Of a DNA stretch of 64,000 nucleotides, positions 1-64,000 are shown piece after piece. The notes below the pieces were generated by a model. The model did no database searches. It was not told the origin of the DNA and worked only from the letters and a program-made list of their open reading frames with translations. The DNA comes from Thiosocius teredinicola. Lineage in GTDB: Bacteria > Pseudomonadota > Gammaproteobacteria > Chromatiales > Chromatiaceae. The position numbers and the translations under genes are program-made. The stretch is taken from contig NZ_CP019936.1 of NCBI RefSeq assembly GCF_002009425.1, positions 2,281,297-2,345,296 on the forward strand, written 5' to 3'. Within the stretch, counting starts at the first letter, position 1. Each line of letters starts with the position of its first letter.

Positions 1-42
1 TCGGCGCAAGCCGCATTGGATGTTCGTAAGGAAATGCGTTAA
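1..42 (+). CDS. C-terminal tail of an upstream gene (partial)
   Basis: The first 14 codons are open in frame 1 and end in TAA at 40-42, two bases before the mtdB start. The tail reads SAQAALDVRKEMR. The tight spacing and the AAGGA inside this tail, which can serve as the mtdB ribosome site, suggest an upstream gene in the same operon. The fragment is too short to assign to a family. Confidence 0.4.
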   Translation, partial: SAQAALDVRKEMR

Positions 43-44
43 CG

Positions 45-944
45 ATGTCGAAACCCACCATTCTGCACATGCTGACCCCGGCCGAGAATCTCAGCCCGTT
101 CGACGTGAACATGGCTGTCGATGCGGGTTGGCAGCACTGCTTTTCTTATACGGGTATCAGCGAAGGTGATGTAACAGCACTCACGCAGGATGCCATTTTC
201 TCGCGTGGTCCCAGTGGCGTTAAACGCACCGGCCTGTTTCTTGGCGGGCGCGATATCCATGCGGCAATGAATATGTTGGACGCAGCGCGCAAGGCAATGG
301 TGCCGCCGTTCGAGGTGTCGGTTTTTGCCGATCCCAGCGGTGCGTTCACGACCGCCGCCGCGATGATCGCCTGTGCCGAAAAACACTATCGAAAGCTCAC
401 CGATGACTCCTTGTCTGGCAAGACCGCCGTGGTGTTTGGCGGCACCGGCCCGGTCGGCATGACGGCGGCGATGATGGCGCAACAGTCGGGCGCGAATGCC
501 TTGATCGTCAGTCATGAAGGTCTGGACAAAGCCCAAAGAATTGCCGACGAATGCAACGAACGTTATGCGGTGTCGATCAAGGGCGCCGACGGTAGTTCCG
601 ATTCCAAGATCGAGGCCCTGCTTAACGAAGCCGATCTGGCATTCAACGCGGCCAAGGCGGGCGTGCAGGTTCTCAAGAAAGAACACCTGGCCGCTGCGCA
701 CCGGGTGAAGGTGCTGTGTGATGTGAACGCGGTGCCGCCCGAGGGTATTGCCGGCGTCGGCGTGATGGACGACGGCAGCGAAGTACCCGGTATGTCGAAC
801 GGAGCGGTCGGTATCGGCGCACTGGCAGTCGGCAACGTGAAGTACCAGACGCAGCGGGCGCTGCTGGTGCAGATGATCGAAACCGACAAACCGGTCTATC
901 TCGATTTTCTCGCAGCATTGGAAACGGCACGTGCACAAGCCTGA
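45..944 (+). CDS. mtdB: NAD(P)-dependent methylene-tetrahydromethanopterin dehydrogenase
   Basis: This 299-residue cytoplasmic enzyme oxidises methylene-H4MPT to methenyl-H4MPT and reduces NAD(P)+, the second step of H4MPT-linked formaldehyde oxidation. The N-terminal pterin-binding half contains DPSGAFTTAAA (residues 96-106), and the Rossmann half carries GGTGPVG at 132-138. Length and both motifs fit the MtdA/MtdB family; co-location with mch and fae favours MtdB over the H4F-linked MtdA. The ATG at 45 follows AAGGA. The gene overlaps the next one by 14 bp. No truncation or frameshift is visible. Confidence 0.93.
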   Translation: MSKPTILHMLTPAENLSPFDVNMAVDAGWQHCFSYTGISEGDVTALTQDAIFSRGPSGVKRTGLFLGGRDIHAAMNMLDAARKAMVPPFEVSVFADPSGAFTTAAAMIACAEKHYRKLTDDSLSGKTAVVFGGTGPVGMTAAMMAQQSGANALIVSHEGLDKAQRIADECNERYAVSIKGADGSSDSKIEALLNEADLAFNAAKAGVQVLKKEHLAAAHRVKVLCDVNAVPPEGIAGVGVMDDGSEVPGMSNGAVGIGALAVGNVKYQTQRALLVQMIETDKPVYLDFLAALETARAQA

Positions 945-2073
945 CGCCGACCCGCAGGGTACGACCGTTATCATCGGCAACAGCGTGCGTTACCTCGCAC
1001 AGTCGGCGTATGCCGCCGGCGATGCGGTGGTTGGCATCGATGCCTTCAACGATATCGACATGCAGGCGGCCTGCCGACGCGCGGTGCAGGCTGCCGCGAT
1101 GACGGCTTCGGCGTTGGCCACTGCGTTCAAACCGTTGATTCTCGAACAGTCGCCGGCAAGTCCCTTGTCATGGGTGTATACCAGCGGCTTCGAGCCGGAC
1201 GCGGAGGTCTTGGCCCAGTTGCATCGCCGTGCGCCGGGTATGCTCGGCAATGAAGCCAAGGTGATGCAGGTGCTGGCCGACCCGATTCGGCTGTTCCGCC
1301 TGCTCGACACCCTGGCGATCGCCTATCCGCAAACACATTCGATTGCGCCCAAAGACACCAGTGACTGGTTGTTCAAACCGGCGGGTGGCTATGGCGGTGT
1401 CGGCATCAAGCCGGCCAGCGCTGTGCCGCGTGGCGAGCCCGGTGGGTACTTTCAGCAGCGTATCAATGGTCCTTTGTGGTCGTTGTTGTTTGCTGCCGAT
1501 GGCCGGGATGTTGCGGTGATCGGATTCAATCGATTGACGGTCAATGATGCCGCAGCCGGCGATTACCGTTTCTCGACGGCGATCGGCGGACTGCGTCCGC
1601 CCGAGGCGGCGCGAGAGGCGATGGTGTTGGCGGCGCAGCGGTTGACCAAGAGCCTCACCTTGCGCGGCGTGAACGGCATCGACTTCGTACTCGACGGCGA
1701 CCATGCATTGCTACTCGATATCAACGCGCGCCCGCCGGCAACCCTCGAGTTGTACGAACAGGTTCTGCCCGATGGTGGGTGGCAGACACATCTTGCGGCC
1801 TGCAAAGGCGAGTTGCCCGAGGAGTTCCCCTTTGATCAGCGCGTGCGCGGTATGCAGGTGATGTATTGCGAACACGCACGTTCCTTGGCGGCCTTCGAGT
1901 GGCCGCAAGGGGTGACCGATCTGCCGCCTCCCGGAACGCAACTGCACCCGGACATGCCCTTGTGCACGGTACACGCCGAAGCGAGCAGTGAGGCGGTGGT
2001 ACGGCGTGAGCTGTACCGGCTTGCACACGAGGTCCGTCGCCAGGTTGTCAGCCATTCCGAGGCGGCGGCCTGA
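931..2073 (+). CDS. ATP-grasp protein of the H4MPT gene cluster (OrfY type)
   Basis: This 380-residue protein has ATP-grasp character: a KPAGGYGGVGIK nucleotide-loop segment near residue 150 and LLLDINARPPATLE near 265, which matches the metal-binding acid and Asn of the fold. Such a gene lies beside mch in many methylotroph H4MPT clusters. It is thought to take part in making or modifying H4MPT or methanofuran, but I know of no settled reaction. The GTG at 931 overlaps the mtdB end by 14 bp, with GGAA ten bases upstream. The stop falls one base before the mch ATG, so translation is probably coupled. Confidence 0.8.
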   Translation: MHKPDADPQGTTVIIGNSVRYLAQSAYAAGDAVVGIDAFNDIDMQAACRRAVQAAAMTASALATAFKPLILEQSPASPLSWVYTSGFEPDAEVLAQLHRRAPGMLGNEAKVMQVLADPIRLFRLLDTLAIAYPQTHSIAPKDTSDWLFKPAGGYGGVGIKPASAVPRGEPGGYFQQRINGPLWSLLFAADGRDVAVIGFNRLTVNDAAAGDYRFSTAIGGLRPPEAAREAMVLAAQRLTKSLTLRGVNGIDFVLDGDHALLLDINARPPATLELYEQVLPDGGWQTHLAACKGELPEEFPFDQRVRGMQVMYCEHARSLAAFEWPQGVTDLPPPGTQLHPDMPLCTVHAEASSEAVVRRELYRLAHEVRRQVVSHSEAAA

Positions 2074-2074
2074 T

Positions 2075-3052
2075 ATGGCGGGTCAGATGTCTTCGATCAA
2101 CCAACGTGGCATCGAACTGAGCGATGCGCTGATCGCCGATGCCTCGGCGCTGCGCGTCCGGGTCGAGCAGCTTGCCAACGGCACCCGTATCGTGGACGCA
2201 GGCATCGACTGCGTCGGCGGTGTCGAGGCCGGGCGGCGCATTGCCGAGATCTGCATGGGTGGTTTGGGCAGCGTTTCGTTCAGTGCGGCCGGTCCAGTGG
2301 AAGACTGGGCAGCCAATCTGTGCGTGCACAGTACCGACCCGGTGTCGGCCTGCCTCGGTAGTCAGTACGCCGGTTGGAGCCTGTCGCACGGCGAAGGCAA
2401 GCAGGCATTTCATGCGCTGGGCTCGGGGCCTGCGCGGATACTGGCCAAAAAAGAGAAATTGTTCGACGAACTCAATCTGGATGAAAGCGCCGACAGAACG
2501 GTGTTGGTTCTGGAGGTCGATGCTTTGCCTCCGGTGGAACTCGCCGACAAGATCGCCGCGACCTGCGGCGTTGCCGCCGAGGCGCTGACCTTGATACTGA
2601 CACCCACGCGCAGCCTCGCCGGCACCACCCAGGTGGTGGCCCGTGTGCTCGAAGTGGCGTTGCACAAGGTGCACGAACTGCATTTTCCCTTATCGCGCGT
2701 CGTCGATGGCGTAGGCTCTGCACCCTTGCCGCCGCCCGCACCCGACTTCGTCACGGCGATGGGCCGCACCAACGATGCGATCCTGTTCGGCGGTCAGGTG
2801 CATCTGTACGTGGATGCGCAGGATGACGATGTGCGTGCATTGGCCGATGCCTTGCCGAGCAGTGCGTCGCGCGACTACGGCCGACCGTTTGCCGAGGTGT
2901 TCAAGGCCTACGAGTACGACTTCTTCAAGATTGACCCGATGCTGTTCAGCCCGGCCCGGGTGAGCGTGACCAATATGGCCAGTGGCAATTCCTTCCGCGC
3001 GGGATCGATCGATCATGCGCTGCTTGCCACGGCATTCGGAATCGCCCAATGA
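2075..3052 (+). CDS. mch: Methenyl-tetrahydromethanopterin cyclohydrolase
   Basis: Mch hydrolyses methenyl-H4MPT to N5-formyl-H4MPT, the step between MtdB and the Fhc complex. The 325-residue product has family features: a GIDCVGGVEAGRRIAEICMGG stretch split around residues 45-65, the STDPVSACLGSQYAGW segment near 88-103, and a C-terminal NMASGNSFRAGS. I chose the ATG at 2075, one base after the previous stop; an alternative ATG lies four codons on at 2087. The reading frame stays open upstream to 1988, but that part lies inside the preceding gene. The end overlaps the next gene by 4 bp (ATGA). Confidence 0.94.
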   Translation: MAGQMSSINQRGIELSDALIADASALRVRVEQLANGTRIVDAGIDCVGGVEAGRRIAEICMGGLGSVSFSAAGPVEDWAANLCVHSTDPVSACLGSQYAGWSLSHGEGKQAFHALGSGPARILAKKEKLFDELNLDESADRTVLVLEVDALPPVELADKIAATCGVAAEALTLILTPTRSLAGTTQVVARVLEVALHKVHELHFPLSRVVDGVGSAPLPPPAPDFVTAMGRTNDAILFGGQVHLYVDAQDDDVRALADALPSSASRDYGRPFAEVFKAYEYDFFKIDPMLFSPARVSVTNMASGNSFRAGSIDHALLATAFGIAQ

Positions 3053-3960
3053 CCTTACGCATTGCCATCGTTACGGATGAGCCGGGCTGGCATGGCCGCA
3101 AGTTGCGCCAGGCATTCGCCGCCAGGGGTGCGCAGTCGCGTACGGTATCGTTGACCGATGCGCAGATTCGTCTGGACGATCGCACGACGCTATGCCTTGA
3201 AGGTTTCGAAAACCGGTTGCCCGATGCGGTGTTCGTACGTGGTGTGCCCGGCGGCAGCCTCGAAGAGATCGTGTTCTACCTCAACGTGTTGCACGGATTG
3301 CATGATCTCGGTGTGGTCGTCTACAACGACGGCCGGGCGATCGAGCGCTCGGTCGACAAGAGCCTGACCAGCATGCGCCTGCAGATGGCCGGTTTGCCGG
3401 TACCGACGACCTGGATATGCCGCGATGAAGCGCAGGCGCAAACGGTCGTGCGCGAGCATGCGCGTGCGGAGTCGCCGCTGATCTGTAAACCGCTGTTCGG
3501 TTCTCAGGGTATCGGCATTCAGCGTGTCGAGAGCGAAGAGAATCTGCCATCAGCGGATGAGATCAATCACGTCTGGTACCTGCAGACCTTCGTCGGTGCG
3601 GATCTGCAGCACGCCTGCGATTGGCGGGTATTCGTTGTCGGCGGCAAAGCGGTGGCGGCGATGCGGCGCACGGCACCCGGTTGGTTGGCCAACGTCGCAC
3701 AAGGCGGTGCCTGCCATGCAGCGCTGCCCGAAGGCGAACCGGCACGCCTCGCCGAGGCGGCGGTACAGTGTCTCGACATGTCCTATGCCGGCGTCGATCT
3801 GATACAGGATGCGAGCGGCACCTGGTGGGTGATCGAGGTCAACAGCATTCCGGCATGGTACGGCTTGCAGAAGACCACCCATATCGACATCGCCGGATTA
3901 CTCGCCGACGATCTTCTCGCGTGCTGTGCGGCGACCTGCCGCAACGGGGTCGCGCAGTGA
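3049..3960 (+). CDS. RimK-like ATP-grasp ligase of the H4MPT cluster (Orf5 type)
   Basis: This 303-residue protein belongs to the RimK/glutamate-ligase branch of ATP-grasp enzymes. Visible features are ERSVDKSLTSMRLQMAGLP near residue 100, KPLFGSQGIGIQRV near 148 and VIEVNSIPAWYGL near 262, which form the nucleotide loop and metal-binding region. Archaeal relatives such as MptN add glutamate to tetrahydrosarcinapterin, so ligation of an amino acid to H4MPT or the MFR tail is plausible, though the substrate cannot be read from the sequence. Its ATG overlaps the mch stop (ATGA), and its own end overlaps the GTG of the next gene. Confidence 0.82.
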   Translation: MTLRIAIVTDEPGWHGRKLRQAFAARGAQSRTVSLTDAQIRLDDRTTLCLEGFENRLPDAVFVRGVPGGSLEEIVFYLNVLHGLHDLGVVVYNDGRAIERSVDKSLTSMRLQMAGLPVPTTWICRDEAQAQTVVREHARAESPLICKPLFGSQGIGIQRVESEENLPSADEINHVWYLQTFVGADLQHACDWRVFVVGGKAVAAMRRTAPGWLANVAQGGACHAALPEGEPARLAEAAVQCLDMSYAGVDLIQDASGTWWVIEVNSIPAWYGLQKTTHIDIAGLLADDLLACCAATCRNGVAQ

Positions 3961-4919
3961 CTCGGCCGAGCAGCGAAACCCTGGCGAACATCTACTATGA
4001 AGCCTGCGTGATGGACGTCAAGGCATTGAAGCCTGGCAACGTCTCGCTGTCGTCGCCGGGTCATGGCATGCAGGGCGGTGATTTTCTGTTGAGCGCCGCC
4101 GTCAGCGCCGCCATCCTGGCGAAACCGGAATCAACGCTTGGCGAGCGCATTCTCAATGCAGTGGTCGCAACGCGCGAAGCGGTGGCCTGCAACACCAACC
4201 TAGGCATCGTGTTGTTGTGTGCGCCGCTGTTGCAGGCACGATTGCAGCATCCGGACAGCGATCTCTCGGCAGCCGTCGAGCAGATCATTGCGGACAGTAC
4301 CCAGGACGATTGCGCAGCGCTCTATCAAGCCATTCGCGTGGCATCGCCCGGTGGGCTCGGCGACGTCGATGCCTATGACGTTAACGATGACTCGCCGCCG
4401 GCAACGATCCTGCAAGCAATGCGCGCCGCCGCCGGACATGACGTGATAGCCGCCTTGTATGCCTCGGGTTTTCGCGCCCTGTTTGACGACTATGTCGATT
4501 ACCTGGCGCGCTCGCTGCGCAATCACAATGACCTTGAGCATGCGGTGACCGACCTGTTCCTCTACCTGCTCGCCAATACGCCGGATACCCATATCCGGCG
4601 AAAACAGGGCAGGCAGGCAGCACAGCGTGTATGCGAACTGGCCAAGCGTGCGCGCCGCCATTACGCCGAGGCACCGGATGGTGCTTCTGCATTGCATGTG
4701 CTTATCGATCTCGACAACCAGCTCAAAAGCGAAGGGCTGAACCCAGGAACCAGCGCCGACTTGTGTGTTGCGGCGCTGGTGATTTTCCGTCTGCAACAGC
4801 AGGTACAACCAGAAGCCGGGGCAACCCGGATTGAAGCGTGGGCACCAAAGCCGTCCGTCGCCTCGGTGACACGCCTATCGACACGCCACAATGACGAAGG
4901 AGAATTGAAATGGCAGTGA
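3957..4919 (+). CDS. CitG-like protein of the H4MPT cluster (Orf7 type)
   Basis: The 320-residue product resembles triphosphoribosyl-dephospho-CoA synthase (CitG/MdcB). It has an N-terminal [18 protein letters not shown] segment, the [14 protein letters not shown] stretch near residue 80 and [13 protein letters not shown] near 128. The family moves a phosphoribosyl group from ATP to a dephospho-cofactor; in H4MPT clusters the homologue is thought to serve cofactor biosynthesis, possibly by adding a ribosyl phosphate, which is inference. The start is GTG at 3957 inside a GTGA overlap with the previous stop. The frame is also open upstream to 3621, but that stretch lies inside the ATP-grasp gene. 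Confidence 0.82.
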
Positions 4920-5422
4920 TTACGCAAACCTTAGTAGGGGAGTCCTTGGTCGGTGACGGTAACGAAGTTGCCCACATCGACCTGATTATGGGGCCGCGCG
5001 GTTCGGCCGCCGAGACGGCGTTCTGCAACGGTCTGGTCAACAACAAAGATGGTTTCACATCGCTGTTGGCCGTGGTTGCACCGAACCTGCCTTGTAAGCC
5101 GCACACGATGATGTTCAACAAAGTGACCATCAAGGGTGCCAAGCAAGCGGTACAGATGTTTGGCCCGGCTCAGCGCGGTGTCGCCATGGCGGTCGCCGAT
5201 TGTCTGGAAGATGGCACCATCCCGAAAGATGAAGCCGACGACGTATTCATTTGCGTCGGTGTGTTCATCCACTGGGAAGCGGAAGACGACGCCAAGATCC
5301 AGGACTACAACTACGAGGCCACCAAGCAGTCGATCAAGCGCGCCGTTGCCGGCACGCCGACTCCGGACGAGGTCATTTCAGGCAAGAGCAGCAACGAGCA
5401 TCCGTTCGCAGCCCATTCCTGA
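4910..5422 (+). CDS. fae: Formaldehyde-activating enzyme
   Basis: Fae condenses free formaldehyde with tetrahydromethanopterin to give methylene-H4MPT, the entry reaction of this pathway and a major detoxification step in methylotrophs. The 170-residue length is typical. His22, the catalytic residue of the Methylorubrum enzyme, is present in [12 protein letters not shown], and the [16 protein letters not shown] and [14 protein letters not shown] blocks are intact. The ATG is preceded by a strong GAAGGAG and overlaps the end of the CitG-like gene by 10 bp. A perfect hairpin lies just after the stop (5431-5454). No thioredoxin, HPS or other fusion is attached. Confidence 0.97.
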
Positions 5423-5430
5423 TCCCAGCG

Positions 5431-5454
5431 CAGTGGGGCATTCGTGCCCCACTG
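5431..5454 (+). terminator. Ten-bp UUCG hairpin between fae and the PTPS fusion gene
   Basis: CAGTGGGGCA, a TTCG tetraloop and TGCCCCACTG form a perfect 10-bp stem eight bases after the fae stop. No T-run follows, so it may be a partial terminator or an mRNA-stabilising 3' end rather than a full Rho-independent terminator. It would let fae be expressed more strongly than the next gene. Confidence 0.6.
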
Positions 5455-5477
5455 GTTCCGCCTGACCGGAGGTTGCC

Positions 5478-6710
5478 ATGCAATGCCTCGAATGTGGTGC
5501 CGATTGTGATCGGCTGGACAACGAGCACCTGATCGCCTGCAGCGGATTGACACTGCAGGAGTATGCGATCCGTCACTGCCTGCCGTTGGACCTGGTCGTG
5601 CATGCCGATCAGATCAATCAGGCGGATGATGCTGAGGCATACGATGCGCCGCGCGCCTGTCCGGGTGAGGAAGCGCGCACCGCGTTGCAGGGTCTGCGAT
5701 GGGCCGGCCTGATCTGCAACGAAGGTGAGTTCTCGGAAGTCCGCGGAGAGATCAGGCGACTCGACATGCTGCTGTGGTTGCGCGAACAGTTGCACGACTA
5801 TGGTTTTCAATTCCGTCAGGACTACACCTACAGTCCCGATACCCATCGGGTCGTTGCGCGCAACTGCGTGCGGGTGCCGACGGCGAACCTGAAAGGATCA
5901 CGTCATTGGGCGGTGCCCGAGCCTCCGCCTGATTTTCTCGATTGCCTGGCGATCTATTTTGCGCATCAGGCTGAATGGCACAACGGTTACCTGTTTATGC
6001 CGTTCGACAATGTCGAGCATGCCCAGCTGGTTGCTGAAACCCTGTTGCGCGAGCACGGCATTGCAAGCCATAGCCTGGACGCGGTGATGGCCGGTGGCCG
6101 GCTGCTGCGCAGCAAACAGCCGCGGGATGCCGATGCCTTGTTGGCGTTGCTTGCGTCGCGCTTGCAAGAGATTCCGTCGGCGTGGGAGCGATTCCATCAA
6201 ACCACGCCGGTCACCAGTGTGAGCAAGGAACTGGTTTTCGATGCCGCACATTTCATTATCGATCATCCGGCCAAGTGTTCCAATCTGCACGGCGGACGTT
6301 ATGTCCTGCATGTCGAGGTGCGCGACCGTATCGATCCGGTCACCGGCTGTGTCGTTGACTATGGCTACCTTAAGCGCGTCGTCAACCAACAGGTCGTCGA
6401 TCGTTTTGATCATCACAATCTGAACTATGCTGCGCCCGAACTCGCCTGGCGTTCGAGTACCGAGATGCTGTGCGTACATATCTGGGAGTGTCTGATCGAT
6501 TATCTCCCCGGTCTGGCGTCGTTGCGTCTGTATGAGACGACCCAGTCGTGGTGCGATTACACGGGGCCGACTTTGGAAGCCTGCATGGCGCAGGGGTCCG
6601 ATCCCGTCCTACATCCGTTCGACCGCATCGATCCGCATGACGGTCGAAGACGAGGCCTGATAGCCGGAGGACCGGCCTTGCGGGCAGTGGCCGGCAATGA
6701 GGTCAGGTGA
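5478..6710 (+). CDS. 6-pyruvoyl-tetrahydropterin-synthase-like protein fused to a zinc-finger and degenerate LAGLIDADG-like region
   Basis: The 410-residue protein is far longer than a PTPS/QueD enzyme (about 120-165). Residues 1-40 look like a small zinc-finger module (C3, C6, H17, C21, then GLTLQEYA). Residues 70-240 resemble a LAGLIDADG endonuclease: WAGLICNEGEF at 75-85 keeps the shape and acidic residue of the motif, while a second half (LAIYFAHQA, then EIPSAWERF) has lost its acid. Residues 252-363 are the PTPS domain with AAH (H258), C267, LHGGRY (271-275), DHHNLNY (311-317) and E353. The usual third zinc ligand of HGH is Gly273. It may make a pterin precursor of H4MPT. The ATG follows a strong GGAGG. 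Confidence 0.75.
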   Translation: MQCLECGADCDRLDNEHLIACSGLTLQEYAIRHCLPLDLVVHADQINQADDAEAYDAPRACPGEEARTALQGLRWAGLICNEGEFSEVRGEIRRLDMLLWLREQLHDYGFQFRQDYTYSPDTHRVVARNCVRVPTANLKGSRHWAVPEPPPDFLDCLAIYFAHQAEWHNGYLFMPFDNVEHAQLVAETLLREHGIASHSLDAVMAGGRLLRSKQPRDADALLALLASRLQEIPSAWERFHQTTPVTSVSKELVFDAAHFIIDHPAKCSNLHGGRYVLHVEVRDRIDPVTGCVVDYGYLKRVVNQQVVDRFDHHNLNYAAPELAWRSSTEMLCVHIWECLIDYLPGLASLRLYETTQSWCDYTGPTLEACMAQGSDPVLHPFDRIDPHDGRRRGLIAGGPALRAVAGNEVR

Positions 6711-7386
6711 TCCGTTGCACGTCGTTCGCGCGCAAGCTGCCGTCATGCAGCGCGCTGGCGACCAGCACGCCGCTTGCACCGGCTGCGGCACACTGTTCCA
6801 GATCGCGCGCATTTCGGACACCACCGGCCAGGTAACAGCGATGGCCGGGCGCTTGCGACTGCCACCGTTGCAACAGGCTCAGATCAGGACCGCTCGCGCT
6901 GCCGACACGGTCCAGGTTCATCAGAATCAAGTCCTGCGGCAGATCCTCAGGCGCGGCCTGGGTCAGCCCGGCAGGGTCGCAATACCGTCCCTTGAGGCTG
7001 TCGATCGACAGCACGCTGTCGCGCGGTGGCGGGTGAGTCGCCTGCCAGCTCTCCGTGCCGACGACAGGTCGCGCACGCCAATCGCCACGGAACTGCTCGA
7101 CGCCGGCGGCGTTGCGGAATCCAGCATCCACCCAGGCCTGCATCGCCGGGTGCTCGCCAAGGGCTTGCTCGATCAGCGCACGGTTGTCGCCGCGCCCGCT
7201 GATCGCGTCGAGGTCTGCAAAATAACAAAGGAGAAAGCCGAACCTCTCGCTGAGGTTGCGTACCAACGACGGGACATCACCGTCGTCGCACAACGGACTG
7301 CGCAACCGTTGATAGGTGTCGCGTTGCCCGTAACGGGCATGTACCGCGAAGCCGTTGGATAGATCGATGACAGGGATGACGATCAA
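6703..7386 (-). CDS. HisA/HisF-like TIM-barrel protein of the H4MPT/MFR cluster
   Basis: The product (227 residues from a TTG at 7386) begins VIPVIDLSNGFAVHARYG, like HisA, and contains LLCYFADLDAISG, WVDAGFR and CYLAGGVRNARDLEQ, so the (beta-alpha)8 phosphate-site motifs are recognisable. It matches the HisA/HisF-related group of methanogens and H4MPT methylotrophs rather than true histidine-pathway HisA, and no his genes are nearby. Its reaction is unknown to me; a role in MFR or H4MPT synthesis is inferred from context. The frame is open upstream to 7977, but that stretch is the opposite strand of mfnD. The TTG is only 9 bp from the divergent mfnD ATG. Confidence 0.75.
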   Translation of the reverse strand: MIVIPVIDLSNGFAVHARYGQRDTYQRLRSPLCDDGDVPSLVRNLSERFGFLLCYFADLDAISGRGDNRALIEQALGEHPAMQAWVDAGFRNAAGVEQFRGDWRARPVVGTESWQATHPPPRDSVLSIDSLKGRYCDPAGLTQAAPEDLPQDLILMNLDRVGSASGPDLSLLQRWQSQAPGHRCYLAGGVRNARDLEQCAAAGASGVLVASALHDGSLRANDVQRIT

Positions 7387-7395
7387 GGAGATGCG

Positions 7396-8394
7396 ATGCG
7401 GGTCTTTGTCTTTGAATATGTGACCGGCGGCGGTTTTGCCGGTCAGAAGATGGTAGCAGGGCTGACGGAAGAGGGCGACATGATGTTGGCCGCCGTGGTA
7501 CGTGATCTCACGGCGCTTGCAGATGTCGACGTCATGATCTGCCGCGATCGCCGCCTGGCGCTGCCGCCGTTGCCGCTCGAGGTGCACTGGGTAGACGATG
7601 ACTGGGGGCCGATCTGGGCGGCATGCCTGCAACGTGCGGATGCCGTGTTGCCGATTGCGCCCGAAACCGGCGGGATACTCGAATCGCTGTGTCACGATGT
7701 CGAGGCCGCGGGCAAATTGCTGCTCAACAGCCGACCGAGCGCAGTGGCATTGACCGCGAGCAAACAGCGCACGATCGAACACCTGGGTGCGCACGGTTTG
7801 CCGGTTGTGCAGAGCTGGCGCGCACACGAGTTTCCCGGTGTGGCGCTGCCGACCTTGGTGGTCAAGCCGGATGACGGTGTCGGCTGCAAGGACATCCACC
7901 TGTTCGGCGACGACCGCGGTCTGTACGACTTCTTGCTGGAACAGCCCAAACCGGAAACCTGGTTGGTGCAGCCGCATGTCCCCGGCCTATCGGGCAGCCT
8001 TTCGCTGCTGGTGGGCGACACCAGCGTCTGCCTGCTTGGCTGCAATCTGCAACGGATCGCGCAGGTCGACGACGGCTTCCTGCTGCTGGGCTGCATCATC
8101 AACGGCTACGAGGGCTCACGTCCGGAGCTGCTGGAGCTGGGAAAACAGGTCTGCCGGGCCATCCCCGGCCTGTGGGGCTACGTGGGTATCGACCTGATCA
8201 TCAGTGAGAATGGCCCTGTCATTCTCGAGGTAAATCCCCGCCTGACGACCTCTTATGTTGGATTGAGCCAGTCAATCGGCGAAAATGTAGCGGCCATGTT
8301 GTTGCAGCTCAGCGAAAATCCCGAACATCTCGAGGCGATTCCCCCGCAGCGGGAATGCGTGCACGTCGATCTGGAGATGGGCCGTGTCGCCTGA
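7396..8394 (+). CDS. mfnD: MfnD-like ATP-grasp glutamate ligase of methanofuran biosynthesis
   Basis: The 332-residue protein is an ATP-grasp enzyme: LNSRPSAVALTASKQRTIEH near residue 113, VVKPDDGVGCKDIH near 155, and GYVGIDLIISENGPVILEVN near 266 with the metal-binding Glu and Asn. In methanogens MfnD joins glutamate to tyramine. In bacterial methylofuran the acceptor may be tyrosine, as I recall for Methylorubrum, so the substrate here is open. The ATG at 7396 has AAGGAG five bases upstream. It overlaps mfnF by 11 bp and opens an operon with mfnF, pabB and mfnE. Confidence 0.82.
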   Translation: MRVFVFEYVTGGGFAGQKMVAGLTEEGDMMLAAVVRDLTALADVDVMICRDRRLALPPLPLEVHWVDDDWGPIWAACLQRADAVLPIAPETGGILESLCHDVEAAGKLLLNSRPSAVALTASKQRTIEHLGAHGLPVVQSWRAHEFPGVALPTLVVKPDDGVGCKDIHLFGDDRGLYDFLLEQPKPETWLVQPHVPGLSGSLSLLVGDTSVCLLGCNLQRIAQVDDGFLLLGCIINGYEGSRPELLELGKQVCRAIPGLWGYVGIDLIISENGPVILEVNPRLTTSYVGLSQSIGENVAAMLLQLSENPEHLEAIPPQRECVHVDLEMGRVA

Positions 8395-9439
8395 TCCGAA
8401 CGTCGTTGGATGGGATATCGGCGGCGCCCACCTCAAGCTCGCCTGCTTCACTGCAGACGGCATGTTGTGCAAGGTCATCGAAAAGCCGACACCGATCTGG
8501 CAGGGGCTCGATACCCTGCAACGTGCGATCGACGACATCGAACAACAGGTGTCGCTGAAGGGCTGCACGCATTACCTGACGATGACGGCCGAGCTGGCCG
8601 ACCTGTTCGACGACCGGGCACAGGGCGTCGTCGAGATTGTCGACCTGGTGCGGCAGCGGTTTCCCGGAGCCTTGATTCGGGTCTTCGCCGGGCAGCAGGG
8701 GTTTGTTGATGCGCGCGATGTGGGCGGGCAGGTGGTCGCAATCGCATCGGCCAACTGGATGGCGACGGCCAAGTTTGTCGCAGCCTGTGTGCCGGATGCC
8801 TTGCTCGTCGATATCGGCAGTACAACGACCGATCTGGTGTTGTGCCGCCATGGTGACCTGGACTGCCGCGGCTATAGCGACAAAGCGCGTCTGGCCAGCG
8901 GCGAGCTGGTGTATTCGGGCGTGGTGCGCACACCGCTGATGGCCGTGGTAACCGAGATACCGTTCGCCGGCGATTGGCTGGCCACGGCCAATGAGCACTT
9001 CGCTACCTTGGCGGATGCCTATCGGATCATTGGCGCGCTGCCGCAGGATGTGGATCTGCACCCGACGGCAGACGGTCGCGACAAGAGCGTAAGCTCCAGC
9101 ATGCGTCGTCTGGCAAGGATGGTGGGTTGTGATCTGGCCGATGGCAGCACCGCGGCCTGGACCGAGGCAGCGCACTTTGTTGTTGAGCGCCACACCGACA
9201 GCCTGCTCAAGGCACTACGGCGTCAGCTCAGTCGCAACCCGCAAGCGGACTACCCGCTGGTGGGCGCCGGTGCCGGCCAGTTCCTGGTCGAGCGACTGGC
9301 CGGACTCACCGGACGCGCGTACATTCCGATTCAGGATCTGCCGGGTTTGGACCCGTCGGATGACAAGATCTCAGTCTGCGCGCCGGCGGTTGCGGTCGGC
9401 AAACTCGGCATGATGGAGCCCATGGCATGTGCCTGCTGA
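8384..9439 (+). CDS. mfnF: MfnF-like methanofuran synthase (hydantoinase/oxoprolinase-type ASKHA protein)
   Basis: This 351-residue protein belongs to the H4MPT-linked C1 family now linked to MfnF, which couples the aminomethylfuran unit to glutamyl-tyramine. Its N-terminus reads VVGWDIGGAHLKLA, an ATPase phosphate-binding loop. LLVDIGSTTTDLVLC near residue 143 is the second phosphate motif, and a third glycine-rich motif, PLVGAGAGQFLVERLAGL, lies near 287. The start is GTG at 8384 inside the end of mfnD, and the stop lies inside pabB, so the four-gene operon is translated with overlaps throughout. Confidence 0.85.
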   Translation: MSPDPNVVGWDIGGAHLKLACFTADGMLCKVIEKPTPIWQGLDTLQRAIDDIEQQVSLKGCTHYLTMTAELADLFDDRAQGVVEIVDLVRQRFPGALIRVFAGQQGFVDARDVGGQVVAIASANWMATAKFVAACVPDALLVDIGSTTTDLVLCRHGDLDCRGYSDKARLASGELVYSGVVRTPLMAVVTEIPFAGDWLATANEHFATLADAYRIIGALPQDVDLHPTADGRDKSVSSSMRRLARMVGCDLADGSTAAWTEAAHFVVERHTDSLLKALRRQLSRNPQADYPLVGAGAGQFLVERLAGLTGRAYIPIQDLPGLDPSDDKISVCAPAVAVGKLGMMEPMACAC

Positions 9440-10812
9440 CACAGCTTCCTTACCATCGCGACAGCGCACGCCTGTTCGCTGCGATCGCCGATCACCCGTG
9501 GGCGGTGTTTCTCGACAGCAGCCATCCGATGACCCAGTCGGGACGCTACGACATTCTCGCAGCCGATCCGTACATAACCTTGGCGACCTTCGGTGATGTC
9601 ACACACATCGAATCGGCAGACGGCATCAGCGAGCGTCGCGACGATCCGTTCGCCCTGGTGCGCGAGGTGCTGGGCGACACGGTAAGCAACGATACCGGTT
9701 TGCCGTTTTGTGGCGGTGCCATCGGCTGGTTCGGCTACGATCTGGGGCGTCGTGTCGAGCGATTGCCGGCGCTGGCCGCAGATGTCGAACAGCTACCGGA
9801 GATGGCGATCGGTATCTACGATTGGGCTGTGGTTGTCGATCACCGTCGCGCGCAAAGCTGGCTGGTCGGACAGGGAAGGGACCCTGCCACCCGGCGCAAC
9901 TGGTGGTCGTTGTTGCAACGCTTTCGGCGTCCCGCATCGCCTGCCAATACCACGCCTTTCCGCATCACAGGGCCGGTACGCTCGAACATGGATCGCGCGG
10001 CCTACGGCAAGGCGTTTGAACACATCAAACAATACATACGCGACGGAGACTGCTACCAGGTCAACTTCGCCCAGCGCTTTGCCGCGCCGGCCCAGGGCGA
10101 CGGCTGGCATGCCTATGAACAGCTTCGCCGACTGAATCCGGCGCCGTTTGCGGCGTTCGTCAACTCGCCCTATGGGCAGGTACTCAGCTCGTCGCCGGAA
10201 CGCCTGCTGCGCCTGCATGGCGACACCGTCGAGACCCGGCCGATCAAGGGTACGCGCGCACGCGGCGACACCCCCGAGGGCGATTCGGCGCTGGCACAGG
10301 AACTGGCGAACAGCACCAAGGATCAGGCCGAGAACCTGATGATCGTCGACCTGCTGCGCAACGACATCGGTCGCGTATGCGAACCGGGAACCGTCAAGGT
10401 GCCGCAGCTGTTCAAGGTCGAGAGCTATGCGACGGTGCATCACCTGGTCAGTACGATTACGGGCAGGCTGGCGCAGGGCGAAGACGCAATGTCGTTGTTG
10501 CGTGCCTGTTTTCCGGGCGGCTCGATCACCGGCGCACCGAAGATCCGCGCGATGGAGATCATCGAAGAGCTGGAACCGAACCGGCGTGGTCTCTATTGCG
10601 GCTCTATCGCCTACATCGGCTTCGATGGCGCGATGGATGCCAACATCACCATCCGGACCCTGGTCTACAATCAGGGCCTGATCCGCTGTTGGGCCGGCGG
10701 CGGCATCGTGCATGATTCCGATGTCGATGCCGAGTACCAGGAAACCTTCGACAAGGCGGCGGCCATGCTACGTCTGTTGCAGAGCGAACGATTTGCCGAT
10801 GTGGGTGGTTAA
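9427..10812 (+). CDS. pabB: Aminodeoxychorismate synthase component I
   Basis: PabB converts chorismate to 4-amino-4-deoxychorismate with ammonia from PabA, on the way to p-aminobenzoate. The 461-residue length is normal for a stand-alone component I. The C-terminal chorismate-binding domain has RPIKGTRARG (the Lys marks PabB rather than TrpE), IVDLLRNDIGRVCEPGTV and FPGGSITGAPKIRAMEIIEE. p-Aminobenzoate feeds folate and is also the precursor joined to PRPP in H4MPT synthesis, which explains its place between mfnF and mfnE. No PabA or PabC domain is fused. It overlaps mfnF by 13 bp and mfnE by 14 bp. Confidence 0.93.
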   Translation: MCLLTQLPYHRDSARLFAAIADHPWAVFLDSSHPMTQSGRYDILAADPYITLATFGDVTHIESADGISERRDDPFALVREVLGDTVSNDTGLPFCGGAIGWFGYDLGRRVERLPALAADVEQLPEMAIGIYDWAVVVDHRRAQSWLVGQGRDPATRRNWWSLLQRFRRPASPANTTPFRITGPVRSNMDRAAYGKAFEHIKQYIRDGDCYQVNFAQRFAAPAQGDGWHAYEQLRRLNPAPFAAFVNSPYGQVLSSSPERLLRLHGDTVETRPIKGTRARGDTPEGDSALAQELANSTKDQAENLMIVDLLRNDIGRVCEPGTVKVPQLFKVESYATVHHLVSTITGRLAQGEDAMSLLRACFPGGSITGAPKIRAMEIIEELEPNRRGLYCGSIAYIGFDGAMDANITIRTLVYNQGLIRCWAGGGIVHDSDVDAEYQETFDKAAAMLRLLQSERFADVGG

Positions 10813-11407
10813 GCTCGGCGGCAGCCTGTTCGACTCGCAATACCTGGTGGAGTGGTTGCAAGCCCTGGCCGATTCCGAGCACGAATCCGTTGTCGTCCCC
10901 GGCGGTGGACCGTTTGCCGATCAGGTGAGGGCGGCACAATCGCGCTGGCGCTTCTCTGACAAGGTTGCGCATCGCATGGCGCTAACGGCTATGCGCCAGA
11001 TGGGTGAGCTGATGTGCGGCTTGCATCCGGATTTCGTCGGTTGTGATTCGGTCGCTGCGCTACAAGCCGCGCAGTCGGCCAAGCGGATTCCGGTCTGGTA
11101 TCCCGAGGCGATGGCGGGCGAGGCACCGGACGTTCCCCAGGACTGGTCGGTGACGTCCGACAGTCTCGCTCTCTGGTTGGCTCAGCAACTCGGGGCCGAA
11201 GGTGTGCTGTTGGTTAAATCCGCACCGCTCAGTGACCCGGCAAAACCGCTTGCCGATCTTCAACACGACGGATTGATCGATGCGGCAGCCGATCGATTCA
11301 TTGCTGCCTTGGCGTGTCCGGTGTTGCTGGTACATCGAAGTGACAGCGCGCGACTCGATCATGTGCTCGACACCCTAGACCGGCCCGCGATGAGGCTTGT
11401 CGGTTAA
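10799..11407 (+). CDS. mfnE: MfnE-like aminomethylfuran phosphate kinase
   Basis: The 202-residue product starts MWVVKLGGSLFDS, the amino-acid-kinase phosphate loop, and has VVPGGGPFADQVR near residue 30 and LLVKSAPL near 138. MfnE phosphorylates [5-(aminomethyl)furan-3-yl]methyl phosphate to the diphosphate used by MfnF, and both enzymes are encoded here. Length and the short kinase fold fit. I chose the ATG at 10799 because the kinase motif begins there and it overlaps pabB by 14 bp; the frame is open further upstream inside pabB. It ends 7 bp before the convergent AdoMet-decarboxylase-like gene with no visible terminator. Confidence 0.83.
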   Translation: MWVVKLGGSLFDSQYLVEWLQALADSEHESVVVPGGGPFADQVRAAQSRWRFSDKVAHRMALTAMRQMGELMCGLHPDFVGCDSVAALQAAQSAKRIPVWYPEAMAGEAPDVPQDWSVTSDSLALWLAQQLGAEGVLLVKSAPLSDPAKPLADLQHDGLIDAAADRFIAALACPVLLVHRSDSARLDHVLDTLDRPAMRLVG

Positions 11408-11414
11408 GCGCTAC

Positions 11415-11765
11415 TCAGACTTCGCGAACCTCGAACGACTGTGCATTGAACTGGGTGCAGACGAAGTCGACGCAGCGTGCGACATCGAAGGCCTTGCATG
11501 AGTACACATCGAGGGTGAAGAAGCGCGAGGCCGACCAGGTATACAGCGAGCAGCCGGATTCCGCCCACGCCTGAAAGCCGCCGACGCCATGATGCAGATC
11601 GCTGACGGCGTCCGGTGAAAATACCAGTGTTTCGGCAATGCGGGTCATGCCGAGGTGGTCGGTCAGCCCCGCCAGGAAATTGCGCACGCAGTGCTCGTCC
11701 ATCGTCTGCAATTCGTAGAATCCTTCGATGATGAGACGTTGCCGACGGATGTCGGGGCAGATCAC
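11415..11765 (-). CDS. AdoMet-decarboxylase-like (SpeD/SpeH-fold) protein lacking the processing histidine
   Basis: The 116-residue protein aligns with prokaryotic AdoMet decarboxylase across WAESGCSLYTW and FFTLDVYSCKAFD. Glu69-Ser70, the self-cleavage site that forms pyruvoyl in true enzymes, is present, and Cys90 sits exactly 20 residues after Ser70 as in the Thermotoga enzyme. The processing His, five residues after the Ser, is Tyr75, and the usual ESH is ESG. It is the last gene of the fhc/mfn operon and overlaps mfnB by GTGA, which fixes the GTG start at 11765. It probably acts in the MFR/H4MPT pathway, perhaps as a decarboxylase, rather than in polyamine synthesis. Confidence 0.7.
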   Translation of the reverse strand: MICPDIRRQRLIIEGFYELQTMDEHCVRNFLAGLTDHLGMTRIAETLVFSPDAVSDLHHGVGGFQAWAESGCSLYTWSASRFFTLDVYSCKAFDVARCVDFVCTQFNAQSFEVREV

Positions 11766-12478
11766 AGTTGATTCACTGCCAGGTTGTCGCGCCGGTGCGG
11801 CGCCTGGTGTGCATGGATGGCATCCCTTACTGCCGCGATGGCCTGAGAATCCACCGCCGTGTGACGTTCGCCTCGGCACAGCGCACCGCGGAAACCCAGA
11901 TAGCCCGGCCGCAGTGGCAAGAGCTGGGGGATATCGTCCCGACGCAGGCCGCCGGCCAAACCGCACAGCAGACCGCGTGCGTTTACACGTTGAACAAACT
12001 GACGAATCTTGGCGAGCGGCCAGACCTCGGTCAGTCGGCCGCGATGCTTGTCTGCCGTATCGAGCATGATGCCTGCACAGCCAGCGTCGGCCAGCATCGA
12101 CAACAGCGGTAATGGATCGAAGCGGTCGATGAAGCAGACAGCGACCAAGCGGTGTCGCTGCGCCAGTTCGCCGATCACGGCGGTTTGCGATCGCAGTTGT
12201 TGCTCGCTGAACACGCCGAACTTGACGTAGTCGACACCGCAGTCGGCGATGCGGCTGATTGCGCGTCGCAACTGGTGGATGCCGGACGCAATATCGCCGC
12301 TGGTTGCACTCACCGGACGGCGACCGCCAACGTATTCCACGATGAGCCGGATCGTTTCGGTGTCGAGTGCGCCGAGCGCCCCGCGAGTGGGGTCTTTGCA
12401 GTCGATCAGGTCGGCGTTACCTTGCAAGGCCTGCGCGGCTTCGTCGACCGAACAGACGCTGGCCAACATTCCGGTCAT
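11762..12478 (-). CDS. mfnB: (5-formylfuran-3-yl)methyl phosphate synthase
   Basis: MfnB makes the furan ring of methanofuran from two glyceraldehyde-3-phosphate molecules. The 238-residue product starts MTGMLASVCSVDEA. Lys28 in LIDCKDPTRGALGAL and Lys86 in VDYVKFGVF correspond to the two active-site lysines reported for the Methanocaldococcus enzyme. I chose the ATG at 12478, which overlaps the DUF447 stop as ATGA; the frame is open 16 codons further upstream. The end overlaps the AdoMet-decarboxylase-like gene. With mfnD, mfnE and mfnF across the convergent junction, most of the bacterial MFR pathway is present. Confidence 0.88.
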   Translation of the reverse strand: MTGMLASVCSVDEAAQALQGNADLIDCKDPTRGALGALDTETIRLIVEYVGGRRPVSATSGDIASGIHQLRRAISRIADCGVDYVKFGVFSEQQLRSQTAVIGELAQRHRLVAVCFIDRFDPLPLLSMLADAGCAGIMLDTADKHRGRLTEVWPLAKIRQFVQRVNARGLLCGLAGGLRRDDIPQLLPLRPGYLGFRGALCRGERHTAVDSQAIAAVRDAIHAHQAPHRRDNLAVNQL

Positions 12479-13056
12479 GCACAATCCTTGCGGTGCGCCT
12501 CTACGCTCTGCATCAACCATTGCCATGCTTCGAGTTCCTTATCACCGGCGGTTTTGTCGATCGCGATCTTCAGGTACTCGATCTCACGGTCGACCTTGTC
12601 TGCCGACAACATACCTAAACGGCTCACCAGGATCGCGAGTTCAAGCACCGCAGCTTGAGCGCGATTGTATCCGGAAAACGGACGGTGATTGACCTCGTGG
12701 ACAACGTCACAAAACAGGCGCGGACGTTGTTTATCGTCCTCGACCTTCGCCAGCTTCAGTTCGCGGTGTGCGAGCACGCCGGCCAGCCGCCATCCGGGCA
12801 CCTCGTCACATGCTTCGAGCGGCCAGTCGCGTCGCCCGGTCAGGCAACCCGCATAGATACGCACATCGTCGGTCGTGTTGATACTGGCGTGGTGCTCGCG
12901 CAGCAGATTGTCCAGCGTGCGCGATGGCTTGAACGGGGCAATCAGCCACTGCTGCTCGCGTTGGCGCAGTCCCATCGGCGCAATGTGCGCCGTACCGTCT
13001 TCGTTGCGTGTGACCAGCAGTATTTCGTGGATCCGTTCACTCATCGGGCTGCTCAA
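12475..13056 (-). CDS. DUF447 family protein (flavin-reductase-like split barrel)
   Basis: The 193-residue protein opens with ILLVTRNEDGTAHIAPMGL, the first strands of an FMN-binding split barrel, followed by TDDVRIYAGCLTG and an alpha-helical C-terminal part rich in charged residues. DUF447 proteins recur beside fhc and mfn genes in H4MPT methylotrophs and in methanogens, but I know of no proven reaction. Its ATG overlaps the fhcA stop by 4 bp and its stop overlaps the mfnB ATG. A role in MFR or pterin redox chemistry is inference from context. Confidence 0.75.
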   Translation of the reverse strand: MSSPMSERIHEILLVTRNEDGTAHIAPMGLRQREQQWLIAPFKPSRTLDNLLREHHASINTTDDVRIYAGCLTGRRDWPLEACDEVPGWRLAGVLAHRELKLAKVEDDKQRPRLFCDVVHEVNHRPFSGYNRAQAAVLELAILVSRLGMLSADKVDREIEYLKIAIDKTAGDKELEAWQWLMQSVEAHRKDCA

Positions 13057-14687
13057 TGCACCACGAGTTCGCTGCCGAGCGTTTCTTGCATCTGATCGCC
13101 GCTGAGTTTGAAGGCCTCCATGTCGACCAGATGATAGCGATCGAAATAGTTACCGATCGAGCGTTCAATGTCGGTCGAGAACTCGGGCGCCACGGCATGC
13201 GTCTTGCCGAAACAATTGCGTGTGACCCGGCCGTGCTCGACGACCTTCTGCCCGTCCTTAAACAGCAGGTGCGCACGCGCGAACATCGCCGCCTTGTCGT
13301 CCTGTTCTTCGTACACCGCGATATCGGCGACGGCACCGGGTGCAAGATGGCCGCGGTCGGCAAGTCCAAGCAACCTGGCCGGTGCGGCGCGCGTCATGAT
13401 GGCGATGTCGTTGAGATCGTATTCGCGGTCGAGATGACGCAGCAGGCAGATATCCGCGGCCTCGGCGTTGATATCCGACAGCCAACGGTTGCGGTAGTCG
13501 CGGTCCATCAACAGCCGGAACAATTCCGGGTAGGCGGTGAACGGTGCGCCGTTCGGGTGGTCGGTGGTGAAGAACAGCCGCCAGGGATCGTCCGCCAGCA
13601 GGAACAGCTCGAGCCCGATTGCCCACTGCAGGGCGTTGACGAAGTTTCGCTGGCGGTACTTGAACGGCACGATACCGCCGCCACCGTCCTCGCTCTCCCA
13701 AATCACCCACTTGTTCGGATTGGCGATGCCGCGTGCTTCGAACTGGCGCAATACGTCGCCCGAGATCGTCACCGTCTGGCCGAACAGTACCTGGCCTACA
13801 TCCATCGTGATGTTGGCATGCGCATTGAATTTGTCGGCCAGCGCACTGGCGCCGGACGAGAAGCCGCGATCGCCTTCATCGCCGTAGCCATAGAACTGTA
13901 CGTGGGCGAGGTGCATCGGCAGACCGTCGGCCGCGTCGATGGTGTTCAACGCCGTCTGCACGTTGCCGGCGACGCCGAGATTGTTGCAATGGACATGCAC
14001 CGGATGCGCGATACCCAGCTGCACCACGGCACGCTGCACGGCGTTGAGGATCGTGCGTGAGCTGACGCCGTACATCGGCACCTCTTCATCGAGGCTCATG
14101 TGACGTTGATTGAACTTGAAGGCCGTAGCACCGCCGGCGTTGATCACCTTGACCCCAAGGCACTGGGTCGCATGGATGACCCAGCCGATATAGTCGGTGA
14201 CCTGCTGCGGGTCGGCGCGATCGCGCAGAAGACGCAGCAGAAAGTCGTCGTTGCCGACGATCGCCAAGCCTGCTTTGTCGATGATCGGGATGTCGGCCAG
14301 TTCGGCATGCGCCTGCGCAGCGTTGATCGGCAACACCGCAGGCTCGACCACAAAGGTGAATCCCATCTCGGCATAGCGATAACCGGTGTCGAAGGTCGAC
14401 CACTTGGCGCCGGCGAACGGCAGGCGCGCATAACGTGCGCGTTCGGCGAGGTGTTGTTCGGGCAGCAGCGCGCGTGCGGTGTTGACGTTGCCACCGGCGA
14501 TATGGCTGTGGATATCGATTGCGCCAGCCATCACGATCTTGCCGCGCAGATCGATCGTCGCATCAGCCTCGCGTGGATCTTGCGGGGGTTCGCAGATCAG
14601 GCCGTCGCGAAACCAGATATCGGTGACTTCGCCATTGACGTTGTTGGCCGGGTCGAACACCCGACCGCCCGTGAGTCTAGTCAGCAT
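13053..14687 (-). CDS. fhcA: Formyltransferase/hydrolase complex subunit A
   Basis: FhcA is the amidohydrolase subunit that hydrolyses the formyl group from formyl-methylofuran to formate. The 544-residue length fits FhcA/FmdA. Metal-binding residues are visible as IDIHSHIAGG (H60, H62), HVHCNNLGV near residue 235, NAHANITMDVG near 290 and FTTDHPNGAPFTAYPE near 375. It overlaps fhcB by 11 bp. In known operons fhcD and fhcC usually follow, but here a DUF447 gene follows directly, so the remaining two subunits must be encoded elsewhere. Confidence 0.94.
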   Translation of the reverse strand: MLTRLTGGRVFDPANNVNGEVTDIWFRDGLICEPPQDPREADATIDLRGKIVMAGAIDIHSHIAGGNVNTARALLPEQHLAERARYARLPFAGAKWSTFDTGYRYAEMGFTFVVEPAVLPINAAQAHAELADIPIIDKAGLAIVGNDDFLLRLLRDRADPQQVTDYIGWVIHATQCLGVKVINAGGATAFKFNQRHMSLDEEVPMYGVSSRTILNAVQRAVVQLGIAHPVHVHCNNLGVAGNVQTALNTIDAADGLPMHLAHVQFYGYGDEGDRGFSSGASALADKFNAHANITMDVGQVLFGQTVTISGDVLRQFEARGIANPNKWVIWESEDGGGGIVPFKYRQRNFVNALQWAIGLELFLLADDPWRLFFTTDHPNGAPFTAYPELFRLLMDRDYRNRWLSDINAEAADICLLRHLDREYDLNDIAIMTRAAPARLLGLADRGHLAPGAVADIAVYEEQDDKAAMFARAHLLFKDGQKVVEHGRVTRNCFGKTHAVAPEFSTDIERSIGNYFDRYHLVDMEAFKLSGDQMQETLGSELVVH

Positions 14688-15906
14688 CGGCTACACCGTT
14701 CGCGAAGTGGTTGGCTGCGATCTGTCGACACAGATCGAGCGAACCCGGTAGACCGCTGTCGACGATCGATGTCAGCGGGACCATCCGCAGACCGTCGGCG
14801 CGATGGATGAAACCCGCACGCTGCACGCCGGGTACGGAGACCGGCAGGAAGACCTCCGGTGGTTGGTCGGCGAACGCCATTGCCGGATGACCGATCACGA
14901 TAGTGGGCTGCTCGACCGCCGGTGGCCGCTGCTCACTGAGGCTGCCGACCCAGACCATGAGGTCCGCTTCGCCGTCGGCCAACAGGCGCGCCGCGGCGTT
15001 GCGTTGCAGGTCTTGCTGCGGATAGCCACGATTGAACGCCGTGCGGATACCGAAGCCGTTGTGCCAAGCGGCGACCATCTGTGCCGACACGCTGCCGATA
15101 TCACCACCGAGCAGCAGCAGTGCGGCCCGCCGTTCATGGCTGAGGTCGCGTACCAGGCCGCTTGCGGCGCGCAGCACCAGTTCTGTGGATTCGTTGTCGA
15201 CAGCGCCGATCAGGATCACCGGATAACGTGCGTCGGCCATCTTGCGGTGCAGGCGTCGGGCGTCTTCGGAGGCATCGGGCAGCGGACGCTGGTGGAACAG
15301 GGCGCGTACTTCACCCAGGATCGATACCCGCTTATCGGCGAGCGTGACGACCTCGGCCGGTTGCTCTGCATGCAGACGACCATTGGCCGAGAACAGCTTC
15401 TCCTGCAATCGAGGATGGGTCTCGTCGAGCCGGTTGGCGACGATGACGATCAGGTCGGCGCGGTTGCGTACCTCGCCGAGGCTGGTGATCTGCCACCCGC
15501 TGTCCTGCAGCACGCTCAGTTGCTCGGCGATGGTGTCGCCCGAACGGTGATCGACCACGCCGCCGAAACAGGCCGCCAGGTGCAGCGCGGCGCGGCAGTC
15601 TTGCAGATCGCCGACCAGGCCGTGGATCACCGGAAGGCGGGCGTTCTGCAGTAACTGCCTGGCATGCTCGACCGCCTCGTCGAGCGTGCAATCGCGACCC
15701 TTGATCTGTGGATGCGCTTGGCCGTTCGACAGCGCGGTGTTGAACCCCGTTACGGCCCTGCGGCATGGAATCTGCTCAGTGGACAAAGGGGTGTTGTGTA
15801 CCGGCCGTGACAAATCGTCACAGGCCAGCGCGCAAAACGGGCAGGCGATCGTCGCACGGCCGTTCACAGCAGGGCTCATCGTGGTGTTATCGTCGGTTGC
15901 GGACAT
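14677..15906 (-). CDS. fhcB: Formyltransferase/hydrolase complex subunit B
   Basis: FhcB is related to the tungsten/molybdenum subunit FmdB of archaeal formylmethanofuran dehydrogenase, but in methylotrophs it is structural rather than a formate dehydrogenase. The 409-residue product keeps an N-terminal cysteine motif CPFCALACDD (C22, C25, C29) with a fourth candidate at C48. FmdB uses this pattern for an iron-sulfur cluster; whether it is loaded here is unknown. Segments such as HGLVGDLQDCRAALHLA and ADLMVWVGSLSE fit the family. The start is ATG at 15906 with a weak ribosome site, 31 bp after the upstream gene. Confidence 0.88.
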   Translation of the reverse strand: MSATDDNTTMSPAVNGRATIACPFCALACDDLSRPVHNTPLSTEQIPCRRAVTGFNTALSNGQAHPQIKGRDCTLDEAVEHARQLLQNARLPVIHGLVGDLQDCRAALHLAACFGGVVDHRSGDTIAEQLSVLQDSGWQITSLGEVRNRADLIVIVANRLDETHPRLQEKLFSANGRLHAEQPAEVVTLADKRVSILGEVRALFHQRPLPDASEDARRLHRKMADARYPVILIGAVDNESTELVLRAASGLVRDLSHERRAALLLLGGDIGSVSAQMVAAWHNGFGIRTAFNRGYPQQDLQRNAAARLLADGEADLMVWVGSLSEQRPPAVEQPTIVIGHPAMAFADQPPEVFLPVSVPGVQRAGFIHRADGLRMVPLTSIVDSGLPGSLDLCRQIAANHFANGVADAD

Positions 15907-15937
15907 GATGCATAGCTTTGAGCAAGAGCCGGGCCAA

Positions 15938-17332
15938 TCATTTCGAGGGATTCGTCTTCTTGGTCGATGCGGCCTCGGTGTATTGCGTCATGTCCTCGCT
16001 CTGCGGCGGCGTCGCCGCGCCCCACGTGAGAGGGTTGTCCTGCGTGTAGCGTTTGCCCAGTTGCAGCGCGATCTGCGCCCGGGCGAGTTCCACGCCGAGG
16101 TAGAAGGCGTGGCCCGCATCGTCGTCGACGCCGAGCTGCGGATAGGCATCGAACGGGTCGGCCACGACCTGCTTCATCTCGCGATTATAGATATGCACCC
16201 CGTCATCATTGACCTGGATACGAAAGTTGCGGTCCTTGACCGCGGCTGCCGCTTCGTCGATCTCGGCGGTCGAATAGGGAAAAGGTTTGCGCTCGTGCAG
16301 CCCGGTCAGGCCGGGGTGCAAACGTTTGGGCAGGGTCTGTTCCTCGCGCGCGCGAAACATCACGCGTCTTGCCAGGTCGGCTTCGCGCACGGCTGAGCGG
16401 CAATGCGGGCTGACTTCGGTGGTCAGCACTGCCTTGGCATGCAGTTCTGAAATGATGCCGAACAGCAGCGCATTGATGCCGCAGGTATCCGCCTCGGTGA
16501 GCTCGGTCAGATTGCCGACCCCCATCATGATCTCGGCCGTCGGCATGCGCTTTCGGGTCTCGTGGTAACGGACGATCGCCTCGGTGAAACCGAAATGGAT
16601 CGGGTCGAGGATCGGGTCGACCAGGCAGGCCCGCCCGTCGGCACGCAGTTGCTCCCACGCGCGTTGCATGCTGTCCAGATCGCCGGGAACCGCCGGGATA
16701 ATGATCGGCACCGAAGGCACCTGGCCGGCGATCCACAGATTGTGTTCATTGAGACTGAGCAGGTAGTCGGCGCCGGCCTTGCCGCCGGCAAGCAGTTCGT
16801 CTTCCTGCATCGAGTCGACGCTGACCTTGAACCCCTCGGCCTTCAGGCATCGCACACTGTCGGCCAGATGCGCGAAGGGTTCGCCGGGCAGGCAGCCGAG
16901 GTCGATGACATCGGCGCCGTCGTCGCGGAACCGCTGAGCACGCGCCACGATGGCGTCGATCGACATCTGCGGCGCGTCGACGATCTCGGCGAAGATCAGC
17001 ACATCGTGTTGGCTGAGATCGACGGGCTTGCCCGAATGACCCAGCCATTCGGGCAGGTCGCGCAGTTCTTCCGGTCCGCGCTCAAAGGTCACGCCGAAGG
17101 TTTGCGAGAGGTCGTCCAGATCGCCGCGGCAACGCCCCGGGATGATCACACGGTCGGCAGTGCCCGCATCTTCGAGGCGGCGTTTGATCATGTCGCCGGT
17201 CATCAGCGCGGCTACCTTGAGGCCGAGTTCGCGCACCTCCCAGGTGAAGTCGACGGACTCCATATCCTGCAACACGCGGCGTAGCGATGGGCCGGCGAGG
17301 GTGCCGGTCAGAAAGAGGAGATGTTCCGACAC
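15938..17332 (-). CDS. Dihydropteroate-synthase-related protein of the H4MPT cluster
   Basis: This 464-residue protein has an N-terminal region unique to the H4MPT-linked group and a central TIM barrel resembling dihydropteroate synthase: LIFAEIVDAPQM near residue 132, DDGADVIDLGCLPGEPF near 160, KVSVDSMQ near 190 and DPIHFGFTEA near 265. True DHPS joins pABA to a pterin; H4MPT synthesis instead uses a pABA-riboside, so this protein may act on that branch, which is unproven. I chose the GTG at 17332 because the first strand (HLLFLTGTLAGPSLRRVL) starts there; it overlaps the flavoprotein gene by 25 bp. Upstream open frame to 17800 is the opposite reading of that gene. Confidence 0.78.
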   Translation of the reverse strand: MSEHLLFLTGTLAGPSLRRVLQDMESVDFTWEVRELGLKVAALMTGDMIKRRLEDAGTADRVIIPGRCRGDLDDLSQTFGVTFERGPEELRDLPEWLGHSGKPVDLSQHDVLIFAEIVDAPQMSIDAIVARAQRFRDDGADVIDLGCLPGEPFAHLADSVRCLKAEGFKVSVDSMQEDELLAGGKAGADYLLSLNEHNLWIAGQVPSVPIIIPAVPGDLDSMQRAWEQLRADGRACLVDPILDPIHFGFTEAIVRYHETRKRMPTAEIMMGVGNLTELTEADTCGINALLFGIISELHAKAVLTTEVSPHCRSAVREADLARRVMFRAREEQTLPKRLHPGLTGLHERKPFPYSTAEIDEAAAAVKDRNFRIQVNDDGVHIYNREMKQVVADPFDAYPQLGVDDDAGHAFYLGVELARAQIALQLGKRYTQDNPLTWGAATPPQSEDMTQYTEAASTKKTNPSK

Positions 17333-17859
17333 GGTTCGCTGATAGACAACGCCGTCCGCAGTTCGTCCAGGCTCGTCACCACGTTGGTGTATTCGAATTC
17401 CTTGAGGCGTTCGGTGTTCTGCAAATCGATGGAGCGCGGATAAACCTTGACCGTACCGCTCGGTGCCTCGGTTTCCATCGCCGGCGCGACATCGCAGGCG
17501 AACACGATGCTCGGTACCCGGCACTTGCCGGCCTGGGCGTACACATTGGTCACCAGCGTATCGGAGATGCCGAACACCATCTTGGCGACACTGTTCGATG
17601 TGGCGGGCGCCACGACCAGCAGATCGTAGACGCCTTTGTAGAACAGCCCGACGGGCGGCGCGCTGGCCGTGCTGTCGCGAAAGATACGAAAGCGGGTCTT
17701 GAGGTCCTTGAACGGATGGCCGTAGGCATGCAGCACCTCGGCGGCGGCTTCGCTCAGGAACAGGTCGAGATTCGGTAATGATTCGGCGAGCGCGAGGCAC
17801 TCTTTCAAATAGTGCCCCGAGCCGGTGATCGCCCAGGCGATGCGGCCCGACTCAGTCAT
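17308..17859 (-). CDS. DmrB-like flavoprotein (probable dihydromethanopterin reductase)
   Basis: The 183-residue product is a flavodoxin-like FMN protein of the archaeoflavoprotein/DmrB group: RIAWAITGSGHYLKECL at the N-terminus, LLVVAPATSNSVAKMVFG near residue 80, and VFACDVAPAMETEAPSG near 118. DmrB of Methanosarcina reduces dihydromethanopterin to H4MPT; bacteria use DmrA or DmrB-like enzymes for the last step of H4MPT synthesis, and no DmrA is seen here. The ATG at 17859 overlaps the PTPS stop by 8 bp. It might instead reduce a different pterin, so I leave the symbol empty. Confidence 0.75.
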   Translation of the reverse strand: MTESGRIAWAITGSGHYLKECLALAESLPNLDLFLSEAAAEVLHAYGHPFKDLKTRFRIFRDSTASAPPVGLFYKGVYDLLVVAPATSNSVAKMVFGISDTLVTNVYAQAGKCRVPSIVFACDVAPAMETEAPSGTVKVYPRSIDLQNTERLKEFEYTNVVTSLDELRTALSISEPCRNISSF

Positions 17860-18349
17860 GGCCGATCTCGCGTGCGCAGATGCCCCATTGTTCGTCGGCT
17901 TCCTCCACCGCGACCTCGAGCGTCGTCAGGTTGCCGAGTGCATTTTCGCTGCGCAGCGTTTCCAGCAGGCGGTTGCTGATGTGCAGCGCCAGCATCTCTG
18001 CGGTCGTATTGGGGATGGGGAGCAGGATGCAGCTTTCACGGGCGAGGATGTAGCGCTTGTTGTAGCTGCGGATCTCGATCATGTCACCATCGACTTCGGA
18101 GACCTGGATATCGGCACCCTCGGTCGGCACCAGCACGCCGTCATGTAATTCACGGCAGATGCCGGCGGCCAGCCGGTTGAGCAGCACGAAGTCGATCACG
18201 AAGGCATCGGCGGTATTGCTGCCGCGCGCTTCGAGCTTTACGTGAAAGTTGTGACCGTGAATGTTTTCACAGGTCTGGTTGTACGTGATGAAGTGCGCGG
18301 CATTGAAATGCAGCTCGCCCGGACTCACGCGCACAGCGAAACGACTCAT
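17852..18349 (-). CDS. 6-pyruvoyl-tetrahydropterin synthase family protein (canonical zinc site)
   Basis: The 165-residue protein has all three zinc ligands (H19 in NAAHF, H31 and H33 in IHGHNFH) and the candidate catalytic Cys27, plus VIDFVLLNRL, LHDGVLVP and the acidic AVEEADEQWG. An insertion of about 35 residues rich in IEIRSYNKRY-type segments follows the second helix, so it is not a plain QueD. In H4MPT clusters PTPS homologues may process the dihydroneopterin intermediate. It is the first gene of the reverse operon, 26 bp after the start site expected from the upstream sigma-54-type promoter match. No queuosine genes are close by. Confidence 0.82.
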   Translation of the reverse strand: MSRFAVRVSPGELHFNAAHFITYNQTCENIHGHNFHVKLEARGSNTADAFVIDFVLLNRLAAGICRELHDGVLVPTEGADIQVSEVDGDMIEIRSYNKRYILARESCILLPIPNTTAEMLALHISNRLLETLRSENALGNLTTLEVAVEEADEQWGICAREIGHD

Positions 18350-18386
18350 CGAGAATTACTCTAGTGACAGACTCGCCGTATAGCCT

Positions 18387-18402
18387 AGCAAACCTCGCAC
18401 CA
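18387..18402 (-). promoter_or_regulatory. Candidate sigma-54 (-24/-12) promoter of the ptps-fhc-mfn operon
   Basis: Read on the minus strand, the site is TGGTGCGAGGTTTGCT. It matches the sigma-54 consensus TGGCACG-N4-TTGCW at all positions except the fourth and fifth, with correct GG-to-GC spacing. It lies between the end of a sigma-54 activator gene and the first gene of the reverse operon, and would start transcription near 18376. Confidence 0.6.
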
Positions 18403-18440
18403 AGGCATGTCGCCGACCGTCGATTCGCGGTGTTCTGCGA

Positions 18441-20387
18441 TTAACGCGGCGATCGGATATCGAAGCGTTTCATCTTGCGGTACAGGGTGTTGCGGCTGAT
18501 ACGCAGTTTCGACGCAACGCGTGTCACGTTCCAGTGAGCGGCTTCCAGCTCGCGCAAAATCGCATCGCGTTCGGCGATATCGAGCGGATTCGATGGTCGC
18601 AGTTGCGGTGCGCCATCCTCGATGTCGGCGTTCTGGAAGATCTCGTCCGGCAGGTCGTCTACCCGGATGCAGTTGTCGTCGCATAGCCCGATCAGCGTAC
18701 GCAGGATATTGCGCAGTTGGCGGATGTTGCCGGGCCACTCGAACTGATCGAGCAGGGCGAGTGCCGATTCTTCAATCGTCACGTCATCGCCGCCGGCCTC
18801 CTTGCTGAGCAGGTGCTTGATCAGGGCCAGGCGGTCTTCGCGGTCGCGCAGCGGCGGCATCTGCAGGCTGATGCCGTTGAGACGGTAGTAGAGATCTTCG
18901 CGGAAGCTGCCTTCCTCGACGTGGCGCTTGAGGTCTTTATGGGTGGCGCTGATCAGGCGTATGTCGACCTTGATCGGTGTCTCGCCGCCCAGTGGGATCA
19001 CCTCGCGTTCCTCGAGCACGCGCAGCAGGCGGGCCTGCAGGTGCAACGGCATGTCGCCGATCTCGTCGAGAAACAGCGTGCCGGTGTGTGCCTGGACGAT
19101 CTTGCCACGCGAACCTTCGCGGCTTGCGCCGGTGAAGGCGCCGGGCCGGTAACCGAACAGCTCGCTCTCGATCAGCGATTCGGGCAGCGATGCACAGTTG
19201 ACGGCGACGAACGGTTTGTCGGCGCGGTCGCTGGAGCGGTGAACCGCGTTGGCGAACACGTCCTTGCCGGTGCCGGTTTCGCCGAGCAGGATGAACGGAA
19301 TATCGCGCTCGAGCAGCTTCTTAGCGCGCTCGACATTGCGCCGCATCCGGGCATCGCCGAACTCGAGCGAGTCGAGCGTGGTATTGGTCTCTTCCAATCC
19401 GCGCAGGACCGGACTGCGACGGGTTGTTCCCAGCCGCTGGTGGCCGTTCTCGCACTCACGGTGCGGCGCCTGGAAGCTGGCGAAGAAACGGCGGCCCTGC
19501 CGCGCATCGTGCAGCGGACGGTTGGAGCCGGCGTATTGATGGGCATTGTCGAGCGCCGCCTGGGCGCGGATGCTGAACAGGTCTTCGAGCGAGTGGTCGA
19601 GCACGCTCTTGACGTCCGGCTTGTCGAGCTGGAACAGGGCGCTGCGGTTGACCGCCTTGACCCGGCCGTTCTCGTCGAAGGCGATCGCGCCTTCACCCAG
19701 CGTGCTGATGAACTCGGGGCGGCTGTGGAAGCGCAGTATGTAATGATCGCGCATGGCGCACAGGAACAGACGGTTCTCGATGAGCTGGGCCGACATGTTG
19801 ACCAGCACCATGGTGTGCTCCTGGGCGCGGCGCGAATCGCTCGAAGCGTCCAGTACCGCAACCAGTTCGCCGGTTGGGTCGAAGATCGGCGCGGCCGAGC
19901 AGGTCAGCCCGGTGTGCTTGGTAAAGAAGTGCTCATCCTGGTGGATGATCAGCGGCCGCTTTTCGACCAGGCAGGTGCCCATGCCGTTGGTGCCCTGGGT
20001 GCGCTCCGACCAGATTGCGCCGGTCTGCAGCGCAGACTGCGATGCGGTGCCGGTGAACATCGGGTCGCCGACATAGTTCAGCACGACGCCATCCTGGTCG
20101 GTGAGCAAAATGGCATAGCCGGATCCGGCGACCTGCTGATAAAGATTGGACATCTCTGCGCGCGCGATCTGCAGCAGATTGCAATGATGTTCCTGGCGTT
20201 CCTTGAGTTCCCGTCGATCGACGAGGATCGGTTCCGGGCGGCGCTCAGGATCGAGTTCGTAGTCGTGAAAGCAGCGCTTCCAAGACTCGACGACCTGGGC
20301 GTTAATGGCTGTGGTTCCCGAACGGCTGCCGCGGATGGCATCGGTGACCAAGCCGGCGTGGGATTTGCCGGTGGTTAACTCCATCAT
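18441..20387 (-). CDS. Sigma-54-dependent transcriptional activator, AcoR type
   Basis: The 648-residue protein has the AcoR layout: an N-terminal GAF-type sensory region (about 80-210), a PAS-like segment (220-300), a central AAA+ domain and a Fis-type helix-turn-helix at the C-terminus (NVTRVASKLRISRNTLYRKM). Walker A (GETGTGKD), the sigma-54 contact loop GAFTGA and the Walker B region LFLDEIGDM are intact, so it should open sigma-54 promoters. It lies directly upstream of the ptps-fhc-mfn operon, where a -24/-12 site is visible, so C1-pathway control is a good guess. The effector is unknown. The ATG at 20387, or the adjacent one at 20384, follows AGAGGA. Confidence 0.9.
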   Translation of the reverse strand: MMELTTGKSHAGLVTDAIRGSRSGTTAINAQVVESWKRCFHDYELDPERRPEPILVDRRELKERQEHHCNLLQIARAEMSNLYQQVAGSGYAILLTDQDGVVLNYVGDPMFTGTASQSALQTGAIWSERTQGTNGMGTCLVEKRPLIIHQDEHFFTKHTGLTCSAAPIFDPTGELVAVLDASSDSRRAQEHTMVLVNMSAQLIENRLFLCAMRDHYILRFHSRPEFISTLGEGAIAFDENGRVKAVNRSALFQLDKPDVKSVLDHSLEDLFSIRAQAALDNAHQYAGSNRPLHDARQGRRFFASFQAPHRECENGHQRLGTTRRSPVLRGLEETNTTLDSLEFGDARMRRNVERAKKLLERDIPFILLGETGTGKDVFANAVHRSSDRADKPFVAVNCASLPESLIESELFGYRPGAFTGASREGSRGKIVQAHTGTLFLDEIGDMPLHLQARLLRVLEEREVIPLGGETPIKVDIRLISATHKDLKRHVEEGSFREDLYYRLNGISLQMPPLRDREDRLALIKHLLSKEAGGDDVTIEESALALLDQFEWPGNIRQLRNILRTLIGLCDDNCIRVDDLPDEIFQNADIEDGAPQLRPSNPLDIAERDAILRELEAAHWNVTRVASKLRISRNTLYRKMKRFDIRSPR

Positions 20388-20462
20388 TGTTCCTCTGTCT
20401 AACTCTCGTGCGCAGAGGGTGCAGAACCCTCAAAGACCCTGATCTGTGCCAGGTTAATGTTG

Positions 20463-20478
20463 TAATGAATGTTCATTA
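20463..20478. promoter_or_regulatory. Palindromic operator candidate in the divergent promoter region
   Basis: TAATGAA-TG-TTCATTA has perfect 7-bp arms with a 2-bp spacer and lies in the 355-bp gap between the divergent sigma-54 activator and PAP2 genes. Its form resembles TetR-type operators. No T-run follows, so a terminator is unlikely. I see nothing else of note in this gap and no small gene. Confidence 0.45.
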
Positions 20479-20742
20479 TACAGAACGCGCCCAGCGAGCA
20501 AACCCTTGGTGTCGCATGGCTCGTCGCAGTACGGCTTTGCCGCAACCGCCGGCCGTCCGGGTGTGTATCTGTACCCAAGTCTGGACGATAAACCGCCGTT
20601 CCGCCATGCGCGCCGATGCGGATAATTCGCAGAATGGCGTTCCGCGTTCTGGCGGCCGGTGACACTGGCGCAGCCTTTGCCCATTCGCCTGTTATGAGGT
20701 CGTCGCGGCGACGTTTAGATGTACACAGGAACAAGGCTGAAG

Positions 20743-21504
20743 ATGAGACGGATTGTCGCCACCGTGGACGGTGTTGTTGAGAGGATACTGGGACGCCGGC
20801 CGGGCGCCGATGAAATCTGGTTTCTCGTGTTGTTTTTTGTGGTCGCCGGCTGTCTTTGGTTGTTTGCCGAAGCCGCCGAGGTGGCCAACGCCGACGACCT
20901 GCGCGGTATCGAGATTCAAATACTGGAGGCATTTCGAGAACCCGGTGATGTCACCGACCCGTTGGGCCCGGTATGGTTCGAACAAGCGGTACGCGACCTG
21001 ACGGCGCTTGGCGGCACCACGGTACTGACGTTGTTGTCCCTGATCGTCGCCGGCTTTTTTGTCCTCGAACGCCAACCGCGCATCCTGGCATTTCTGGCGT
21101 TCGCCGTGATCACCGGTTTGTTGTTGAGCCTGGCGTTGAAAGCAGGCTTTGACAGGCCGCGCCCGGACTTTCTGCCGCACGGCCAGACCGTGTATACCGC
21201 CAGCTTTCCCAGTGCTCACTCGATGAACTCGGCGGTCGTATACCTGACGCTCGGCGCCATCATTGCGCGCACCCGACCACGTCGGCTGATCAAGATATAC
21301 GTGCTGTCCATGGCTGCCTTGATCACCGTGTTGGTCGGTGTCAGTCGTGTCTATCTCGGCGTGCACTGGCCGACCGACGTGGTCGCCGGATGGGCAGCCG
21401 GCGCCGCCTGGGCCGGTATCTGTTCGCTGGTGGTGTTGTGGTTGCAGCGCAGGCGGGTACTCGAACGTTCAGTTGGCGATGCGACTGTTTCGCGCGGCCC
21501 GTAG
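20743..21504 (+). CDS. PAP2-family membrane phosphatase
   Basis: The product (253 residues from the ATG at 20743) is an integral membrane phosphatase of the PAP2 superfamily, which removes phosphate from lipid phosphates such as phosphatidate or undecaprenyl diphosphate. The three signature motifs are visible: KAGFDRPRP, SFPSAHS and SRVYLGVHWPTD. Hydrophobic spans occur near residues 20-40, 95-115, 120-140 and at the C-terminus. I prefer the ATG at 20743, which has AAGG about ten bases upstream, over the ATG at 20719. The gene is monocistronic and divergent from the sigma-54 activator. The lipid substrate cannot be told from sequence. Confidence 0.88.
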   Translation: MRRIVATVDGVVERILGRRPGADEIWFLVLFFVVAGCLWLFAEAAEVANADDLRGIEIQILEAFREPGDVTDPLGPVWFEQAVRDLTALGGTTVLTLLSLIVAGFFVLERQPRILAFLAFAVITGLLLSLALKAGFDRPRPDFLPHGQTVYTASFPSAHSMNSAVVYLTLGAIIARTRPRRLIKIYVLSMAALITVLVGVSRVYLGVHWPTDVVAGWAAGAAWAGICSLVVLWLQRRRVLERSVGDATVSRGP

Positions 21505-21801
21505 GGGATGGGAGATTGAACGCAAAGGCATGCTCATCGCTGTGTTAATGGCACTGACCGCGAAGCCCCAATCCTTGGGGTGACGGTTGTTGCGCTGCTG
21601 AAGTCGAGTATCGCGGCGGGCAGCGATCGGCGGAGTGCGCTGGTTAGGTGGGGGGCGAACGTCGATGGTTGAAACTTGGCCCTGGTCATTGAAACAGGTG
21701 CCACCACTAGCGACATGCACAGTGATCGATGAAGTGGCCGATTTGAAGCTGTGTGGTTTCCCGAATGGTTGATATCCAACTTAATCCCTCTGCGAAGGTG
21801 A
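21505..21801. other. Gap without a recognisable gene
   Basis: Between the PAP2 gene and the entericidin gene I see only short overlapping frames with no family resemblance, no ribosome site worth noting and no strong hairpin. It is probably 3' spacer sequence. Confidence 0.5.
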
Positions 21802-21820
21802 GGGCGGGCGAGGCCCGCCC
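21802..21820 (-). terminator. Hairpin downstream of the entericidin gene
   Basis: GGGCGGGC-GAG-GCCCGCCC is a perfect 8-bp GC stem that starts six bases after the stop of the reverse-strand entericidin gene. No T-run follows on that strand, so termination strength is uncertain. Confidence 0.5.
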
Positions 21821-21826
21821 ATCAAC

Positions 21827-21997
21827 TCAATAGCTCTTTTCCTTCTCTGCCTTGTTCTCGATGGCATCGCCCGCCGCTTCGATATCTTCGCCCGCGCCGG
21901 CAACCGTGTTACAGCCGCTGAGCGTTGTCAGCGCGGTAAAGGCCATCACGGCGGCAAACAGCGTCATTGTGATCTTGCGAATGGTTACTCGGTTCAT
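21827..21997 (-). CDS. Entericidin A/B family lipoprotein
   Basis: This 56-residue protein has a basic, hydrophobic signal (MNRVTIRKITMTLFAAVMAF), a lipobox LSGC and a short mature part NTVAGAGEDIEAAGDAIENK ending EKSY. The TVxGxGxDI/A pattern after the lipid cysteine is the entericidin signature. These small cell-envelope lipoproteins are stress-responsive and function like a toxin/antidote pair in Escherichia coli; here only one copy is present. The ATG has GAGGTGA seven bases upstream. A GC hairpin follows the stop. Confidence 0.85.
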   Translation of the reverse strand: MNRVTIRKITMTLFAAVMAFTALTTLSGCNTVAGAGEDIEAAGDAIENKAEKEKSY

Positions 21998-22205
21998 GGT
22001 TCACCTCAGTGTTTGTTAGCTGAATTTTTCGTCCTGCCCGGGTGAGTTGCCCGGGGGTCGTAGCTGATATCGCAAGGTCTGTGCCATCGGCTCGCAATGG
22101 TGACGGGTAATCAAAGCGTCACAAGGTCACGGCAGACTGTTCCGCGATCGACGTAGACGCGTCCGCAATAAGCCTTGGCAGAGCCAACGCAGGGAGTAGC
22201 CGACC

Positions 22206-23366
22206 GTGACCACCATAGCCGAACGTTCACCGTCCACCGCCTCTTCGAATTGGTCGCAATGGCTGATGATCGTGGGCCTGGTTTATCTGCTGTTGGTGGC
22301 CGTCGCCATGATCGGCAGCGGATTCAAGGCAGCCGCCGGCGAGCAGGCCAAAGAGCTGTTTGCATTCGCCAGCAATCCGCTCACGGCGTTGGTCGTGGGC
22401 ACGGTTGCCACGGCACTGATTCAATCGTCGAGTACGGTCACGTCGATCATCGTTGGCTTGGTCGCGGGTGGCTTACCGGTTTCGATCGCGATCCCCATGG
22501 TCATGGGCGCGAATATGGGTACCACCATCACCAACACGATCGTCAGCCTCGGGCATGTACGTCAGGGCCAGGAATTCAGGCGGGCCTTCGCGGCAGCCAC
22601 GATTCACGATTTCTTCAATCTGTTCAGCGTCGTGATCTTCCTGCCACTGGAGATCATGTTCGGTTTTTTGCAGAAGACCGGAGAATACCTGGCGACATTG
22701 GCGCTCGGCGGCGATTCCATGTCGGTCAATGGATTCGACTTCATCAAGCCGCTGGTCAAACCGCCTGTGAATTTCCTGCACGACGCGTTCGGCAGCATTG
22801 GTCTTTCAGAGATGCTTGGCGGCGTCGCCCTGATCGTATTGGGCATCGGTCTGATCTTCTTCGTGATCGCCTACATCGGTAAGTTGCTCAAGACCCTGAT
22901 GGTGGGGAAGGCGAAAGAGATATTGCATGCCGCTGTTGGCCGTGGGCCGATCGCCGGCCTGTTTTCGGGGACGGCCATCACGGTGCTGGTGCAGTCGTCT
23001 TCGACCACGACCAGCCTGATCGTGCCGCTGGCCGGCAGCGGCGTGTTTTCACTGCGCCAGGTCTATCCGTTCACGCTCGGCGCCAACATCGGTACCTGTA
23101 TCACAGCGCTGCTGGCGGCCACGGCGATCTCCGGCGCCAACGCCGTGTTTGCGCTTCAGGTCGCCTTCGTTCACCTCGCCTACAACGTCCTTGGGGTAAT
23201 TGTGATCTACGGGCTTCCGTTTCTTCGCCAGATTCCGGTGTGGGCGGCAGAAGGGCTCGCCGCTCTGGCGGTCAAACGCAAGATATATGTCGCTCTGTAT
23301 ATCGGGCTGGTGTTTTTCGTTACACCGCTGGTGCTGATCGGCGCCAGTCAGGCCATGGGTTGGTGA
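22206..23366 (+). CDS. Na+/phosphate cotransporter-like membrane protein (PNaS family)
   Basis: The 386-residue protein has two inverted halves, each with the family's QSSST motif: ALIQSSSTVTSIIVGLVAGG near residue 78 and VLVQSSSTTTSLIVPLAGSG near 262, and each with a following GANMGTTITN or GANIGTCITA segment. This is the core of NptA/SLC34-type Na+/Pi cotransporters; the C-terminal PhoU domain of the YjbB branch is absent. Eight or more hydrophobic spans are visible. The start is GTG at 22206 with AGGGAG nine bases upstream. The next two small genes follow at 15 and 9 bp and probably share its transcript. Confidence 0.88.
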   Translation: MTTIAERSPSTASSNWSQWLMIVGLVYLLLVAVAMIGSGFKAAAGEQAKELFAFASNPLTALVVGTVATALIQSSSTVTSIIVGLVAGGLPVSIAIPMVMGANMGTTITNTIVSLGHVRQGQEFRRAFAAATIHDFFNLFSVVIFLPLEIMFGFLQKTGEYLATLALGGDSMSVNGFDFIKPLVKPPVNFLHDAFGSIGLSEMLGGVALIVLGIGLIFFVIAYIGKLLKTLMVGKAKEILHAAVGRGPIAGLFSGTAITVLVQSSSTTTSLIVPLAGSGVFSLRQVYPFTLGANIGTCITALLAATAISGANAVFALQVAFVHLAYNVLGVIVIYGLPFLRQIPVWAAEGLAALAVKRKIYVALYIGLVFFVTPLVLIGASQAMGW

Positions 23367-23381
23367 GTCGAGGTCAAGCCA

Positions 23382-23627
23382 ATGAATGAATTCAATACGC
23401 GTAAGCATTCACTCGAGCAACAGGTTGACGAGATGGAGGCGACGCTGCTGCATCTGAAGGCTCAATTGAAGGAAGAGAACGAACGCGAGCAGCATGCGGC
23501 GATCGATCGGCTCGAAGAGTATCTCGACGACTTGAACAACAAGAACGCGAACCTGCAGGCGTTCTGGAAGACGCTGCGCAGTGAAATTGCCGACCTGTTC
23601 AGCGGCGACTCGGCGAACAGCAAGTAG
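23382..23627 (+). CDS. Small coiled-coil protein
   Basis: The 81-residue product is almost wholly charged and heptad-like (HSLEQQVDEMEATLLHLKAQ, then ENEREQHAAIDRLEEYLDDL), so a coiled coil is very likely. No signal peptide or membrane span is visible. It lies 15 bp after the Na/Pi cotransporter gene and may be a cytosolic partner. I do not recognise a family. The ATG at 23382 has only a weak ribosome site (GAGGT about twelve bases upstream). Confidence 0.7.
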   Translation: MNEFNTRKHSLEQQVDEMEATLLHLKAQLKEENEREQHAAIDRLEEYLDDLNNKNANLQAFWKTLRSEIADLFSGDSANSK

Positions 23628-23636
23628 GTGGAGCCC

Positions 23637-24119
23637 ATGTGCGTGCGTATAACTTCAGTAACCGCTTGCTGCGTCACCTTGTTGATTCCGGCGCTGACAT
23701 TCGCCGGCGAAGAGAAACCTGTCGCACTCAGTGCGGTGCCCGAGTTGGTTGTCAAGACCGTTCACGAGCGCATGGATGACGTGACGCTGCTGAGCGCCAA
23801 CACCGAAACCGAGGCCGACGGTGAATTCGTGTACGAGTTGCAGGGGCGTATGAAAGACGGCCGCAAGGTGGAATTCGATATCTACGAATCAGGCAAGGTG
23901 CAGGAGATCGAGATCGAGTTTGACGCCGACATGGTGCCGGGCGCCGTGGTGAAGGCCATCGAACGAAAGCTTCCCGGTTTCAAACCGGTCTTCATCGAGG
24001 CAAGCCATTCGAAAAGCATGAAGGTGACCGGCTATGAATTCGTCGGCAACCTGGGGCAACAACAGATCGATATCGAGGTGTCGGCCGACGGCAGAAACGT
24101 GGTAGTTGCCGATCGGTAG
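23637..24119 (+). CDS. Secreted PepSY-like protein
   Basis: The 160-residue protein has a signal peptide (TSVTACCVTLLIPALTFAG) and a mature part with two similar halves: DGRKVEFDIYESGKVQEIEI and a second strand-rich half ending QQQIDIEVSADGRNVVVADR. This is typical of PepSY-like periplasmic domains that bind or modulate partners. The start is the ATG at 23637, which has GGTGGAG just upstream; the GTG at 23628 lacks one. It follows the coiled-coil gene closely. No substrate is evident. Confidence 0.72.
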   Translation: MCVRITSVTACCVTLLIPALTFAGEEKPVALSAVPELVVKTVHERMDDVTLLSANTETEADGEFVYELQGRMKDGRKVEFDIYESGKVQEIEIEFDADMVPGAVVKAIERKLPGFKPVFIEASHSKSMKVTGYEFVGNLGQQQIDIEVSADGRNVVVADR

Positions 24120-24232
24120 CTGGTGTTGATCGCCCCGGCAGGCTTGCACAATTTAACATTTCAGGGCTTACTTTCCCCCAATTCTAAAACCAATAAGCCG
24201 TTGGCTGGCCGAACAAGGGGAGGGCAAGCCGC

Positions 24233-25951
24233 ATGGAAGAGAACACTTTCGAGATCGGTCTCGTAGGTGCAGGGGCCGTGTCTGCCGGTGCGTACACCGC
24301 AGGCGTTATCGATTTCTTCGTGCAGGCGCTCGATGCCTGGTATGCCGCAAAGCAGGCGGGCGATAACACCGTACCGAATCACGGCGTAAAGTTGTCTGCA
24401 TTTTCCGGCGCCTCAGCCGGGGGAATTACGGCGGCTTTGGCAGCCGGGTACCTGGGATCATCGCAGCCGGCGATGAAGAACAAAGACATCGCCGACCGGC
24501 ATGGTAGCGAGAACAAGCTGTTCGATGCCTGGGTCGACAAGATCGATATTGAACATCTGTTGAAGTCGCGCGACATCGGCGACGATTCCGCCAAGATCGT
24601 TTCTCTACTCGATTCGACCGTGCTGCGCGAGATTGCCGATGTCGGCCTGACGGTGACGCCGCGCGAACAGCGCCGCCCCTATGTAGCCGATGATTTTCAC
24701 CTGCTGCTGACGGTTACCAATCTGCGCGGCGTGCCGTACTCCATACCGCTGGCCGGCGCGTTCGATAGTAACCACGCGATGTTTCTGCATGCCGACTATG
24801 TGCATGTGTGCGTGAACGATAGCGGGGTTATCGGCGATTCGGATGTCACGCCGCTGGCGTGGAAGGACCTGGGTAAGAACAATGCCGCTACCGATTTGTT
24901 GAAGACCTCGGCCTTGGCCTCCGGCGCATTTCCAATCGGTCTGGTGCCGCGCAAGCTGTCGCTGACCCTCAACGAGCCGGGCAAAGCCGATTTCTACAGC
25001 AGTCGCAAGTGGCCCGTACCGCTCACTGGGGGTGGCAACGACGGCGATGTGAAATGTATATCTGCCGAGAGCATCCCGGTGAACTGGGGGACGCTGGATT
25101 CAAACTTCAACTACGAGTTTCTGTGCGTTGACGGCGGCGTGATGAATAACGAGCCGCTGGAACTGGCGCGCCGGATTCTCTCGGGGTCGTCCGGCCGCAA
25201 TGCCAGGGAAGGAGACCGGGCGGAAAAGGCGGTGGTCATGATCGATCCTTTCCCAAGCGAAGCGACCTTCCGTCCCGACTATGACTGCACCACGCCCGAC
25301 CTGGTCAAGCAGATCATGGCGCTGTTCAACGCGCTGAAAAACCAGACGCGATTCAAACCCGACGAACTGATGCTGGCCGCCCATCCACGTAACTACTCGC
25401 GCTTCATGGTGGCACCGAGCCGCGACAATGCACGCTATCCGATTGCGTGCGGGGCGCTGGGTGGGTTCGGCGGATTCCTCAAACGCGAATTCCGCGAGCA
25501 CGACTTCTTTCTCGGGCGGCGCAACGCGCAAAAGTTTCTCAAGGACCATTTCGTGCTGCTCGAGACCAATCCGCTGTTTGCCGATTGGGCCGACAACGAA
25601 GAGATGAAGCAGAAGTACTGCGTGCGCGATCGCACGACCGGCGATGCGGTAATGCGCGAAAGCCAGCGCCTGTTGCCGATCATCCCGTTGGTTGGCGACG
25701 CCTTGGAGCCTTGCGATCTGTTGCCTTGGCCCAACTACACCAAACGGGATGCCGAGAAACTGGAAGATCAGTTAGATGACCGGCTGAAGGTGGTACTCGA
25801 CGGCTTGGTGAGCCAATACTTCGCCACCAACAACGTGTTCTTCCGCCTCGGCGCGAAGTTTCTCGCCAGCCGCAAACGTCGCGATCTGCTGAAGTTTGCG
25901 TTGCAGACAGTGCAGGGTGAGATCGGTGCGATGGAGCTATCGGGCAACTGA
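24233..25951 (+). CDS. Patatin-like phospholipase family protein
   Basis: The 572-residue protein begins with a glycine-rich oxyanion region (GLVGAGAVSAGAYTAGVID) and has the nucleophile elbow GASAG with Ser61, plus the catalytic Asp in CVDGGVMNNEPLELA near residue 300, so the Ser-Asp dyad of patatin acyl hydrolases is intact. The usual GGG of the oxyanion hole is relaxed to VGAGAVSAG. It has a long C-terminal extension without transmembrane spans, and no signal peptide is seen, so it may be cytoplasmic. Patatin-like enzymes cleave membrane lipids; the substrate is unknown. The gene stands alone, with AAGGGGAG about ten bases before the ATG. Confidence 0.85.
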   Translation: MEENTFEIGLVGAGAVSAGAYTAGVIDFFVQALDAWYAAKQAGDNTVPNHGVKLSAFSGASAGGITAALAAGYLGSSQPAMKNKDIADRHGSENKLFDAWVDKIDIEHLLKSRDIGDDSAKIVSLLDSTVLREIADVGLTVTPREQRRPYVADDFHLLLTVTNLRGVPYSIPLAGAFDSNHAMFLHADYVHVCVNDSGVIGDSDVTPLAWKDLGKNNAATDLLKTSALASGAFPIGLVPRKLSLTLNEPGKADFYSSRKWPVPLTGGGNDGDVKCISAESIPVNWGTLDSNFNYEFLCVDGGVMNNEPLELARRILSGSSGRNAREGDRAEKAVVMIDPFPSEATFRPDYDCTTPDLVKQIMALFNALKNQTRFKPDELMLAAHPRNYSRFMVAPSRDNARYPIACGALGGFGGFLKREFREHDFFLGRRNAQKFLKDHFVLLETNPLFADWADNEEMKQKYCVRDRTTGDAVMRESQRLLPIIPLVGDALEPCDLLPWPNYTKRDAEKLEDQLDDRLKVVLDGLVSQYFATNNVFFRLGAKFLASRKRRDLLKFALQTVQGEIGAMELSGN

Positions 25952-26150
25952 CCGGATCTCGGCATCCGCTCTACACCCGTTCCCCCGAATCTGAACCCGG
26001 CCCGTCGAGGTCGGGTCTCTTCGAGCGGCCATCCGGCCATTCAACCTACTTCCAATTGATGGGCGCGACATAAAAACAGATAGTTATGGCGTGTTTCTAA
26101 ACTAAATTATCATTTCTAGGCCGGGCTGGACGAAAAATTTTCCATCCCGG

Positions 26151-26180
26151 TGATCCGAATTCCCGCGGCATCCGTATTTA
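26151..26180 (+). promoter_or_regulatory. Candidate ECF (RpoE/ChrR-type) promoter
   Basis: TGATCC at 26151-26156 matches the -35 element known for Rhodobacter RpoE-type ECF factors and is followed after 18 bp by TATTTA, a weak match to the TAAG-like -10. It sits 28 bp before the first gene of an operon that ends in an ECF sigma/ChrR pair, so autoregulation is plausible. Confidence 0.4.
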
Positions 26181-26207
26181 GCTGTAAACGCAGCAGGAGG
26201 CTGAATA

Positions 26208-27398
26208 ATGCCGCGGGGTGACGGTTACAAAATTGGGCACTATTGGGTGTTGGCCTTGGCGGTTGCGATAGGCGGCGCCGAGGCGGGTGAACCCTACACG
26301 CCGGATGATCCGCAGCAGGTGGTTGAGCGACTGCCTCGTCTACCCCTGGCGGTAGAGGCGCTCGGTCGACACAACAACAGCGTGACGCCCGACCGGTCGG
26401 GCGCGCTGACAAAGGCGCGACGTTTGATCGATCTGGGGCGTCGAACCGGTGATGCGCGCTATTTTGGATTGGCCGCTGGTGCATTAAAGCAGGCAACAAG
26501 CACTGCAGACCCATCGACCGCGGCATCGATCGCGCGGGCGGACCTGCAGCAGATGCAGCACGACTTCGATTCGGCCCTCGCGACGCTCGACCGAATCCTC
26601 GCCCGCCAACCCGCACATGGCCCGGCCCTGTTGATGAAGGCCGTGATCCATCAGGTTCGCGGCCAGAGCGATCAGGCGTTGGCGTTGTGCCGGCGCATTC
26701 CTTATCGGTACGGGCAGCTGGCAAAGGCCGGATGCCGGGCCGGTGCCAAGCGACAGACGGGTTTTGCCGCCGAAGGTTATCGCGAGCTGCGCGATGCCTT
26801 GACCATGGCGACCTCGCATGACCGACCGCTGCTCACTTGGTCATTGGCTTTGCTCGCAGAGCTGGCGGAGATCAATGGCGATGACGGCGCTGCGCAAGCG
26901 CTGTTGATGCAGGCCTTCGAGCGCGACCCTGACGATATTCGCACGCGCATCGCCTTGGCGGATCTCTTTCTGCGCAGCCAGCAGCCCGGCCGGGTCATGG
27001 AGATCACCGACATGGACGCGGCACCGCCTTTGCTGGTGCTCCGACGGGCCGTTGCCGCCAGACAGATCGACAGCGCCGAGGCGGAGGTACTGCAGCGCAA
27101 GGTGTCGGATTACTTCGAGGCGCTACACCTGCGCGGCGATACGTCACACCTGCGCGAAGCGGCGACGGCGGAACTGCTGCTGTTCGACAACCCGCAGCGT
27201 GCGCTGCAATTGGCGTTGCGCAATTGGCGTGAACAGCGCGAGTTTGCCGATACCCAGATCCTGTTGGCGGCCGCGTTGGCAAGCAAAGATGCTGCTGCGG
27301 TTCGTGAAACGCTGCACTGGCTTGCGCAGGTCGGCAATGTCGACGAACGCCTGGTGGACCTGCGTCGTCAGCTAACGCGCGGTGACCACGATGCCTAG
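26208..27398 (+). CDS. Secreted TPR-repeat protein
   Basis: The 396-residue protein has a hydrophobic export signal (HYWVLALAVAIGGAEA) followed by helical TPR-like units, for example TLDRILARQPAHGPALLMKA, LAELAEINGDDGAAQALLMQ and AFERDPDDIRTRIALADLFL. TPR proteins act as scaffolds; the partner is probably encoded in the same operon (HupE-like, PEP-CTERM and DUF4331 proteins). The ATG has AGGAGG seven bases upstream. It overlaps the next gene by 8 bp. Confidence 0.8.
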   Translation: MPRGDGYKIGHYWVLALAVAIGGAEAGEPYTPDDPQQVVERLPRLPLAVEALGRHNNSVTPDRSGALTKARRLIDLGRRTGDARYFGLAAGALKQATSTADPSTAASIARADLQQMQHDFDSALATLDRILARQPAHGPALLMKAVIHQVRGQSDQALALCRRIPYRYGQLAKAGCRAGAKRQTGFAAEGYRELRDALTMATSHDRPLLTWSLALLAELAEINGDDGAAQALLMQAFERDPDDIRTRIALADLFLRSQQPGRVMEITDMDAAPPLLVLRRAVAARQIDSAEAEVLQRKVSDYFEALHLRGDTSHLREAATAELLLFDNPQRALQLALRNWREQREFADTQILLAAALASKDAAAVRETLHWLAQVGNVDERLVDLRRQLTRGDHDA

Positions 27399-28539
27399 CG
27401 TGCCGGGCGGAAAGTTCTTTCATGTGCTCTGCGTGTTGTGTATCGCCTGTCTCGCTGGGCAATCTGCCGACGCGCACAAACCGAGCGACAGCTACCTTAC
27501 GCTTGACCTGACACAGGCAACGCCACAGCTGCGTTGGGATATCGCGTTGCGCGATCTGCAGACAGGTGTGGGGCTCGATGATGGCGACGGCCGACTGACC
27601 TGGCATGAGGTGGCCAGCCGGTCGGCAGACATCAGCGACTTTGCCGCTGCGCATCTGACGCTGCGCACGGCACACCGCGCATGCCGGCTGCTCGAGACGC
27701 GCCTGCAGCTTGCCGACCACGCCGACGGCGCATACGGCGTGCTGACCTCGGCGGTCGATTGTGCGGGTCGAGCCCCGGAACAACTTGAGTACCGTTTGCT
27801 GTCCGACATCGATCCGACGCACCGGGGATTGCTCAGAACCCTGACTTCCGCGGGAGAAAAGCTGACGGTGCTATCGCCGGACAACCCGTCGGTGACGTTC
27901 GGCGACGATCGCCTGCCGATACAGGACACGCCGTTCTTCAGCCGGGTGAACGACGGCATCCGGCATATCGCATCCGGATTCGACCATCTGCTGTTTTTGT
28001 GCACGCTGATGTTGCCGACCGTCCTGGTACGCAGCAACGGCCAATGGCGCGGCGTGGACGACTTTCGAGCAACGGCCTGGCGAGTGGCCGCCATCGTCAC
28101 GGCCTTCACAATCGCCCACTCGTTCACGCTCGCACTGACGGCGTTCGACATCATCAGCCTGCCGGGCCGCTGGGTGGAGTCGGCGATCGCGTTGACGGTC
28201 ATCGTTAGCGCGCTGCACAACCTGCGCCCGTTCCTACCGCTGCGGCCGGCCACGCTGGCATTCGCACTGGGGTTGATCCATGGCGTCGGCTTTGCCTCGG
28301 CCCTCGGCGACTCGGGCGCGGATACCTCGGGCCTGCTCGTGCACCTGTTCGGTTTCAATCTCGGTGTTGAACTGGGTCAGCTTGTTGTCGTGTCGGTGTT
28401 TCTGCCCATCGCGTTCTGGGTGCGGCACAGCGCGTTGTACCGGCGGCTGGGTTTGCAGACTGGCTCGGCCGCAATCGCCGCGATCGGCGCGGTGTGGCTC
28501 GTCGAACGCAGCTTCGATGTCGCGTTGATCACGCTATGA
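27391..28539 (+). CDS. HupE/UreJ-type membrane protein
   Basis: The product (382 residues from the ATG at 27391) has a signal peptide, a periplasmic region of about 160 residues, then six or seven hydrophobic spans with HupE/UreJ motifs: GFDHLLFLCTLML, TAFTIAHSFTLAL, LHNLRPF, GLIHGVGFASAL and FNLGVELGQL. HupE/UreJ members are metal, typically nickel, transporters or accessory proteins, but no hydrogenase or urease gene is near, so another metal or role is possible. It overlaps the TPR gene, and a GTG at 27382 is an alternative start. Confidence 0.8.
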   Translation: MPSVPGGKFFHVLCVLCIACLAGQSADAHKPSDSYLTLDLTQATPQLRWDIALRDLQTGVGLDDGDGRLTWHEVASRSADISDFAAAHLTLRTAHRACRLLETRLQLADHADGAYGVLTSAVDCAGRAPEQLEYRLLSDIDPTHRGLLRTLTSAGEKLTVLSPDNPSVTFGDDRLPIQDTPFFSRVNDGIRHIASGFDHLLFLCTLMLPTVLVRSNGQWRGVDDFRATAWRVAAIVTAFTIAHSFTLALTAFDIISLPGRWVESAIALTVIVSALHNLRPFLPLRPATLAFALGLIHGVGFASALGDSGADTSGLLVHLFGFNLGVELGQLVVVSVFLPIAFWVRHSALYRRLGLQTGSAAIAAIGAVWLVERSFDVALITL

Positions 28540-28624
28540 CGGTGACAACACACAGCAACGGCAACCGCGCCGCCACGCGAGAGCGGAGCAATTCAACAAA
28601 AGATCAAACAGAGGAATCACTGAC

Positions 28625-29170
28625 ATGAAATCACTCTCACTGAAACTACGCAGCAGCGGGCGACTGTTGATCCCGGCAAGTGTGCTGATCGCTTTGTCGC
28701 TGGACGCCCAGGCGCTGCAGATCAATGCGTTGGTCACCGACAACGGATCTTCGTTTCACTACGATGTTTCCGTCCTCAACGACGATCCGATCGACGACCT
28801 GTTGCTCGTATCGCTGGACGACGCGCCCTTGTCCGACCCACTGATCGGTTCGTCGCTGACCGCACCGGCCGGGTTTCTGGCCAGCTATGACCCCGGCCTG
28901 GGCATCGTCGACCTGTTGTCCGATACCGCCGGTTTCGTCGCGGGTCTGACTATCGGCCCGTTCAGCTTCGACAGCACTGCAGGACCTGGGCAGGCATTTA
29001 CCCGCTACACCGCACTCAACCTGAATGGCGATGTATTCGTCGGCAACGTGGTGTCGCGCGTGGTCGGCGCCGGTGAGGTGCCGGTTCCGGCCACTCTCGC
29101 CTTGTTGCTCGGCGGCCTCGGCATGCTGAGCTACAGCCATCTGAAATCAAAAACGGGGACGTCGGCATAG
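28625..29170 (+). CDS. PEP-CTERM-type exported protein
   Basis: The 181-residue protein has an export signal (LLIPASVLIALSLDAQA) and a C-terminal sorting signal: VPVPATLALLLGGLGML, then SYSHLKSK. That is the variant PEP-CTERM pattern cut by exosortase in exopolysaccharide-producing bacteria. The middle is strand-rich and acidic with no known domain. AGGA lies eight bases before the ATG. It follows the HupE-like gene by 85 bp and precedes the DUF4331 gene. No exosortase gene is in the window. Confidence 0.82.
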   Translation: MKSLSLKLRSSGRLLIPASVLIALSLDAQALQINALVTDNGSSFHYDVSVLNDDPIDDLLLVSLDDAPLSDPLIGSSLTAPAGFLASYDPGLGIVDLLSDTAGFVAGLTIGPFSFDSTAGPGQAFTRYTALNLNGDVFVGNVVSRVVGAGEVPVPATLALLLGGLGMLSYSHLKSKTGTSA

Positions 29171-29209
29171 CGCTGCCGGACGATCCAGAACAACAGAGGA
29201 GATAAACCC

Positions 29210-30721
29210 ATGAGCCTTCTACGCCATATCGTTGGCACGACCTTGAGCGCATCGATTGCGTTGTTGTCATCGCAGATCGCGGGTGCCGCGAGTCACAGCG
29301 ATGCCCCTTTGATCAAGCAGGATCCGCAGGCGAACCTGACCGATGTCTATGCCTTCATCGGCAGGCGCTATGACGACCCCACGCAGCAGGTGCTGAATGT
29401 CATCGCCAACGTGCGACCGTTCTCCGAGCCGGGCGATGGTGTGATCTACGATCGATTCGCCGACGATGCGCGGTACAGCATCCATATCGCCGATCCGACC
29501 ACCGGCGATACGGTGACGCGCTACGACTTCCAGTTCTCGTCGGTAACCGACGGCTACAAGCGTGACAATACGATTCTGGCCTACGGAACCGGCGATGAAA
29601 CAGGCCCGATCGATACCGTGGGCGGTGCCCGGCAGAACTATACGCAGACCTACCGCGTGACCAAGGTAAGCAATAGTCAATCGCAGGAGATCGCCAGTGG
29701 CCTGCTGACCCCGCCGCCGAATGTCGGCGCCAACACGACCCCGGACTACAACGACGAAGACGGCCGAGCGGTATCCGGCGCGCGTTTTCTGTCGGAACTC
29801 GACAGCTATACGCGCCAGACATTGTTCGGTACGTCGACGGGTGAGGCCGTGTTCGCCGGGCCGCGCGAAGACGGTTTTTATGCCGATACCCCGGCGATCT
29901 TCGATCTGCTCGACGGGCGCATCATCGACAACAATGGCGATCCGACTGATGGCCTCGGACAGGATGGCAACGGCGTCGATGGCTTCAAGGGCTTCAACGT
30001 GCTGACCTACGCCGTTCAGATTCCGCTGAGCGAGTTGCAACCCAAGCGATACACCGCGGCATTCGCCGACCTGCTCGGCCAGGCGTTGCCGGCGGCTGCC
30101 GATGCCACCGGCGTCGGCGTGTATGCGTCGGTCAGTCGCCAGCGCATCCGTATCCTCCGGTCGGATCGCAAGGCGGTCAACAGTGGGCCTTGGGTACAGG
30201 TCAATCGTATGGGCAATCCCTTGTTCAACGAGGTACTGGTATCGATCGCCGACAAGGACAATTTCAATCGGACGAGTCCGCAGAATGACGCCGCCCAGTT
30301 CGGCATCTATGCCGACTCTCCCGAACTGGCGACCCTGCTGAACCTGGTATTCGGCACCACGATCCAAGACTCAGGGCGCAGCGACCTGTCATTGGTGTTT
30401 CTGCCCGACGTGCTGCGTGTCGACACCACCACCGGGCCGGTCACACTGGCGGGCGATCCGCAGTTTCATCGACTCGGTTTCATCGGCGGCGATATCGCGG
30501 TATCCGATGAGGGCAGGGCAAAGTCGAGCGGCTGGCCGAACGGCAGACGGCTGGGCGATGATGTGGTCGATATTGCGCTGACCGCCTTGGCGAGCGGGCC
30601 GACATATGCCACACCAACGGTAGTGGGCGACAACATCGATACCAACGATCAGCTCTACAACCAGGTGTTTCCGTACGCGGCCACGCCGCATGCGGGTCCG
30701 ACGAACCGTAAAGACCCGTGA
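29210..30721 (+). CDS. DUF4331 family exported protein
   Basis: The 503-residue protein has a signal peptide ending near SQIAGAASHSDAPLIKQDP, the DUF4331 opening, then NLTDVYAFIGR and a repeated beta-rich core (GVIYDRFADDARYSIHIADP, FNVLTYAVQIPLSEL, GGDIAVSDEGR). DUF4331 proteins are secreted, of unknown function, and often sit beside ECF sigma factors and HupE/UreJ-like genes. GAGGAG lies about nine bases before the ATG. It probably belongs to the same transcript as the preceding exported proteins and the ECF pair that follows. Confidence 0.85.
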   Translation: MSLLRHIVGTTLSASIALLSSQIAGAASHSDAPLIKQDPQANLTDVYAFIGRRYDDPTQQVLNVIANVRPFSEPGDGVIYDRFADDARYSIHIADPTTGDTVTRYDFQFSSVTDGYKRDNTILAYGTGDETGPIDTVGGARQNYTQTYRVTKVSNSQSQEIASGLLTPPPNVGANTTPDYNDEDGRAVSGARFLSELDSYTRQTLFGTSTGEAVFAGPREDGFYADTPAIFDLLDGRIIDNNGDPTDGLGQDGNGVDGFKGFNVLTYAVQIPLSELQPKRYTAAFADLLGQALPAAADATGVGVYASVSRQRIRILRSDRKAVNSGPWVQVNRMGNPLFNEVLVSIADKDNFNRTSPQNDAAQFGIYADSPELATLLNLVFGTTIQDSGRSDLSLVFLPDVLRVDTTTGPVTLAGDPQFHRLGFIGGDIAVSDEGRAKSSGWPNGRRLGDDVVDIALTALASGPTYATPTVVGDNIDTNDQLYNQVFPYAATPHAGPTNRKDP

Positions 30722-30819
30722 TCTTCGGTGCCGGTGTGCATCTGCATGCCGGCGCCGGGATCACAGAGGATGCCGAGACATGCGTGGTCGACAATGGCCG
30801 GGCCAGGAAAACAAGACCC

Positions 30820-31416
30820 ATGACAAACGACACCACAGGACAGGCGCAGGTCGATCCCGGCGGGGAAACGCAAGGTGTGCCACCGGCTGTGCTTGCGCAA
30901 TGGTTGCAGTCGGTCGGCGCAGCGCGCGACGAAGACGCCTTCGAAAAACTGTTTCGTTACTTCTGCCCGAAATTGTTCAGCTACATGCGGCGCGGCGGGC
31001 TCAATGACGCGGCTGCCGAAGAACTGGTGCAGGATACAATGACGCGCGTCTGGCAGAAGGCGGGCATGTACGATGCAACCCTGGGTGCGCCCAGCACCTG
31101 GGTGTTCGCGATCGCACGCAACCTGCGGATCGATCAATTGAAGAAGTGCAGGGAGATTGCGCAACCTTTGGAAGAACTGCCCACGTTACTCGGAAGCACC
31201 GGCGACACCAGCGAGATCCGGATCGATGCGGTTAACATTGTCGGCCGACTGAAGGATCTGTCGACCGAGCAGTTTGCCGTGCTCGAGCTCGTTTATCTGG
31301 ACGGCTTGTCGCAAACCGAGATCAGTGACCGCCTGGCGGTTCCGTTGGGCACCGTGAAATCCCGTATCCGGCTCGGCTTCGAGCGGTTGCGAAAAGCTTT
31401 GCGTATCGAGTTATGA
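30820..31416 (+). CDS. ECF RNA polymerase sigma factor (RpoE/ECF11-like)
   Basis: The 198-residue protein has sigma region 2 (FEKLFRYFCPKLFSYMRR, EELVQDTMTRVWQKA and FAIARNLRIDQL) and region 4 (LSQTEISDRLAVPLGTVKS and RIRLGFERLRKAL). It is the last-but-one gene of the DUF4331 operon and overlaps the ChrR-like anti-sigma gene by ATGA, the layout of light or singlet-oxygen-responsive ECF11 pairs. I chose the ATG at 30820 because the conserved part begins there; the frame is open back to 30718. Confidence 0.9.
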   Translation: MTNDTTGQAQVDPGGETQGVPPAVLAQWLQSVGAARDEDAFEKLFRYFCPKLFSYMRRGGLNDAAAEELVQDTMTRVWQKAGMYDATLGAPSTWVFAIARNLRIDQLKKCREIAQPLEELPTLLGSTGDTSEIRIDAVNIVGRLKDLSTEQFAVLELVYLDGLSQTEISDRLAVPLGTVKSRIRLGFERLRKALRIEL

Positions 31417-32072
31417 CTATTCGCCATCATCCCAGTAGCGACACCCTCCTGGCCTATGCAGCGGGCACCCTGGCGCCGGCATTGGCGTTGGTGGTCGGCG
31501 AGCATCTTCGCCAGTGCAACCAGTGCACGCGAACCCATCTGTTCGATACCGCGGTCGGCGGCGCGCTGCTCGAGGCGCACGATGCGACGGCAGTGCCCGA
31601 TGAAGTGACCGAACGCTGTCTGCAGAAAACCAGGGAGCGGATCACGGCCATGCCGGCTGATACCCAGTCGCAGCGACAAGACTCCGGCGCCGACGCAGCA
31701 GCCACATCGGCCATACGGCGGCATGATTTCAACGACATCGCCTGGAAGCGCCTGTCGAACCGGGTCGAACAGTTTGTGGTCCCCGGTTTCAAACAAGGCC
31801 GGACCTGGGCGCGCCTTTTCCGTTTCCAGCCGGGTACCGTACTCCCCCGGCATCGTCATCAAGGCGACGAGTTCGTCGTCGTGTTGCAAGGCTCGTACCT
31901 GGATCGCTCGGCGCGGTTTGCGGTCGGCGATTTTGCCGAAAACGACCCGTCGGTGGTCCACGAACTGAGCGTGGACGGCGACGAACCGTGTGTGGCCCTG
32001 ATCGCCAGCAACGGCCTGATCAACCCGGAAAGCGCGCTGTACCGCGCGGCGTTCCGCTTCCTTGGGATCTGA
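31413..32072 (+). CDS. ChrR-type zinc/cupin anti-sigma factor
   Basis: The 219-residue protein has the N-terminal anti-sigma zinc motif H31-x3-C35-x2-C38 (GEHLRQCNQC) and a C-terminal cupin (PRHRHQGDEFVVVLQGSYLD, then AVGDFAENDPSVVHEL). In Rhodobacter, ChrR holds RpoE inactive until singlet oxygen or peroxide triggers release, and the cupin takes part in sensing. The same partner relation is expected here with the adjacent ECF factor. Both zinc-binding groups look intact. The ATG overlaps the sigma stop by 4 bp. Confidence 0.88.
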   Translation: MTIRHHPSSDTLLAYAAGTLAPALALVVGEHLRQCNQCTRTHLFDTAVGGALLEAHDATAVPDEVTERCLQKTRERITAMPADTQSQRQDSGADAAATSAIRRHDFNDIAWKRLSNRVEQFVVPGFKQGRTWARLFRFQPGTVLPRHRHQGDEFVVVLQGSYLDRSARFAVGDFAENDPSVVHELSVDGDEPCVALIASNGLINPESALYRAAFRFLGI

Positions 32073-32294
32073 TTCCAGAGCCGGGTTTTCCGCACGCCAA
32101 AATACGGTCACTTTGTCGGGTTAATTCCGGTTCAAATCGGCCGACAACCCTCCAAGCACGCCGGCCGGGAATTCCTATGGGAAGCAGAAGCTTCTTCGGC
32201 TCAAGCTTGGGGAGTTCCGGTCGCTTTTGCTTGTGGTCCGCGCGCGAAAATGCGAGCGACCTCACGACAAACACGCGAACCAGGATGACGACAT

Positions 32295-34736
32295 ATGGGA
32301 TTTTCTGACTTTTTCTCGGCTTTCGGCGGATCCAGCGGCGGTTACAACGCATCGGATATGAAAGGATTGGTCGACGCGATTAACAAGTCGCAGGCCGTCA
32401 TCGAGTTTCGGATGGATGGCACGATCATTCACGCCAACGAAAACTTCCTGCGTGCGGTGGGGTATACGCTCGACGAGATCAAAGGCAAACATCATCGAAT
32501 GTTCGCCGAACCCAAATATGCAGAGAGCGCCGAATACCGCGCGTTCTGGGATAAGCTCAACCGCGGCGAATTCGATACCGGCGAATACAAGCGGTTCGGC
32601 AAGGGCGGTAAAGAGATCTGGATCCAGGCCTCGTATAACCCGGTGTTCGATCACAGCGGCCGCCCGGTCAAGGTCGTGAAGTTCGCCACCGACATTACCG
32701 CAGAAAAGCTCAAGAGCGCCGATCATCTCGGCCAGATCGAGGCCATCGACAAGTCGCAGGCCGTGATCGAGTTCGAGGTCGACGGCACCATCCTGACAGC
32801 CAACGACAACTTCCTGAACGCAGTGGGCTATACCCTGGACGAGATCAAAGGTCGTCACCACAGCATGTTCGTCGAGCCGGAGCTTGCTGCCAGCGCCGAG
32901 TATCGCGCGTTTTGGGACAAACTCGGCCGCGGCGAATTCGACAGTGGCGAGTACAAGCGTGTCGGCAAGGGCGGTAAAGAGATCTGGATTCAGGCCTCTT
33001 ACAACCCGATCTGCGACCCCGACGGCCATGCGATCAAGGTCGTTAAGTACGCGAGCGATGTGACCGAGCAGAAACTACGCAATGCCGATTATGCTGGCCA
33101 GATCAAGGCGATCAGCAAGTCGCAGGCAGTCATCGAGTTCAACATGGACGGCACGATCCGCCATGCGAACGACAACTTCCTCAATGCAGTGGGCTATGCC
33201 CTCGACGAAATCAAGGGTAAGCATCACAGCATGTTCGCTGAGCCCAAGTATGCGGCCAGCGCCGAGTACAAGGCGTTCTGGGACAAGCTCAATCGCGGTG
33301 AGTTCGACGCGGGTGAGTACAAGCGCCTGGGCAAGGGTGGCAAAGAGATCTGGATTCAGGCCTCGTACAACCCGATCAGCGACGCCAACGGCGAGCCGTT
33401 CAAAGTGGTCAAGTACGCCACCGACGTGACGGCGGAAAAACAGCGCAATGCCGATTTTTCGGGTCAGATCGATGCGATCAGCAAGTCGCAGGCGGTCATC
33501 GAATTCTCGATGGACGGCACCATCCAGCATGCCAACGAGAACTTCCTGAACACGCTTGGCTACACGATCGAAGAGATTCGCGGCAAGCACCATCGCATTT
33601 TCGCCGAACCCGGTTACGCTGCCAGCCCGGAATACAAGGCGTTCTGGGATAAGCTCAACCGCGGCGAATTCGACAGCGGCGAGTACAAGCGTATCGGCAA
33701 GGGTGGCACGGAGATCTGGATCCAGGCCTCGTACAACCCGATCTTCGACATGAACGGCAAACCGTTCAAAGTGGTCAAGTACGCCTCGGATATCACCGAC
33801 CAGAAGAAACTGGCGATGACGATCGAAGAGTGTCTGCAGGAAGCCAACCTGGTCATGAATGCCCTGGCCAATGGCGACCTCAGCCAGAACATGGTCGGTG
33901 AATACACCGGCGAGTTCGCTGCACTAAAAGATGCCATCAACTCGACCGTCGGCAAACTGCGCGGCATGGTGCAGCAGATCACGGACGCCTCGGGCAGCAT
34001 CAACGCCTCGGCCGAAGAGATCGCCAAGGGCAACGTGCACCTGAGCGACCGTACCGCCAACCAGGCGGCCAGCCTCGAAGAAACGGCGGCTTCCACCGAA
34101 GAACTCGACAGCACCATCAAGCAGAATGCGAACAACGCCGAAGAGGCCAACCAACTGGCTGCGGGCGCGCGTCAGCAGGCAGAGCGCGGCGGCACCGTCA
34201 TCGGTACCGCGATCACCGCCATGGGCGCGATCAATACCGCATCCAAGCAGATCGCCGACATCATCGGCGTGATCGATGAGATCGCGTTCCAGACCAACCT
34301 GCTGGCACTGAATGCCTCGGTTGAGGCGGCACGCGCCGGTGAACAGGGTCGCGGTTTCTCGGTCGTGGCATCAGAAGTACGCAACCTGGCACAGCGCAGC
34401 GCCGATTCGGCCAAAGAGATTCGCGCACTGATCCAGGACAGCGTGGCCAAGGTCGAAGAGGGCTCGCGCCTGGTCGATGAGTCAGGCGAGACGCTGAAAG
34501 AGATCGTCGGTTCGGTCGAGAAGGTGAGCACGATCATCGCCGAGATCGCAGCAGCGAGTTCGGAGCAGAGCGTTGGCATCGGCCACGTCAACCAGGCCAT
34601 CAGCCAGATCGACGATGCTACGCAGCAGAACGCGGCATTGGTTGAAGAAGCCGCGGCCGCAAGCCAGTCGATGGACCAGCAGTCCCGCGGTTTGCTCGAA
34701 CTGGTCAGCTTCTTCCGCCTGGACGCAACCGGCTGA
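32295..34736 (+). CDS. Soluble methyl-accepting chemotaxis protein with four PAS domains
   Basis: The 813-residue protein has four consecutive PAS domains (about residues 24-145, 146-267, 268-389, 390-511) and then a chemoreceptor signalling domain with the tip [20 protein letters not shown] near 660 and methylation-helix features such as [11 protein letters not shown]. No signal peptide or membrane span is present, so it should be cytoplasmic, with the PAS domains sensing an internal cue such as redox or a ligand. The PAS units are strikingly similar and carry the same core (KSQAVIEF, [20 protein letters not shown]). The ATG has AGGA upstream, and a strong terminator follows. Confidence 0.93.
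32364..33827 (+). repeat. Four tandem 366-bp repeats coding for PAS domains
   Basis: The anchor segment (A/N/G)ACAAGTCGCAGG-type recurs at 32382, 32748, 33114 and 33480, exactly 366 bp apart each time. Units are 32364-32729, 32730-33095, 33096-33461 and 33462-33827. Copies differ at scattered positions but keep frame and length, which indicates in-frame tandem duplication within the gene. Confidence 0.9.
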
Positions 34737-34774
34737 TCGTCCCCAGGCTCGGTTCGCGGGCCGGGGTATCCAAC

Positions 34775-34810
34775 AAAAGCCGACGTCGTACAATCGACGT
34801 CGGCTTTTTT
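34775..34810 (+). terminator. Rho-independent terminator of the PAS chemoreceptor gene
   Basis: AGCCGACGTCG, a TACAAT loop and CGACGTCGGCT form an 11-bp perfect stem followed by a T-run (TTTTT). It begins about 40 bp after the chemoreceptor stop. A-residues before the stem could let it also work on the opposite strand. Confidence 0.88.
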
Positions 34811-35092
34811 GTGCGTCAATGATCAGCCGGCAATCTTGCTGCGATGACAGGAAGCGAGCTGTTTCCGTCCACGACATATCGGAACGACAAAAAGGTGTTC
34901 GCTTGGGTCGCCATCTCTGCGCCCGGAATAAGCCTATACTCAAAAAATACTTCATTTCTTCTGTCACGGAACAACGGTGCGCAGCTCCTTGTTGTACTCA
35001 CGACCGGGGTTAGCAGTTTCCCTTAAATCAGCCCGGCATGGGTTGTCTTACCGGTTCGTCGCCAAACGTCGCCGCGTGCCGGTGGGATATTG
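34811..35092. other. Spacer and leader before the GGDEF/EAL gene
   Basis: Nothing like a gene is visible. The stretch is moderately AT-rich around 34925-34970 and probably holds the promoter of the downstream signalling gene. Confidence 0.4.
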
Positions 35093-37771
35093 ATGGCATC
35101 GACAAACACTCGCGTCCTCGTGGTCGACGATGATCCCGGCATCCGTCAGAGCTTCGCCGATTTCCTGGAAGACCTGGACTTCGAGGTCGATGTCGCCGAG
35201 CACGGATTGCAGGGTCTGGAACGATTCGGACAGCACAAGCCCGATGTGGTGATACTCGATCTGCGAATGCCGGTGATGGGCGGGCTCGAGTTGCTGCAGG
35301 AGCTAAAAGCGCGCAACGCGGATACGCCGTTGATCGTGGTTTCCGGCACCGGGCGAATCAGCGATGCGGTCGATGCGTTGAAACTCGGTGCGTGGGACTA
35401 CCTGTTGAAGCCGGTCGAGGACCTTTCGGTACTCGAGCATACGGTGCGCCAGTCCGTAGAAAACGCCAGGCTGCGCGTCGAGAACCGACGCTATCAGCAA
35501 CAACTTGAGTCGTTGGTTGAAGAGCGTACCAAGGCGCTCGCCGGAGCCAATCTGCGCTTGAAACACCTCAACGAGCGTTTGCGCACTATCGTCAACACCA
35601 CCAGCACCTTGTCGTCTTGGCTGGATATGCGTGAGTTCGGGCCGAGACTGCTACGCGAGTTCGCACGCAACATGGACGCGTGTGGAGGAAGTCTGTACGT
35701 CGTTCACGAAGACCGACTGCAACTGCTCGATACGATCGATCCGGGGCATGCACCCGAGGAACTGCCATTACCGTTGCCCGAGGGTTCTCTGCTGGGTCAG
35801 GCAATCGCAACGAACCAAGCTGTGCTGGTGGGCGACGTCCGGGGCGGAGATGCCTTTGCAGCAAGTGGTTGGCAAGGGTACAGCGACGGGTCTGCCTTGA
35901 TCTTTCCGATCGCCGACGCCGGTGGCAATGTAGCCGCCCTGTTGACATTGCACAACAAGAAGTCACCGCCCTTCGTCGAGCAAGACAGGGAAATCGGTAT
36001 GATCTTGTCGTCGTACAGCTGTGAGTCGTTACGGGCCATTCGGACCTTTGAAGCCCTGAGCCAGAGCGAACGCCGGTTTCGCGAGTTGGCCGACCTGTTG
36101 CCGCAATCGCTATGTGAGACCGACGCGAATGGCACGATCACCTATGCGAATCAACAAGCGTGTGTTTCTTTTGGTTACTCTGCTGAAGAATTGACCGAAC
36201 GCTTGACGATCGACCATCTGATCGAGCCTGTAGAAAGGACGGGGGAAAATCGCGGCCTGGTAACGTTTGCCACCGACCGCAACAGCGGCCGCGAATGCAC
36301 CGAATTTCGCGCGCTCCGCAAGAACGGCACGACGTTTCCCGTATTGGTTTACGCCACACCGATTACACATGGAAACGAGGTGACCGGCCTGCGTGTGGTT
36401 GCGGTTGATATCACAGTGCGTAAGCGCCAGGAACAACTCATCCTGCGTCAAGCCCACTATGACGGGCTCACCGGCTTACCTAACCGCTTCCTTTCTCTGG
36501 ATCGACTTTCGCAGCTGATCAAGGAAGCCCGGCGTACCGACGAGCATGTCGCGGTCCTGTTCCTCGACCTGGACGATTTTAAACGCATTAACGATACCCT
36601 GGGTCACGAGGTTGGTGACCAACTTCTGATACAGGCATCGCGACGCCTGCGCGATACCGTTCGCGATGCAGACACTATCGGACGGCTCGGCGGCGACGAA
36701 TTTATTCTGATGCTCGGTGGATTGAACGGGGGCCTGGATGCCAAAGCGGTCGCTGAACATGTATTGACCAATATCCGGCGGCCGTTCCTGGTCGACAATC
36801 ATGAGATGGTGTTGACTGCTAGCCTGGGTGTTTCGGTGTTTCCGGAAGACGGTGACACACCGGCTGAACTGTTGCGAAAAGCCGATACCGCCATGTATCA
36901 CGCGAAATCGGAGGGGCGGAATACCTGGTACTACTTCACATCGACCATGAACGACCAGGTTTCGCGACGGTTACTGCTGGAGCAGCATCTGCATGGGGCG
37001 CTCGGCAGCGGTGAATTGGAAGTCTGGTATCAACCGGTCATCGAATTGGCAGGTAAGCACGTCATCGGATTCGAAGCATTGTTGCGATGGAACAGCCCAA
37101 CGCTCGGTGCCGTGTCGCCGATGGAGTTCATACCGGTTGCGGAGCAGACCGGTTTGATCATGCAGATCGGCAGTCACGTGTTGCACGAATCCGTATCGAC
37201 CCTGGTCAAGCTCCGACACGATCACGATCCCCGTCTACGTATGGCGGTGAACCTGTCACCCCGTCAGTTCCGCGATCCGGATCTGCCCGAACAGATACGC
37301 GCCGTTCTACGGCAACGAAATCTGCCGGGCGATGCCCTGGAACTTGAAATAACCGAAGGCGTACTGCTCGGCGGCAGCGTCTACACCCATGAGGTGCTGG
37401 ACAGCATCAATCAACTGGGGGTATCGATCGCCATGGACGATTTCGGTACTGGGTATTCTTCATTGAGTTATCTGCAGAAGTATCCGTTCGACACCCTGAA
37501 GATTGATCGGACCTTCGTCAGTGACCTCGGCGATGCTGCACGCGGCGCGCGCGCCAGGGAACTGGTCAACGCTGCGATCGTTATGGCCCATGGCTTAGGA
37601 CTGAAGGTGATCGCCGAGGGAGTTGAGACACGCGAACAGATGCAGATGCTCGAAGCGCAACAGTGCGATTATGCGCAAGGCTATCTGCTGGGGCGGCCGC
37701 AGCCCTATCAGGCACTTCATACCTTGTTTAGGGACGGCGTTCGGCAGGACGCCGCGCACACGCATCACTGA
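35093..37771 (+). CDS. REC-GAF-PAS-GGDEF-EAL signalling protein (c-di-GMP turnover)
   Basis: The 892-residue protein has, in order, a receiver domain ([14 protein letters not shown] to [11 protein letters not shown], phospho-acceptor Asp in LDLRMP), a coiled coil (about 140-175), a GAF-type domain (180-320), a PAS domain (325-445), a GGDEF domain with [10 protein letters not shown] and an EAL domain with GFEALLRW and [11 protein letters not shown]. Both catalytic motifs look intact, so it could make and break cyclic di-GMP under phospho-control. The ATG at 35093 follows GGTGGG; a TTG lies one codon upstream. It ends 7 bp inside the convergent response-regulator gene. Likely input is the neighbouring histidine kinase. 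Confidence 0.9.
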
Positions 37772-38163
37772 TCGGTTGTTAGGGAAGTGAGCATGTGCTC
37801 TATCATCAGTCTGAGTGACTCCATCTGCGCGACCGGTTTGCGCAACACTTCGTCGGCCACGCGGGGCAAGGAGGCGAGAAACTCCGGTGGGGTATACTCG
37901 GGCGATCCGGTGCAGATAACAAATCCACAACGTGGATATTTTTGATAAAGCACCGAAATCAATTGATCGCCGCTCATGCCGCCCATCCGGATGTCGACAA
38001 TCATGACATCCGGAGCATGTGCCTCCACCAGGTGGAGTGCCTGTTCACCGCTTTTGGCTACTGTTACGTCCATACCGTAGTCTTCCAGGTAATCCTGAAA
38101 ACTGTCGCGGATCGTCGGATCATCGTCAACGATCATGATGCGCGGCTGGCGGTGCAGGCTCAA
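37765..38163 (-). CDS. Single-domain response regulator
   Basis: The 132-residue protein is a lone receiver domain: [20 protein letters not shown], phospho-acceptor Asp in [12 protein letters not shown], and the Lys switch in LRKPVAQ. It has no output domain. It resembles the receiver of the adjacent GGDEF/EAL protein (both have VDDDPxIRxSFxDxLED), so the two may share a kinase or descend from one duplication. It overlaps the kinase gene by 4 bp and is the third gene of the solute-binding protein-kinase-regulator operon. Confidence 0.9.
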
Positions 38164-40865
38164 TGGGTCGGCTCCCGTTTAAACGGTAGTTGGATGATGA
38201 ATGTCGTGCCTTGACCCGGCTGGGATTCGACCGACATGGTTCCACCGAGGTTCTCGGTGACAATGAAGTAGGAGACGCTCAGGCCCAGCCCGGTACCGAG
38301 GCCTGGCGGTTTGGTGGTGAAAAACGGTTCAAATACGCGCTTGCGGGTTTCATCGCTCATCCCCGGCCCGTTATCGCGAATCTCTATGCGGACCATCGAA
38401 GCTTCTTTGTCCGCGGTCAGCTTGACCCAAAACTGCGCCGTTTCGTCCTTCGATGGTTTTCCCCCAAGGCTCTGGATGAGTTTCTCTTGCATGGCCTGCG
38501 CACCGTTCTTCAGAACGTTGAGCAGCACTTGCTGGACTTTCTGCGGTTCGCACTCGATCTCTGGCAGATCATCGTCGCAGTCAATATCGACTGTGATCTT
38601 TTTGAAGTCGTAGTGTTTCTTCAGATCGTAGTCGGTTCGACATAGTTGGATCGTCTGGTCAACCAGGCGTCGTAGATTGCACGCTACGAAAATGGCATCG
38701 CTGCGGCGGGCGAAGCTCAACATATTGTCGACGATAGCGGCGGCTCTTCGGCAAGAATCGCGGACCGTATCAAGCATCCGGGGGATGCCACGCTGTTCCA
38801 TGTACGCGTGGATGTCAGCCAGGCGGACGCCGATAGCATCGGCGGAGCGTTGGTTGGCGGGTAGGTCACTGGTCAGGCGTTGAATCAACACTTCGGACGT
38901 CTGCATGATGCCTCCCAACGGATTGTTGATCTCATGCGCCATGCCGGCGGCGAGTCCGCCGGTAGAAAGCATTTTTTCGCTCTGAATCATCATCTCTTCG
39001 ATACGCTGCCGTTCGGTGACGTCGTCAATACGGATGACAGCGCCTTCGACACCGTTTGCGATAAGCGGGTATATCGTGATGTCTTCATATCGGGTTTCAT
39101 GGCCTTCGGCGATCGGGCGGCGCAGGTCTTTTTGTTGTGTGCGCGTTTTTATTGCGGTAAACACTCGATCCATTTCGGATTCCAGGCGCGGTAGAATTTC
39201 CTGCAGCTGCTGTCCGATGGCTTGTTTGTTGGGGATCCCCGATACATGCTCGACTTCGCGGTTCCACTGGGTCACCCGGCCGTCGCTGTCGACGCCGATC
39301 AGTATCGACGGCATCGAGTCGATGATGTTCGCCAGATAGTTTCGCAAGCGTTGCAGTTCTTCCTCCTGGCGTTTGCGCGCGGTGATATCGGTAGCAATGC
39401 CGCACACGGCGTATATTTCGCCCCTTGCGGTCTTTAAGGGAAATCTGACCGACAGATAGGTATGATCGCCGTCGGCCTGGGTAATGACTTCTTCGCGTTC
39501 GACTAACGAGCCGGATGCGACAACCTCTGAATCCCCCAATCTGATCTGTGTCGCGATTGCGGCAGGGAACATCTGTTCTGCGGTCTTGCCGAGCAGCCGC
39601 GCCTCGTTGAAATCGAACGCCTCTTCGAAGGCGCGATTGACGAACACATAGCGTCCTTGCAGATCTTTCATATCGATCAGCGACGAGGTGTTATCCATCA
39701 AGTCGCGCTGCTGCTTGTCGCTCAGTTGCAGATCTTCTATGACTTTGCGCAAGCGTACGGTCATCGTGTTGAAGGCTTCGGTCAGGCGGTTGATCTCGGC
39801 GCTGCCGTCAGCAGATACGATGACATCCAACTGGCCGTTGCTGATCCGGGTGGCGCTCCGAGTCAATTCTGATAGAGGCTTTGTAATATGTCGTGTCAGG
39901 ATAATGCCGAGCATGATGGCTGCCAGCACGGCGAGGGACGTAACAGCCAGGCTGATGCCAAGGGCCGTCATGGTTGGTGACAGGGATTCGGACAGGTCGC
40001 GTTGTGCGATGAGCAGCATTCCGAGGTCCGGGAGGGCCTGTTTCACACCGACCACGTCCGTATCGATGTACTTGTCCACGTGCTCCCGCATTCCGCTACC
40101 GTTCGCCTCAATGAAGTGAGACGTGTCGCTTTCCAGTCGGCTGCCTATCGGCAGGCCTGCACGGATCGGCGTCAACAAAACCCCATCGTTACGTACAAGG
40201 TAGGTTTCTCCCGTCTCGCCGAGGCCCACTCGTGCCTGCATGATCCGGTCGATCCAGCGCATGCCGGTTCGTCCGGCAATAACGCCGATAGTGGTTCCTT
40301 CATCGTCCACGATCGGACGCGCAACGACGATCGAAAGACTGTCCATATCGAAAAACCGTGTCGGCGGCTCGGTGGCGACGTGTTGTAGCGCAACCGAGAA
40401 GAATTGATGCGCAGCGAGGGTCGCGCCTTCATGGCGGGCGGTCGTCGACAGCACGATATTTCCTTCGACATCGAGCAATAGCAACTCGTCGAATCGCCTG
40501 GTGCGCAACAAAACGTCGTGAAAGGCGTCGTTGACCCGGTTGTAGGACGTTCTGCGAAACAGATCGAGTTCCTGGCGAACATCGACGGTGACCAGAATGT
40601 GCCAGCGTTCGTCTGGTCGCGCCAGGATATCCGCCAATTCGCTCTGCAGATCAATGGCCCATTCATTGATGCTGCTGACCTTGAGGCTGGCCACCGAGTC
40701 TAGTTGATCATATATCTGCGTTACACCGGCGCGCACACTGATCCAGACATTCACCGAGACGACGATGATTGCCGGAAGCAATACCAACGCAACAAAAATC
40801 GTTATCAAACGAGTCCTGATGCTGGGAGGGTTACGGCTTGGTTCGGCCGGATCGGGAGTGCGCAT
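38160..40865 (-). CDS. Membrane sensor histidine kinase (Cache-HAMP-PAS-PAS-kinase)
   Basis: The 901-residue protein has an N-terminal membrane span (LITIFVALVLLPAIIVVSVN), a large periplasmic sensor consistent with a double Cache domain (about 45-305), a second span, a HAMP region, two PAS domains and a kinase core. The phospho-His is in GMAHEINNPLGGI. The ATP-binding lid is visible as EIRDNGPGMSDETRKRVFEP and GLGTGLGLSVSYFIV. It lies directly after the gene for a solute-binding protein (TGA-ATG) and before a single-domain regulator, so the binding protein may deliver a ligand to the Cache domain. Confidence 0.9.
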   Translation of the reverse strand: MRTPDPAEPSRNPPSIRTRLITIFVALVLLPAIIVVSVNVWISVRAGVTQIYDQLDSVASLKVSSINEWAIDLQSELADILARPDERWHILVTVDVRQELDLFRRTSYNRVNDAFHDVLLRTRRFDELLLLDVEGNIVLSTTARHEGATLAAHQFFSVALQHVATEPPTRFFDMDSLSIVVARPIVDDEGTTIGVIAGRTGMRWIDRIMQARVGLGETGETYLVRNDGVLLTPIRAGLPIGSRLESDTSHFIEANGSGMREHVDKYIDTDVVGVKQALPDLGMLLIAQRDLSESLSPTMTALGISLAVTSLAVLAAIMLGIILTRHITKPLSELTRSATRISNGQLDVIVSADGSAEINRLTEAFNTMTVRLRKVIEDLQLSDKQQRDLMDNTSSLIDMKDLQGRYVFVNRAFEEAFDFNEARLLGKTAEQMFPAAIATQIRLGDSEVVASGSLVEREEVITQADGDHTYLSVRFPLKTARGEIYAVCGIATDITARKRQEEELQRLRNYLANIIDSMPSILIGVDSDGRVTQWNREVEHVSGIPNKQAIGQQLQEILPRLESEMDRVFTAIKTRTQQKDLRRPIAEGHETRYEDITIYPLIANGVEGAVIRIDDVTERQRIEEMMIQSEKMLSTGGLAAGMAHEINNPLGGIMQTSEVLIQRLTSDLPANQRSADAIGVRLADIHAYMEQRGIPRMLDTVRDSCRRAAAIVDNMLSFARRSDAIFVACNLRRLVDQTIQLCRTDYDLKKHYDFKKITVDIDCDDDLPEIECEPQKVQQVLLNVLKNGAQAMQEKLIQSLGGKPSKDETAQFWVKLTADKEASMVRIEIRDNGPGMSDETRKRVFEPFFTTKPPGLGTGLGLSVSYFIVTENLGGTMSVESQPGQGTTFIIQLPFKREPTH

Positions 40866-42320
40866 TCAGTGCAGGGCAGACATCGCGCCGTCAACCGCCT
40901 CGGCTGCCTGATCGAGGGCCTCAGCCGGTGACAGTTCGCGCTTCACAACGGCGTAGATGTACGGTGCGACAACCTCTCGGATCGCGGCATGCTCGGCGAA
41001 GGGTGGGGCACCGGCGAACAAGGCGCCGTATTGCTGAACGAGAGAGTAGTAGCCGCCAAGCTGGGCGTCCATCTGGATAACCGCCGGGTCCTGCAAGGTC
41101 GCCGTGTGCGTGATGCGACCGGTCGCCAGGGTCCAGGGCACCTGAACGGAGGGTTGACCCAGGTACTGCAGCCACAAAGCAGCGGCCTCTTTCTTGCGCG
41201 ATGAATGCGGGATGCCGAAAGCCCCGCCGTCGTAGTAGCCGATATAGCCGGTGCCGGCCTTGGCGGCCTCCAATACACCTGGGGCCAATGGCGGCAGGGC
41301 GGTGCCGATCTTGCCGGCCACTTTCGATGCGGTTTGGTCGGTCGCGACATTCACGATGTGCTCGCCATACAACAGGCCCTGCGCGACCCGGCCGGAAGAG
41401 ATCGTCAGCGGGCCTTCAACCCAGGTGCTGCCGAACGCCTCAGGTGGCGCATAGCGCAGCAGCTTGAGCCAGAAGGTCAGCGCCTGCTTGGCCGCATCGC
41501 TGTTCATCGTGCCGCCGCGCGCGATGCTCGCCCTGCGGGTGGTGCGGTCCACGCCCCAGTCGTATACGCCGAACATCGGCAGCACGGATTCGAAGAGCTC
41601 GTAGAACGAGGCGACATGGCTGGGTGAGGCGTGGATGGTCGTACCCCACAGGTCGATGCCCTGCTTTTTACCCCATTCGGTGAAAAAGGCGGCAATGTCG
41701 CGGTACTGCGACACGCTCTGTGCCGGGGCGAGTGGATAACCGTATTCCGCTTTGAAAGCTGCCTTTATCTCGGGATCGTCGAACAGATCCTTGCGGTAGA
41801 CGTAGATCCGCAGAAACGATTCGATCGGAACACCGTATACGTCGCCGGTGGTCGGGGCGCGGAAGTAATCGAGATACGACGTGAAATCGGCGAAGTCGAA
41901 CGTCGGCGATGACAGGTCCCGGTGTTCAACAAGGAAGCGGGACAGGTTGGTCAGATAGTTCTGCGCGAGATAGGCATAAATGATGTCCTGCTCGATGTAG
42001 ACGAAATCGTAATAGCCGGTGCCCAGGGCCATGTCGCGAATACTGTTGTCGAACATGGTTTCCCAGGGGACGACCTCGACCTCGACGTGGATGCCAGTTT
42101 CTTTCTCGAACGCGGGCGCGAGAACCTCGGCGATATACCGCGACGCGGGTTGGTCTTCGGTCACGCCACGAATCATCGTCCCTTGATAGGGCTTCGATGC
42201 GCTTGTCAGCCAGGTCTGTTCGGCCGGTGCTTCGTGCACGAGGCTGAATACGAGAACGACCCAGGCGAAGCCGATATGCAGCGGTCTTCCGCGACCGGAT
42301 CGTGTCGTCCGTGCCAACAT
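40866..42320 (-). CDS. Orphan extracellular solute-binding protein (family 1-like)
   Basis: The 484-residue protein has an export signal (FAWVVLVFSLVHEAPAE) and the fold of carbohydrate-type ABC binding proteins: LAPAFEKETGIHVEVEVVPW, YDFVYIEQDIIYAYLAQNYL, and GGAFGIPHSSRKKEAAALWL. No permease or ATPase gene is near; instead it is the first gene of an operon with a Cache-domain kinase and a regulator. It is therefore more likely a ligand-presenting sensor component than a transport part. The ligand is unknown. AGGA lies eight bases before the ATG. Confidence 0.85.
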   Translation of the reverse strand: MLARTTRSGRGRPLHIGFAWVVLVFSLVHEAPAEQTWLTSASKPYQGTMIRGVTEDQPASRYIAEVLAPAFEKETGIHVEVEVVPWETMFDNSIRDMALGTGYYDFVYIEQDIIYAYLAQNYLTNLSRFLVEHRDLSSPTFDFADFTSYLDYFRAPTTGDVYGVPIESFLRIYVYRKDLFDDPEIKAAFKAEYGYPLAPAQSVSQYRDIAAFFTEWGKKQGIDLWGTTIHASPSHVASFYELFESVLPMFGVYDWGVDRTTRRASIARGGTMNSDAAKQALTFWLKLLRYAPPEAFGSTWVEGPLTISSGRVAQGLLYGEHIVNVATDQTASKVAGKIGTALPPLAPGVLEAAKAGTGYIGYYDGGAFGIPHSSRKKEAAALWLQYLGQPSVQVPWTLATGRITHTATLQDPAVIQMDAQLGGYYSLVQQYGALFAGAPPFAEHAAIREVVAPYIYAVVKRELSPAEALDQAAEAVDGAMSALH

Positions 42321-42634
42321 GGGGTATTCCTGTCGTGATTTTGAGTAACTATAGCGGTTGGCAATTACTACGCTCGGCGACGCGGCGCCGGCTTGAGGTG
42401 GGTCAAAATAGCGCGCTGACGCACCGGTGCCGGCGAAGAACTTTCGACGAGAAGGCGCGCCAAATTGCGAAGGCGCGGTTTAATCGCGCGGGCGATTTGT
42501 GCGATCGGACCGGCGAAGTGGTTGTGGAAACAAGAAAGTGCGTAAAATAACAAAAACGATAATCAATACAAAAAGTTAAGACATTTTATTAATATGTTAG
42601 TTAAAGTAAGAGTGCAAACTTAAATAGGATGATG
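42321..42634. promoter_or_regulatory. Divergent promoter region, AT-rich near dsbB
   Basis: The gap between the solute-binding protein gene and dsbB has no gene I can support. The last 100 bp (about 42537-42628) is unusually AT-rich for this genome and should hold the dsbB promoter; I cannot fix its -35 and -10 elements with confidence. Confidence 0.5.
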
Positions 42635-43144
42635 ATGGCTTTTCGTTACACCCGATTCGCATGGGCATTGCTCATGCTGACTGCTCTCGGATTGGAACTG
42701 GCGGCAGTCGCGTTCCAGTATCTTCTCGGACTCGATCCCTGCGTGATGTGCGTTTACGAGCGCCTGGCGGTGATCGGCCTGATCGGCGCCGGGCTGCTCG
42801 GCCTGATCAATCCCCGCCAATCTTTCTTAAGAATCCTCGGGTACCTCGTATGGGCCGTCAGCGCGGGCTGGGGTCTGGCCTTGGCCTTGGAGCATGTTTA
42901 CCTCCAGCGGAACCCGGAAGCCGCGATGGGTTGCAGCTTTCTCCCGGAGTTTCCCGATTGGATGCCTTTGCACGAGTGGATCCCCACGCTGTTCCTGCCG
43001 ACCGGATACTGCGACGACATTCAATGGCAGTGGTTGTCGCTGTCGATGCCGGAATGGATGGTTGTTGTGTTCGGCACCTACCTGGTGGTGTTGGGCATTG
43101 TCCTGGTGACCGAAGTTCGCGGTTTGCGGGGTTCCGCGGCCTGA
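42635..43144 (+). CDS. dsbB: Disulfide bond formation protein B
   Basis: DsbB is the inner-membrane quinone-linked oxidase that re-oxidises periplasmic DsbA. The 169-residue protein has four hydrophobic spans, the first periplasmic cysteine pair CVMC near residue 37, and the second pair in MGCSFLPEF and TGYCDD. This is complete DsbB architecture. Three in-frame ATGs occur at 42629, 42632 and 42635; I prefer the third because AGGA lies five bases before it. No dsbA is adjacent. A GC hairpin follows. Confidence 0.9.
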   Translation: MAFRYTRFAWALLMLTALGLELAAVAFQYLLGLDPCVMCVYERLAVIGLIGAGLLGLINPRQSFLRILGYLVWAVSAGWGLALALEHVYLQRNPEAAMGCSFLPEFPDWMPLHEWIPTLFLPTGYCDDIQWQWLSLSMPEWMVVVFGTYLVVLGIVLVTEVRGLRGSAA

Positions 43145-43163
43145 GTCTCTTGGCCCTCGGTGT

Positions 43164-43191
43164 CGCGGGGCTAATCGCCATATGCCCCGCG
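43164..43191 (+). terminator. GC hairpin downstream of dsbB
   Basis: CGCGGGGC and GCCCCGCG form an 8-bp perfect stem with a 12-nt loop, 20 bp after the dsbB stop. No T-run follows, so it is only terminator-like. Confidence 0.4.
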
Positions 43192-43309
43192 AAAACCGAT
43201 TGATTGCGGCGTGCAAAAAATCTGAATCCTCTCTGGTGCTGCCTCTCGTAGATACGGGTGGAAGACAACAACGCGGCCCGCCGCACAACCCCTGAGAGGA
43301 GAACTAAAG

Positions 43310-43744
43310 ATGAAATTCTCAACCGCATTGAAACTGGTATCGCTTGGCGCCATGGCTTTGACGACGGCCGCGGCCTGTACCTCCGGCTACTACAAGTCGG
43401 CCGAACACAGCAGCACGCTGACCGACCACCGGGGCATGGTGGTTTACACCTTCGATAAGGACACAGCGCATACCGGACAGAGCAACTGCTACGGACCGTG
43501 CGCGAGCACCTGGCCGCCGGTCGTTGCCGGCGACATCCGCGGGTCGAACATCGGTCGCATCGAGCGTACCGATGGACAAGCGCAGGCAACCTACAAGGGT
43601 GAGCCTCTTTACTATTATCTCGGCGACGCGAATCCCGGCGACGAGAACGGCGATGGCGTCGGCGGTGTATGGCATTCCGCCAAGCGCCAGCCGGCTTATC
43701 AGTCGAATGCCTCGTACAGCTACGGTGGCTACGGCGCCTATTGA
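43310..43744 (+). CDS. Secreted repeat-containing protein of the COG4315 type (lipoprotein)
   Basis: The 144-residue protein has a signal and a likely lipid cysteine (LTTAAAC), followed by the two family repeats: LTDHRGMVVYTFDKDTAH with CYGPCASTWPPVV, and a second with KGEPLYYYLGDANPGD and GVGGVWHSA. These small envelope proteins are common next to redox or stress genes; the molecular role is not known to me. A tyrosine-rich tail (YSYGGYGAY) is present. The ATG has GAGAGGAG upstream. A long hairpin lies in the convergent gap that follows. Confidence 0.83.
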   Translation: MKFSTALKLVSLGAMALTTAAACTSGYYKSAEHSSTLTDHRGMVVYTFDKDTAHTGQSNCYGPCASTWPPVVAGDIRGSNIGRIERTDGQAQATYKGEPLYYYLGDANPGDENGDGVGGVWHSAKRQPAYQSNASYSYGGYGAY

Positions 43745-43757
43745 AGCGCATGACAAT

Positions 43758-43798
43758 GCCGGCGGCGGTGGCAATGCAAGGGATTGCCACGCGCCGGC
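43758..43798. terminator. Long hairpin between convergent genes
   Basis: GTGGCAAT pairs with ATTGCCAC inside flanking GCCGGC arms, giving a long imperfect GC stem. It lies between the stops of two convergent genes and may act as a bidirectional terminator, though neither side has a T-run. Confidence 0.5.
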
Positions 43799-43832
43799 CT
43801 GAGAATCTTCCAGACGGTTATGCGGGCCTGCT

Positions 43833-45437
43833 TCAGGCGTCGGTGTCGTCCTGTTCGGTCAACTTGGTGCAGTCGGGACAGTAGATGGTGCCCAGGCGCA
43901 CGTGATAGCGCACCAGGGTGCCGACCTCGACCGGTTGGCCGCAGCTATCGCACAAGGTGCCGCTGTCGAGCACCAGCTCGTCGAAGCCATCCACCGGGAT
44001 CTCGATGCCGTGCATGATCCGGCTCCAGGGTTTCTCTTTGACGATATCGGGACGATACAATTCCTCGATCTGCCGCCAGCGCGCGATCAGGTGTTCCGGC
44101 AGGTCATGCTTGCGCAGGACCGATTCCATGAGGTCTTCCCGATAGTCGAACAGCTCATCGGAAATCACCATCCAATGATGCGCATTGCGCGGCCGGTCGC
44201 CGAAGTAGACTTTCTCGCCGCTGAATATCTGGCGCAGGAACAGGTACTGTTTTTCAATCGAGCGTTGCTTGGTGACCTTGGCGAAGAACGGTGACAGCCG
44301 TGGATCGTCGTACACGATCGTGTAGAAATCGTTGAGGATGGGCGTCAGCCGCTTGCCGCTAGCCAGCGCTTCCCAAATCTCTGTGTCGGGCGCCGGGTAG
44401 GGCACCTCAACGCTGGTAACCACCTCGGGCATCGCGGCAGCCGGCGTGATGCGCGAGTCGCGGCGACGGTCTGCATAATCAAAGGGATCAGTGAATATCT
44501 GCGCCTGCGGTACGCCGATCGCGATGGCCTCCTGATGCAGCGCGGTGACGAATGGCGCAGGTCCGGCCAGGTAGACGTGCCAGCCGGCCAGATCGTCGTA
44601 GTTCGAGCGAATCGTCTGTATGGCGGAGTCGACCGGTGTGCCATGCGCGGCCGATGTTCCGCCAATGCACGGGAAGTAGGTCAGATTGTCGTTCGCCGCG
44701 GCCAGTTCCTTGAGTGTGCCGTCAAGATAGAGTTCTTGTGGGTTCAGCGCTTCGTGATAAAGGTGGATGGCGCCCGTGTGCCCCATGGCGATGGCTTCGC
44801 GAGCGATCCCCAACATCGGCGCCAATCCGGTGCCGCCGCCGATCAACAGTAGCGAGCGGTTCGGATCCGACGAGTCGTAGCAACAGTCGCCCAGCGGCCC
44901 CTGTATGTCGATTTCGTCCATCTCGTTGAGATCATCGAACACCCAGTTGCTGAACCGGCCGTTCGCCATGCGCTTGATGTGTAGTTCGAGGAAGTAATCG
45001 TCGGCTGGATGGTCGGCTATGGAATAGGAGCGCGCCAGGCCATCGCTCACCCGACTCAGATTGACGAACTGGCCACCGTGGAAGGCGTCGGGCTGTTCGA
45101 CTTCGAGCATCAGGCGGCAGATGTCCGGGGTCAGCAACTCTTTCTGTTGTACGACGGCGGTCTTGTACAGATCGGCATGATCAATCGCGCTGATCGCAAG
45201 ATCGTTGTGCGGTCGGCACTGGCAGGGTAGAAAGAATCCAGATGCGACATAGCTTGCACGTAAGCCATGCTGTGCTTCATCCGAGACGTCACCCTGGTCG
45301 CAGCGCATCATGCAGACATGGCAGCTGCCTTTCTGACAGGAGAAAGGCAGTTCGACTCCCTGGCGCAAGAAGGCCTGTAGCACCGTCTCGTCCGGCCGGC
45401 AGTGGTAGGTGGTTTGTTGGTAGGTGACCTTGGGCAT
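43833..45437 (-). CDS. Ferredoxin-reductase-truncated-globin fusion with C-terminal zinc ribbon
   Basis: The 534-residue protein has four parts: an N-terminal plant-type 2Fe-2S ferredoxin (C34, C39, C42 and C72 or C74), an FAD/NAD(P)H reductase (ARSYSIAD and LLIGGGTGLAPMLGIA), a truncated-haemoglobin domain (LNDFYTIVYDDPRLSPFFAK and NAHHWMVISDELFDYRE with the proximal His in the HHW region), and a short CDSCGQ/CPDC zinc ribbon. Electrons would flow from NAD(P)H through FAD and 2Fe-2S to the haem, as expected for a NO- or O2-handling flavohaemoglobin analogue. I chose the ATG at 45437; the frame is open upstream without family homology. Function is inferred. Confidence 0.86.
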   Translation of the reverse strand: MPKVTYQQTTYHCRPDETVLQAFLRQGVELPFSCQKGSCHVCMMRCDQGDVSDEAQHGLRASYVASGFFLPCQCRPHNDLAISAIDHADLYKTAVVQQKELLTPDICRLMLEVEQPDAFHGGQFVNLSRVSDGLARSYSIADHPADDYFLELHIKRMANGRFSNWVFDDLNEMDEIDIQGPLGDCCYDSSDPNRSLLLIGGGTGLAPMLGIAREAIAMGHTGAIHLYHEALNPQELYLDGTLKELAAANDNLTYFPCIGGTSAAHGTPVDSAIQTIRSNYDDLAGWHVYLAGPAPFVTALHQEAIAIGVPQAQIFTDPFDYADRRRDSRITPAAAMPEVVTSVEVPYPAPDTEIWEALASGKRLTPILNDFYTIVYDDPRLSPFFAKVTKQRSIEKQYLFLRQIFSGEKVYFGDRPRNAHHWMVISDELFDYREDLMESVLRKHDLPEHLIARWRQIEELYRPDIVKEKPWSRIMHGIEIPVDGFDELVLDSGTLCDSCGQPVEVGTLVRYHVRLGTIYCPDCTKLTEQDDTDA

Positions 45438-45610
45438 TTGCGGTTTCCATTGCTTTGGAGTCCTTGTCGGCATCGGCGCGCGATTTTGAACCGGGCTCGC
45501 GGCGCGAAGGCGTGCCGGGCAGCACGACCTCAACGCTCCGTCGACTTTGCAATAATAGGCCCATTTGATCGGCGAGAGAGCGTGGCCGTCGTTGCCCGGG
45601 AGAGTTGAGC

Positions 45611-46372
45611 ATGTTGAAACCACCGCAATGGCTTACAAAAGGTGCGGGACGGCGTCGCTTTCTCTGGCGCGCGTCGGCGGTCCTGATGGCGTTGCTGCTG
45701 AGCGCCTGTGTGAGCCGGTCGCCGGTCAAGCCGGCGGGCGTGGCGTTGGACACGGTCGAGGAAGGCGACGGACAACCGCAATGGTGGTACCTGCGTTTTC
45801 GCCTGGCACGCGAAGATGCGCAGGAAGTGAGCAGCTATCTCGATATGCTGATTGCCGATCGAATCCTCGCGCCGCTGATCGTCGCCGAGCGCGACGAGAT
45901 CGTGCTGTGGCGCTTTCATCGACGCTGGCCGAACGATGCCACCGGCCATCAGTTCAGCCTGATCGTGTTTACCAGTGTGCCGGTTGCGCAACGGCTTGCC
46001 GACAATATCGGCCGCAGCGCCATGCTCTCGCAGCTGCGCGACGACGGCCACCTGGTGCAGTTCCGCATCGATCAGCCGGCCGAAGAGGTGCGATTCGATA
46101 TCGATGCGACCAGCGACCGTGCCTGGCCGCTGCCGATCCAGCGTGAATGGCCGCATTTCATCATGGGTGCCAGCCACATGTGGCTGGGGTTGGTGCAAGG
46201 GGCGGCTCGGGAATACCCGGACATGACGCTTTACGAGAAATATCAGGCGGTCGAATCAGATGTCGACGCCTTGTGGTTCAAGCACGGCAACCATGCGTTC
46301 TTTCACCATTTGAGTGCCCTGTTCGGCTATCGCCCGATACGCGTGATCCGGCGCGATATCATGACATTCTGA
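45611..46372 (+). CDS. Uncharacterised lipoprotein
   Basis: The 253-residue protein has a basic N-terminus, a hydrophobic signal and the lipobox LLSAC. The mature part has aromatic clusters (QPQWWYLRFRLARED, IVLWRFHRRWPND) and a conserved-looking FIMGASHMWLGLVQGA. I do not recognise a family. It is divergent from the ferredoxin-reductase-globin gene, separated by 173 bp that probably hold both promoters. GGGAGAG lies just before the ATG at 45611; a TTG at 45605 is less likely. Confidence 0.7.
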   Translation: MLKPPQWLTKGAGRRRFLWRASAVLMALLLSACVSRSPVKPAGVALDTVEEGDGQPQWWYLRFRLAREDAQEVSSYLDMLIADRILAPLIVAERDEIVLWRFHRRWPNDATGHQFSLIVFTSVPVAQRLADNIGRSAMLSQLRDDGHLVQFRIDQPAEEVRFDIDATSDRAWPLPIQREWPHFIMGASHMWLGLVQGAAREYPDMTLYEKYQAVESDVDALWFKHGNHAFFHHLSALFGYRPIRVIRRDIMTF

Positions 46373-46528
46373 TCTGGCCGGCATTGCGGCTTGAGCGAGG
46401 GAACGGCTGCCCTATACTGCGGGTCAGACGGTTTACCGCATTGCTGGTGGCCCCCGGCAGCACGTTTTGTTTGCGCCAGGGCCGTCGCACAGGCTCATTG
46501 ACGACAGCATTACCGCGGAGTGACAGAC

Positions 46529-46996
46529 ATGGCCACACTGAACGTGAACGGTAAGACCATCGACGTCGAGGTCGATGATTCCACCCCTCTGTTATGGGCG
46601 CTCAGAGAGCAACTCGGCCTGACGGGTACCAAGTATGCCTGCGGCATCGGTGTCTGCGGCGCCTGCACGGTGCATATCGATGGCCAGGCCGTTCGATCCT
46701 GTGTAGTTCCGGTGTCATCGGTTGCGGCTTCGCAGAAGATCACGACGATCGAAGGCCTGTCGCCGGATGGCAGTCACCCGGTACAGCGTGCGTGGGCTGA
46801 ATTGGACGTGCCACAGTGCGGCTATTGCCAGCCGGGCATGATCATGGCCGCCGCAGCCTTGCTGGCCGACAAGCCGAATCCCACCGACAGCGATATCGAT
46901 GCAGGTCTGACGAATATCTGTCGCTGCGGCACCTTCAATCGTGTCCGCCGGGGCATCCATCGCGCTGCCGAACTCAACGGCAAGGAGAAATCCTGA
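46529..46996 (+). CDS. 2Fe-2S subunit of a molybdenum hydroxylase (isoquinoline 1-oxidoreductase alpha-like)
   Basis: The 155-residue protein has the two-cluster layout of the xanthine-oxidase family: a plant-type 2Fe-2S domain with [15 protein letters not shown] and a helical domain with [16 protein letters not shown] and CRCGT. It carries electrons from the molybdenum site to an acceptor. The closest arrangement is IorA-type, which partners with a periplasmic Moco subunit and passes electrons to a cytochrome rather than a FAD subunit. The ATG at 46529 follows GGAG. It overlaps the Moco-subunit gene by one base. Confidence 0.87.
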
Positions 46997-49179
46997 TGGC
47001 AACCGAACAGGTTAATGTCTCAAGGCGCGATTTTCTGATTGGTTCGGCGACCGCCGGCGTCGGTTTGTCGCTCGGTTTCTACCTGCCGTTCGGCGCCGCT
47101 CATGCGCAGAACCAGGCGGGCGATGCGATTCGCGAGGTCAATGCCTGGGTGGTGATCAAGCCGGACGATACGGTCGTGATCCGGATTGCACGTTCGGAGA
47201 TGGGTCAGGGCACCTTGACCGGGCTGGCGCAACTGGTCGCTGAAGAACTCGAATGCGATTGGTCCAAGGTGACGACGGAGTACCCGACGCCCGGGCAGAA
47301 CCTGGCGCGTGACCGTGTGTGGCGCAGTTTTTCGACCGGTGGCAGCCAGGGCATCCGTGGCAGTCATCAATATGTGCGCGAAGGCGGTGCGGTGGCCCGC
47401 AGCATGCTGATCGAAGCAGCGGCTGAGGCGTGGGGTGTGCCGATGGAGGAGTGCTCGGCGGCGAACAGCGTCATCACGCACGGTCCGACCGGCCGAACCG
47501 TGACCTACGGCCAGGTCGCAACTGCCGCGGCCGACATGATCCCGCCGGTGACGGTGCCGCTGAAAGACCCGAAGGATTGGAAGATCGTCGGCAAGCCGGT
47601 CAAGCGTCTCGATACGCTCGACAAGCTCACCGGCAAGCAGGTATTCGGTGCCGATCTGTCGTTGCCCGGCATGTTGAACGCAGCGATCAAAGCCTGCCCG
47701 GTGTTTGGCGGCAGCGTCCGGGCGTACGACGCGAACCAGGTCATGGGCATGCCCGGTGTGCGCAAGGCCGTCAAAGTCGACGATGCGACGGTTGCCGTGA
47801 TCGCCGAAACCTGGTGGCAGGCGAAGACGGCGTTGGATGCATTGCCGGTGGTGTGGGACGACGGTCCGAATAGCGATGTCAGCAGCGAGTCGATTGCGGA
47901 TTGGTTGCGCGATGGCCTGAGCGCGGCCAAGGCGTTCGTCGGCAACCGCCAGGGCGATGTGGACGATGCGCTGACGGGTGCCGTCGAGATGGTCGAAGCG
48001 GTCTACAGCTACCCCTATCAGAACCATGCGACGATGGAACCCATGAATGCCACGGCGCGCTGGACAACGGAGCGCTGCGAGGTGTGGTGCCCGACGCAGA
48101 ACGGCGAGGCCGCACTGGAGGCGGCAATCGCTGCATCGGGATTGGCGCCGGCGCAATGCGATGTGTACAAGATCCATCTCGGTGGCGGCTTTGGGCGGCG
48201 CGGTGCGCAGGACTATGTCACCCAGGCCGTGAATATCGCCAAGCAGATGCCCGGCACGCCGATCAAGATGCTGTGGTCGCGCGAAGAAGACATGACACAC
48301 GGCAAGTACCATCCAACCACCCAGGCGAAACTGGTCGGTGGCCTGGACAAGGACGGTAACCTGACCGCTCTGCGGGTACGTATCTCGGGACAATCGATTC
48401 TCGCCTCGGTACGGCCGAACGCGTTGAATGACGGGGCGGACATGGTCACTTTCCAGGGCTTCCTGCCCGAAGGCGATCACGCCTTTGTCTACAGCGTGCC
48501 GAACCTGCTGGTCGATCACGCGATGCGCAATCCGCCGGTGCCGCCCGGGTTCTGGCGTGGCGTGAACATCAACCAGAACGCGATCTACCTGGAATGCTTC
48601 GTCGACGAGCTGGCGCATGCCAGCGGACAAGACCCACTCGCGTTTCGCCGCAGGTTGATGGCGAACGATCATCCGAACGCTCTGGCGGTGCTCAACGCAG
48701 TTGCCCACAAGGTGGGGTGGGACGCCAAGCCGGCGGATGGCGTGCACCGCGGATTGGCGGTGTGCAAGACGTTCGCCAGCTACGTCGCGGCTTGTGCCGA
48801 GGTTTCGGTGACCAACGGTCAATTGAAGGTACACCGTATTGTTGCAGCGACCGACTCGGGATATGCGGTCAACCCGCAGCAGATCGAGGCGCAGATCGAA
48901 GGGTCGTTCATGTTCGGCCTGTCGGCGATGTTGTACGGCGAGTGCACCATCAAAGGCGGACGCGTCGAGCAGGAGAACTTCAACAGCTATCCATCGATGA
49001 CGATCGCCGAGATGCCGCAGGTCGAATCGATCGTGATGCCATCGGGCGGCTTCTGGGGCGGGGTCGGTGAACCGACGATTGCGGTAGCGGCCCCGGCGGT
49101 GCTGAATGCGATATTCGCCGCCACCGGGCGGCGCGTCCGCAACCTGCCGCTGAAGAACACCGACCTGCGGGTAGCGTGA
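46996..49179 (+). CDS. Molybdopterin subunit of a molybdenum hydroxylase (isoquinoline 1-oxidoreductase beta-like)
   Basis: The 727-residue protein starts with a Tat signal (SRRDFLIGSATAG) and contains the xanthine-oxidase-family cofactor segments: GGGFGRRGAQDYVTQAVNIA, PPGFWRGVNINQNAIYLECF and the C-terminal GGVGEPTIAVAAPAVLN with the catalytic Glu. It should hydroxylate an aldehyde or an N-heterocycle with water as the oxygen donor. No flavin subunit is encoded nearby, which fits IorAB-type enzymes. The ATG at 46996 has AAGGAG upstream and shares a base with the previous stop. An XdhC-like maturation gene follows with a 4-bp overlap. Confidence 0.87.
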   Translation: MATEQVNVSRRDFLIGSATAGVGLSLGFYLPFGAAHAQNQAGDAIREVNAWVVIKPDDTVVIRIARSEMGQGTLTGLAQLVAEELECDWSKVTTEYPTPGQNLARDRVWRSFSTGGSQGIRGSHQYVREGGAVARSMLIEAAAEAWGVPMEECSAANSVITHGPTGRTVTYGQVATAAADMIPPVTVPLKDPKDWKIVGKPVKRLDTLDKLTGKQVFGADLSLPGMLNAAIKACPVFGGSVRAYDANQVMGMPGVRKAVKVDDATVAVIAETWWQAKTALDALPVVWDDGPNSDVSSESIADWLRDGLSAAKAFVGNRQGDVDDALTGAVEMVEAVYSYPYQNHATMEPMNATARWTTERCEVWCPTQNGEAALEAAIAASGLAPAQCDVYKIHLGGGFGRRGAQDYVTQAVNIAKQMPGTPIKMLWSREEDMTHGKYHPTTQAKLVGGLDKDGNLTALRVRISGQSILASVRPNALNDGADMVTFQGFLPEGDHAFVYSVPNLLVDHAMRNPPVPPGFWRGVNINQNAIYLECFVDELAHASGQDPLAFRRRLMANDHPNALAVLNAVAHKVGWDAKPADGVHRGLAVCKTFASYVAACAEVSVTNGQLKVHRIVAATDSGYAVNPQQIEAQIEGSFMFGLSAMLYGECTIKGGRVEQENFNSYPSMTIAEMPQVESIVMPSGGFWGGVGEPTIAVAAPAVLNAIFAATGRRVRNLPLKNTDLRVA

Positions 49180-50180
49180 GCGAACGTCTCGGCAGCGCCT
49201 ATCCGCTGGCGGATGATCAGCAGGTACTGCGTGCAGCGCATGACTGGTTGACTGCGGAGCACGCTGTGGTGCTGGTGACTGTCGTCCGCACGTGGGGCTC
49301 TTCACCGCGACCACCGGGCGCTCTGTTGGCGATCAACGATGCCGGCCAGACCGTCGGTTCGGTATCGGGCGGTTGTATCGAAGACACGTTGCGCGATCGG
49401 TTTTGTAGCGGCGAGATCGCCGGTCCCGATCCGACCATGATCGACTTCGGAATCGATCGCGAGGACGCCGGGCGGCTCGGGCTGCCTTGCGGTGGCAGAC
49501 TCGAGCTGCTGGTGGAACATCTTCACGCACCGCAACCGCTCGAACGTCTGTTGGACAGACTCGAACGCGGCGAACTGGTGGCGCGACGCGTCTGCCTGAA
49601 CACCGGCGAGGTGAGTCTGCATAGCGGCGAGCCGGGTATCGAGTTCCAGGTGAGCGACGATTACGTCGTACGTACCTTGGGTCCGTCGTGGACCTTGTTG
49701 TTGGTGGGCAACGGCCAGCTTGCACAGCATCTTGGCGCGATGGCGCTACAACTGTGTTTCGAGGTGACGATCTGCGATCCGCGCGAGTCGTTCGCCAGCT
49801 TGCCGGCTGTGCCCACCGTTCACTACGACAAGCGCATGCCGGATGATGCCGTACGCCATGTAGTGACACATCCTCGCGCCGCTGTGGTGACGCTGGCGCA
49901 CGATCCACGGCAGGACGACCTCGCGCTGACTGCTGCACTCGAATCACCGGCCTTCTATATCGGTGCGCTCGGGTCGACCCGGTCGGCCATGTCGCGCAAC
50001 CGACGCCTGCAGTCGCTGGGTTATTCGGCGTCTCAGTTGGCGCGTATCCACGGCCCGGCAGGTTTGCCGATCGGCAGCAAACGCCCGGCCGAGATTGCGT
50101 TGTCGATCCTGGCGCAGATTACGGCGATCAAGAATACCGGAGAACGACCGGCGACAACGTCGAGCCAGGCAAGCGGATGA
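49176..50180 (+). CDS. XdhC-family molybdenum cofactor insertion/sulfuration chaperone
   Basis: The 334-residue protein has the XdhC layout: an N-terminal domain with VTVVRTWGSSPRPPGALLAI and SVSGGCIEDTL, and a C-terminal Rossmann-type domain with LLLVGNGQLAQHLGAMALQL and YIGALGSTRSAMSRN, ending GPAGLPIGSKRPAEIALSIL. XdhC binds Moco, promotes its sulfuration and inserts it into the hydroxylase, here the preceding IorAB-like enzyme. The start is GTG at 49176, overlapping the previous stop as GTGA. The usual cysteine of SGGC is present. Confidence 0.88.
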   Translation: MSERLGSAYPLADDQQVLRAAHDWLTAEHAVVLVTVVRTWGSSPRPPGALLAINDAGQTVGSVSGGCIEDTLRDRFCSGEIAGPDPTMIDFGIDREDAGRLGLPCGGRLELLVEHLHAPQPLERLLDRLERGELVARRVCLNTGEVSLHSGEPGIEFQVSDDYVVRTLGPSWTLLLVGNGQLAQHLGAMALQLCFEVTICDPRESFASLPAVPTVHYDKRMPDDAVRHVVTHPRAAVVTLAHDPRQDDLALTAALESPAFYIGALGSTRSAMSRNRRLQSLGYSASQLARIHGPAGLPIGSKRPAEIALSILAQITAIKNTGERPATTSSQASG

Positions 50181-50755
50181 TGCAGGTCACCGGCATCCTG
50201 CTCGCGGCAGGCGCGGCGAGACGATTCGGATCGCACAAGCTCATGCATCCCCTGGGCGATGGTACGCCGGTCGCTGTCGCCGCCGCCCGCAACCTTGTCG
50301 CCGCGGTGCCCGACGCGCTGGCGGTGGTCCGCCCCGGAGACAATGCGCTGATCGCAGCATTGCAGGAAACCGGCATCGCGATTGCCGTAAACCCTGCGGT
50401 GGATTGCTTGATGGCGGACAGTATCGAGACCGGGATCGGCACTGCGGCCGCCTCGGATGCCTGGCTGATTGCATTGGGTGATATGCCGTGTATCCGCCCG
50501 GCGACGCTGCGGCAGTTGGTGGAGCGCTTGTCGTCCGGGGCATCTATCGTCGCGCCGCAGTTCGATGGGAGACGCGGCAACCCGGTAGGCTTCGCCGCCC
50601 GTTGGCGCGAATCCCTATGTGCCCTGCAAGGCGACCAGGGTGCCAGGCGCTTGTTGTCCGATCATGCCGCCGAGCTCACGCTGTGCACCGTCGATGACCC
50701 GGGCGTGATCTACGATATCGATCTGCCCGACGATCTTCAGCGGCATTCGACGTAA
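50177..50755 (+). CDS. MocA-like molybdenum cofactor cytidylyltransferase
   Basis: The 192-residue protein has nucleotidyltransferase motifs: GILLAAGAARRFGSHKLMHP, ALGDMPCIRP, and RRGNPVGFAARW. MocA links CMP to molybdopterin to make the cytosine-dinucleotide cofactor used by bacterial hydroxylases of the xanthine-oxidase family, while MobA makes the guanine form. The place after xdhC favours the cytosine form. Two ATGs begin the gene; the first overlaps the XdhC stop. The set iorA, iorB, xdhC, mocA looks like a self-contained enzyme-plus-maturation cassette. Confidence 0.85.
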   Translation: MMQVTGILLAAGAARRFGSHKLMHPLGDGTPVAVAAARNLVAAVPDALAVVRPGDNALIAALQETGIAIAVNPAVDCLMADSIETGIGTAAASDAWLIALGDMPCIRPATLRQLVERLSSGASIVAPQFDGRRGNPVGFAARWRESLCALQGDQGARRLLSDHAAELTLCTVDDPGVIYDIDLPDDLQRHST

Positions 50756-50822
50756 GCGGTCTGTCGACAGCGAACCCCTCGCGCGCGATTGCCGTGGGAT
50801 GGGACGGTACTGCCGATATCGC

Positions 50823-51806
50823 TTAGAACGGATAGTCCGGCAGCTTGACCGCGGTAGCGATTTCTTCGGGCGAGGCATTGCAGCCGCTCATCTGCACGAC
50901 GACCTTCTTTCCCTGAAGGCGGTCGCGCAGTTTGATCAGCGCCATCAGGCTGGCCGCACCGGCTCCCTCCGCCAACTGGTGGGTGTGGTGCAGTGCGGCG
51001 TTGATACCTTGATAGATCTCGTCTTCGCTCAGCAACACGAAGTCGGTCAATGCGTGGCGGTAGATGTCGAAGGGCAGGGCATAGGCAGAGCCGGTGGCGA
51101 AACCGCCGGCAAAGGTCTCGTTGGCCGCGGTCATGACCTGGCCTTCGCGCCAAGAAAGACAGGCAGCCGGTGAACGCTCCGCCTGTACGGCGATGATTTC
51201 GCAGCGCGGCGTCAGTGCCTTGAGGACCGTGCCGGCGGCCGCGGCCTCGCTGCCGGCGCCGATCGGCACGATCATGACGTCGATATCCGGCAGGTCTTCG
51301 ACGATCTCGAGAAACTCGGTGCCGACACCGTTGATCAGGTGCGGTTCGTTGGCCGGGTGGGCGCTGTACAAGCCGCGTTGCAGGCACAGGTCATCGACCG
51401 CGGCGGCGCAGTCTTCCAATGTCGCCCCGGCTTCCACCAGTTCCGCGCCGGTTGCGCGGATCGCGAGGTTTTTGACCGGGTTGTTGTGTTGCGGAACCAC
51501 GACCACGGCATTCATGCCCGCCCACGCTGCCGACGTTGCGACCGACAGGCCGTGGTTGCCGGTCGAGTGCGTGATTACACCCTCGATACCGGCAGCTTTC
51601 AGATGGTGCATCAGGTTGATACCACCGCGTATCTTGAAGCTGCCGGTCGGGTTGTGGTTCTCGTGCTTCACATAGACCTGTACGCCGGTGACTGACGACA
51701 GGGCCGGATAATGAATGAGCTGGGTCGGCTTCAAACACTGGCCCACGATACGCTTGGCGCGATACACCTCGGTCAGTGACACCGGATAATCTTTGGGATT
51801 GATCAA
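50823..51806 (-). CDS. Threonine-dehydratase-like PLP enzyme
   Basis: The 327-residue protein has a fold-type II PLP site: ENHNPTGSFKIRGGIN (Lys58), THSTGNHGLSVATSAAWAGM, PIGAGSEAAAAGT and VVVQMSGCNAS. It is too short to carry the C-terminal regulatory (ACT-like) domain of biosynthetic IlvA. It may be a catabolic threonine/serine dehydratase, serine racemase or a hydroxy-amino-acid dehydratase; sequence alone does not separate these. No ilv genes are near, and the gene stands alone, convergent with the MocA-like gene. Confidence 0.85.
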   Translation of the reverse strand: MINPKDYPVSLTEVYRAKRIVGQCLKPTQLIHYPALSSVTGVQVYVKHENHNPTGSFKIRGGINLMHHLKAAGIEGVITHSTGNHGLSVATSAAWAGMNAVVVVPQHNNPVKNLAIRATGAELVEAGATLEDCAAAVDDLCLQRGLYSAHPANEPHLINGVGTEFLEIVEDLPDIDVMIVPIGAGSEAAAAGTVLKALTPRCEIIAVQAERSPAACLSWREGQVMTAANETFAGGFATGSAYALPFDIYRHALTDFVLLSEDEIYQGINAALHHTHQLAEGAGAASLMALIKLRDRLQGKKVVVQMSGCNASPEEIATAVKLPDYPF

Positions 51807-51888
51807 AGGGTTCTACCTCCGTGGCGACGCGCGCCTGGGTCGAGCCCCCATTGTGCCGCAACACATGAAGTCGATGCGCGCATCTCGC

Positions 51889-52875
51889 TCAGAGTGTGAG
51901 ATGCACCCAGGTGGGGTCGTGGTCGGAGCCGTCGCCGCCATGCTTAGTGCGCCGGTCGACGTGCGCCGATACCACCCGGTCCGATAGCGATGGGCTCAAC
52001 CAGATCTGATCGTACAGGGAATACTCGGGTGGGGTATCCGCACCCGGTGGGTTGAAGCGGTACGACCACGCGCTCGTCTGCGGGCCTGCACCCTGGGTTT
52101 CGGCTTTCGGTGGTCGCGTCTCGATCGGCTGTGTCAGTGCGTTGAACAGCGCCTGGCCGTCGACTACGTACATCGATTGCAAAAAGGCCGAATCGACCGG
52201 GTCGTTCATGTCGCCGGTCAATACAAAGCGCGCTCCCTTGCGCTCGTTGTCGCTGATCAAGCGGGCCACCGTCTCGGCCTGCCGCTGTCGACGCAGGTTG
52301 TTCGCAGCCTGTCCGGCCACCGGGTCGTCGCGAAAATCGACGAAGTGACTCTTCAGATGCGTGTTGTAGAGCGTGAACAGTTTGCGCTTGCGGGCGGCAT
52401 CCAGAATCTCCACGGCCAGCAGATCGCGTCCGAATATGCGTTCTTGCGGTGCGTCCGGATGGACCGCCGTCTGAAAAGAACTGACCTTGCCGATCGGCAG
52501 TTTCGACATCACGCCCACATCGATCAGTCGCTCGTCATTGCCCTCGATCAGGGCGAGATGCGGGTAGAGGTCGTTGAGGTAGTCGCTGTTGAACTGCCGC
52601 AGCACGGCGATGTCTTCGACCTCTTGCACCGCCAGCACATCGACATCCATCGCAAGGATGCGGGCCGCGATGGCCTGGGTTTCCTTCGATTGCTTGCCGT
52701 GCACCAATCGGCCCTTGAAGGTGCGCAACATGAATCCGCTGGCCTGATCGAAGGTATAGGCGACCGTGACATCGTTCTCGCCGGGCTCGGCTGCACGCAA
52801 GGCATCGACCGTCGCATGAAAGTTGTAGCGCGAGAACAGGTTGTTGAGGTTGAACGTTCCGACCGACACCTGCAT
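51889..52875 (-). CDS. Endonuclease/exonuclease/phosphatase-fold protein (cytoplasmic)
   Basis: The 328-residue protein has the EEP fold motifs: GTFNLNNLFSRYNF at the start, DVLAVQEVEDIAVLRQFNS near residue 95, FTLYNTHLKSHFVDF near 177, VLTGDMNDPVDSAF near 228 and GGDGSDHDPTWVHL at the end. It should be a metal-dependent phosphodiesterase or nuclease. No signal peptide or membrane span is visible. I chose the ATG at 52875; the reading frame is open 47 codons upstream without family homology. The gene is divergent from the App1-like phosphatase. Confidence 0.8.
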   Translation of the reverse strand: MQVSVGTFNLNNLFSRYNFHATVDALRAAEPGENDVTVAYTFDQASGFMLRTFKGRLVHGKQSKETQAIAARILAMDVDVLAVQEVEDIAVLRQFNSDYLNDLYPHLALIEGNDERLIDVGVMSKLPIGKVSSFQTAVHPDAPQERIFGRDLLAVEILDAARKRKLFTLYNTHLKSHFVDFRDDPVAGQAANNLRRQRQAETVARLISDNERKGARFVLTGDMNDPVDSAFLQSMYVVDGQALFNALTQPIETRPPKAETQGAGPQTSAWSYRFNPPGADTPPEYSLYDQIWLSPSLSDRVVSAHVDRRTKHGGDGSDHDPTWVHLTL

Positions 52876-53060
52876 GGATTGGCCCCCGATAAACCGGCAT
52901 AATGCGCCCCTATAGCGCGAGTCTAGGCGAGTTTCATTAAGAAAGTGCGTCAGAACAGTGATCGGGCGGCAGTCGGTATGCCGATTTCGTCGCTGTTCGT
53001 AGAACTCGACGCGCATCCGGTCGGATCATGACCTCAATATAAGCGGGCTGACTGCATTCG

Positions 53061-54194
53061 ATGTCAAATCCAACAGAACCTTCGCAAAATGGAATTCGCG
53101 ACATGATTGACTTCGGTGTTCTTGTCCTCGTTTTCGGTGTTACGTTGTTCGCGTTTCTGGCCTTTCAACGCGTTTACGCCTCCGATCTGAAAAGCGACGA
53201 ACACGTCATCCTTTTCACTACCAACGCCCATCTCATCGATAACGGCCGGCTATGGCAGGCGGATGTTCACGGCTGGATATTCGAACCGGAAGAAGGCTCA
53301 GCCTGGCGTTCGGCGCTGGCGAACTCCTTCGTCAAACGGTTGGGCCTGGATCAAAGCGCGCTGGAAGAATCTGCCTTTCGCAAGCGCGCCGCCATGTTTC
53401 TGGTCGACAACGAGCGCAACAAGCGGTTGACGATCGATGTCGCCGGTGAATCGACGCAACTGGCGAAATCCGGAAGCAATGGACACTTTTTTTCGACCAT
53501 CCGGTTTCCCGCCGATCTGATCGATCAGAACTGCGACGGTTGCCGCGAAGTGGCGATCGTCTCGCCCGCGGGTGACGAACGGCGTTTTGCCGGGCGGGTG
53601 CAATTGATCGGGGAGGACGGCATATCGGTGATCTCCGACATTGACGACACCGTTAAGACCAGCGATGTGTTGAACAAGCGGGAATTGATCAAAAACACCT
53701 TTCTGCGGCCTTTCGAAGCGGTCCCGGGTATGCCGCAGGCCTATCAGCGGTGGGCGGATCAGGGTGCGGTCTTTCACTACGTATCGTCGTCGCCCTGGCA
53801 GTTGTATCCCTTTCTGACCGAGTTTCTCGACGACACCGGTCTGCCCGGCGGCAGCCTCCATCTGAAACAGTTTCGCGTCAAAGACCAATCGTTCTTCGAC
53901 CTTTTTGCATCGTCGATGACGACCAAGGTGCCGACTATCTCGCGCCTGGTCAAACAGTACCCCAAGCGCCGGTTTGTGCTGGTGGGCGACTCCGGGGAAC
54001 ACGACCCGGAGGTGTACGCCGAAATTTATCGGCAGCACCCCGATCAGGTTGCGCATATCTTCATCCGCAACGTGACCGGCGAATCAGCGGACGCGGCGCG
54101 TTACCAGGCGACGTTTGGTGCAATCCCAGCTGCGGTATGGACGGTATTCGACGATCCGAACGACTTGGGCAATTACCGATTGCCGGAGAGCTGA
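53061..54194 (+). CDS. App1-like phosphatidate phosphatase domain protein
   Basis: The 377-residue protein has an N-terminal membrane span (FGVLVLVFGVTLFAFLAF), then a beta-rich region and the App1 catalytic domain with the haloacid-dehalogenase motif VISDIDDTVKTSDVLN near residue 193, plus FHYVSSSPWQLYPFLTEFLD, HLKQFR and FVLVGDSGEHDPEVYAEI. App1-type proteins dephosphorylate phosphatidate in yeast; bacterial members may act on lipid phosphates too. It may be attached to the inner membrane with the domain on either side, which I cannot tell. Confidence 0.85.
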   Translation: MSNPTEPSQNGIRDMIDFGVLVLVFGVTLFAFLAFQRVYASDLKSDEHVILFTTNAHLIDNGRLWQADVHGWIFEPEEGSAWRSALANSFVKRLGLDQSALEESAFRKRAAMFLVDNERNKRLTIDVAGESTQLAKSGSNGHFFSTIRFPADLIDQNCDGCREVAIVSPAGDERRFAGRVQLIGEDGISVISDIDDTVKTSDVLNKRELIKNTFLRPFEAVPGMPQAYQRWADQGAVFHYVSSSPWQLYPFLTEFLDDTGLPGGSLHLKQFRVKDQSFFDLFASSMTTKVPTISRLVKQYPKRRFVLVGDSGEHDPEVYAEIYRQHPDQVAHIFIRNVTGESADAARYQATFGAIPAAVWTVFDDPNDLGNYRLPES

Positions 54195-54273
54195 GCGTCG
54201 GGCACCAATCGGGCGGTCGGCTGTCTAATTATTCAGCCACCCCTGTGGCTCGTGGCGAACGAGGAGGTTTTCC

Positions 54274-54699
54274 ATGCGCCGCCCTATATCCTTGCTATTC
54301 ATACTTGTCGGCATCGCTGTCGCGCTAAACGCTTGCGTCTACGCGCCGCCGCATGAGCGGCCGCCGGCGCACCGTTACGACTACGACTATTACTACTACC
54401 CGGACGTGAACGTGTACTTCCATCTGTTCTCGGGGCACTACTACTACCGGGATCATGATCGTTGGCTTCGGGTCAAGGTGTTGCCGAGCCATATCTATCT
54501 CGATCACCGCGTCCGTCGACCCTTGATGATAAAGGAACCGCAGCCGTATCGTCATCATGAGCGCCATCGCGCCGAGTACCGGCCACCGGCAAACTATCGT
54601 CGCGAACCGAAGTACGACCGCGCCGAGCGCGATCACAACCGTAGGCAGTTCGAGGTGTATCACGGTCGCCGTGGTGATGCACCGCCTAGGCCGCGTTGA
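54274..54699 (+). CDS. Tyrosine/histidine-rich lipoprotein
   Basis: The 141-residue protein has a signal peptide with a lipobox (LNAC), followed by RYDYDYYYYPDVNVYFHLFS and HYYYRDHDRWLR, then a basic histidine- and arginine-rich tail. It resembles small envelope proteins of unknown function found in many gammaproteobacteria. The tail may bind metal or polyanions, but this is a guess. GAGGAGG lies about nine bases before the ATG. It follows the App1-like gene by 79 bp. Confidence 0.7.
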   Translation: MRRPISLLFILVGIAVALNACVYAPPHERPPAHRYDYDYYYYPDVNVYFHLFSGHYYYRDHDRWLRVKVLPSHIYLDHRVRRPLMIKEPQPYRHHERHRAEYRPPANYRREPKYDRAERDHNRRQFEVYHGRRGDAPPRPR

Positions 54700-54713
54700 G
54701 TAACGACGGATAG

Positions 54714-54736
54714 GCCCGGCGCGCTAGCGGCCGGGC
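54714..54736. terminator. GC hairpin between convergent genes
   Basis: GCCCGGC and GCCGGGC form a 7-bp stem around the self-complementary loop GCGCTAGCG. It straddles the end of the reverse-strand membrane phosphodiesterase gene and lies 14 bp after the forward lipoprotein gene. No T-run is present. Confidence 0.4.
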
Positions 54737-55659
54737 ATTGTCGCGGCGCTGGAGGTCTGCAAGACCACCGCAATCGGCAGGTGGTCCGAGCCGATGTCGG
54801 GGCCGATGTAGGCGTCATTCACCCGCCATTCCGGCGAGACGAGCAGGTGATCAATAGGGATGCCGAACCATCCTTCGAACATTGCCGGCCAGGTCGGCGA
54901 TAAGTCTCCGGTGCGGCGCAGGCCCAGTTCGTCCAGTCCGGTGAAAGCCGACGACCAGGGGGTCGCGTTCAGATCGCCCGCCACCACGACGGGTCGGGCG
55001 ATGTCCTTGTGATGTCTGGCGATAGCAGTCAGCTTGACGTCGCGCAGGGCGTGAAACTCAGGGGCCATCGGCGGCATCGGGTGGAATACGACAATGTCAA
55101 ACGCCTGTTTCGGCCATGCGACTTGTGCCTCGATGTGTGGAATGCCGTCGTTGTCTTCGATCACTTGTATATCGCTCAACGGAAACCGGGACAGCAGGGC
55201 AATACCGAAGGCGTCGTTGCGCGGCCGGATGACGCGGTGCGGGAATGCCACGAGTTTCTCCAGATCAATGCCGAGTTGCGGCGAGACTTCGAGTACCGCG
55301 ACGACATCCGCCTGTCGATTGTTCAACCAGTCAATGAATGTTGCGGGATTTTGGTTGGCCGCATTGACGTTGGCGACGATGACGGTCAATGTCGGTCCGT
55401 CGTGATTCGCGCGGAGTGCCGTCGATGACGCGGTGAACCACGGCAAAACGGTGAGCACTATGAGCATCAGCCACCGTTTATCCTTCCATGCAAGCAGCGG
55501 TGCACAGACCAGCAGCACGGCGACGTACAGCCATTGCCAGTGACTGGCGAGGTCGATCATCCATAGCAGCAGGTTTCCGTCGCCTTCCACGCGGTAGGGC
55601 ACCAGTGGGATGAGTATGGCCAACCCGCTGGCCAAGGCAGCAAACTTCACGAGACGCAT
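54724..55659 (-). CDS. Membrane-anchored endonuclease/exonuclease/phosphatase-fold protein
   Basis: The 311-residue protein has three hydrophobic spans in the first 100 residues (LVKFAALASGLAILIPL, WQWLYVAVLLVCAPLLAW and LMLIVLTVLPWFTA) followed by an EEP domain with LTVIVANVNAANQNP, ADVVAVLEVSPQLGIDL, RPVVVAGDLNATPWSSAFTG and DIGSDHLPIAVVL, so the catalytic site is probably on the periplasmic side. I chose the ATG at 55659; the frame is open 50 codons upstream but that part has no membrane or EEP features. It is divergent from the isochorismatase gene. Confidence 0.82.
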   Translation of the reverse strand: MRLVKFAALASGLAILIPLVPYRVEGDGNLLLWMIDLASHWQWLYVAVLLVCAPLLAWKDKRWLMLIVLTVLPWFTASSTALRANHDGPTLTVIVANVNAANQNPATFIDWLNNRQADVVAVLEVSPQLGIDLEKLVAFPHRVIRPRNDAFGIALLSRFPLSDIQVIEDNDGIPHIEAQVAWPKQAFDIVVFHPMPPMAPEFHALRDVKLTAIARHHKDIARPVVVAGDLNATPWSSAFTGLDELGLRRTGDLSPTWPAMFEGWFGIPIDHLLVSPEWRVNDAYIGPDIGSDHLPIAVVLQTSSAATMPGR

Positions 55660-55821
55660 GACGGATTCGATTCCAATCCCTGTTGACGACAGACCGAGCA
55701 AGCCGATTCTAAAGGAACGCACAAAGAATCGATAACGCGCCTGCCTGCAGGTTTCGCTGCGTCGTACGAGGGCGTATCGTTGGAGCGTCATACAATTGCT
55801 GACGGTCAAGGACTAGGAGCC

Positions 55822-56496
55822 ATGAACTGGAAATCGGCCTATCGTTCTTTTTACTATCAAGACGCACCTGAACCAGAAGACTTGGTTCTGCCTGCGAGTG
55901 AAACGGCGCTGCTGTGCATTGATGTGCAGAACTATGGTCTGGTGCCGAAGAGCAGCGCCGAAGAACAGGCGCGCTGGACGCCTTTCTTCGATCGCATGCG
56001 GCAGACCGTGATGCCCAACCTCAAGCGTTTGCAGGATGATTTTCGTCGATGTGGCATCAATGTTGTTCATGCACGCATTGCCTGCCTGCTCGACGATGGG
56101 CGCGACCGTTCATGGAGTCAGAAGATGCCGGGGTGGAATAATCTTCTGATGCCGACGACCTCCGAGGAATCGCAGATCGCTCCCGAGGTCGCGCCCTTGC
56201 CGGGAGAGATCGTCGTCACCAAGACGACCGATAGCGCATTGACCGGCACCAATCTGCGCCTTGTGCTTAGCAACATGGGTATTCGCAACGTCGTAGTGAC
56301 GGGAATCTACACGGATCAATGCGTTTCATCGACGGTGCGCAGCCTGGCGGATGAAAGTTTCAACGTGGTTTTGGTCGAGGATTGCTGTGCAGCCGGTACC
56401 GACGAGCTGCACCAACGCGAGCTCGAGATCATCAACATGATCTATTGCCATGTCGTCAGCAGCGATGAACTGCTTGAGATCATGCAATTGAACTGA
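55822..56496 (+). CDS. Isochorismatase-family cysteine hydrolase
   Basis: The 224-residue protein has the family triad: Asp in LLCIDVQNYG, Lys in TKTTDSALTGT and Cys in VTGIYTDQCVSSTVR. Family members hydrolyse amide or ether-like bonds (nicotinamidase, biuret or ureidoacrylate hydrolase, isochorismatase). The substrate cannot be assigned, because no pathway gene is near. The start is ATG at 55822 with AGGAG five bases upstream; the frame is open to 55780 but lacks a ribosome site there. A 162-bp gap separates it from the divergent membrane phosphodiesterase. Confidence 0.85.
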   Translation: MNWKSAYRSFYYQDAPEPEDLVLPASETALLCIDVQNYGLVPKSSAEEQARWTPFFDRMRQTVMPNLKRLQDDFRRCGINVVHARIACLLDDGRDRSWSQKMPGWNNLLMPTTSEESQIAPEVAPLPGEIVVTKTTDSALTGTNLRLVLSNMGIRNVVVTGIYTDQCVSSTVRSLADESFNVVLVEDCCAAGTDELHQRELEIINMIYCHVVSSDELLEIMQLN

Positions 56497-56617
56497 CACA
56501 ACCGAAGTCGATCCAGGTTGGCTGCCGCGGTAGCACTGCACGGGGTGAGGCAGGCTGAACACCGGGGTGTCGAATCCTGACATGCATCGCCAGCACCGGT
56601 GCACGGGTGTGAGGACT

Positions 56618-57658
56618 ATGCAAGGCGGACAATTGAACCGGGTTAGACAACGCATCTTGGTGGCAGTTCTTTGGCTCACAGTCGCCGGCTTGGCGTCGGC
56701 TATTGGCGCGGATTCGTCAACCCGCCTGCAACTCGCGGGTGTCCAGCAACTGCGCATCGAACGTCCCGAGGTGTACTGGCAGCTAAACGGGTTCGTCGAA
56801 ATGGTTCCACCGGTCCGCCTGCCGACGACCCACGATGCCAGCGATATCATCCGCGTTTATCTTTTTGTACCACCGGATGAAAAGATTTCGGCACGCTATC
56901 TTGAGGCCCAGCAGCGGCCGACGTTGGTGTTTCCGCCCGGCACGCGTGCTGACCGGATCGAATTGCTGGGTTACAAGCGGGCCGACGGCACGCGCGATGA
57001 GACCGTGATGGATGTTCGCGGAGCCGAGATCCGCAACCCGAGACAGATGGATGTGCATGTCTATCGGCCCGTTGACGGTACTGCGCATGCGCCGCTCGTC
57101 GGTTGGTCGTGGCTCGCGGGTGACGAGGCGGCACGACAGGTCGCCACCGATGAAATGATCAGCGTGGCAAGGCATCTGGGAACGCCGGTCGAACGACCGC
57201 CGCTGTCGGCTGTCGGACTACATATGCTTCGCCGGCTCAACGACTGTTCGACGTGCCATATGCCAAACCACCAACGCAGTTCGACCACCGAAACCGCACC
57301 CTTGCCGCGAGGCGAGACCGATCAGGCGGGGTTCTACCTGCCGTTGTCTGTGCTGCAAGATCAGACGCCGCTGGCCGCGACACGGCCGATGGATCTCAAT
57401 GCCGGCGATCCGTTCGTCGACGTGAAGTGTGGTAACGACAATGCTCACCTGGTACATGAAGGCGAATGGATCTGGTTTCGCTGTGACGGTGATTCGATAC
57501 CCATGGGGAAACGCGATATCGCGGCAGGCCTGAAAGCGGGCGACCGCTACACTTTGGCCGTCTGCCAATCCAGGCGTTATCTGTACGAGCATATGGACGA
57601 GGTAGCCCGCAATATGTTTGCTGAAGCATTCAGGGTGTGCGGTATCGTTGATGATTGA
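56618..57658 (+). CDS. Exported protein with a single CxxCH haem-binding motif
   Basis: The 346-residue protein has a signal peptide (ILVAVLWLTVAGLASAIGA) and, near residue 207, one CSTCH motif that should bind one c-type haem. It has no clear cytochrome c fold elsewhere; the rest is strand-rich (IIRVYLFVPPDEK, DETVMDVRGAEIRNP, WIWFRCDGDSIPMGKRD). I do not recognise a family. The ATG at 56618 has GAGG upstream and is better than the GTG at 56567. It follows the isochorismatase gene by 121 bp. Confidence 0.72.
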   Translation: MQGGQLNRVRQRILVAVLWLTVAGLASAIGADSSTRLQLAGVQQLRIERPEVYWQLNGFVEMVPPVRLPTTHDASDIIRVYLFVPPDEKISARYLEAQQRPTLVFPPGTRADRIELLGYKRADGTRDETVMDVRGAEIRNPRQMDVHVYRPVDGTAHAPLVGWSWLAGDEAARQVATDEMISVARHLGTPVERPPLSAVGLHMLRRLNDCSTCHMPNHQRSSTTETAPLPRGETDQAGFYLPLSVLQDQTPLAATRPMDLNAGDPFVDVKCGNDNAHLVHEGEWIWFRCDGDSIPMGKRDIAAGLKAGDRYTLAVCQSRRYLYEHMDEVARNMFAEAFRVCGIVDD

Positions 57659-57720
57659 TGCGATTTTCGGTCGGTCGCGGTTGTCGCCCGGCTGTTCGGG
57701 TTTTGTCGGCAGGAGCGAGG

Positions 57721-58116
57721 ATGGCTATGAACAGACAGGGTAGCGAACGAGGCGTAAGCGTTTTGCTTGCGCCGTTATTACTGATCCTTGCATTGTTGCC
57801 GGCAGCGAAGGCACTCGCAGACTGCCAGAAGAACTACAAAGGTGAGGTGATCTGCGGCCGCGGTGACTGTCAGCGTGATCGCTATGGCAATGTCGCCTGT
57901 TCAGCATACCGCGACGGTGCAGCGGTTCGGTCACGCACCGGCGAGATCATATGTGGAAAGGGCCGCTGTATTGCGACGTCTGACGGTGAGGTCTATTGTT
58001 CGACGGTACCGGGCGGCGCAGTGGTTAAGGATCGTTTCGGTGAACCGCGTTGCGAAGGGGCCTGCGAAGCAGCGACGGTAGAAAACTGTGTCGCGGAACC
58101 GGCGGGCACGCGTTAA
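57721..58116 (+). CDS. Secreted cysteine-rich repeat protein
   Basis: The 131-residue protein has a signal peptide (VLLAPLLLILALLPAAKALA) and a mature part with repeated cysteine units: GEVICGRGDCQRDRYGNVAC, GEIICGKGRCIATSDGEVYC, and RFGEPRCEGAC. Spacing of GE(V/I)ICG-x2-C-x7-G-x-V-x-C is regular, so disulfide-bonded or metal-binding repeats are likely. I do not recognise a function. ATG at 57721 follows GCAGGAGCGAGG. It lies 30 bp from the convergent Slam gene. Confidence 0.75.
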   Translation: MAMNRQGSERGVSVLLAPLLLILALLPAAKALADCQKNYKGEVICGRGDCQRDRYGNVACSAYRDGAAVRSRTGEIICGKGRCIATSDGEVYCSTVPGGAVVKDRFGEPRCEGACEAATVENCVAEPAGTR

Positions 58117-58145
58117 GAACAGATTCGGCAGCGGAGAAATCAGGA

Positions 58146-59372
58146 TCAGTTCTTCGCGCGCAACACAAAGGTTGTCTTGTCGAACTCGTAAAAGCTGATG
58201 TTCGAATCGGTGTGCTGATACGCTACGCCAAACTCAGGAGTGAATCCAAAGACCTTCCACTGCTTGTTGTGCACCAGGAAGCTCAGCTTGGTGGTGTTGT
58301 CACGTCGCTGCTTGGTGAAGAAGGGGTCGTCATCCAGATAGTTGCGAGTGCCGTATCCGGCGGACAGGTCTACTCCCCAGGTGTCAAACAGCGGTAGAGA
58401 GACAGTGGAGCTGACTCCCGCGCCCTGATAGCTATAAGGTTTCTCGTCGGCGTCGGAATTCTCGACATAGACGCTACCGAGTACCTGCATGCTATTCGCC
58501 AGGATAGTCGATGCGCGTGCCGTCAACGTCTGCGAGAACGCGTCAAGATGGTCATACTCATCCACATCGAGATAGGCCAACCTGGCTTCGGTACTCAAGC
58601 GGAATCGTTCGACAGGGTCCGGAAAATAGGTGACGGATACGTAAGGCTGGCGATACTGGTGATCACCGGCGTAGTACGACTCTTCGATGCCGACGCGACC
58701 CTGCAGTTTTCGGTAGGTCCTGGGGAACAATGCGATACCGCCGTCGAGCGTCCACCGATCGAAATCATCGCCTTCCAGGTCTCTGAAGCTGACCTTGGCG
58801 AAGCCGACAACACTGGCGTCCGCCGTGAATGCCTTTGTCGCAGTCACGCCGTACTCGATTCCGTGCGTTTCCTCGTTCTCGGGCGGTTGAGCGATTGTCA
58901 GAACCTGGCCGGCGATCATGACCTGGCGGCTCTCCGTGTAGTTCATCGGGTTGCTGTCGGTCACAAACGCCACCGAGAACTTGATGTTGCCCAGCGCCTC
59001 ATCGATCAGGTCGAGATAACGGTTGACGTTCTCACGCACCCCCCAGGGCAGAGAGGCGTCGGCCAGAATGTCGTTGAAAAGCCGCTTTGAATGCTCGTAT
59101 TGCCGGTCGAGGAAATATGCCCGCGCCAACTCCAGTCGTATGCGCTGTGAGTCGAGCCGGTTCGATAGCATCTTGAACACCTGAATCGCAGCCGGGTAGT
59201 TCTGCCGCCGCAGTTCTTCCATGCCGATGGCGAAAAATACCTGGTAGGTGTCATCGTCAGGCGTTGCCTGTGTAACAGGCTCTGTCGCCGAAGCGGCGGC
59301 GACGCTGAACATGGTGAGGCAGCCGACGAGCAGTGATGCCAGTCGGCCGCGCAGTATCGTTGGCGAACCCAT
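58146..59372 (-). CDS. Slam-family outer-membrane surface-lipoprotein translocator
   Basis: The 408-residue protein has a signal peptide, a TPR-like N-terminal domain (RIRLELARAYFLDRQYEHSK) and a C-terminal 14-strand barrel of the DUF560/Slam type, ending FGFTPEFGVAYQHTDSNISF and FDKTTFVLRAKN. Neisserial Slam proteins carry lipoproteins such as TbpB across the outer membrane. The next gene encodes a TbpB-like lipoprotein, so substrate and exporter are paired. The ATG at 59372 is eight bases after that gene's stop, with only a weak ribosome site; translation may be coupled. Confidence 0.86.
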   Translation of the reverse strand: MGSPTILRGRLASLLVGCLTMFSVAAASATEPVTQATPDDDTYQVFFAIGMEELRRQNYPAAIQVFKMLSNRLDSQRIRLELARAYFLDRQYEHSKRLFNDILADASLPWGVRENVNRYLDLIDEALGNIKFSVAFVTDSNPMNYTESRQVMIAGQVLTIAQPPENEETHGIEYGVTATKAFTADASVVGFAKVSFRDLEGDDFDRWTLDGGIALFPRTYRKLQGRVGIEESYYAGDHQYRQPYVSVTYFPDPVERFRLSTEARLAYLDVDEYDHLDAFSQTLTARASTILANSMQVLGSVYVENSDADEKPYSYQGAGVSSTVSLPLFDTWGVDLSAGYGTRNYLDDDPFFTKQRRDNTTKLSFLVHNKQWKVFGFTPEFGVAYQHTDSNISFYEFDKTTFVLRAKN

Positions 59373-59380
59373 GGCTCGGA

Positions 59381-60313
59381 CTACTGAGCCGCTCCATAAG
59401 AGCCGATGTAAGACTCGGTGCCCGCACCGGAAACCGAGAATACGCCGCCGAGTTCTTCGGCATTGGGACCGTAAAAGCGTCCTTCTGTCTGTCCGGTCAT
59501 GCCGCCGGCGGCTGTGAGCGAGCCGGTAAAGGTATTGACGCCTGCTGCATAGTTCAGGGTTCCGCTCAGGTCGAGGTTGGGCGCCAGCGACGAGGCGGAT
59601 GTCAGCAGGTTGAGTTTCTCGGAGTTGGTGGTTGCGAACGTAAGAGAACGACCCACGAAGTCGGCATTGACGGTGAGATCGCCGCCCGCGAGATACTGTG
59701 CACCCGCCGCATCGACATAGATGCCCATCGCGGCCCCGGTGAAACTGGCGGTACCCGAGGTGGGTATTGCGCTGCCTGCCGTCGGTGCCCCCAAGCTGAC
59801 GGCGCCGATCTGGCCCGAGCCGGTCATGATGCCGGTCTGCCAGGTGCCGAACGTTTGATAGTCCCACGACAGCGCAACCGGATTCACAGTAAACAACATC
59901 GACTGATTGCTGCCGCTTGCTGCTACGACTGCCAGCGGATCGGTGTCGTCGATCAGATCGCCCGAGTTTTCGTCCCACGTCACCGTGCCGTTTTGCGTGG
60001 TGATGCTGATGCGGCTGATGGTGTCGTCGAAGCGGTAGGTGATGTACGCACTCGCTGTCGTGTCGACACCGAGGTCGGTAACACTGGTTGCATTGAAGCT
60101 CGGAGCCGATGCGGTGTAGTCGGCGTCCTGCGATATGCCTTTGATGCTTACGGTCGCGGGCGGGTTGATCGACGACCATTTCACGAAGCTTACCGACTGG
60201 GTCACGCCGGCTGAATCGCCGCCACCGCCACCGCCGCCACATCCGCCGATGAATGCCGCCAAAGTGACGATTGGGGCGACCTTGGCAACCTTATAAATCT
60301 TTGCGAGCGACAT
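59381..60313 (-). CDS. TbpB-like surface lipoprotein, probable Slam substrate
   Basis: The 310-residue protein has a lipobox (LAAFIGGC) followed by a Gly run and a beta-rich body. The C-terminus has the transferrin-binding-protein-like barrel sequence GRFYGPNAEELGGVFSVSGA, characteristic of Slam-exported lipoproteins. It need not bind transferrin; other members bind haem or host factors, and a methylotroph would more likely use it for iron, copper or another metal. I chose the ATG at 60313, which has GGAG six bases upstream; another ATG at 60325 is close. It is co-transcribed with slam. Confidence 0.85.
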   Translation of the reverse strand: MSLAKIYKVAKVAPIVTLAAFIGGCGGGGGGGDSAGVTQSVSFVKWSSINPPATVSIKGISQDADYTASAPSFNATSVTDLGVDTTASAYITYRFDDTISRISITTQNGTVTWDENSGDLIDDTDPLAVVAASGSNQSMLFTVNPVALSWDYQTFGTWQTGIMTGSGQIGAVSLGAPTAGSAIPTSGTASFTGAAMGIYVDAAGAQYLAGGDLTVNADFVGRSLTFATTNSEKLNLLTSASSLAPNLDLSGTLNYAAGVNTFTGSLTAAGGMTGQTEGRFYGPNAEELGGVFSVSGAGTESYIGSYGAAQ

Positions 60314-60815
60314 GATGCTCTCCATGTTGTGTTTTTCCGTTCGACAAGCCGCGCAAAACTTGCGGGTCACGACTGTCAAGCTCTGTTTCCTTGGTGCTGT
60401 GCTTTGGAAGTGACCTGCCAACGCGGGCCCAACATCTATTGCGATCGTCCGGCTATCTGGACGTCGGCAAACGGAACGCCTTACGCAGATTCTGCTTTCT
60501 CCCATTTAGCGTACAGACGCGCGCTGATCACGTCGTGATACAGGTCAATACGTGATTCGATTGGGCCGGGATGGCCGTGGGAAGACGTTCCGTAATGTGA
60601 AGGGTTTGGGGCTCGTCTCGACTTTCTAGGTACTTCCTTGTCTCAGCACACTTGCTTAGGTTTTATTATGTGCGAATCGTCGAATGTATATGACGAATCT
60701 CGCATGTACAAAGTAGATCACGCGAAAAGACCAGGCGTCAATCTATGTGAGGATTGTAAGTAACTAGCTTCGTGCGAGATCCAAAGCTTGCACCGCGGTC
60801 AGTAAACGCTTATGC
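60314..60815. other. Intergenic region without a recognisable gene
   Basis: No gene is supported. It holds the promoter of the TbpB-like/Slam operon on the minus strand. The only notable structure is an imperfect inverted repeat at 60671-60704, TGCGA-A-TCGTC with GACGA-ATC-TCGCA, possibly an operator. I see no classic Fur box. Confidence 0.45.
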
Positions 60816-60856
60816 GGGCGGTTTGCGTGACAGTAAGGACTGTCGGCAAACCGCCC
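60816..60856 (-). terminator. Two-level hairpin downstream of the peroxiredoxin gene
   Basis: GGGCGGTTTGC pairs with GCAAACCGCCC, with a second small stem GACAG/CTGTC in its loop. It begins 20 bp after the peroxiredoxin stop on the minus strand. No T-run follows, but the stem is strong. Confidence 0.6.
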
Positions 60857-60876
60857 GGCGTATAGCTCAGTAAACG

Positions 60877-61527
60877 TCAGAGTGCCTTCTTGCAGAAATA
60901 CCAATCGGTGCACTCATAGCCTTCGTCGGCACGCTTCTCGGCGGCTTCCATATCGCCAGGAGGCGGTACGATGACTTTCTCACCCGGCTGCCAACCTTCA
61001 GGTGTCGCGATTTTGTGCGTGTCCGATGCCTGCAGTGCCTTGATCAGGCGCAGAAACTCGGGGATCGAGCGGCCGTTGGTCATTGGGTAGTAGACCATTG
61101 CCCGCAGTACGCCTTCGGGATCGATGATGAATGTTGCGCGCACTGCCGACGTATCCGCTGCCCCCGGGTGAATCATGCCGTAGGCCTTTGCCACCTTCAT
61201 CGACAGGTCTTCGATGATCGGAAACTGGATATCGACGCCGAAGCGTTCCTTGATGTTGCGTACCCAGGCAACGTGGCTGTAATAGCTGTCGATAGACAAT
61301 CCCAGCAGCTCGGTGTTGACCGCCTGGAAGTCGTCGTAGTGTTTGGCAAATGCCATGAACTCGGTGGTACATACCGGGGTGAAGTCGGCCGGGTGTGAGA
61401 ACAGCACCAACCATTTGCCGCGATAGTCTTGCAGCGACTTGACGCCGTGCGTGGTGCGCGCCTCGAAGGCCGGAGCCGGTTCATTGATACGTGGCATGGC
61501 GAACTGCGCTTGCGATTGTGTATCCAT
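60877..61527 (-). CDS. Peroxiredoxin (AhpC/TSA, Prx6-like)
   Basis: The 216-residue thiol peroxidase reduces H2O2 and organic hydroperoxides. The peroxidatic Cys53 lies in HPADFTPVCTTEF. The arginine and dimer region (VRATFIIDPEGVLRAMVYYP and TNGRSIPEFLRLIKALQ) is intact. The C-terminal tail YECTDWYFCKK has two more cysteines, as in archaeal-type enzymes, so it may use a resolving cysteine rather than a pure 1-Cys mechanism. It is monocistronic, with a hairpin after the stop. The leader holds a small CCGGC hairpin near 61564-61582. Confidence 0.92.
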   Translation of the reverse strand: MDTQSQAQFAMPRINEPAPAFEARTTHGVKSLQDYRGKWLVLFSHPADFTPVCTTEFMAFAKHYDDFQAVNTELLGLSIDSYYSHVAWVRNIKERFGVDIQFPIIEDLSMKVAKAYGMIHPGAADTSAVRATFIIDPEGVLRAMVYYPMTNGRSIPEFLRLIKALQASDTHKIATPEGWQPGEKVIVPPPGDMEAAEKRADEGYECTDWYFCKKAL

Positions 61528-61733
61528 TGTTTCGTAACCTCATCAATAACGTGGAGTTGTAATCCGGCATCTGTATTGCCGGCGGTGGATACAGGTTAAC
61601 GAGTGCTAAAGCGCTGATCCAATTGCATTTTTAGAGTGTGTGGATAGCGCTTCGCTATTGCGGAATATCAATGAAGCGATGGCCATTTGAGGCGATGCTT
61701 ACAACGTTTTTTGTTTCGCGTTTTGCGCAACCA

Positions 61734-62528
61734 TCAAGCGGCTGTTGGCTGGCAGTGTGGACACCAAAAAGTCGAACGCTGTGCTTTACCGAATCGCATC
61801 GATTCGATCGGCGTATCGCAGCGCAGGCAGGGCAGGCCGGTACGTCCGTATACCCAGAGTGTGTCGGCCTGGTCATTGGCTCGTCGGGTGATGCGAGGGC
61901 CGCCACGCGTATTTTCGTTCAGCAGCTCCGATGCTCGCTGATAGAGATTCCGCAAAACGGCGTGATCGAGTTGCTGAAGCTCCGATGCCGGCTGACAGCA
62001 CTCGATAAACAACACCTCTGATTTGTAGACATTGCCGATACCGCTGGCGATGCGTTGATCCAGCAGCACATCTGCGATCGGCCGCGAGGGCGCCGACATC
62101 TCGCGTGCGCGGGTAACGATGTCGTCGATATCAACCTCGTCTGCCAACAGGTCCGGCCCCATGACGATGCCGAACTGCCGTGCGCGAACCCCGTGTTTGC
62201 GCATCAACTCGACCTGTTGCGCATTGAAACAGACGTAAACGCGTTGACCGAGCTCAAGCACGATTGAAGCCTGGCGCGCGGGTTTCTGCCAAGTTTCATC
62301 GATGGCGTAGTGGTGCCATGAACCCCACATGCCGAGATGACTGCGCAACATGTGCTCGTCGTCGAATGCGATGAAGAGGTGCTTGCCGTGTGCGAACACA
62401 TCGGTGATTTCGCGTCCGGCAAGGTCGACTGCTGGCTGATCGCGCAGTGTACCGACCTGGATACGCTGGTCCGTCAACACCGGCTTCAGGTACGCCGCAA
62501 GCTTGAAGATCGTATCGCCTTCCGGCAT
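61734..62528 (-). CDS. Nei-type DNA glycosylase/AP lyase
   Basis: The 264-residue protein starts MPEGDTIFKLA, where Pro2 is the Schiff-base nucleophile and Glu3 the catalytic acid of the Fpg/Nei family. It has the helix-two-turn-helix segment DQRIASGIGNVYKSEVLF and a C-terminal zinc finger (CLRCDTPIESM, CPHC). This is a base-excision repair enzyme for oxidised bases, closer to the Nei2/Nei8 branch than MutM. Its ATG shares a base with the stop of the upstream helicase gene (TGATG), so it is translated from the same transcript. Confidence 0.88.
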   Translation of the reverse strand: MPEGDTIFKLAAYLKPVLTDQRIQVGTLRDQPAVDLAGREITDVFAHGKHLFIAFDDEHMLRSHLGMWGSWHHYAIDETWQKPARQASIVLELGQRVYVCFNAQQVELMRKHGVRARQFGIVMGPDLLADEVDIDDIVTRAREMSAPSRPIADVLLDQRIASGIGNVYKSEVLFIECCQPASELQQLDHAVLRNLYQRASELLNENTRGGPRITRRANDQADTLWVYGRTGLPCLRCDTPIESMRFGKAQRSTFWCPHCQPTAA

Positions 62529-64000
62529 CAGGCAAAGGCCTCCGCGGCGACACCGCGGTAGTCACTGATGAACCCGGCCTTGAGCAAGGTGTCACGGTAG
62601 GGCGATTGACCGACAGGCTGGCCGTCGACCTTCTCGATGATCAGCGTGCCGCGACGTGTGCTGCCTGGCATGGCGCGCAACGCCTCGAAACAGGCGGAAC
62701 GAACGCCGGGTCGCTCAAGGTGCGCAGGGAAGGTGATCAGCTGGCGGCCGTTGGGACCCAGGTAGAGCAGGGGATTGCCTTGGTGCAACAACAGCCAGGC
62801 GCCGGCTACGCGCTTTGGCCTGAGTTTTTCCGCACCGCCGCTTTGCGGCCACGCAAGCAGGCTGCCCCAGGGGTTTGCCGGATCGACGACAGGCAGCAAG
62901 TCGATGCGGTAACTGTCGGCATCGACGTCAGCCTGCATTTCCGGTTGTACACCGCGAAGCAGGTCGATCGTACCGGGGCGCGCAAACTGCGCACCCGACA
63001 GGCCTTCGACAAAATAACCGCGGCGCACACGACCGGCCTCTTCCATGCTCGACATGACCTTGTAGATCGGGCCGAAGCCGCCGCTGAGTTCCTCCGCGGC
63101 GACCACTTCGCGGCTGACCACGCCGTAACGATCGAGCAACATGTTGCTGCGTGCAATGGTGCGCTCGGTATCGGTCAGGCCGGTATCGAACAGGCTCTCG
63201 ACGAGCGACCAGCGACCACCTGCCATTGTCGACGCCACACGGCCGCGTCTGCCGCTGTGGCGTACCGATCGCGCACCAAGTGTTCGCAGGGGCGCGAAGG
63301 TATCGTTGGTGATCTGACCAGCCCACACCAGGTCCCACAGCGTCGCCTGGATCTCCCTGCCGTTCATCCCCGCGCATCGTTTCTGTACGACCGATTCGAG
63401 CTCGAAGGTAAACGAAGCGCCTCGTTCACGCAGGTGATCCAGGACGGCGTGATGCGCCTCTTCAAGCCCGTCCGGCGTCGGCACCTTGTCCAATAGTTCG
63501 CGTGCGTGCTCGCGCAGGTAAAGTACGATGCGCCCGTCACGGCTACCCAGCGGTGAGCGTCCGAGCCATACCACTTGGCCGCCGGCGGCCAGCATGTCGA
63601 GCATGTCGAGTGTGAAGCCGGCAACGCGCGCCGGCAGAACGTGCCCGTGCAGGGCCGACCAGGGCAACTCCAGGCCCTGAAGCTGTTGTATGACTTCGAG
63701 CAGGCGGGCGGTGCCGCTGCGTTCTCCACCGAGCTGGTGCCATTGGGGCAGAAACAACGCCAGCGACGCGGCATCGACCGGTGCAACGGCATCGCGCAGC
63801 TTGGCCAGCGTACGCCGCTTCAGGCGCCGCAGTACATCGGCCTCACACCAGTCGAGTTCGACACCGCCGGGGCGAATCTCACCCTGGACCAACGAACCGC
63901 TGTGCAGCAAGCCGCGCAACACCGGTTCGACCTGTGCCGGTCGCAGACCGAGGTGTGTGGCGAGTTCGCGCGTCACGAACGGGCCATGCGTTCGCGCGTA
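62528..64000 (-). CDS. lhr: Lhr-type large helicase, C-terminal part (runs off the window)
   Basis: About 490 residues of the C-terminal region of an Lhr-type DNA helicase are present, including ARTHGPFVTRELATHLGL at the window edge, then winged-helix-like segments (LLDRYGVVSREVVAAEELSG and GFGPIYKVMSSMEEAGRVRR) typical of the DEAD/H-associated C-terminal domain. The frame stays open to 64000, so the helicase core lies beyond the window. Lhr unwinds RNA:DNA or DNA and is linked to repair; here it overlaps the Nei-type glycosylase gene by one base, which supports a shared repair role. Confidence 0.85.
   Translation of the reverse strand, partial: YARTHGPFVTRELATHLGLRPAQVEPVLRGLLHSGSLVQGEIRPGGVELDWCEADVLRRLKRRTLAKLRDAVAPVDAASLALFLPQWHQLGGERSGTARLLEVIQQLQGLELPWSALHGHVLPARVAGFTLDMLDMLAAGGQVVWLGRSPLGSRDGRIVLYLREHARELLDKVPTPDGLEEAHHAVLDHLRERGASFTFELESVVQKRCAGMNGREIQATLWDLVWAGQITNDTFAPLRTLGARSVRHSGRRGRVASTMAGGRWSLVESLFDTGLTDTERTIARSNMLLDRYGVVSREVVAAEELSGGFGPIYKVMSSMEEAGRVRRGYFVEGLSGAQFARPGTIDLLRGVQPEMQADVDADSYRIDLLPVVDPANPWGSLLAWPQSGGAEKLRPKRVAGAWLLLHQGNPLLYLGPNGRQLITFPAHLERPGVRSACFEALRAMPGSTRRGTLIIEKVDGQPVGQSPYRDTLLKAGFISDYRGVAAEAFA

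Follow-up and report, generated by a model that had tools for sequence, protein, structure and literature searches.

A Ros/MucR-type zinc finger and a LAGLIDADG-like domain fused to a PTPS domain beside fae and pabB in Gammaproteobacteria

The window analyzed here is a 64,000-nucleotide stretch of the Thiosocius teredinicola genome (NZ_CP019936.1, positions 2,281,297 to 2,345,296). Within its H4MPT/methanofuran gene block lies an ORF with an ATG start that is a real gene and encodes a 410-aa three-part fusion protein. The genes before it are, in order, an mtdB-like dehydrogenase, an ATP-grasp protein, mch, an MptN-like ATP-grasp protein, a CitG-like protein and fae, and those after it are a HisA-like gene on the opposite strand, an MfnD-like gene, one_C_unchar_1, pabB and an MfnE-like gene. 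The name mtdB and the assignment of the first ATP-grasp gene rest on context, as their NCBIfam matches are generic or absent. The features are listed in Table 1.

Table 1. Features of the fusion gene and of selected neighbors in the window
Feature	Position	Strand	Description
Three-part protein	5478..6710	+	Ros/MucR-type zinc finger, LAGLIDADG-like domain, PTPS domain
Zinc finger, residues 1-47	5478..5618	+	C3, C6, H17, C21, then L24-T25-x2-E28-Y29-x6-L35-P36 as in Ros/MucR
Middle domain, first half, residues 60-150	5655..5927	+	Holds WAGLICNEGEF at residues 75-85
Middle domain, second half, residues 146-241	5913..6200	+	Aligned to second LAGLIDADG_2 repeat; without motif-2 acids
PTPS domain, residues 248-363	6219..6566	+	PF01242, E 1e-28; PDB 2oba/4ntm relatives
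fae (formaldehyde-activating enzyme), next gene upstream of the fusion	4910..5422	+	TIGR03126, 250.6 bits versus cut-off 118.05
pabB (aminodeoxychorismate synthase I)	9427..10812	+	TIGR00553, 390.1 bits versus cut-off 328.4
Second, stand-alone PTPS	17852..18349	-	Motif CENIHGH, compatible with CxxxHGH and ExxHGH (PTPS-I and PTPS-III signatures)

Elsewhere in the window, the stand-alone PTPS gene adjoins an ORF (17308-17859, minus strand) that by eye resembles a flavoprotein gene, as well as a dihydropteroate synthase-like gene (TIGR00284). The mechanical start of the latter ORF (15938-17800, minus strand) was judged too far upstream because it overlaps ORF 17308-17859 in another frame, and the true start is probably near 17300. 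A sigma-54 activator at the edge of the H4MPT block (18441-20387, minus strand), whose best NCBIfam matches, DhaR and PrdR, are below cut-off, is a candidate regulator of the block. The same genome encodes a second, divergent Fae-like gene outside the window (G000:C1:2997040-2997534, 126.4 bits).

Forty-eight distinct proteins, including the window protein, carry the N-terminal domain followed by PTPS, and all are from the class of the window; the named carriers are Gammaproteobacteria. A filter-free check gave 48 distinct fusion ORFs plus a 96-aa ORF (L052), and a recount with a fixed 280-residue core again gave 48. For the N-terminal alignment set (48 sequences), HGG and an AH[FYW] start were required and duplicates were removed; L114 and L115 are absent from it because their cores duplicate L010 and L016. 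A contig search found 16 loci, with titles naming Gammaproteobacteria, Chromatiales, Thiodiazotropha, Thiohalocapsa or Lamprocystis. The genome of the window, a single 4.79-Mb contig, contains one match. In a 96-genome sample of its family, 7 genomes have full-length matches, and in 39 further genomes the match is confined to the PTPS part. The N-terminal profile matched 15/369 genomes of the class sample, 25/210 of the order sample and 10/12 of the family of 1.1-Mb genomes. Its two matches among the 398 genomes of the phylum sample were the window and L052, which was dismissed as a relative; it has no PTPS domain and is taken as a chance match. In the 1.1-Mb genomes (L251, L252), mtdB, mch, fae and the fusion are kept in order, and the fusion has no zinc finger. 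Species with the same genus label differ in the presence of the fusion (G061 and G063 versus G003/G095 and G007), suggesting that gain or loss was recent in places. No stand-alone viral relative of the N-terminus was found in IMG/VR or phage records, and LAGLIDADG_2 was not found in 150 Pseudomonadota genomes.

The assignment of the C-terminal part to PTPS in the original prediction was borne out by PF01242 with 100.1 bits, above the cut-off of 22.4. Among the 33 full-length proteins that were aligned, K250, H258, D262, H263, C267, H271, G273, D311, H312, E353 and T354 are invariant, so that the catalytic and pterin-binding residues C267, D311, H312, E353 and T354, as well as H258 and H271, are kept. 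In the alignment to 2oba, G273 occupies the place of the third His of the HGH motif of QueD and PTPS, which we take to be one of the three zinc-binding histidines. The motif is HGG in 48/48 fusions. In a set of 87 PTPS domains, which does not include the second PTPS of the window (not picked up by the profile) or a 348-aa tandem PTPS of the same genome, all 22 fusion domains have HGG and all 65 others HGH. Since the first half of that tandem protein lacks HGH, the fusion is not alone in having lost this motif. HGG was seen only in fusions, among the domains whose motif was read; several of the PTPS matches counted over the fusion genomes begin after it. The PTPS-I/QueD model scored 74.8 bits, below its cut-off of 89.25, the motif being CxxxHGG rather than CxxxHGH, and the PTPS-III motif ExxHGH is absent (S268 and G273 in the window protein; Glu at position 268 only in L046 and L047 among the 33). 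In a midpoint-rooted PTPS tree, built on few columns and with long branches flagged, a branch with support 98/99 separates the 22 fusion domains from the rest, and the pabB-linked pair G157/G393 parts first among them (98/96 for the other 20). The window's own genome encodes PTPS at three places: the fusion, the CENIHGH gene and the tandem ORF at 679396 (G000:C1:679396-679779, L055), the family relatives of which are tandem PTPS proteins. QueE- and QueC-like ORFs, named by eye, are among the same loci as tandem PTPS (L027, L032).

The class sample includes 15 genomes with the fusion. Fae is present in 12 of them, and in 11 of these the fae and fusion matches are at most 210 bases apart. In the twelfth (G150) fae is 35 kb away and the fusion adjoins pabB, the same pair being present at L013, which is probably from the same genome. 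The other three (G157, G393 and G221) gave no Fae match at E 0.001, and there too the fusion adjoins pabB, with an overlap of 4 bases in G221 (L250). At L003, L010, L014 and L015, pabB is further down the H4MPT block, and at L251 and L252 it was not found within the stretch read. The association with H4MPT originally proposed does not cover the three genomes in which the fusion is found beside pabB without a Fae match. A role exclusively in H4MPT was rejected on this ground and because the fusion is lacking from 37 of the 49 class-sample genomes with Fae. Another PTPS match is present in 26 of those 37, the best with 70.7 bits versus at least 210 for the fusions in the same search. Replacement of FolB was likewise rejected as a simple account, FolB being present in 27/30 fusion genomes (missing in G134, G150 and G302, the last 87% complete) and in 49/50 others. 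In 10/30 fusion genomes no PTPS other than the fusion was found. pABA and pterin are the two halves joined by dihydropteroate synthase. H4MPT genes have been described in lucinid symbionts (PMC6712303).

The N-terminal finger is of the Ros/MucR type, judging from its sequence, although its scores are below the Pfam threshold. Pfam ROS_MUCR matches residues 2-47 with E 0.012 and 16.1 bits when the whole protein is the query, and with E 0.0055 and 17.2 bits for residues 1-244, against a cut-off of 25.4. It matches 14/20 relatives at a limit of E 10 (best E 0.0011) and 9/22 of a more divergent set. A profile of the finger aligns to Ros (PDB 2jsp) from CLECG through L-T-x2-E-Y to L-P with E 0.18, weak but in register; the zinc ligands and the L-T/S-x2-E-Y-x6-L-P segment fall in register, with Cys rather than His as the last ligand. 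The predicted Cys/His module is present in the window protein, and its four metal ligands are found in 34/48 distinct proteins (32 by a strict pattern plus L010 and L022, in which the finger was seen), the finger being missing in 14/48. T25, E28 and P36 are conserved in 48/48, which suggests that the segment after the finger was kept longer than the finger itself.

The middle domain was originally described as a degenerate LAGLIDADG-like region. Residues 60-240 had no Pfam match, whether the query was the window protein, 20 or 22 relatives or the family consensus, and a check of residues 1-244 gave no Pfam LAGLIDADG match, only the subthreshold ROS_MUCR finger. The middle-domain consensus had no match in PHROGs, and searches of the PDB with middle-domain profiles and consensus gave, apart from Ros, a best E of at least 0.6 (0.71 for the consensus). 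PF09062, an intein endonuclease subdomain, appeared in 1/22 relatives with E 0.32 and was discarded as resembling chance matches in the same table. Profile-profile comparison with hhalign employed a LAGLIDADG_2 set of viral ORFs selected by the motif YWFMDDG (32 fragments, 26 of them distinct, taken from 39 loci), two ORFs of which were checked and are PF03161 (E 1.2e-27 and 2.4e-33), and a LAGLIDADG_1 set of 102 fragments, 94 distinct, among at least 120 stretches. Residues from about 178 to 235 fall on the second LAGLIDADG_2 repeat, with P 1.7e-4 and probability 49 for 26 proteins. With 48 proteins, the second half gave P 6.2e-5 and probability 65, and P 1.7e-5 and probability 79 against the second repeat alone. 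The whole middle domain is placed identically but more weakly than its second half (P 6.7e-4 and 2.7e-4). Against LAGLIDADG_1 the second half reached only P 0.007, the aligned part being the same helix-strand-strand-helix. Residues 60-150, the first half, match the register of LAGLIDADG_2 motif 1, but with P about 0.05 this is not significant alone, and another LAGLIDADG_2 alignment placed them elsewhere; an internal repeat between the two halves gave no signal. The P-values of 6.2e-5 and 1.7e-5 apply to residues 146-240 only.

Several controls addressed the placement on the second repeat. Among 128 family alignments from the fetched loci, one of which is the fusion family and 127 decoys, several of them antisense ORFs, LAGLIDADG_2 ranked first with 28.0, the next scoring 19.8. 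In the reverse search from LAGLIDADG_2, the fusion family was second by score only to LAGLIDADG_2 itself (28.5, versus 25.3 for LAGLIDADG_1 and 24.5 for a decoy), whereas by P-value LAGLIDADG_1 was ahead (8e-4 versus 0.0013). LAGLIDADG_1 and LAGLIDADG_2 are known relatives, and compared with each other they scored 27.5 with probability 24. Two subsets of relatives, one of the 10 small-genome sequences (P 2.9e-4) and one of the remaining 38 (P 1.4e-4), aligned to the same place. So did 12/12 halves drawn at random from the LAGLIDADG_2 set, although these have some duplicate rows in common. The observed score was reached by 0/300 column shuffles and, with shuffling in blocks of six, by 1/300 for the second half and 0/300 for the whole domain, and reversed profiles gave no match. 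Further blocks-of-six shuffles reached it in 0/100 against the second repeat and in 1/100 and 2/100 against the whole LAGLIDADG_2 domain; that run contained some unexplained scores above 100 (largest 141.87), which were not seen in a serial repeat of one comparison (0/150 with blocks of 6, 1/150 with blocks of 12). We read these comparisons together as pointing to a likely descent of the middle domain from a LAGLIDADG endonuclease, though short of proof.

All three motifs named in the original prediction, WAGLICNEGEF, LAIYFAHQA and EIPSAWERF, occur in the window protein, but the first, which had been read as nearly a LAGLIDADG core, does not hold as one: relatives have WAGQLITHEPF, MARAMVQQGEF, DLGLLESNEKE and others in the same columns, and it lies in the weaker half. 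The last Asp of the LAGLIDADG motif is the catalytic acid. In the nine-residue register of motif 1, residue 82, the last acid position, is acidic in 30/48 and residue 80, the first, in 9/48. At motif 2, none of the 48 has an acid at residue 162 or 164, a reading that depends on the register, since nearby residue 166 is acidic in 37/48. The second half, which had been called inactive, is the better supported part, and since the motif-2 acids are absent in 48/48, cutting is unlikely and the middle domain is probably unable to cut.

The explanation we favor, tentatively and somewhat short of even confidence, is a PTPS-family enzyme of the pterin branch of folate/H4MPT synthesis joined to a domesticated, nuclease-dead LAGLIDADG module. 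The pterin step is suggested by the pairing with pabB, by the pairing with fae in H4MPT operons and by the unchanged pterin and catalytic residues, and retention of the fusion alongside the H4MPT block mtdB-mch-fae in genomes of 1.1 Mb also favors this explanation, as do the single clade of its PTPS domains and the 10/30 fusion genomes in which it is the sole PTPS found. The enzyme would act together with PabB, on the pABA side, in making folate-type cofactors and, in genomes that have the H4MPT pathway, with that pathway too. Loss of the third zinc histidine would require a substitute ligand: H258 and H271 would probably hold the metal together with a further residue, for which invariant D262 and H263 are candidates. 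Because the canonical ligand is lost, enzyme activity may itself be lost or changed, and with FolB in 27/30 fusion genomes no gap in folate synthesis forces an enzymatic interpretation. The N-terminus, a Ros/MucR-type finger with a LAGLIDADG-type module probably derived from a homing endonuclease, would most likely serve assembly or nucleic-acid contact rather than cutting. The suggestion that a domesticated endonuclease may have become a pterin enzyme or scaffold is compatible with this.

The ancestry of the middle domain itself can be disputed. It is somewhat unlikely, in our estimate, that it is an unrelated alpha/beta domain, an ordinary PTPS accessory domain that matches LAGLIDADG_2 by chance or through similar secondary structure; the lack of Pfam or PHROGs matches even for the consensus, the non-significant first half and the shuffles that occasionally reach the observed score would fit such a domain, but it does not readily account for the identical placement from two subsets of relatives and all LAGLIDADG_2 half-sets (with their shared duplicate rows), the clear gap to other families or the failure of reversed profiles.

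Ros/MucR proteins are DNA-binding regulators. As WhiA too binds DNA, the main functional rival is a WhiA-like one-component regulator, in which the finger and the LAGLIDADG-like module would bind DNA and the altered PTPS domain would sense a pterin and control the pabB or H4MPT operon. Loss of the zinc ligand while pterin residues are kept, and the adjacency to pabB or fae, are consistent with a regulator, but a catalytic Cys, Asp and His invariant in 33/33 are not expected of a pure sensor and the finger is missing in 14/48, and we regard it as unlikely. A reading that combines the two functions, which we hold to be decidedly unlikely, is that a pterin enzyme captured a homing endonuclease with a Ros-type finger and turned it into a nuclease-dead part that binds nucleic acid. 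The product would handle a pterin at a two-histidine metal site and also bind the DNA or RNA of the pabB/H4MPT operon to which it belongs; if true, one protein would combine a metabolic enzyme with a regulator that responds to the cofactor. Finally, the fusion could be the QueD (PTPS-I, queuosine) of these genomes with an N-terminal extension, as might be suggested by the Cys at the PTPS-I place (CxxxHG), the QueD-model score and the genomes in which it is the sole PTPS found. That score is below the QueD cut-off, however, HGG replaces HGH throughout, the neighbors read are fae and pabB, and the window's own genome has two other PTPS genes, so we give this possibility little credence.

Under the favored explanation, a pterin-branch enzyme with a nuclease-dead N-terminal module, the question is whether the fusion serves Gammaproteobacteria, including sulfur symbionts, as an additional route to the pterin moiety of folate and H4MPT, and the pabB and fae neighborhoods make its role testable. 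We know of no domesticated LAGLIDADG protein fused to a metabolic enzyme, and among the papers listed by literature searches none described the fusion. Nor do the accessible parts of PMC5041015, PMC6712303, PMC3781837 or PMC5020050 describe it. Three PTPS signature motifs, including PTPS-III ExxHGH, are given in the accessible part of PMC5041015, which also names further subfamilies; HGG sets apart a PTPS group outside all three, and general PTPS models could therefore mislabel the fusion.

Among known systems, the finger shares with Ros/MucR (PF05443) the CLECG start, the H-L and the L-T-x2-E-Y-x6-L-P in the Ros register, but differs in a last His replaced by Cys, a loop one residue longer, a score below the Pfam cut-off and absence from 14/48 proteins. 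The second half of the middle domain aligns to the second repeat of LAGLIDADG_2 (PF03161) up to its IPS end, but unlike LAGLIDADG_2 it has no motif-2 acids, no conserved motif 1 and no Pfam match. With the COG0720/PF01242 PTPS proteins (QueD, PTPS-II and PTPS-III) the fusion has in common the same domain over 116 residues and the kept catalytic Cys-Asp-His and pterin-binding Glu; unlike them it has Gly for the third zinc His, a 245-residue N-terminal extension and a separate clade (22 in the tree). Few domesticated LAGLIDADG proteins have been described, WhiA and HO among them, and in WhiA (DUF199), a DNA-binding regulator, PMC3781837 describes a LAGLIDADG endonuclease domain that lost its catalytic residues and was kept by bacteria together with a DNA-binding part. 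WhiA, likened here by this description, is thus a precedent for a bacterial LAGLIDADG domain without catalytic residues, which the absence of motif-2 acids fits; unlike the fusion, WhiA carries an HTH at its C-terminus and lacks an enzyme domain.
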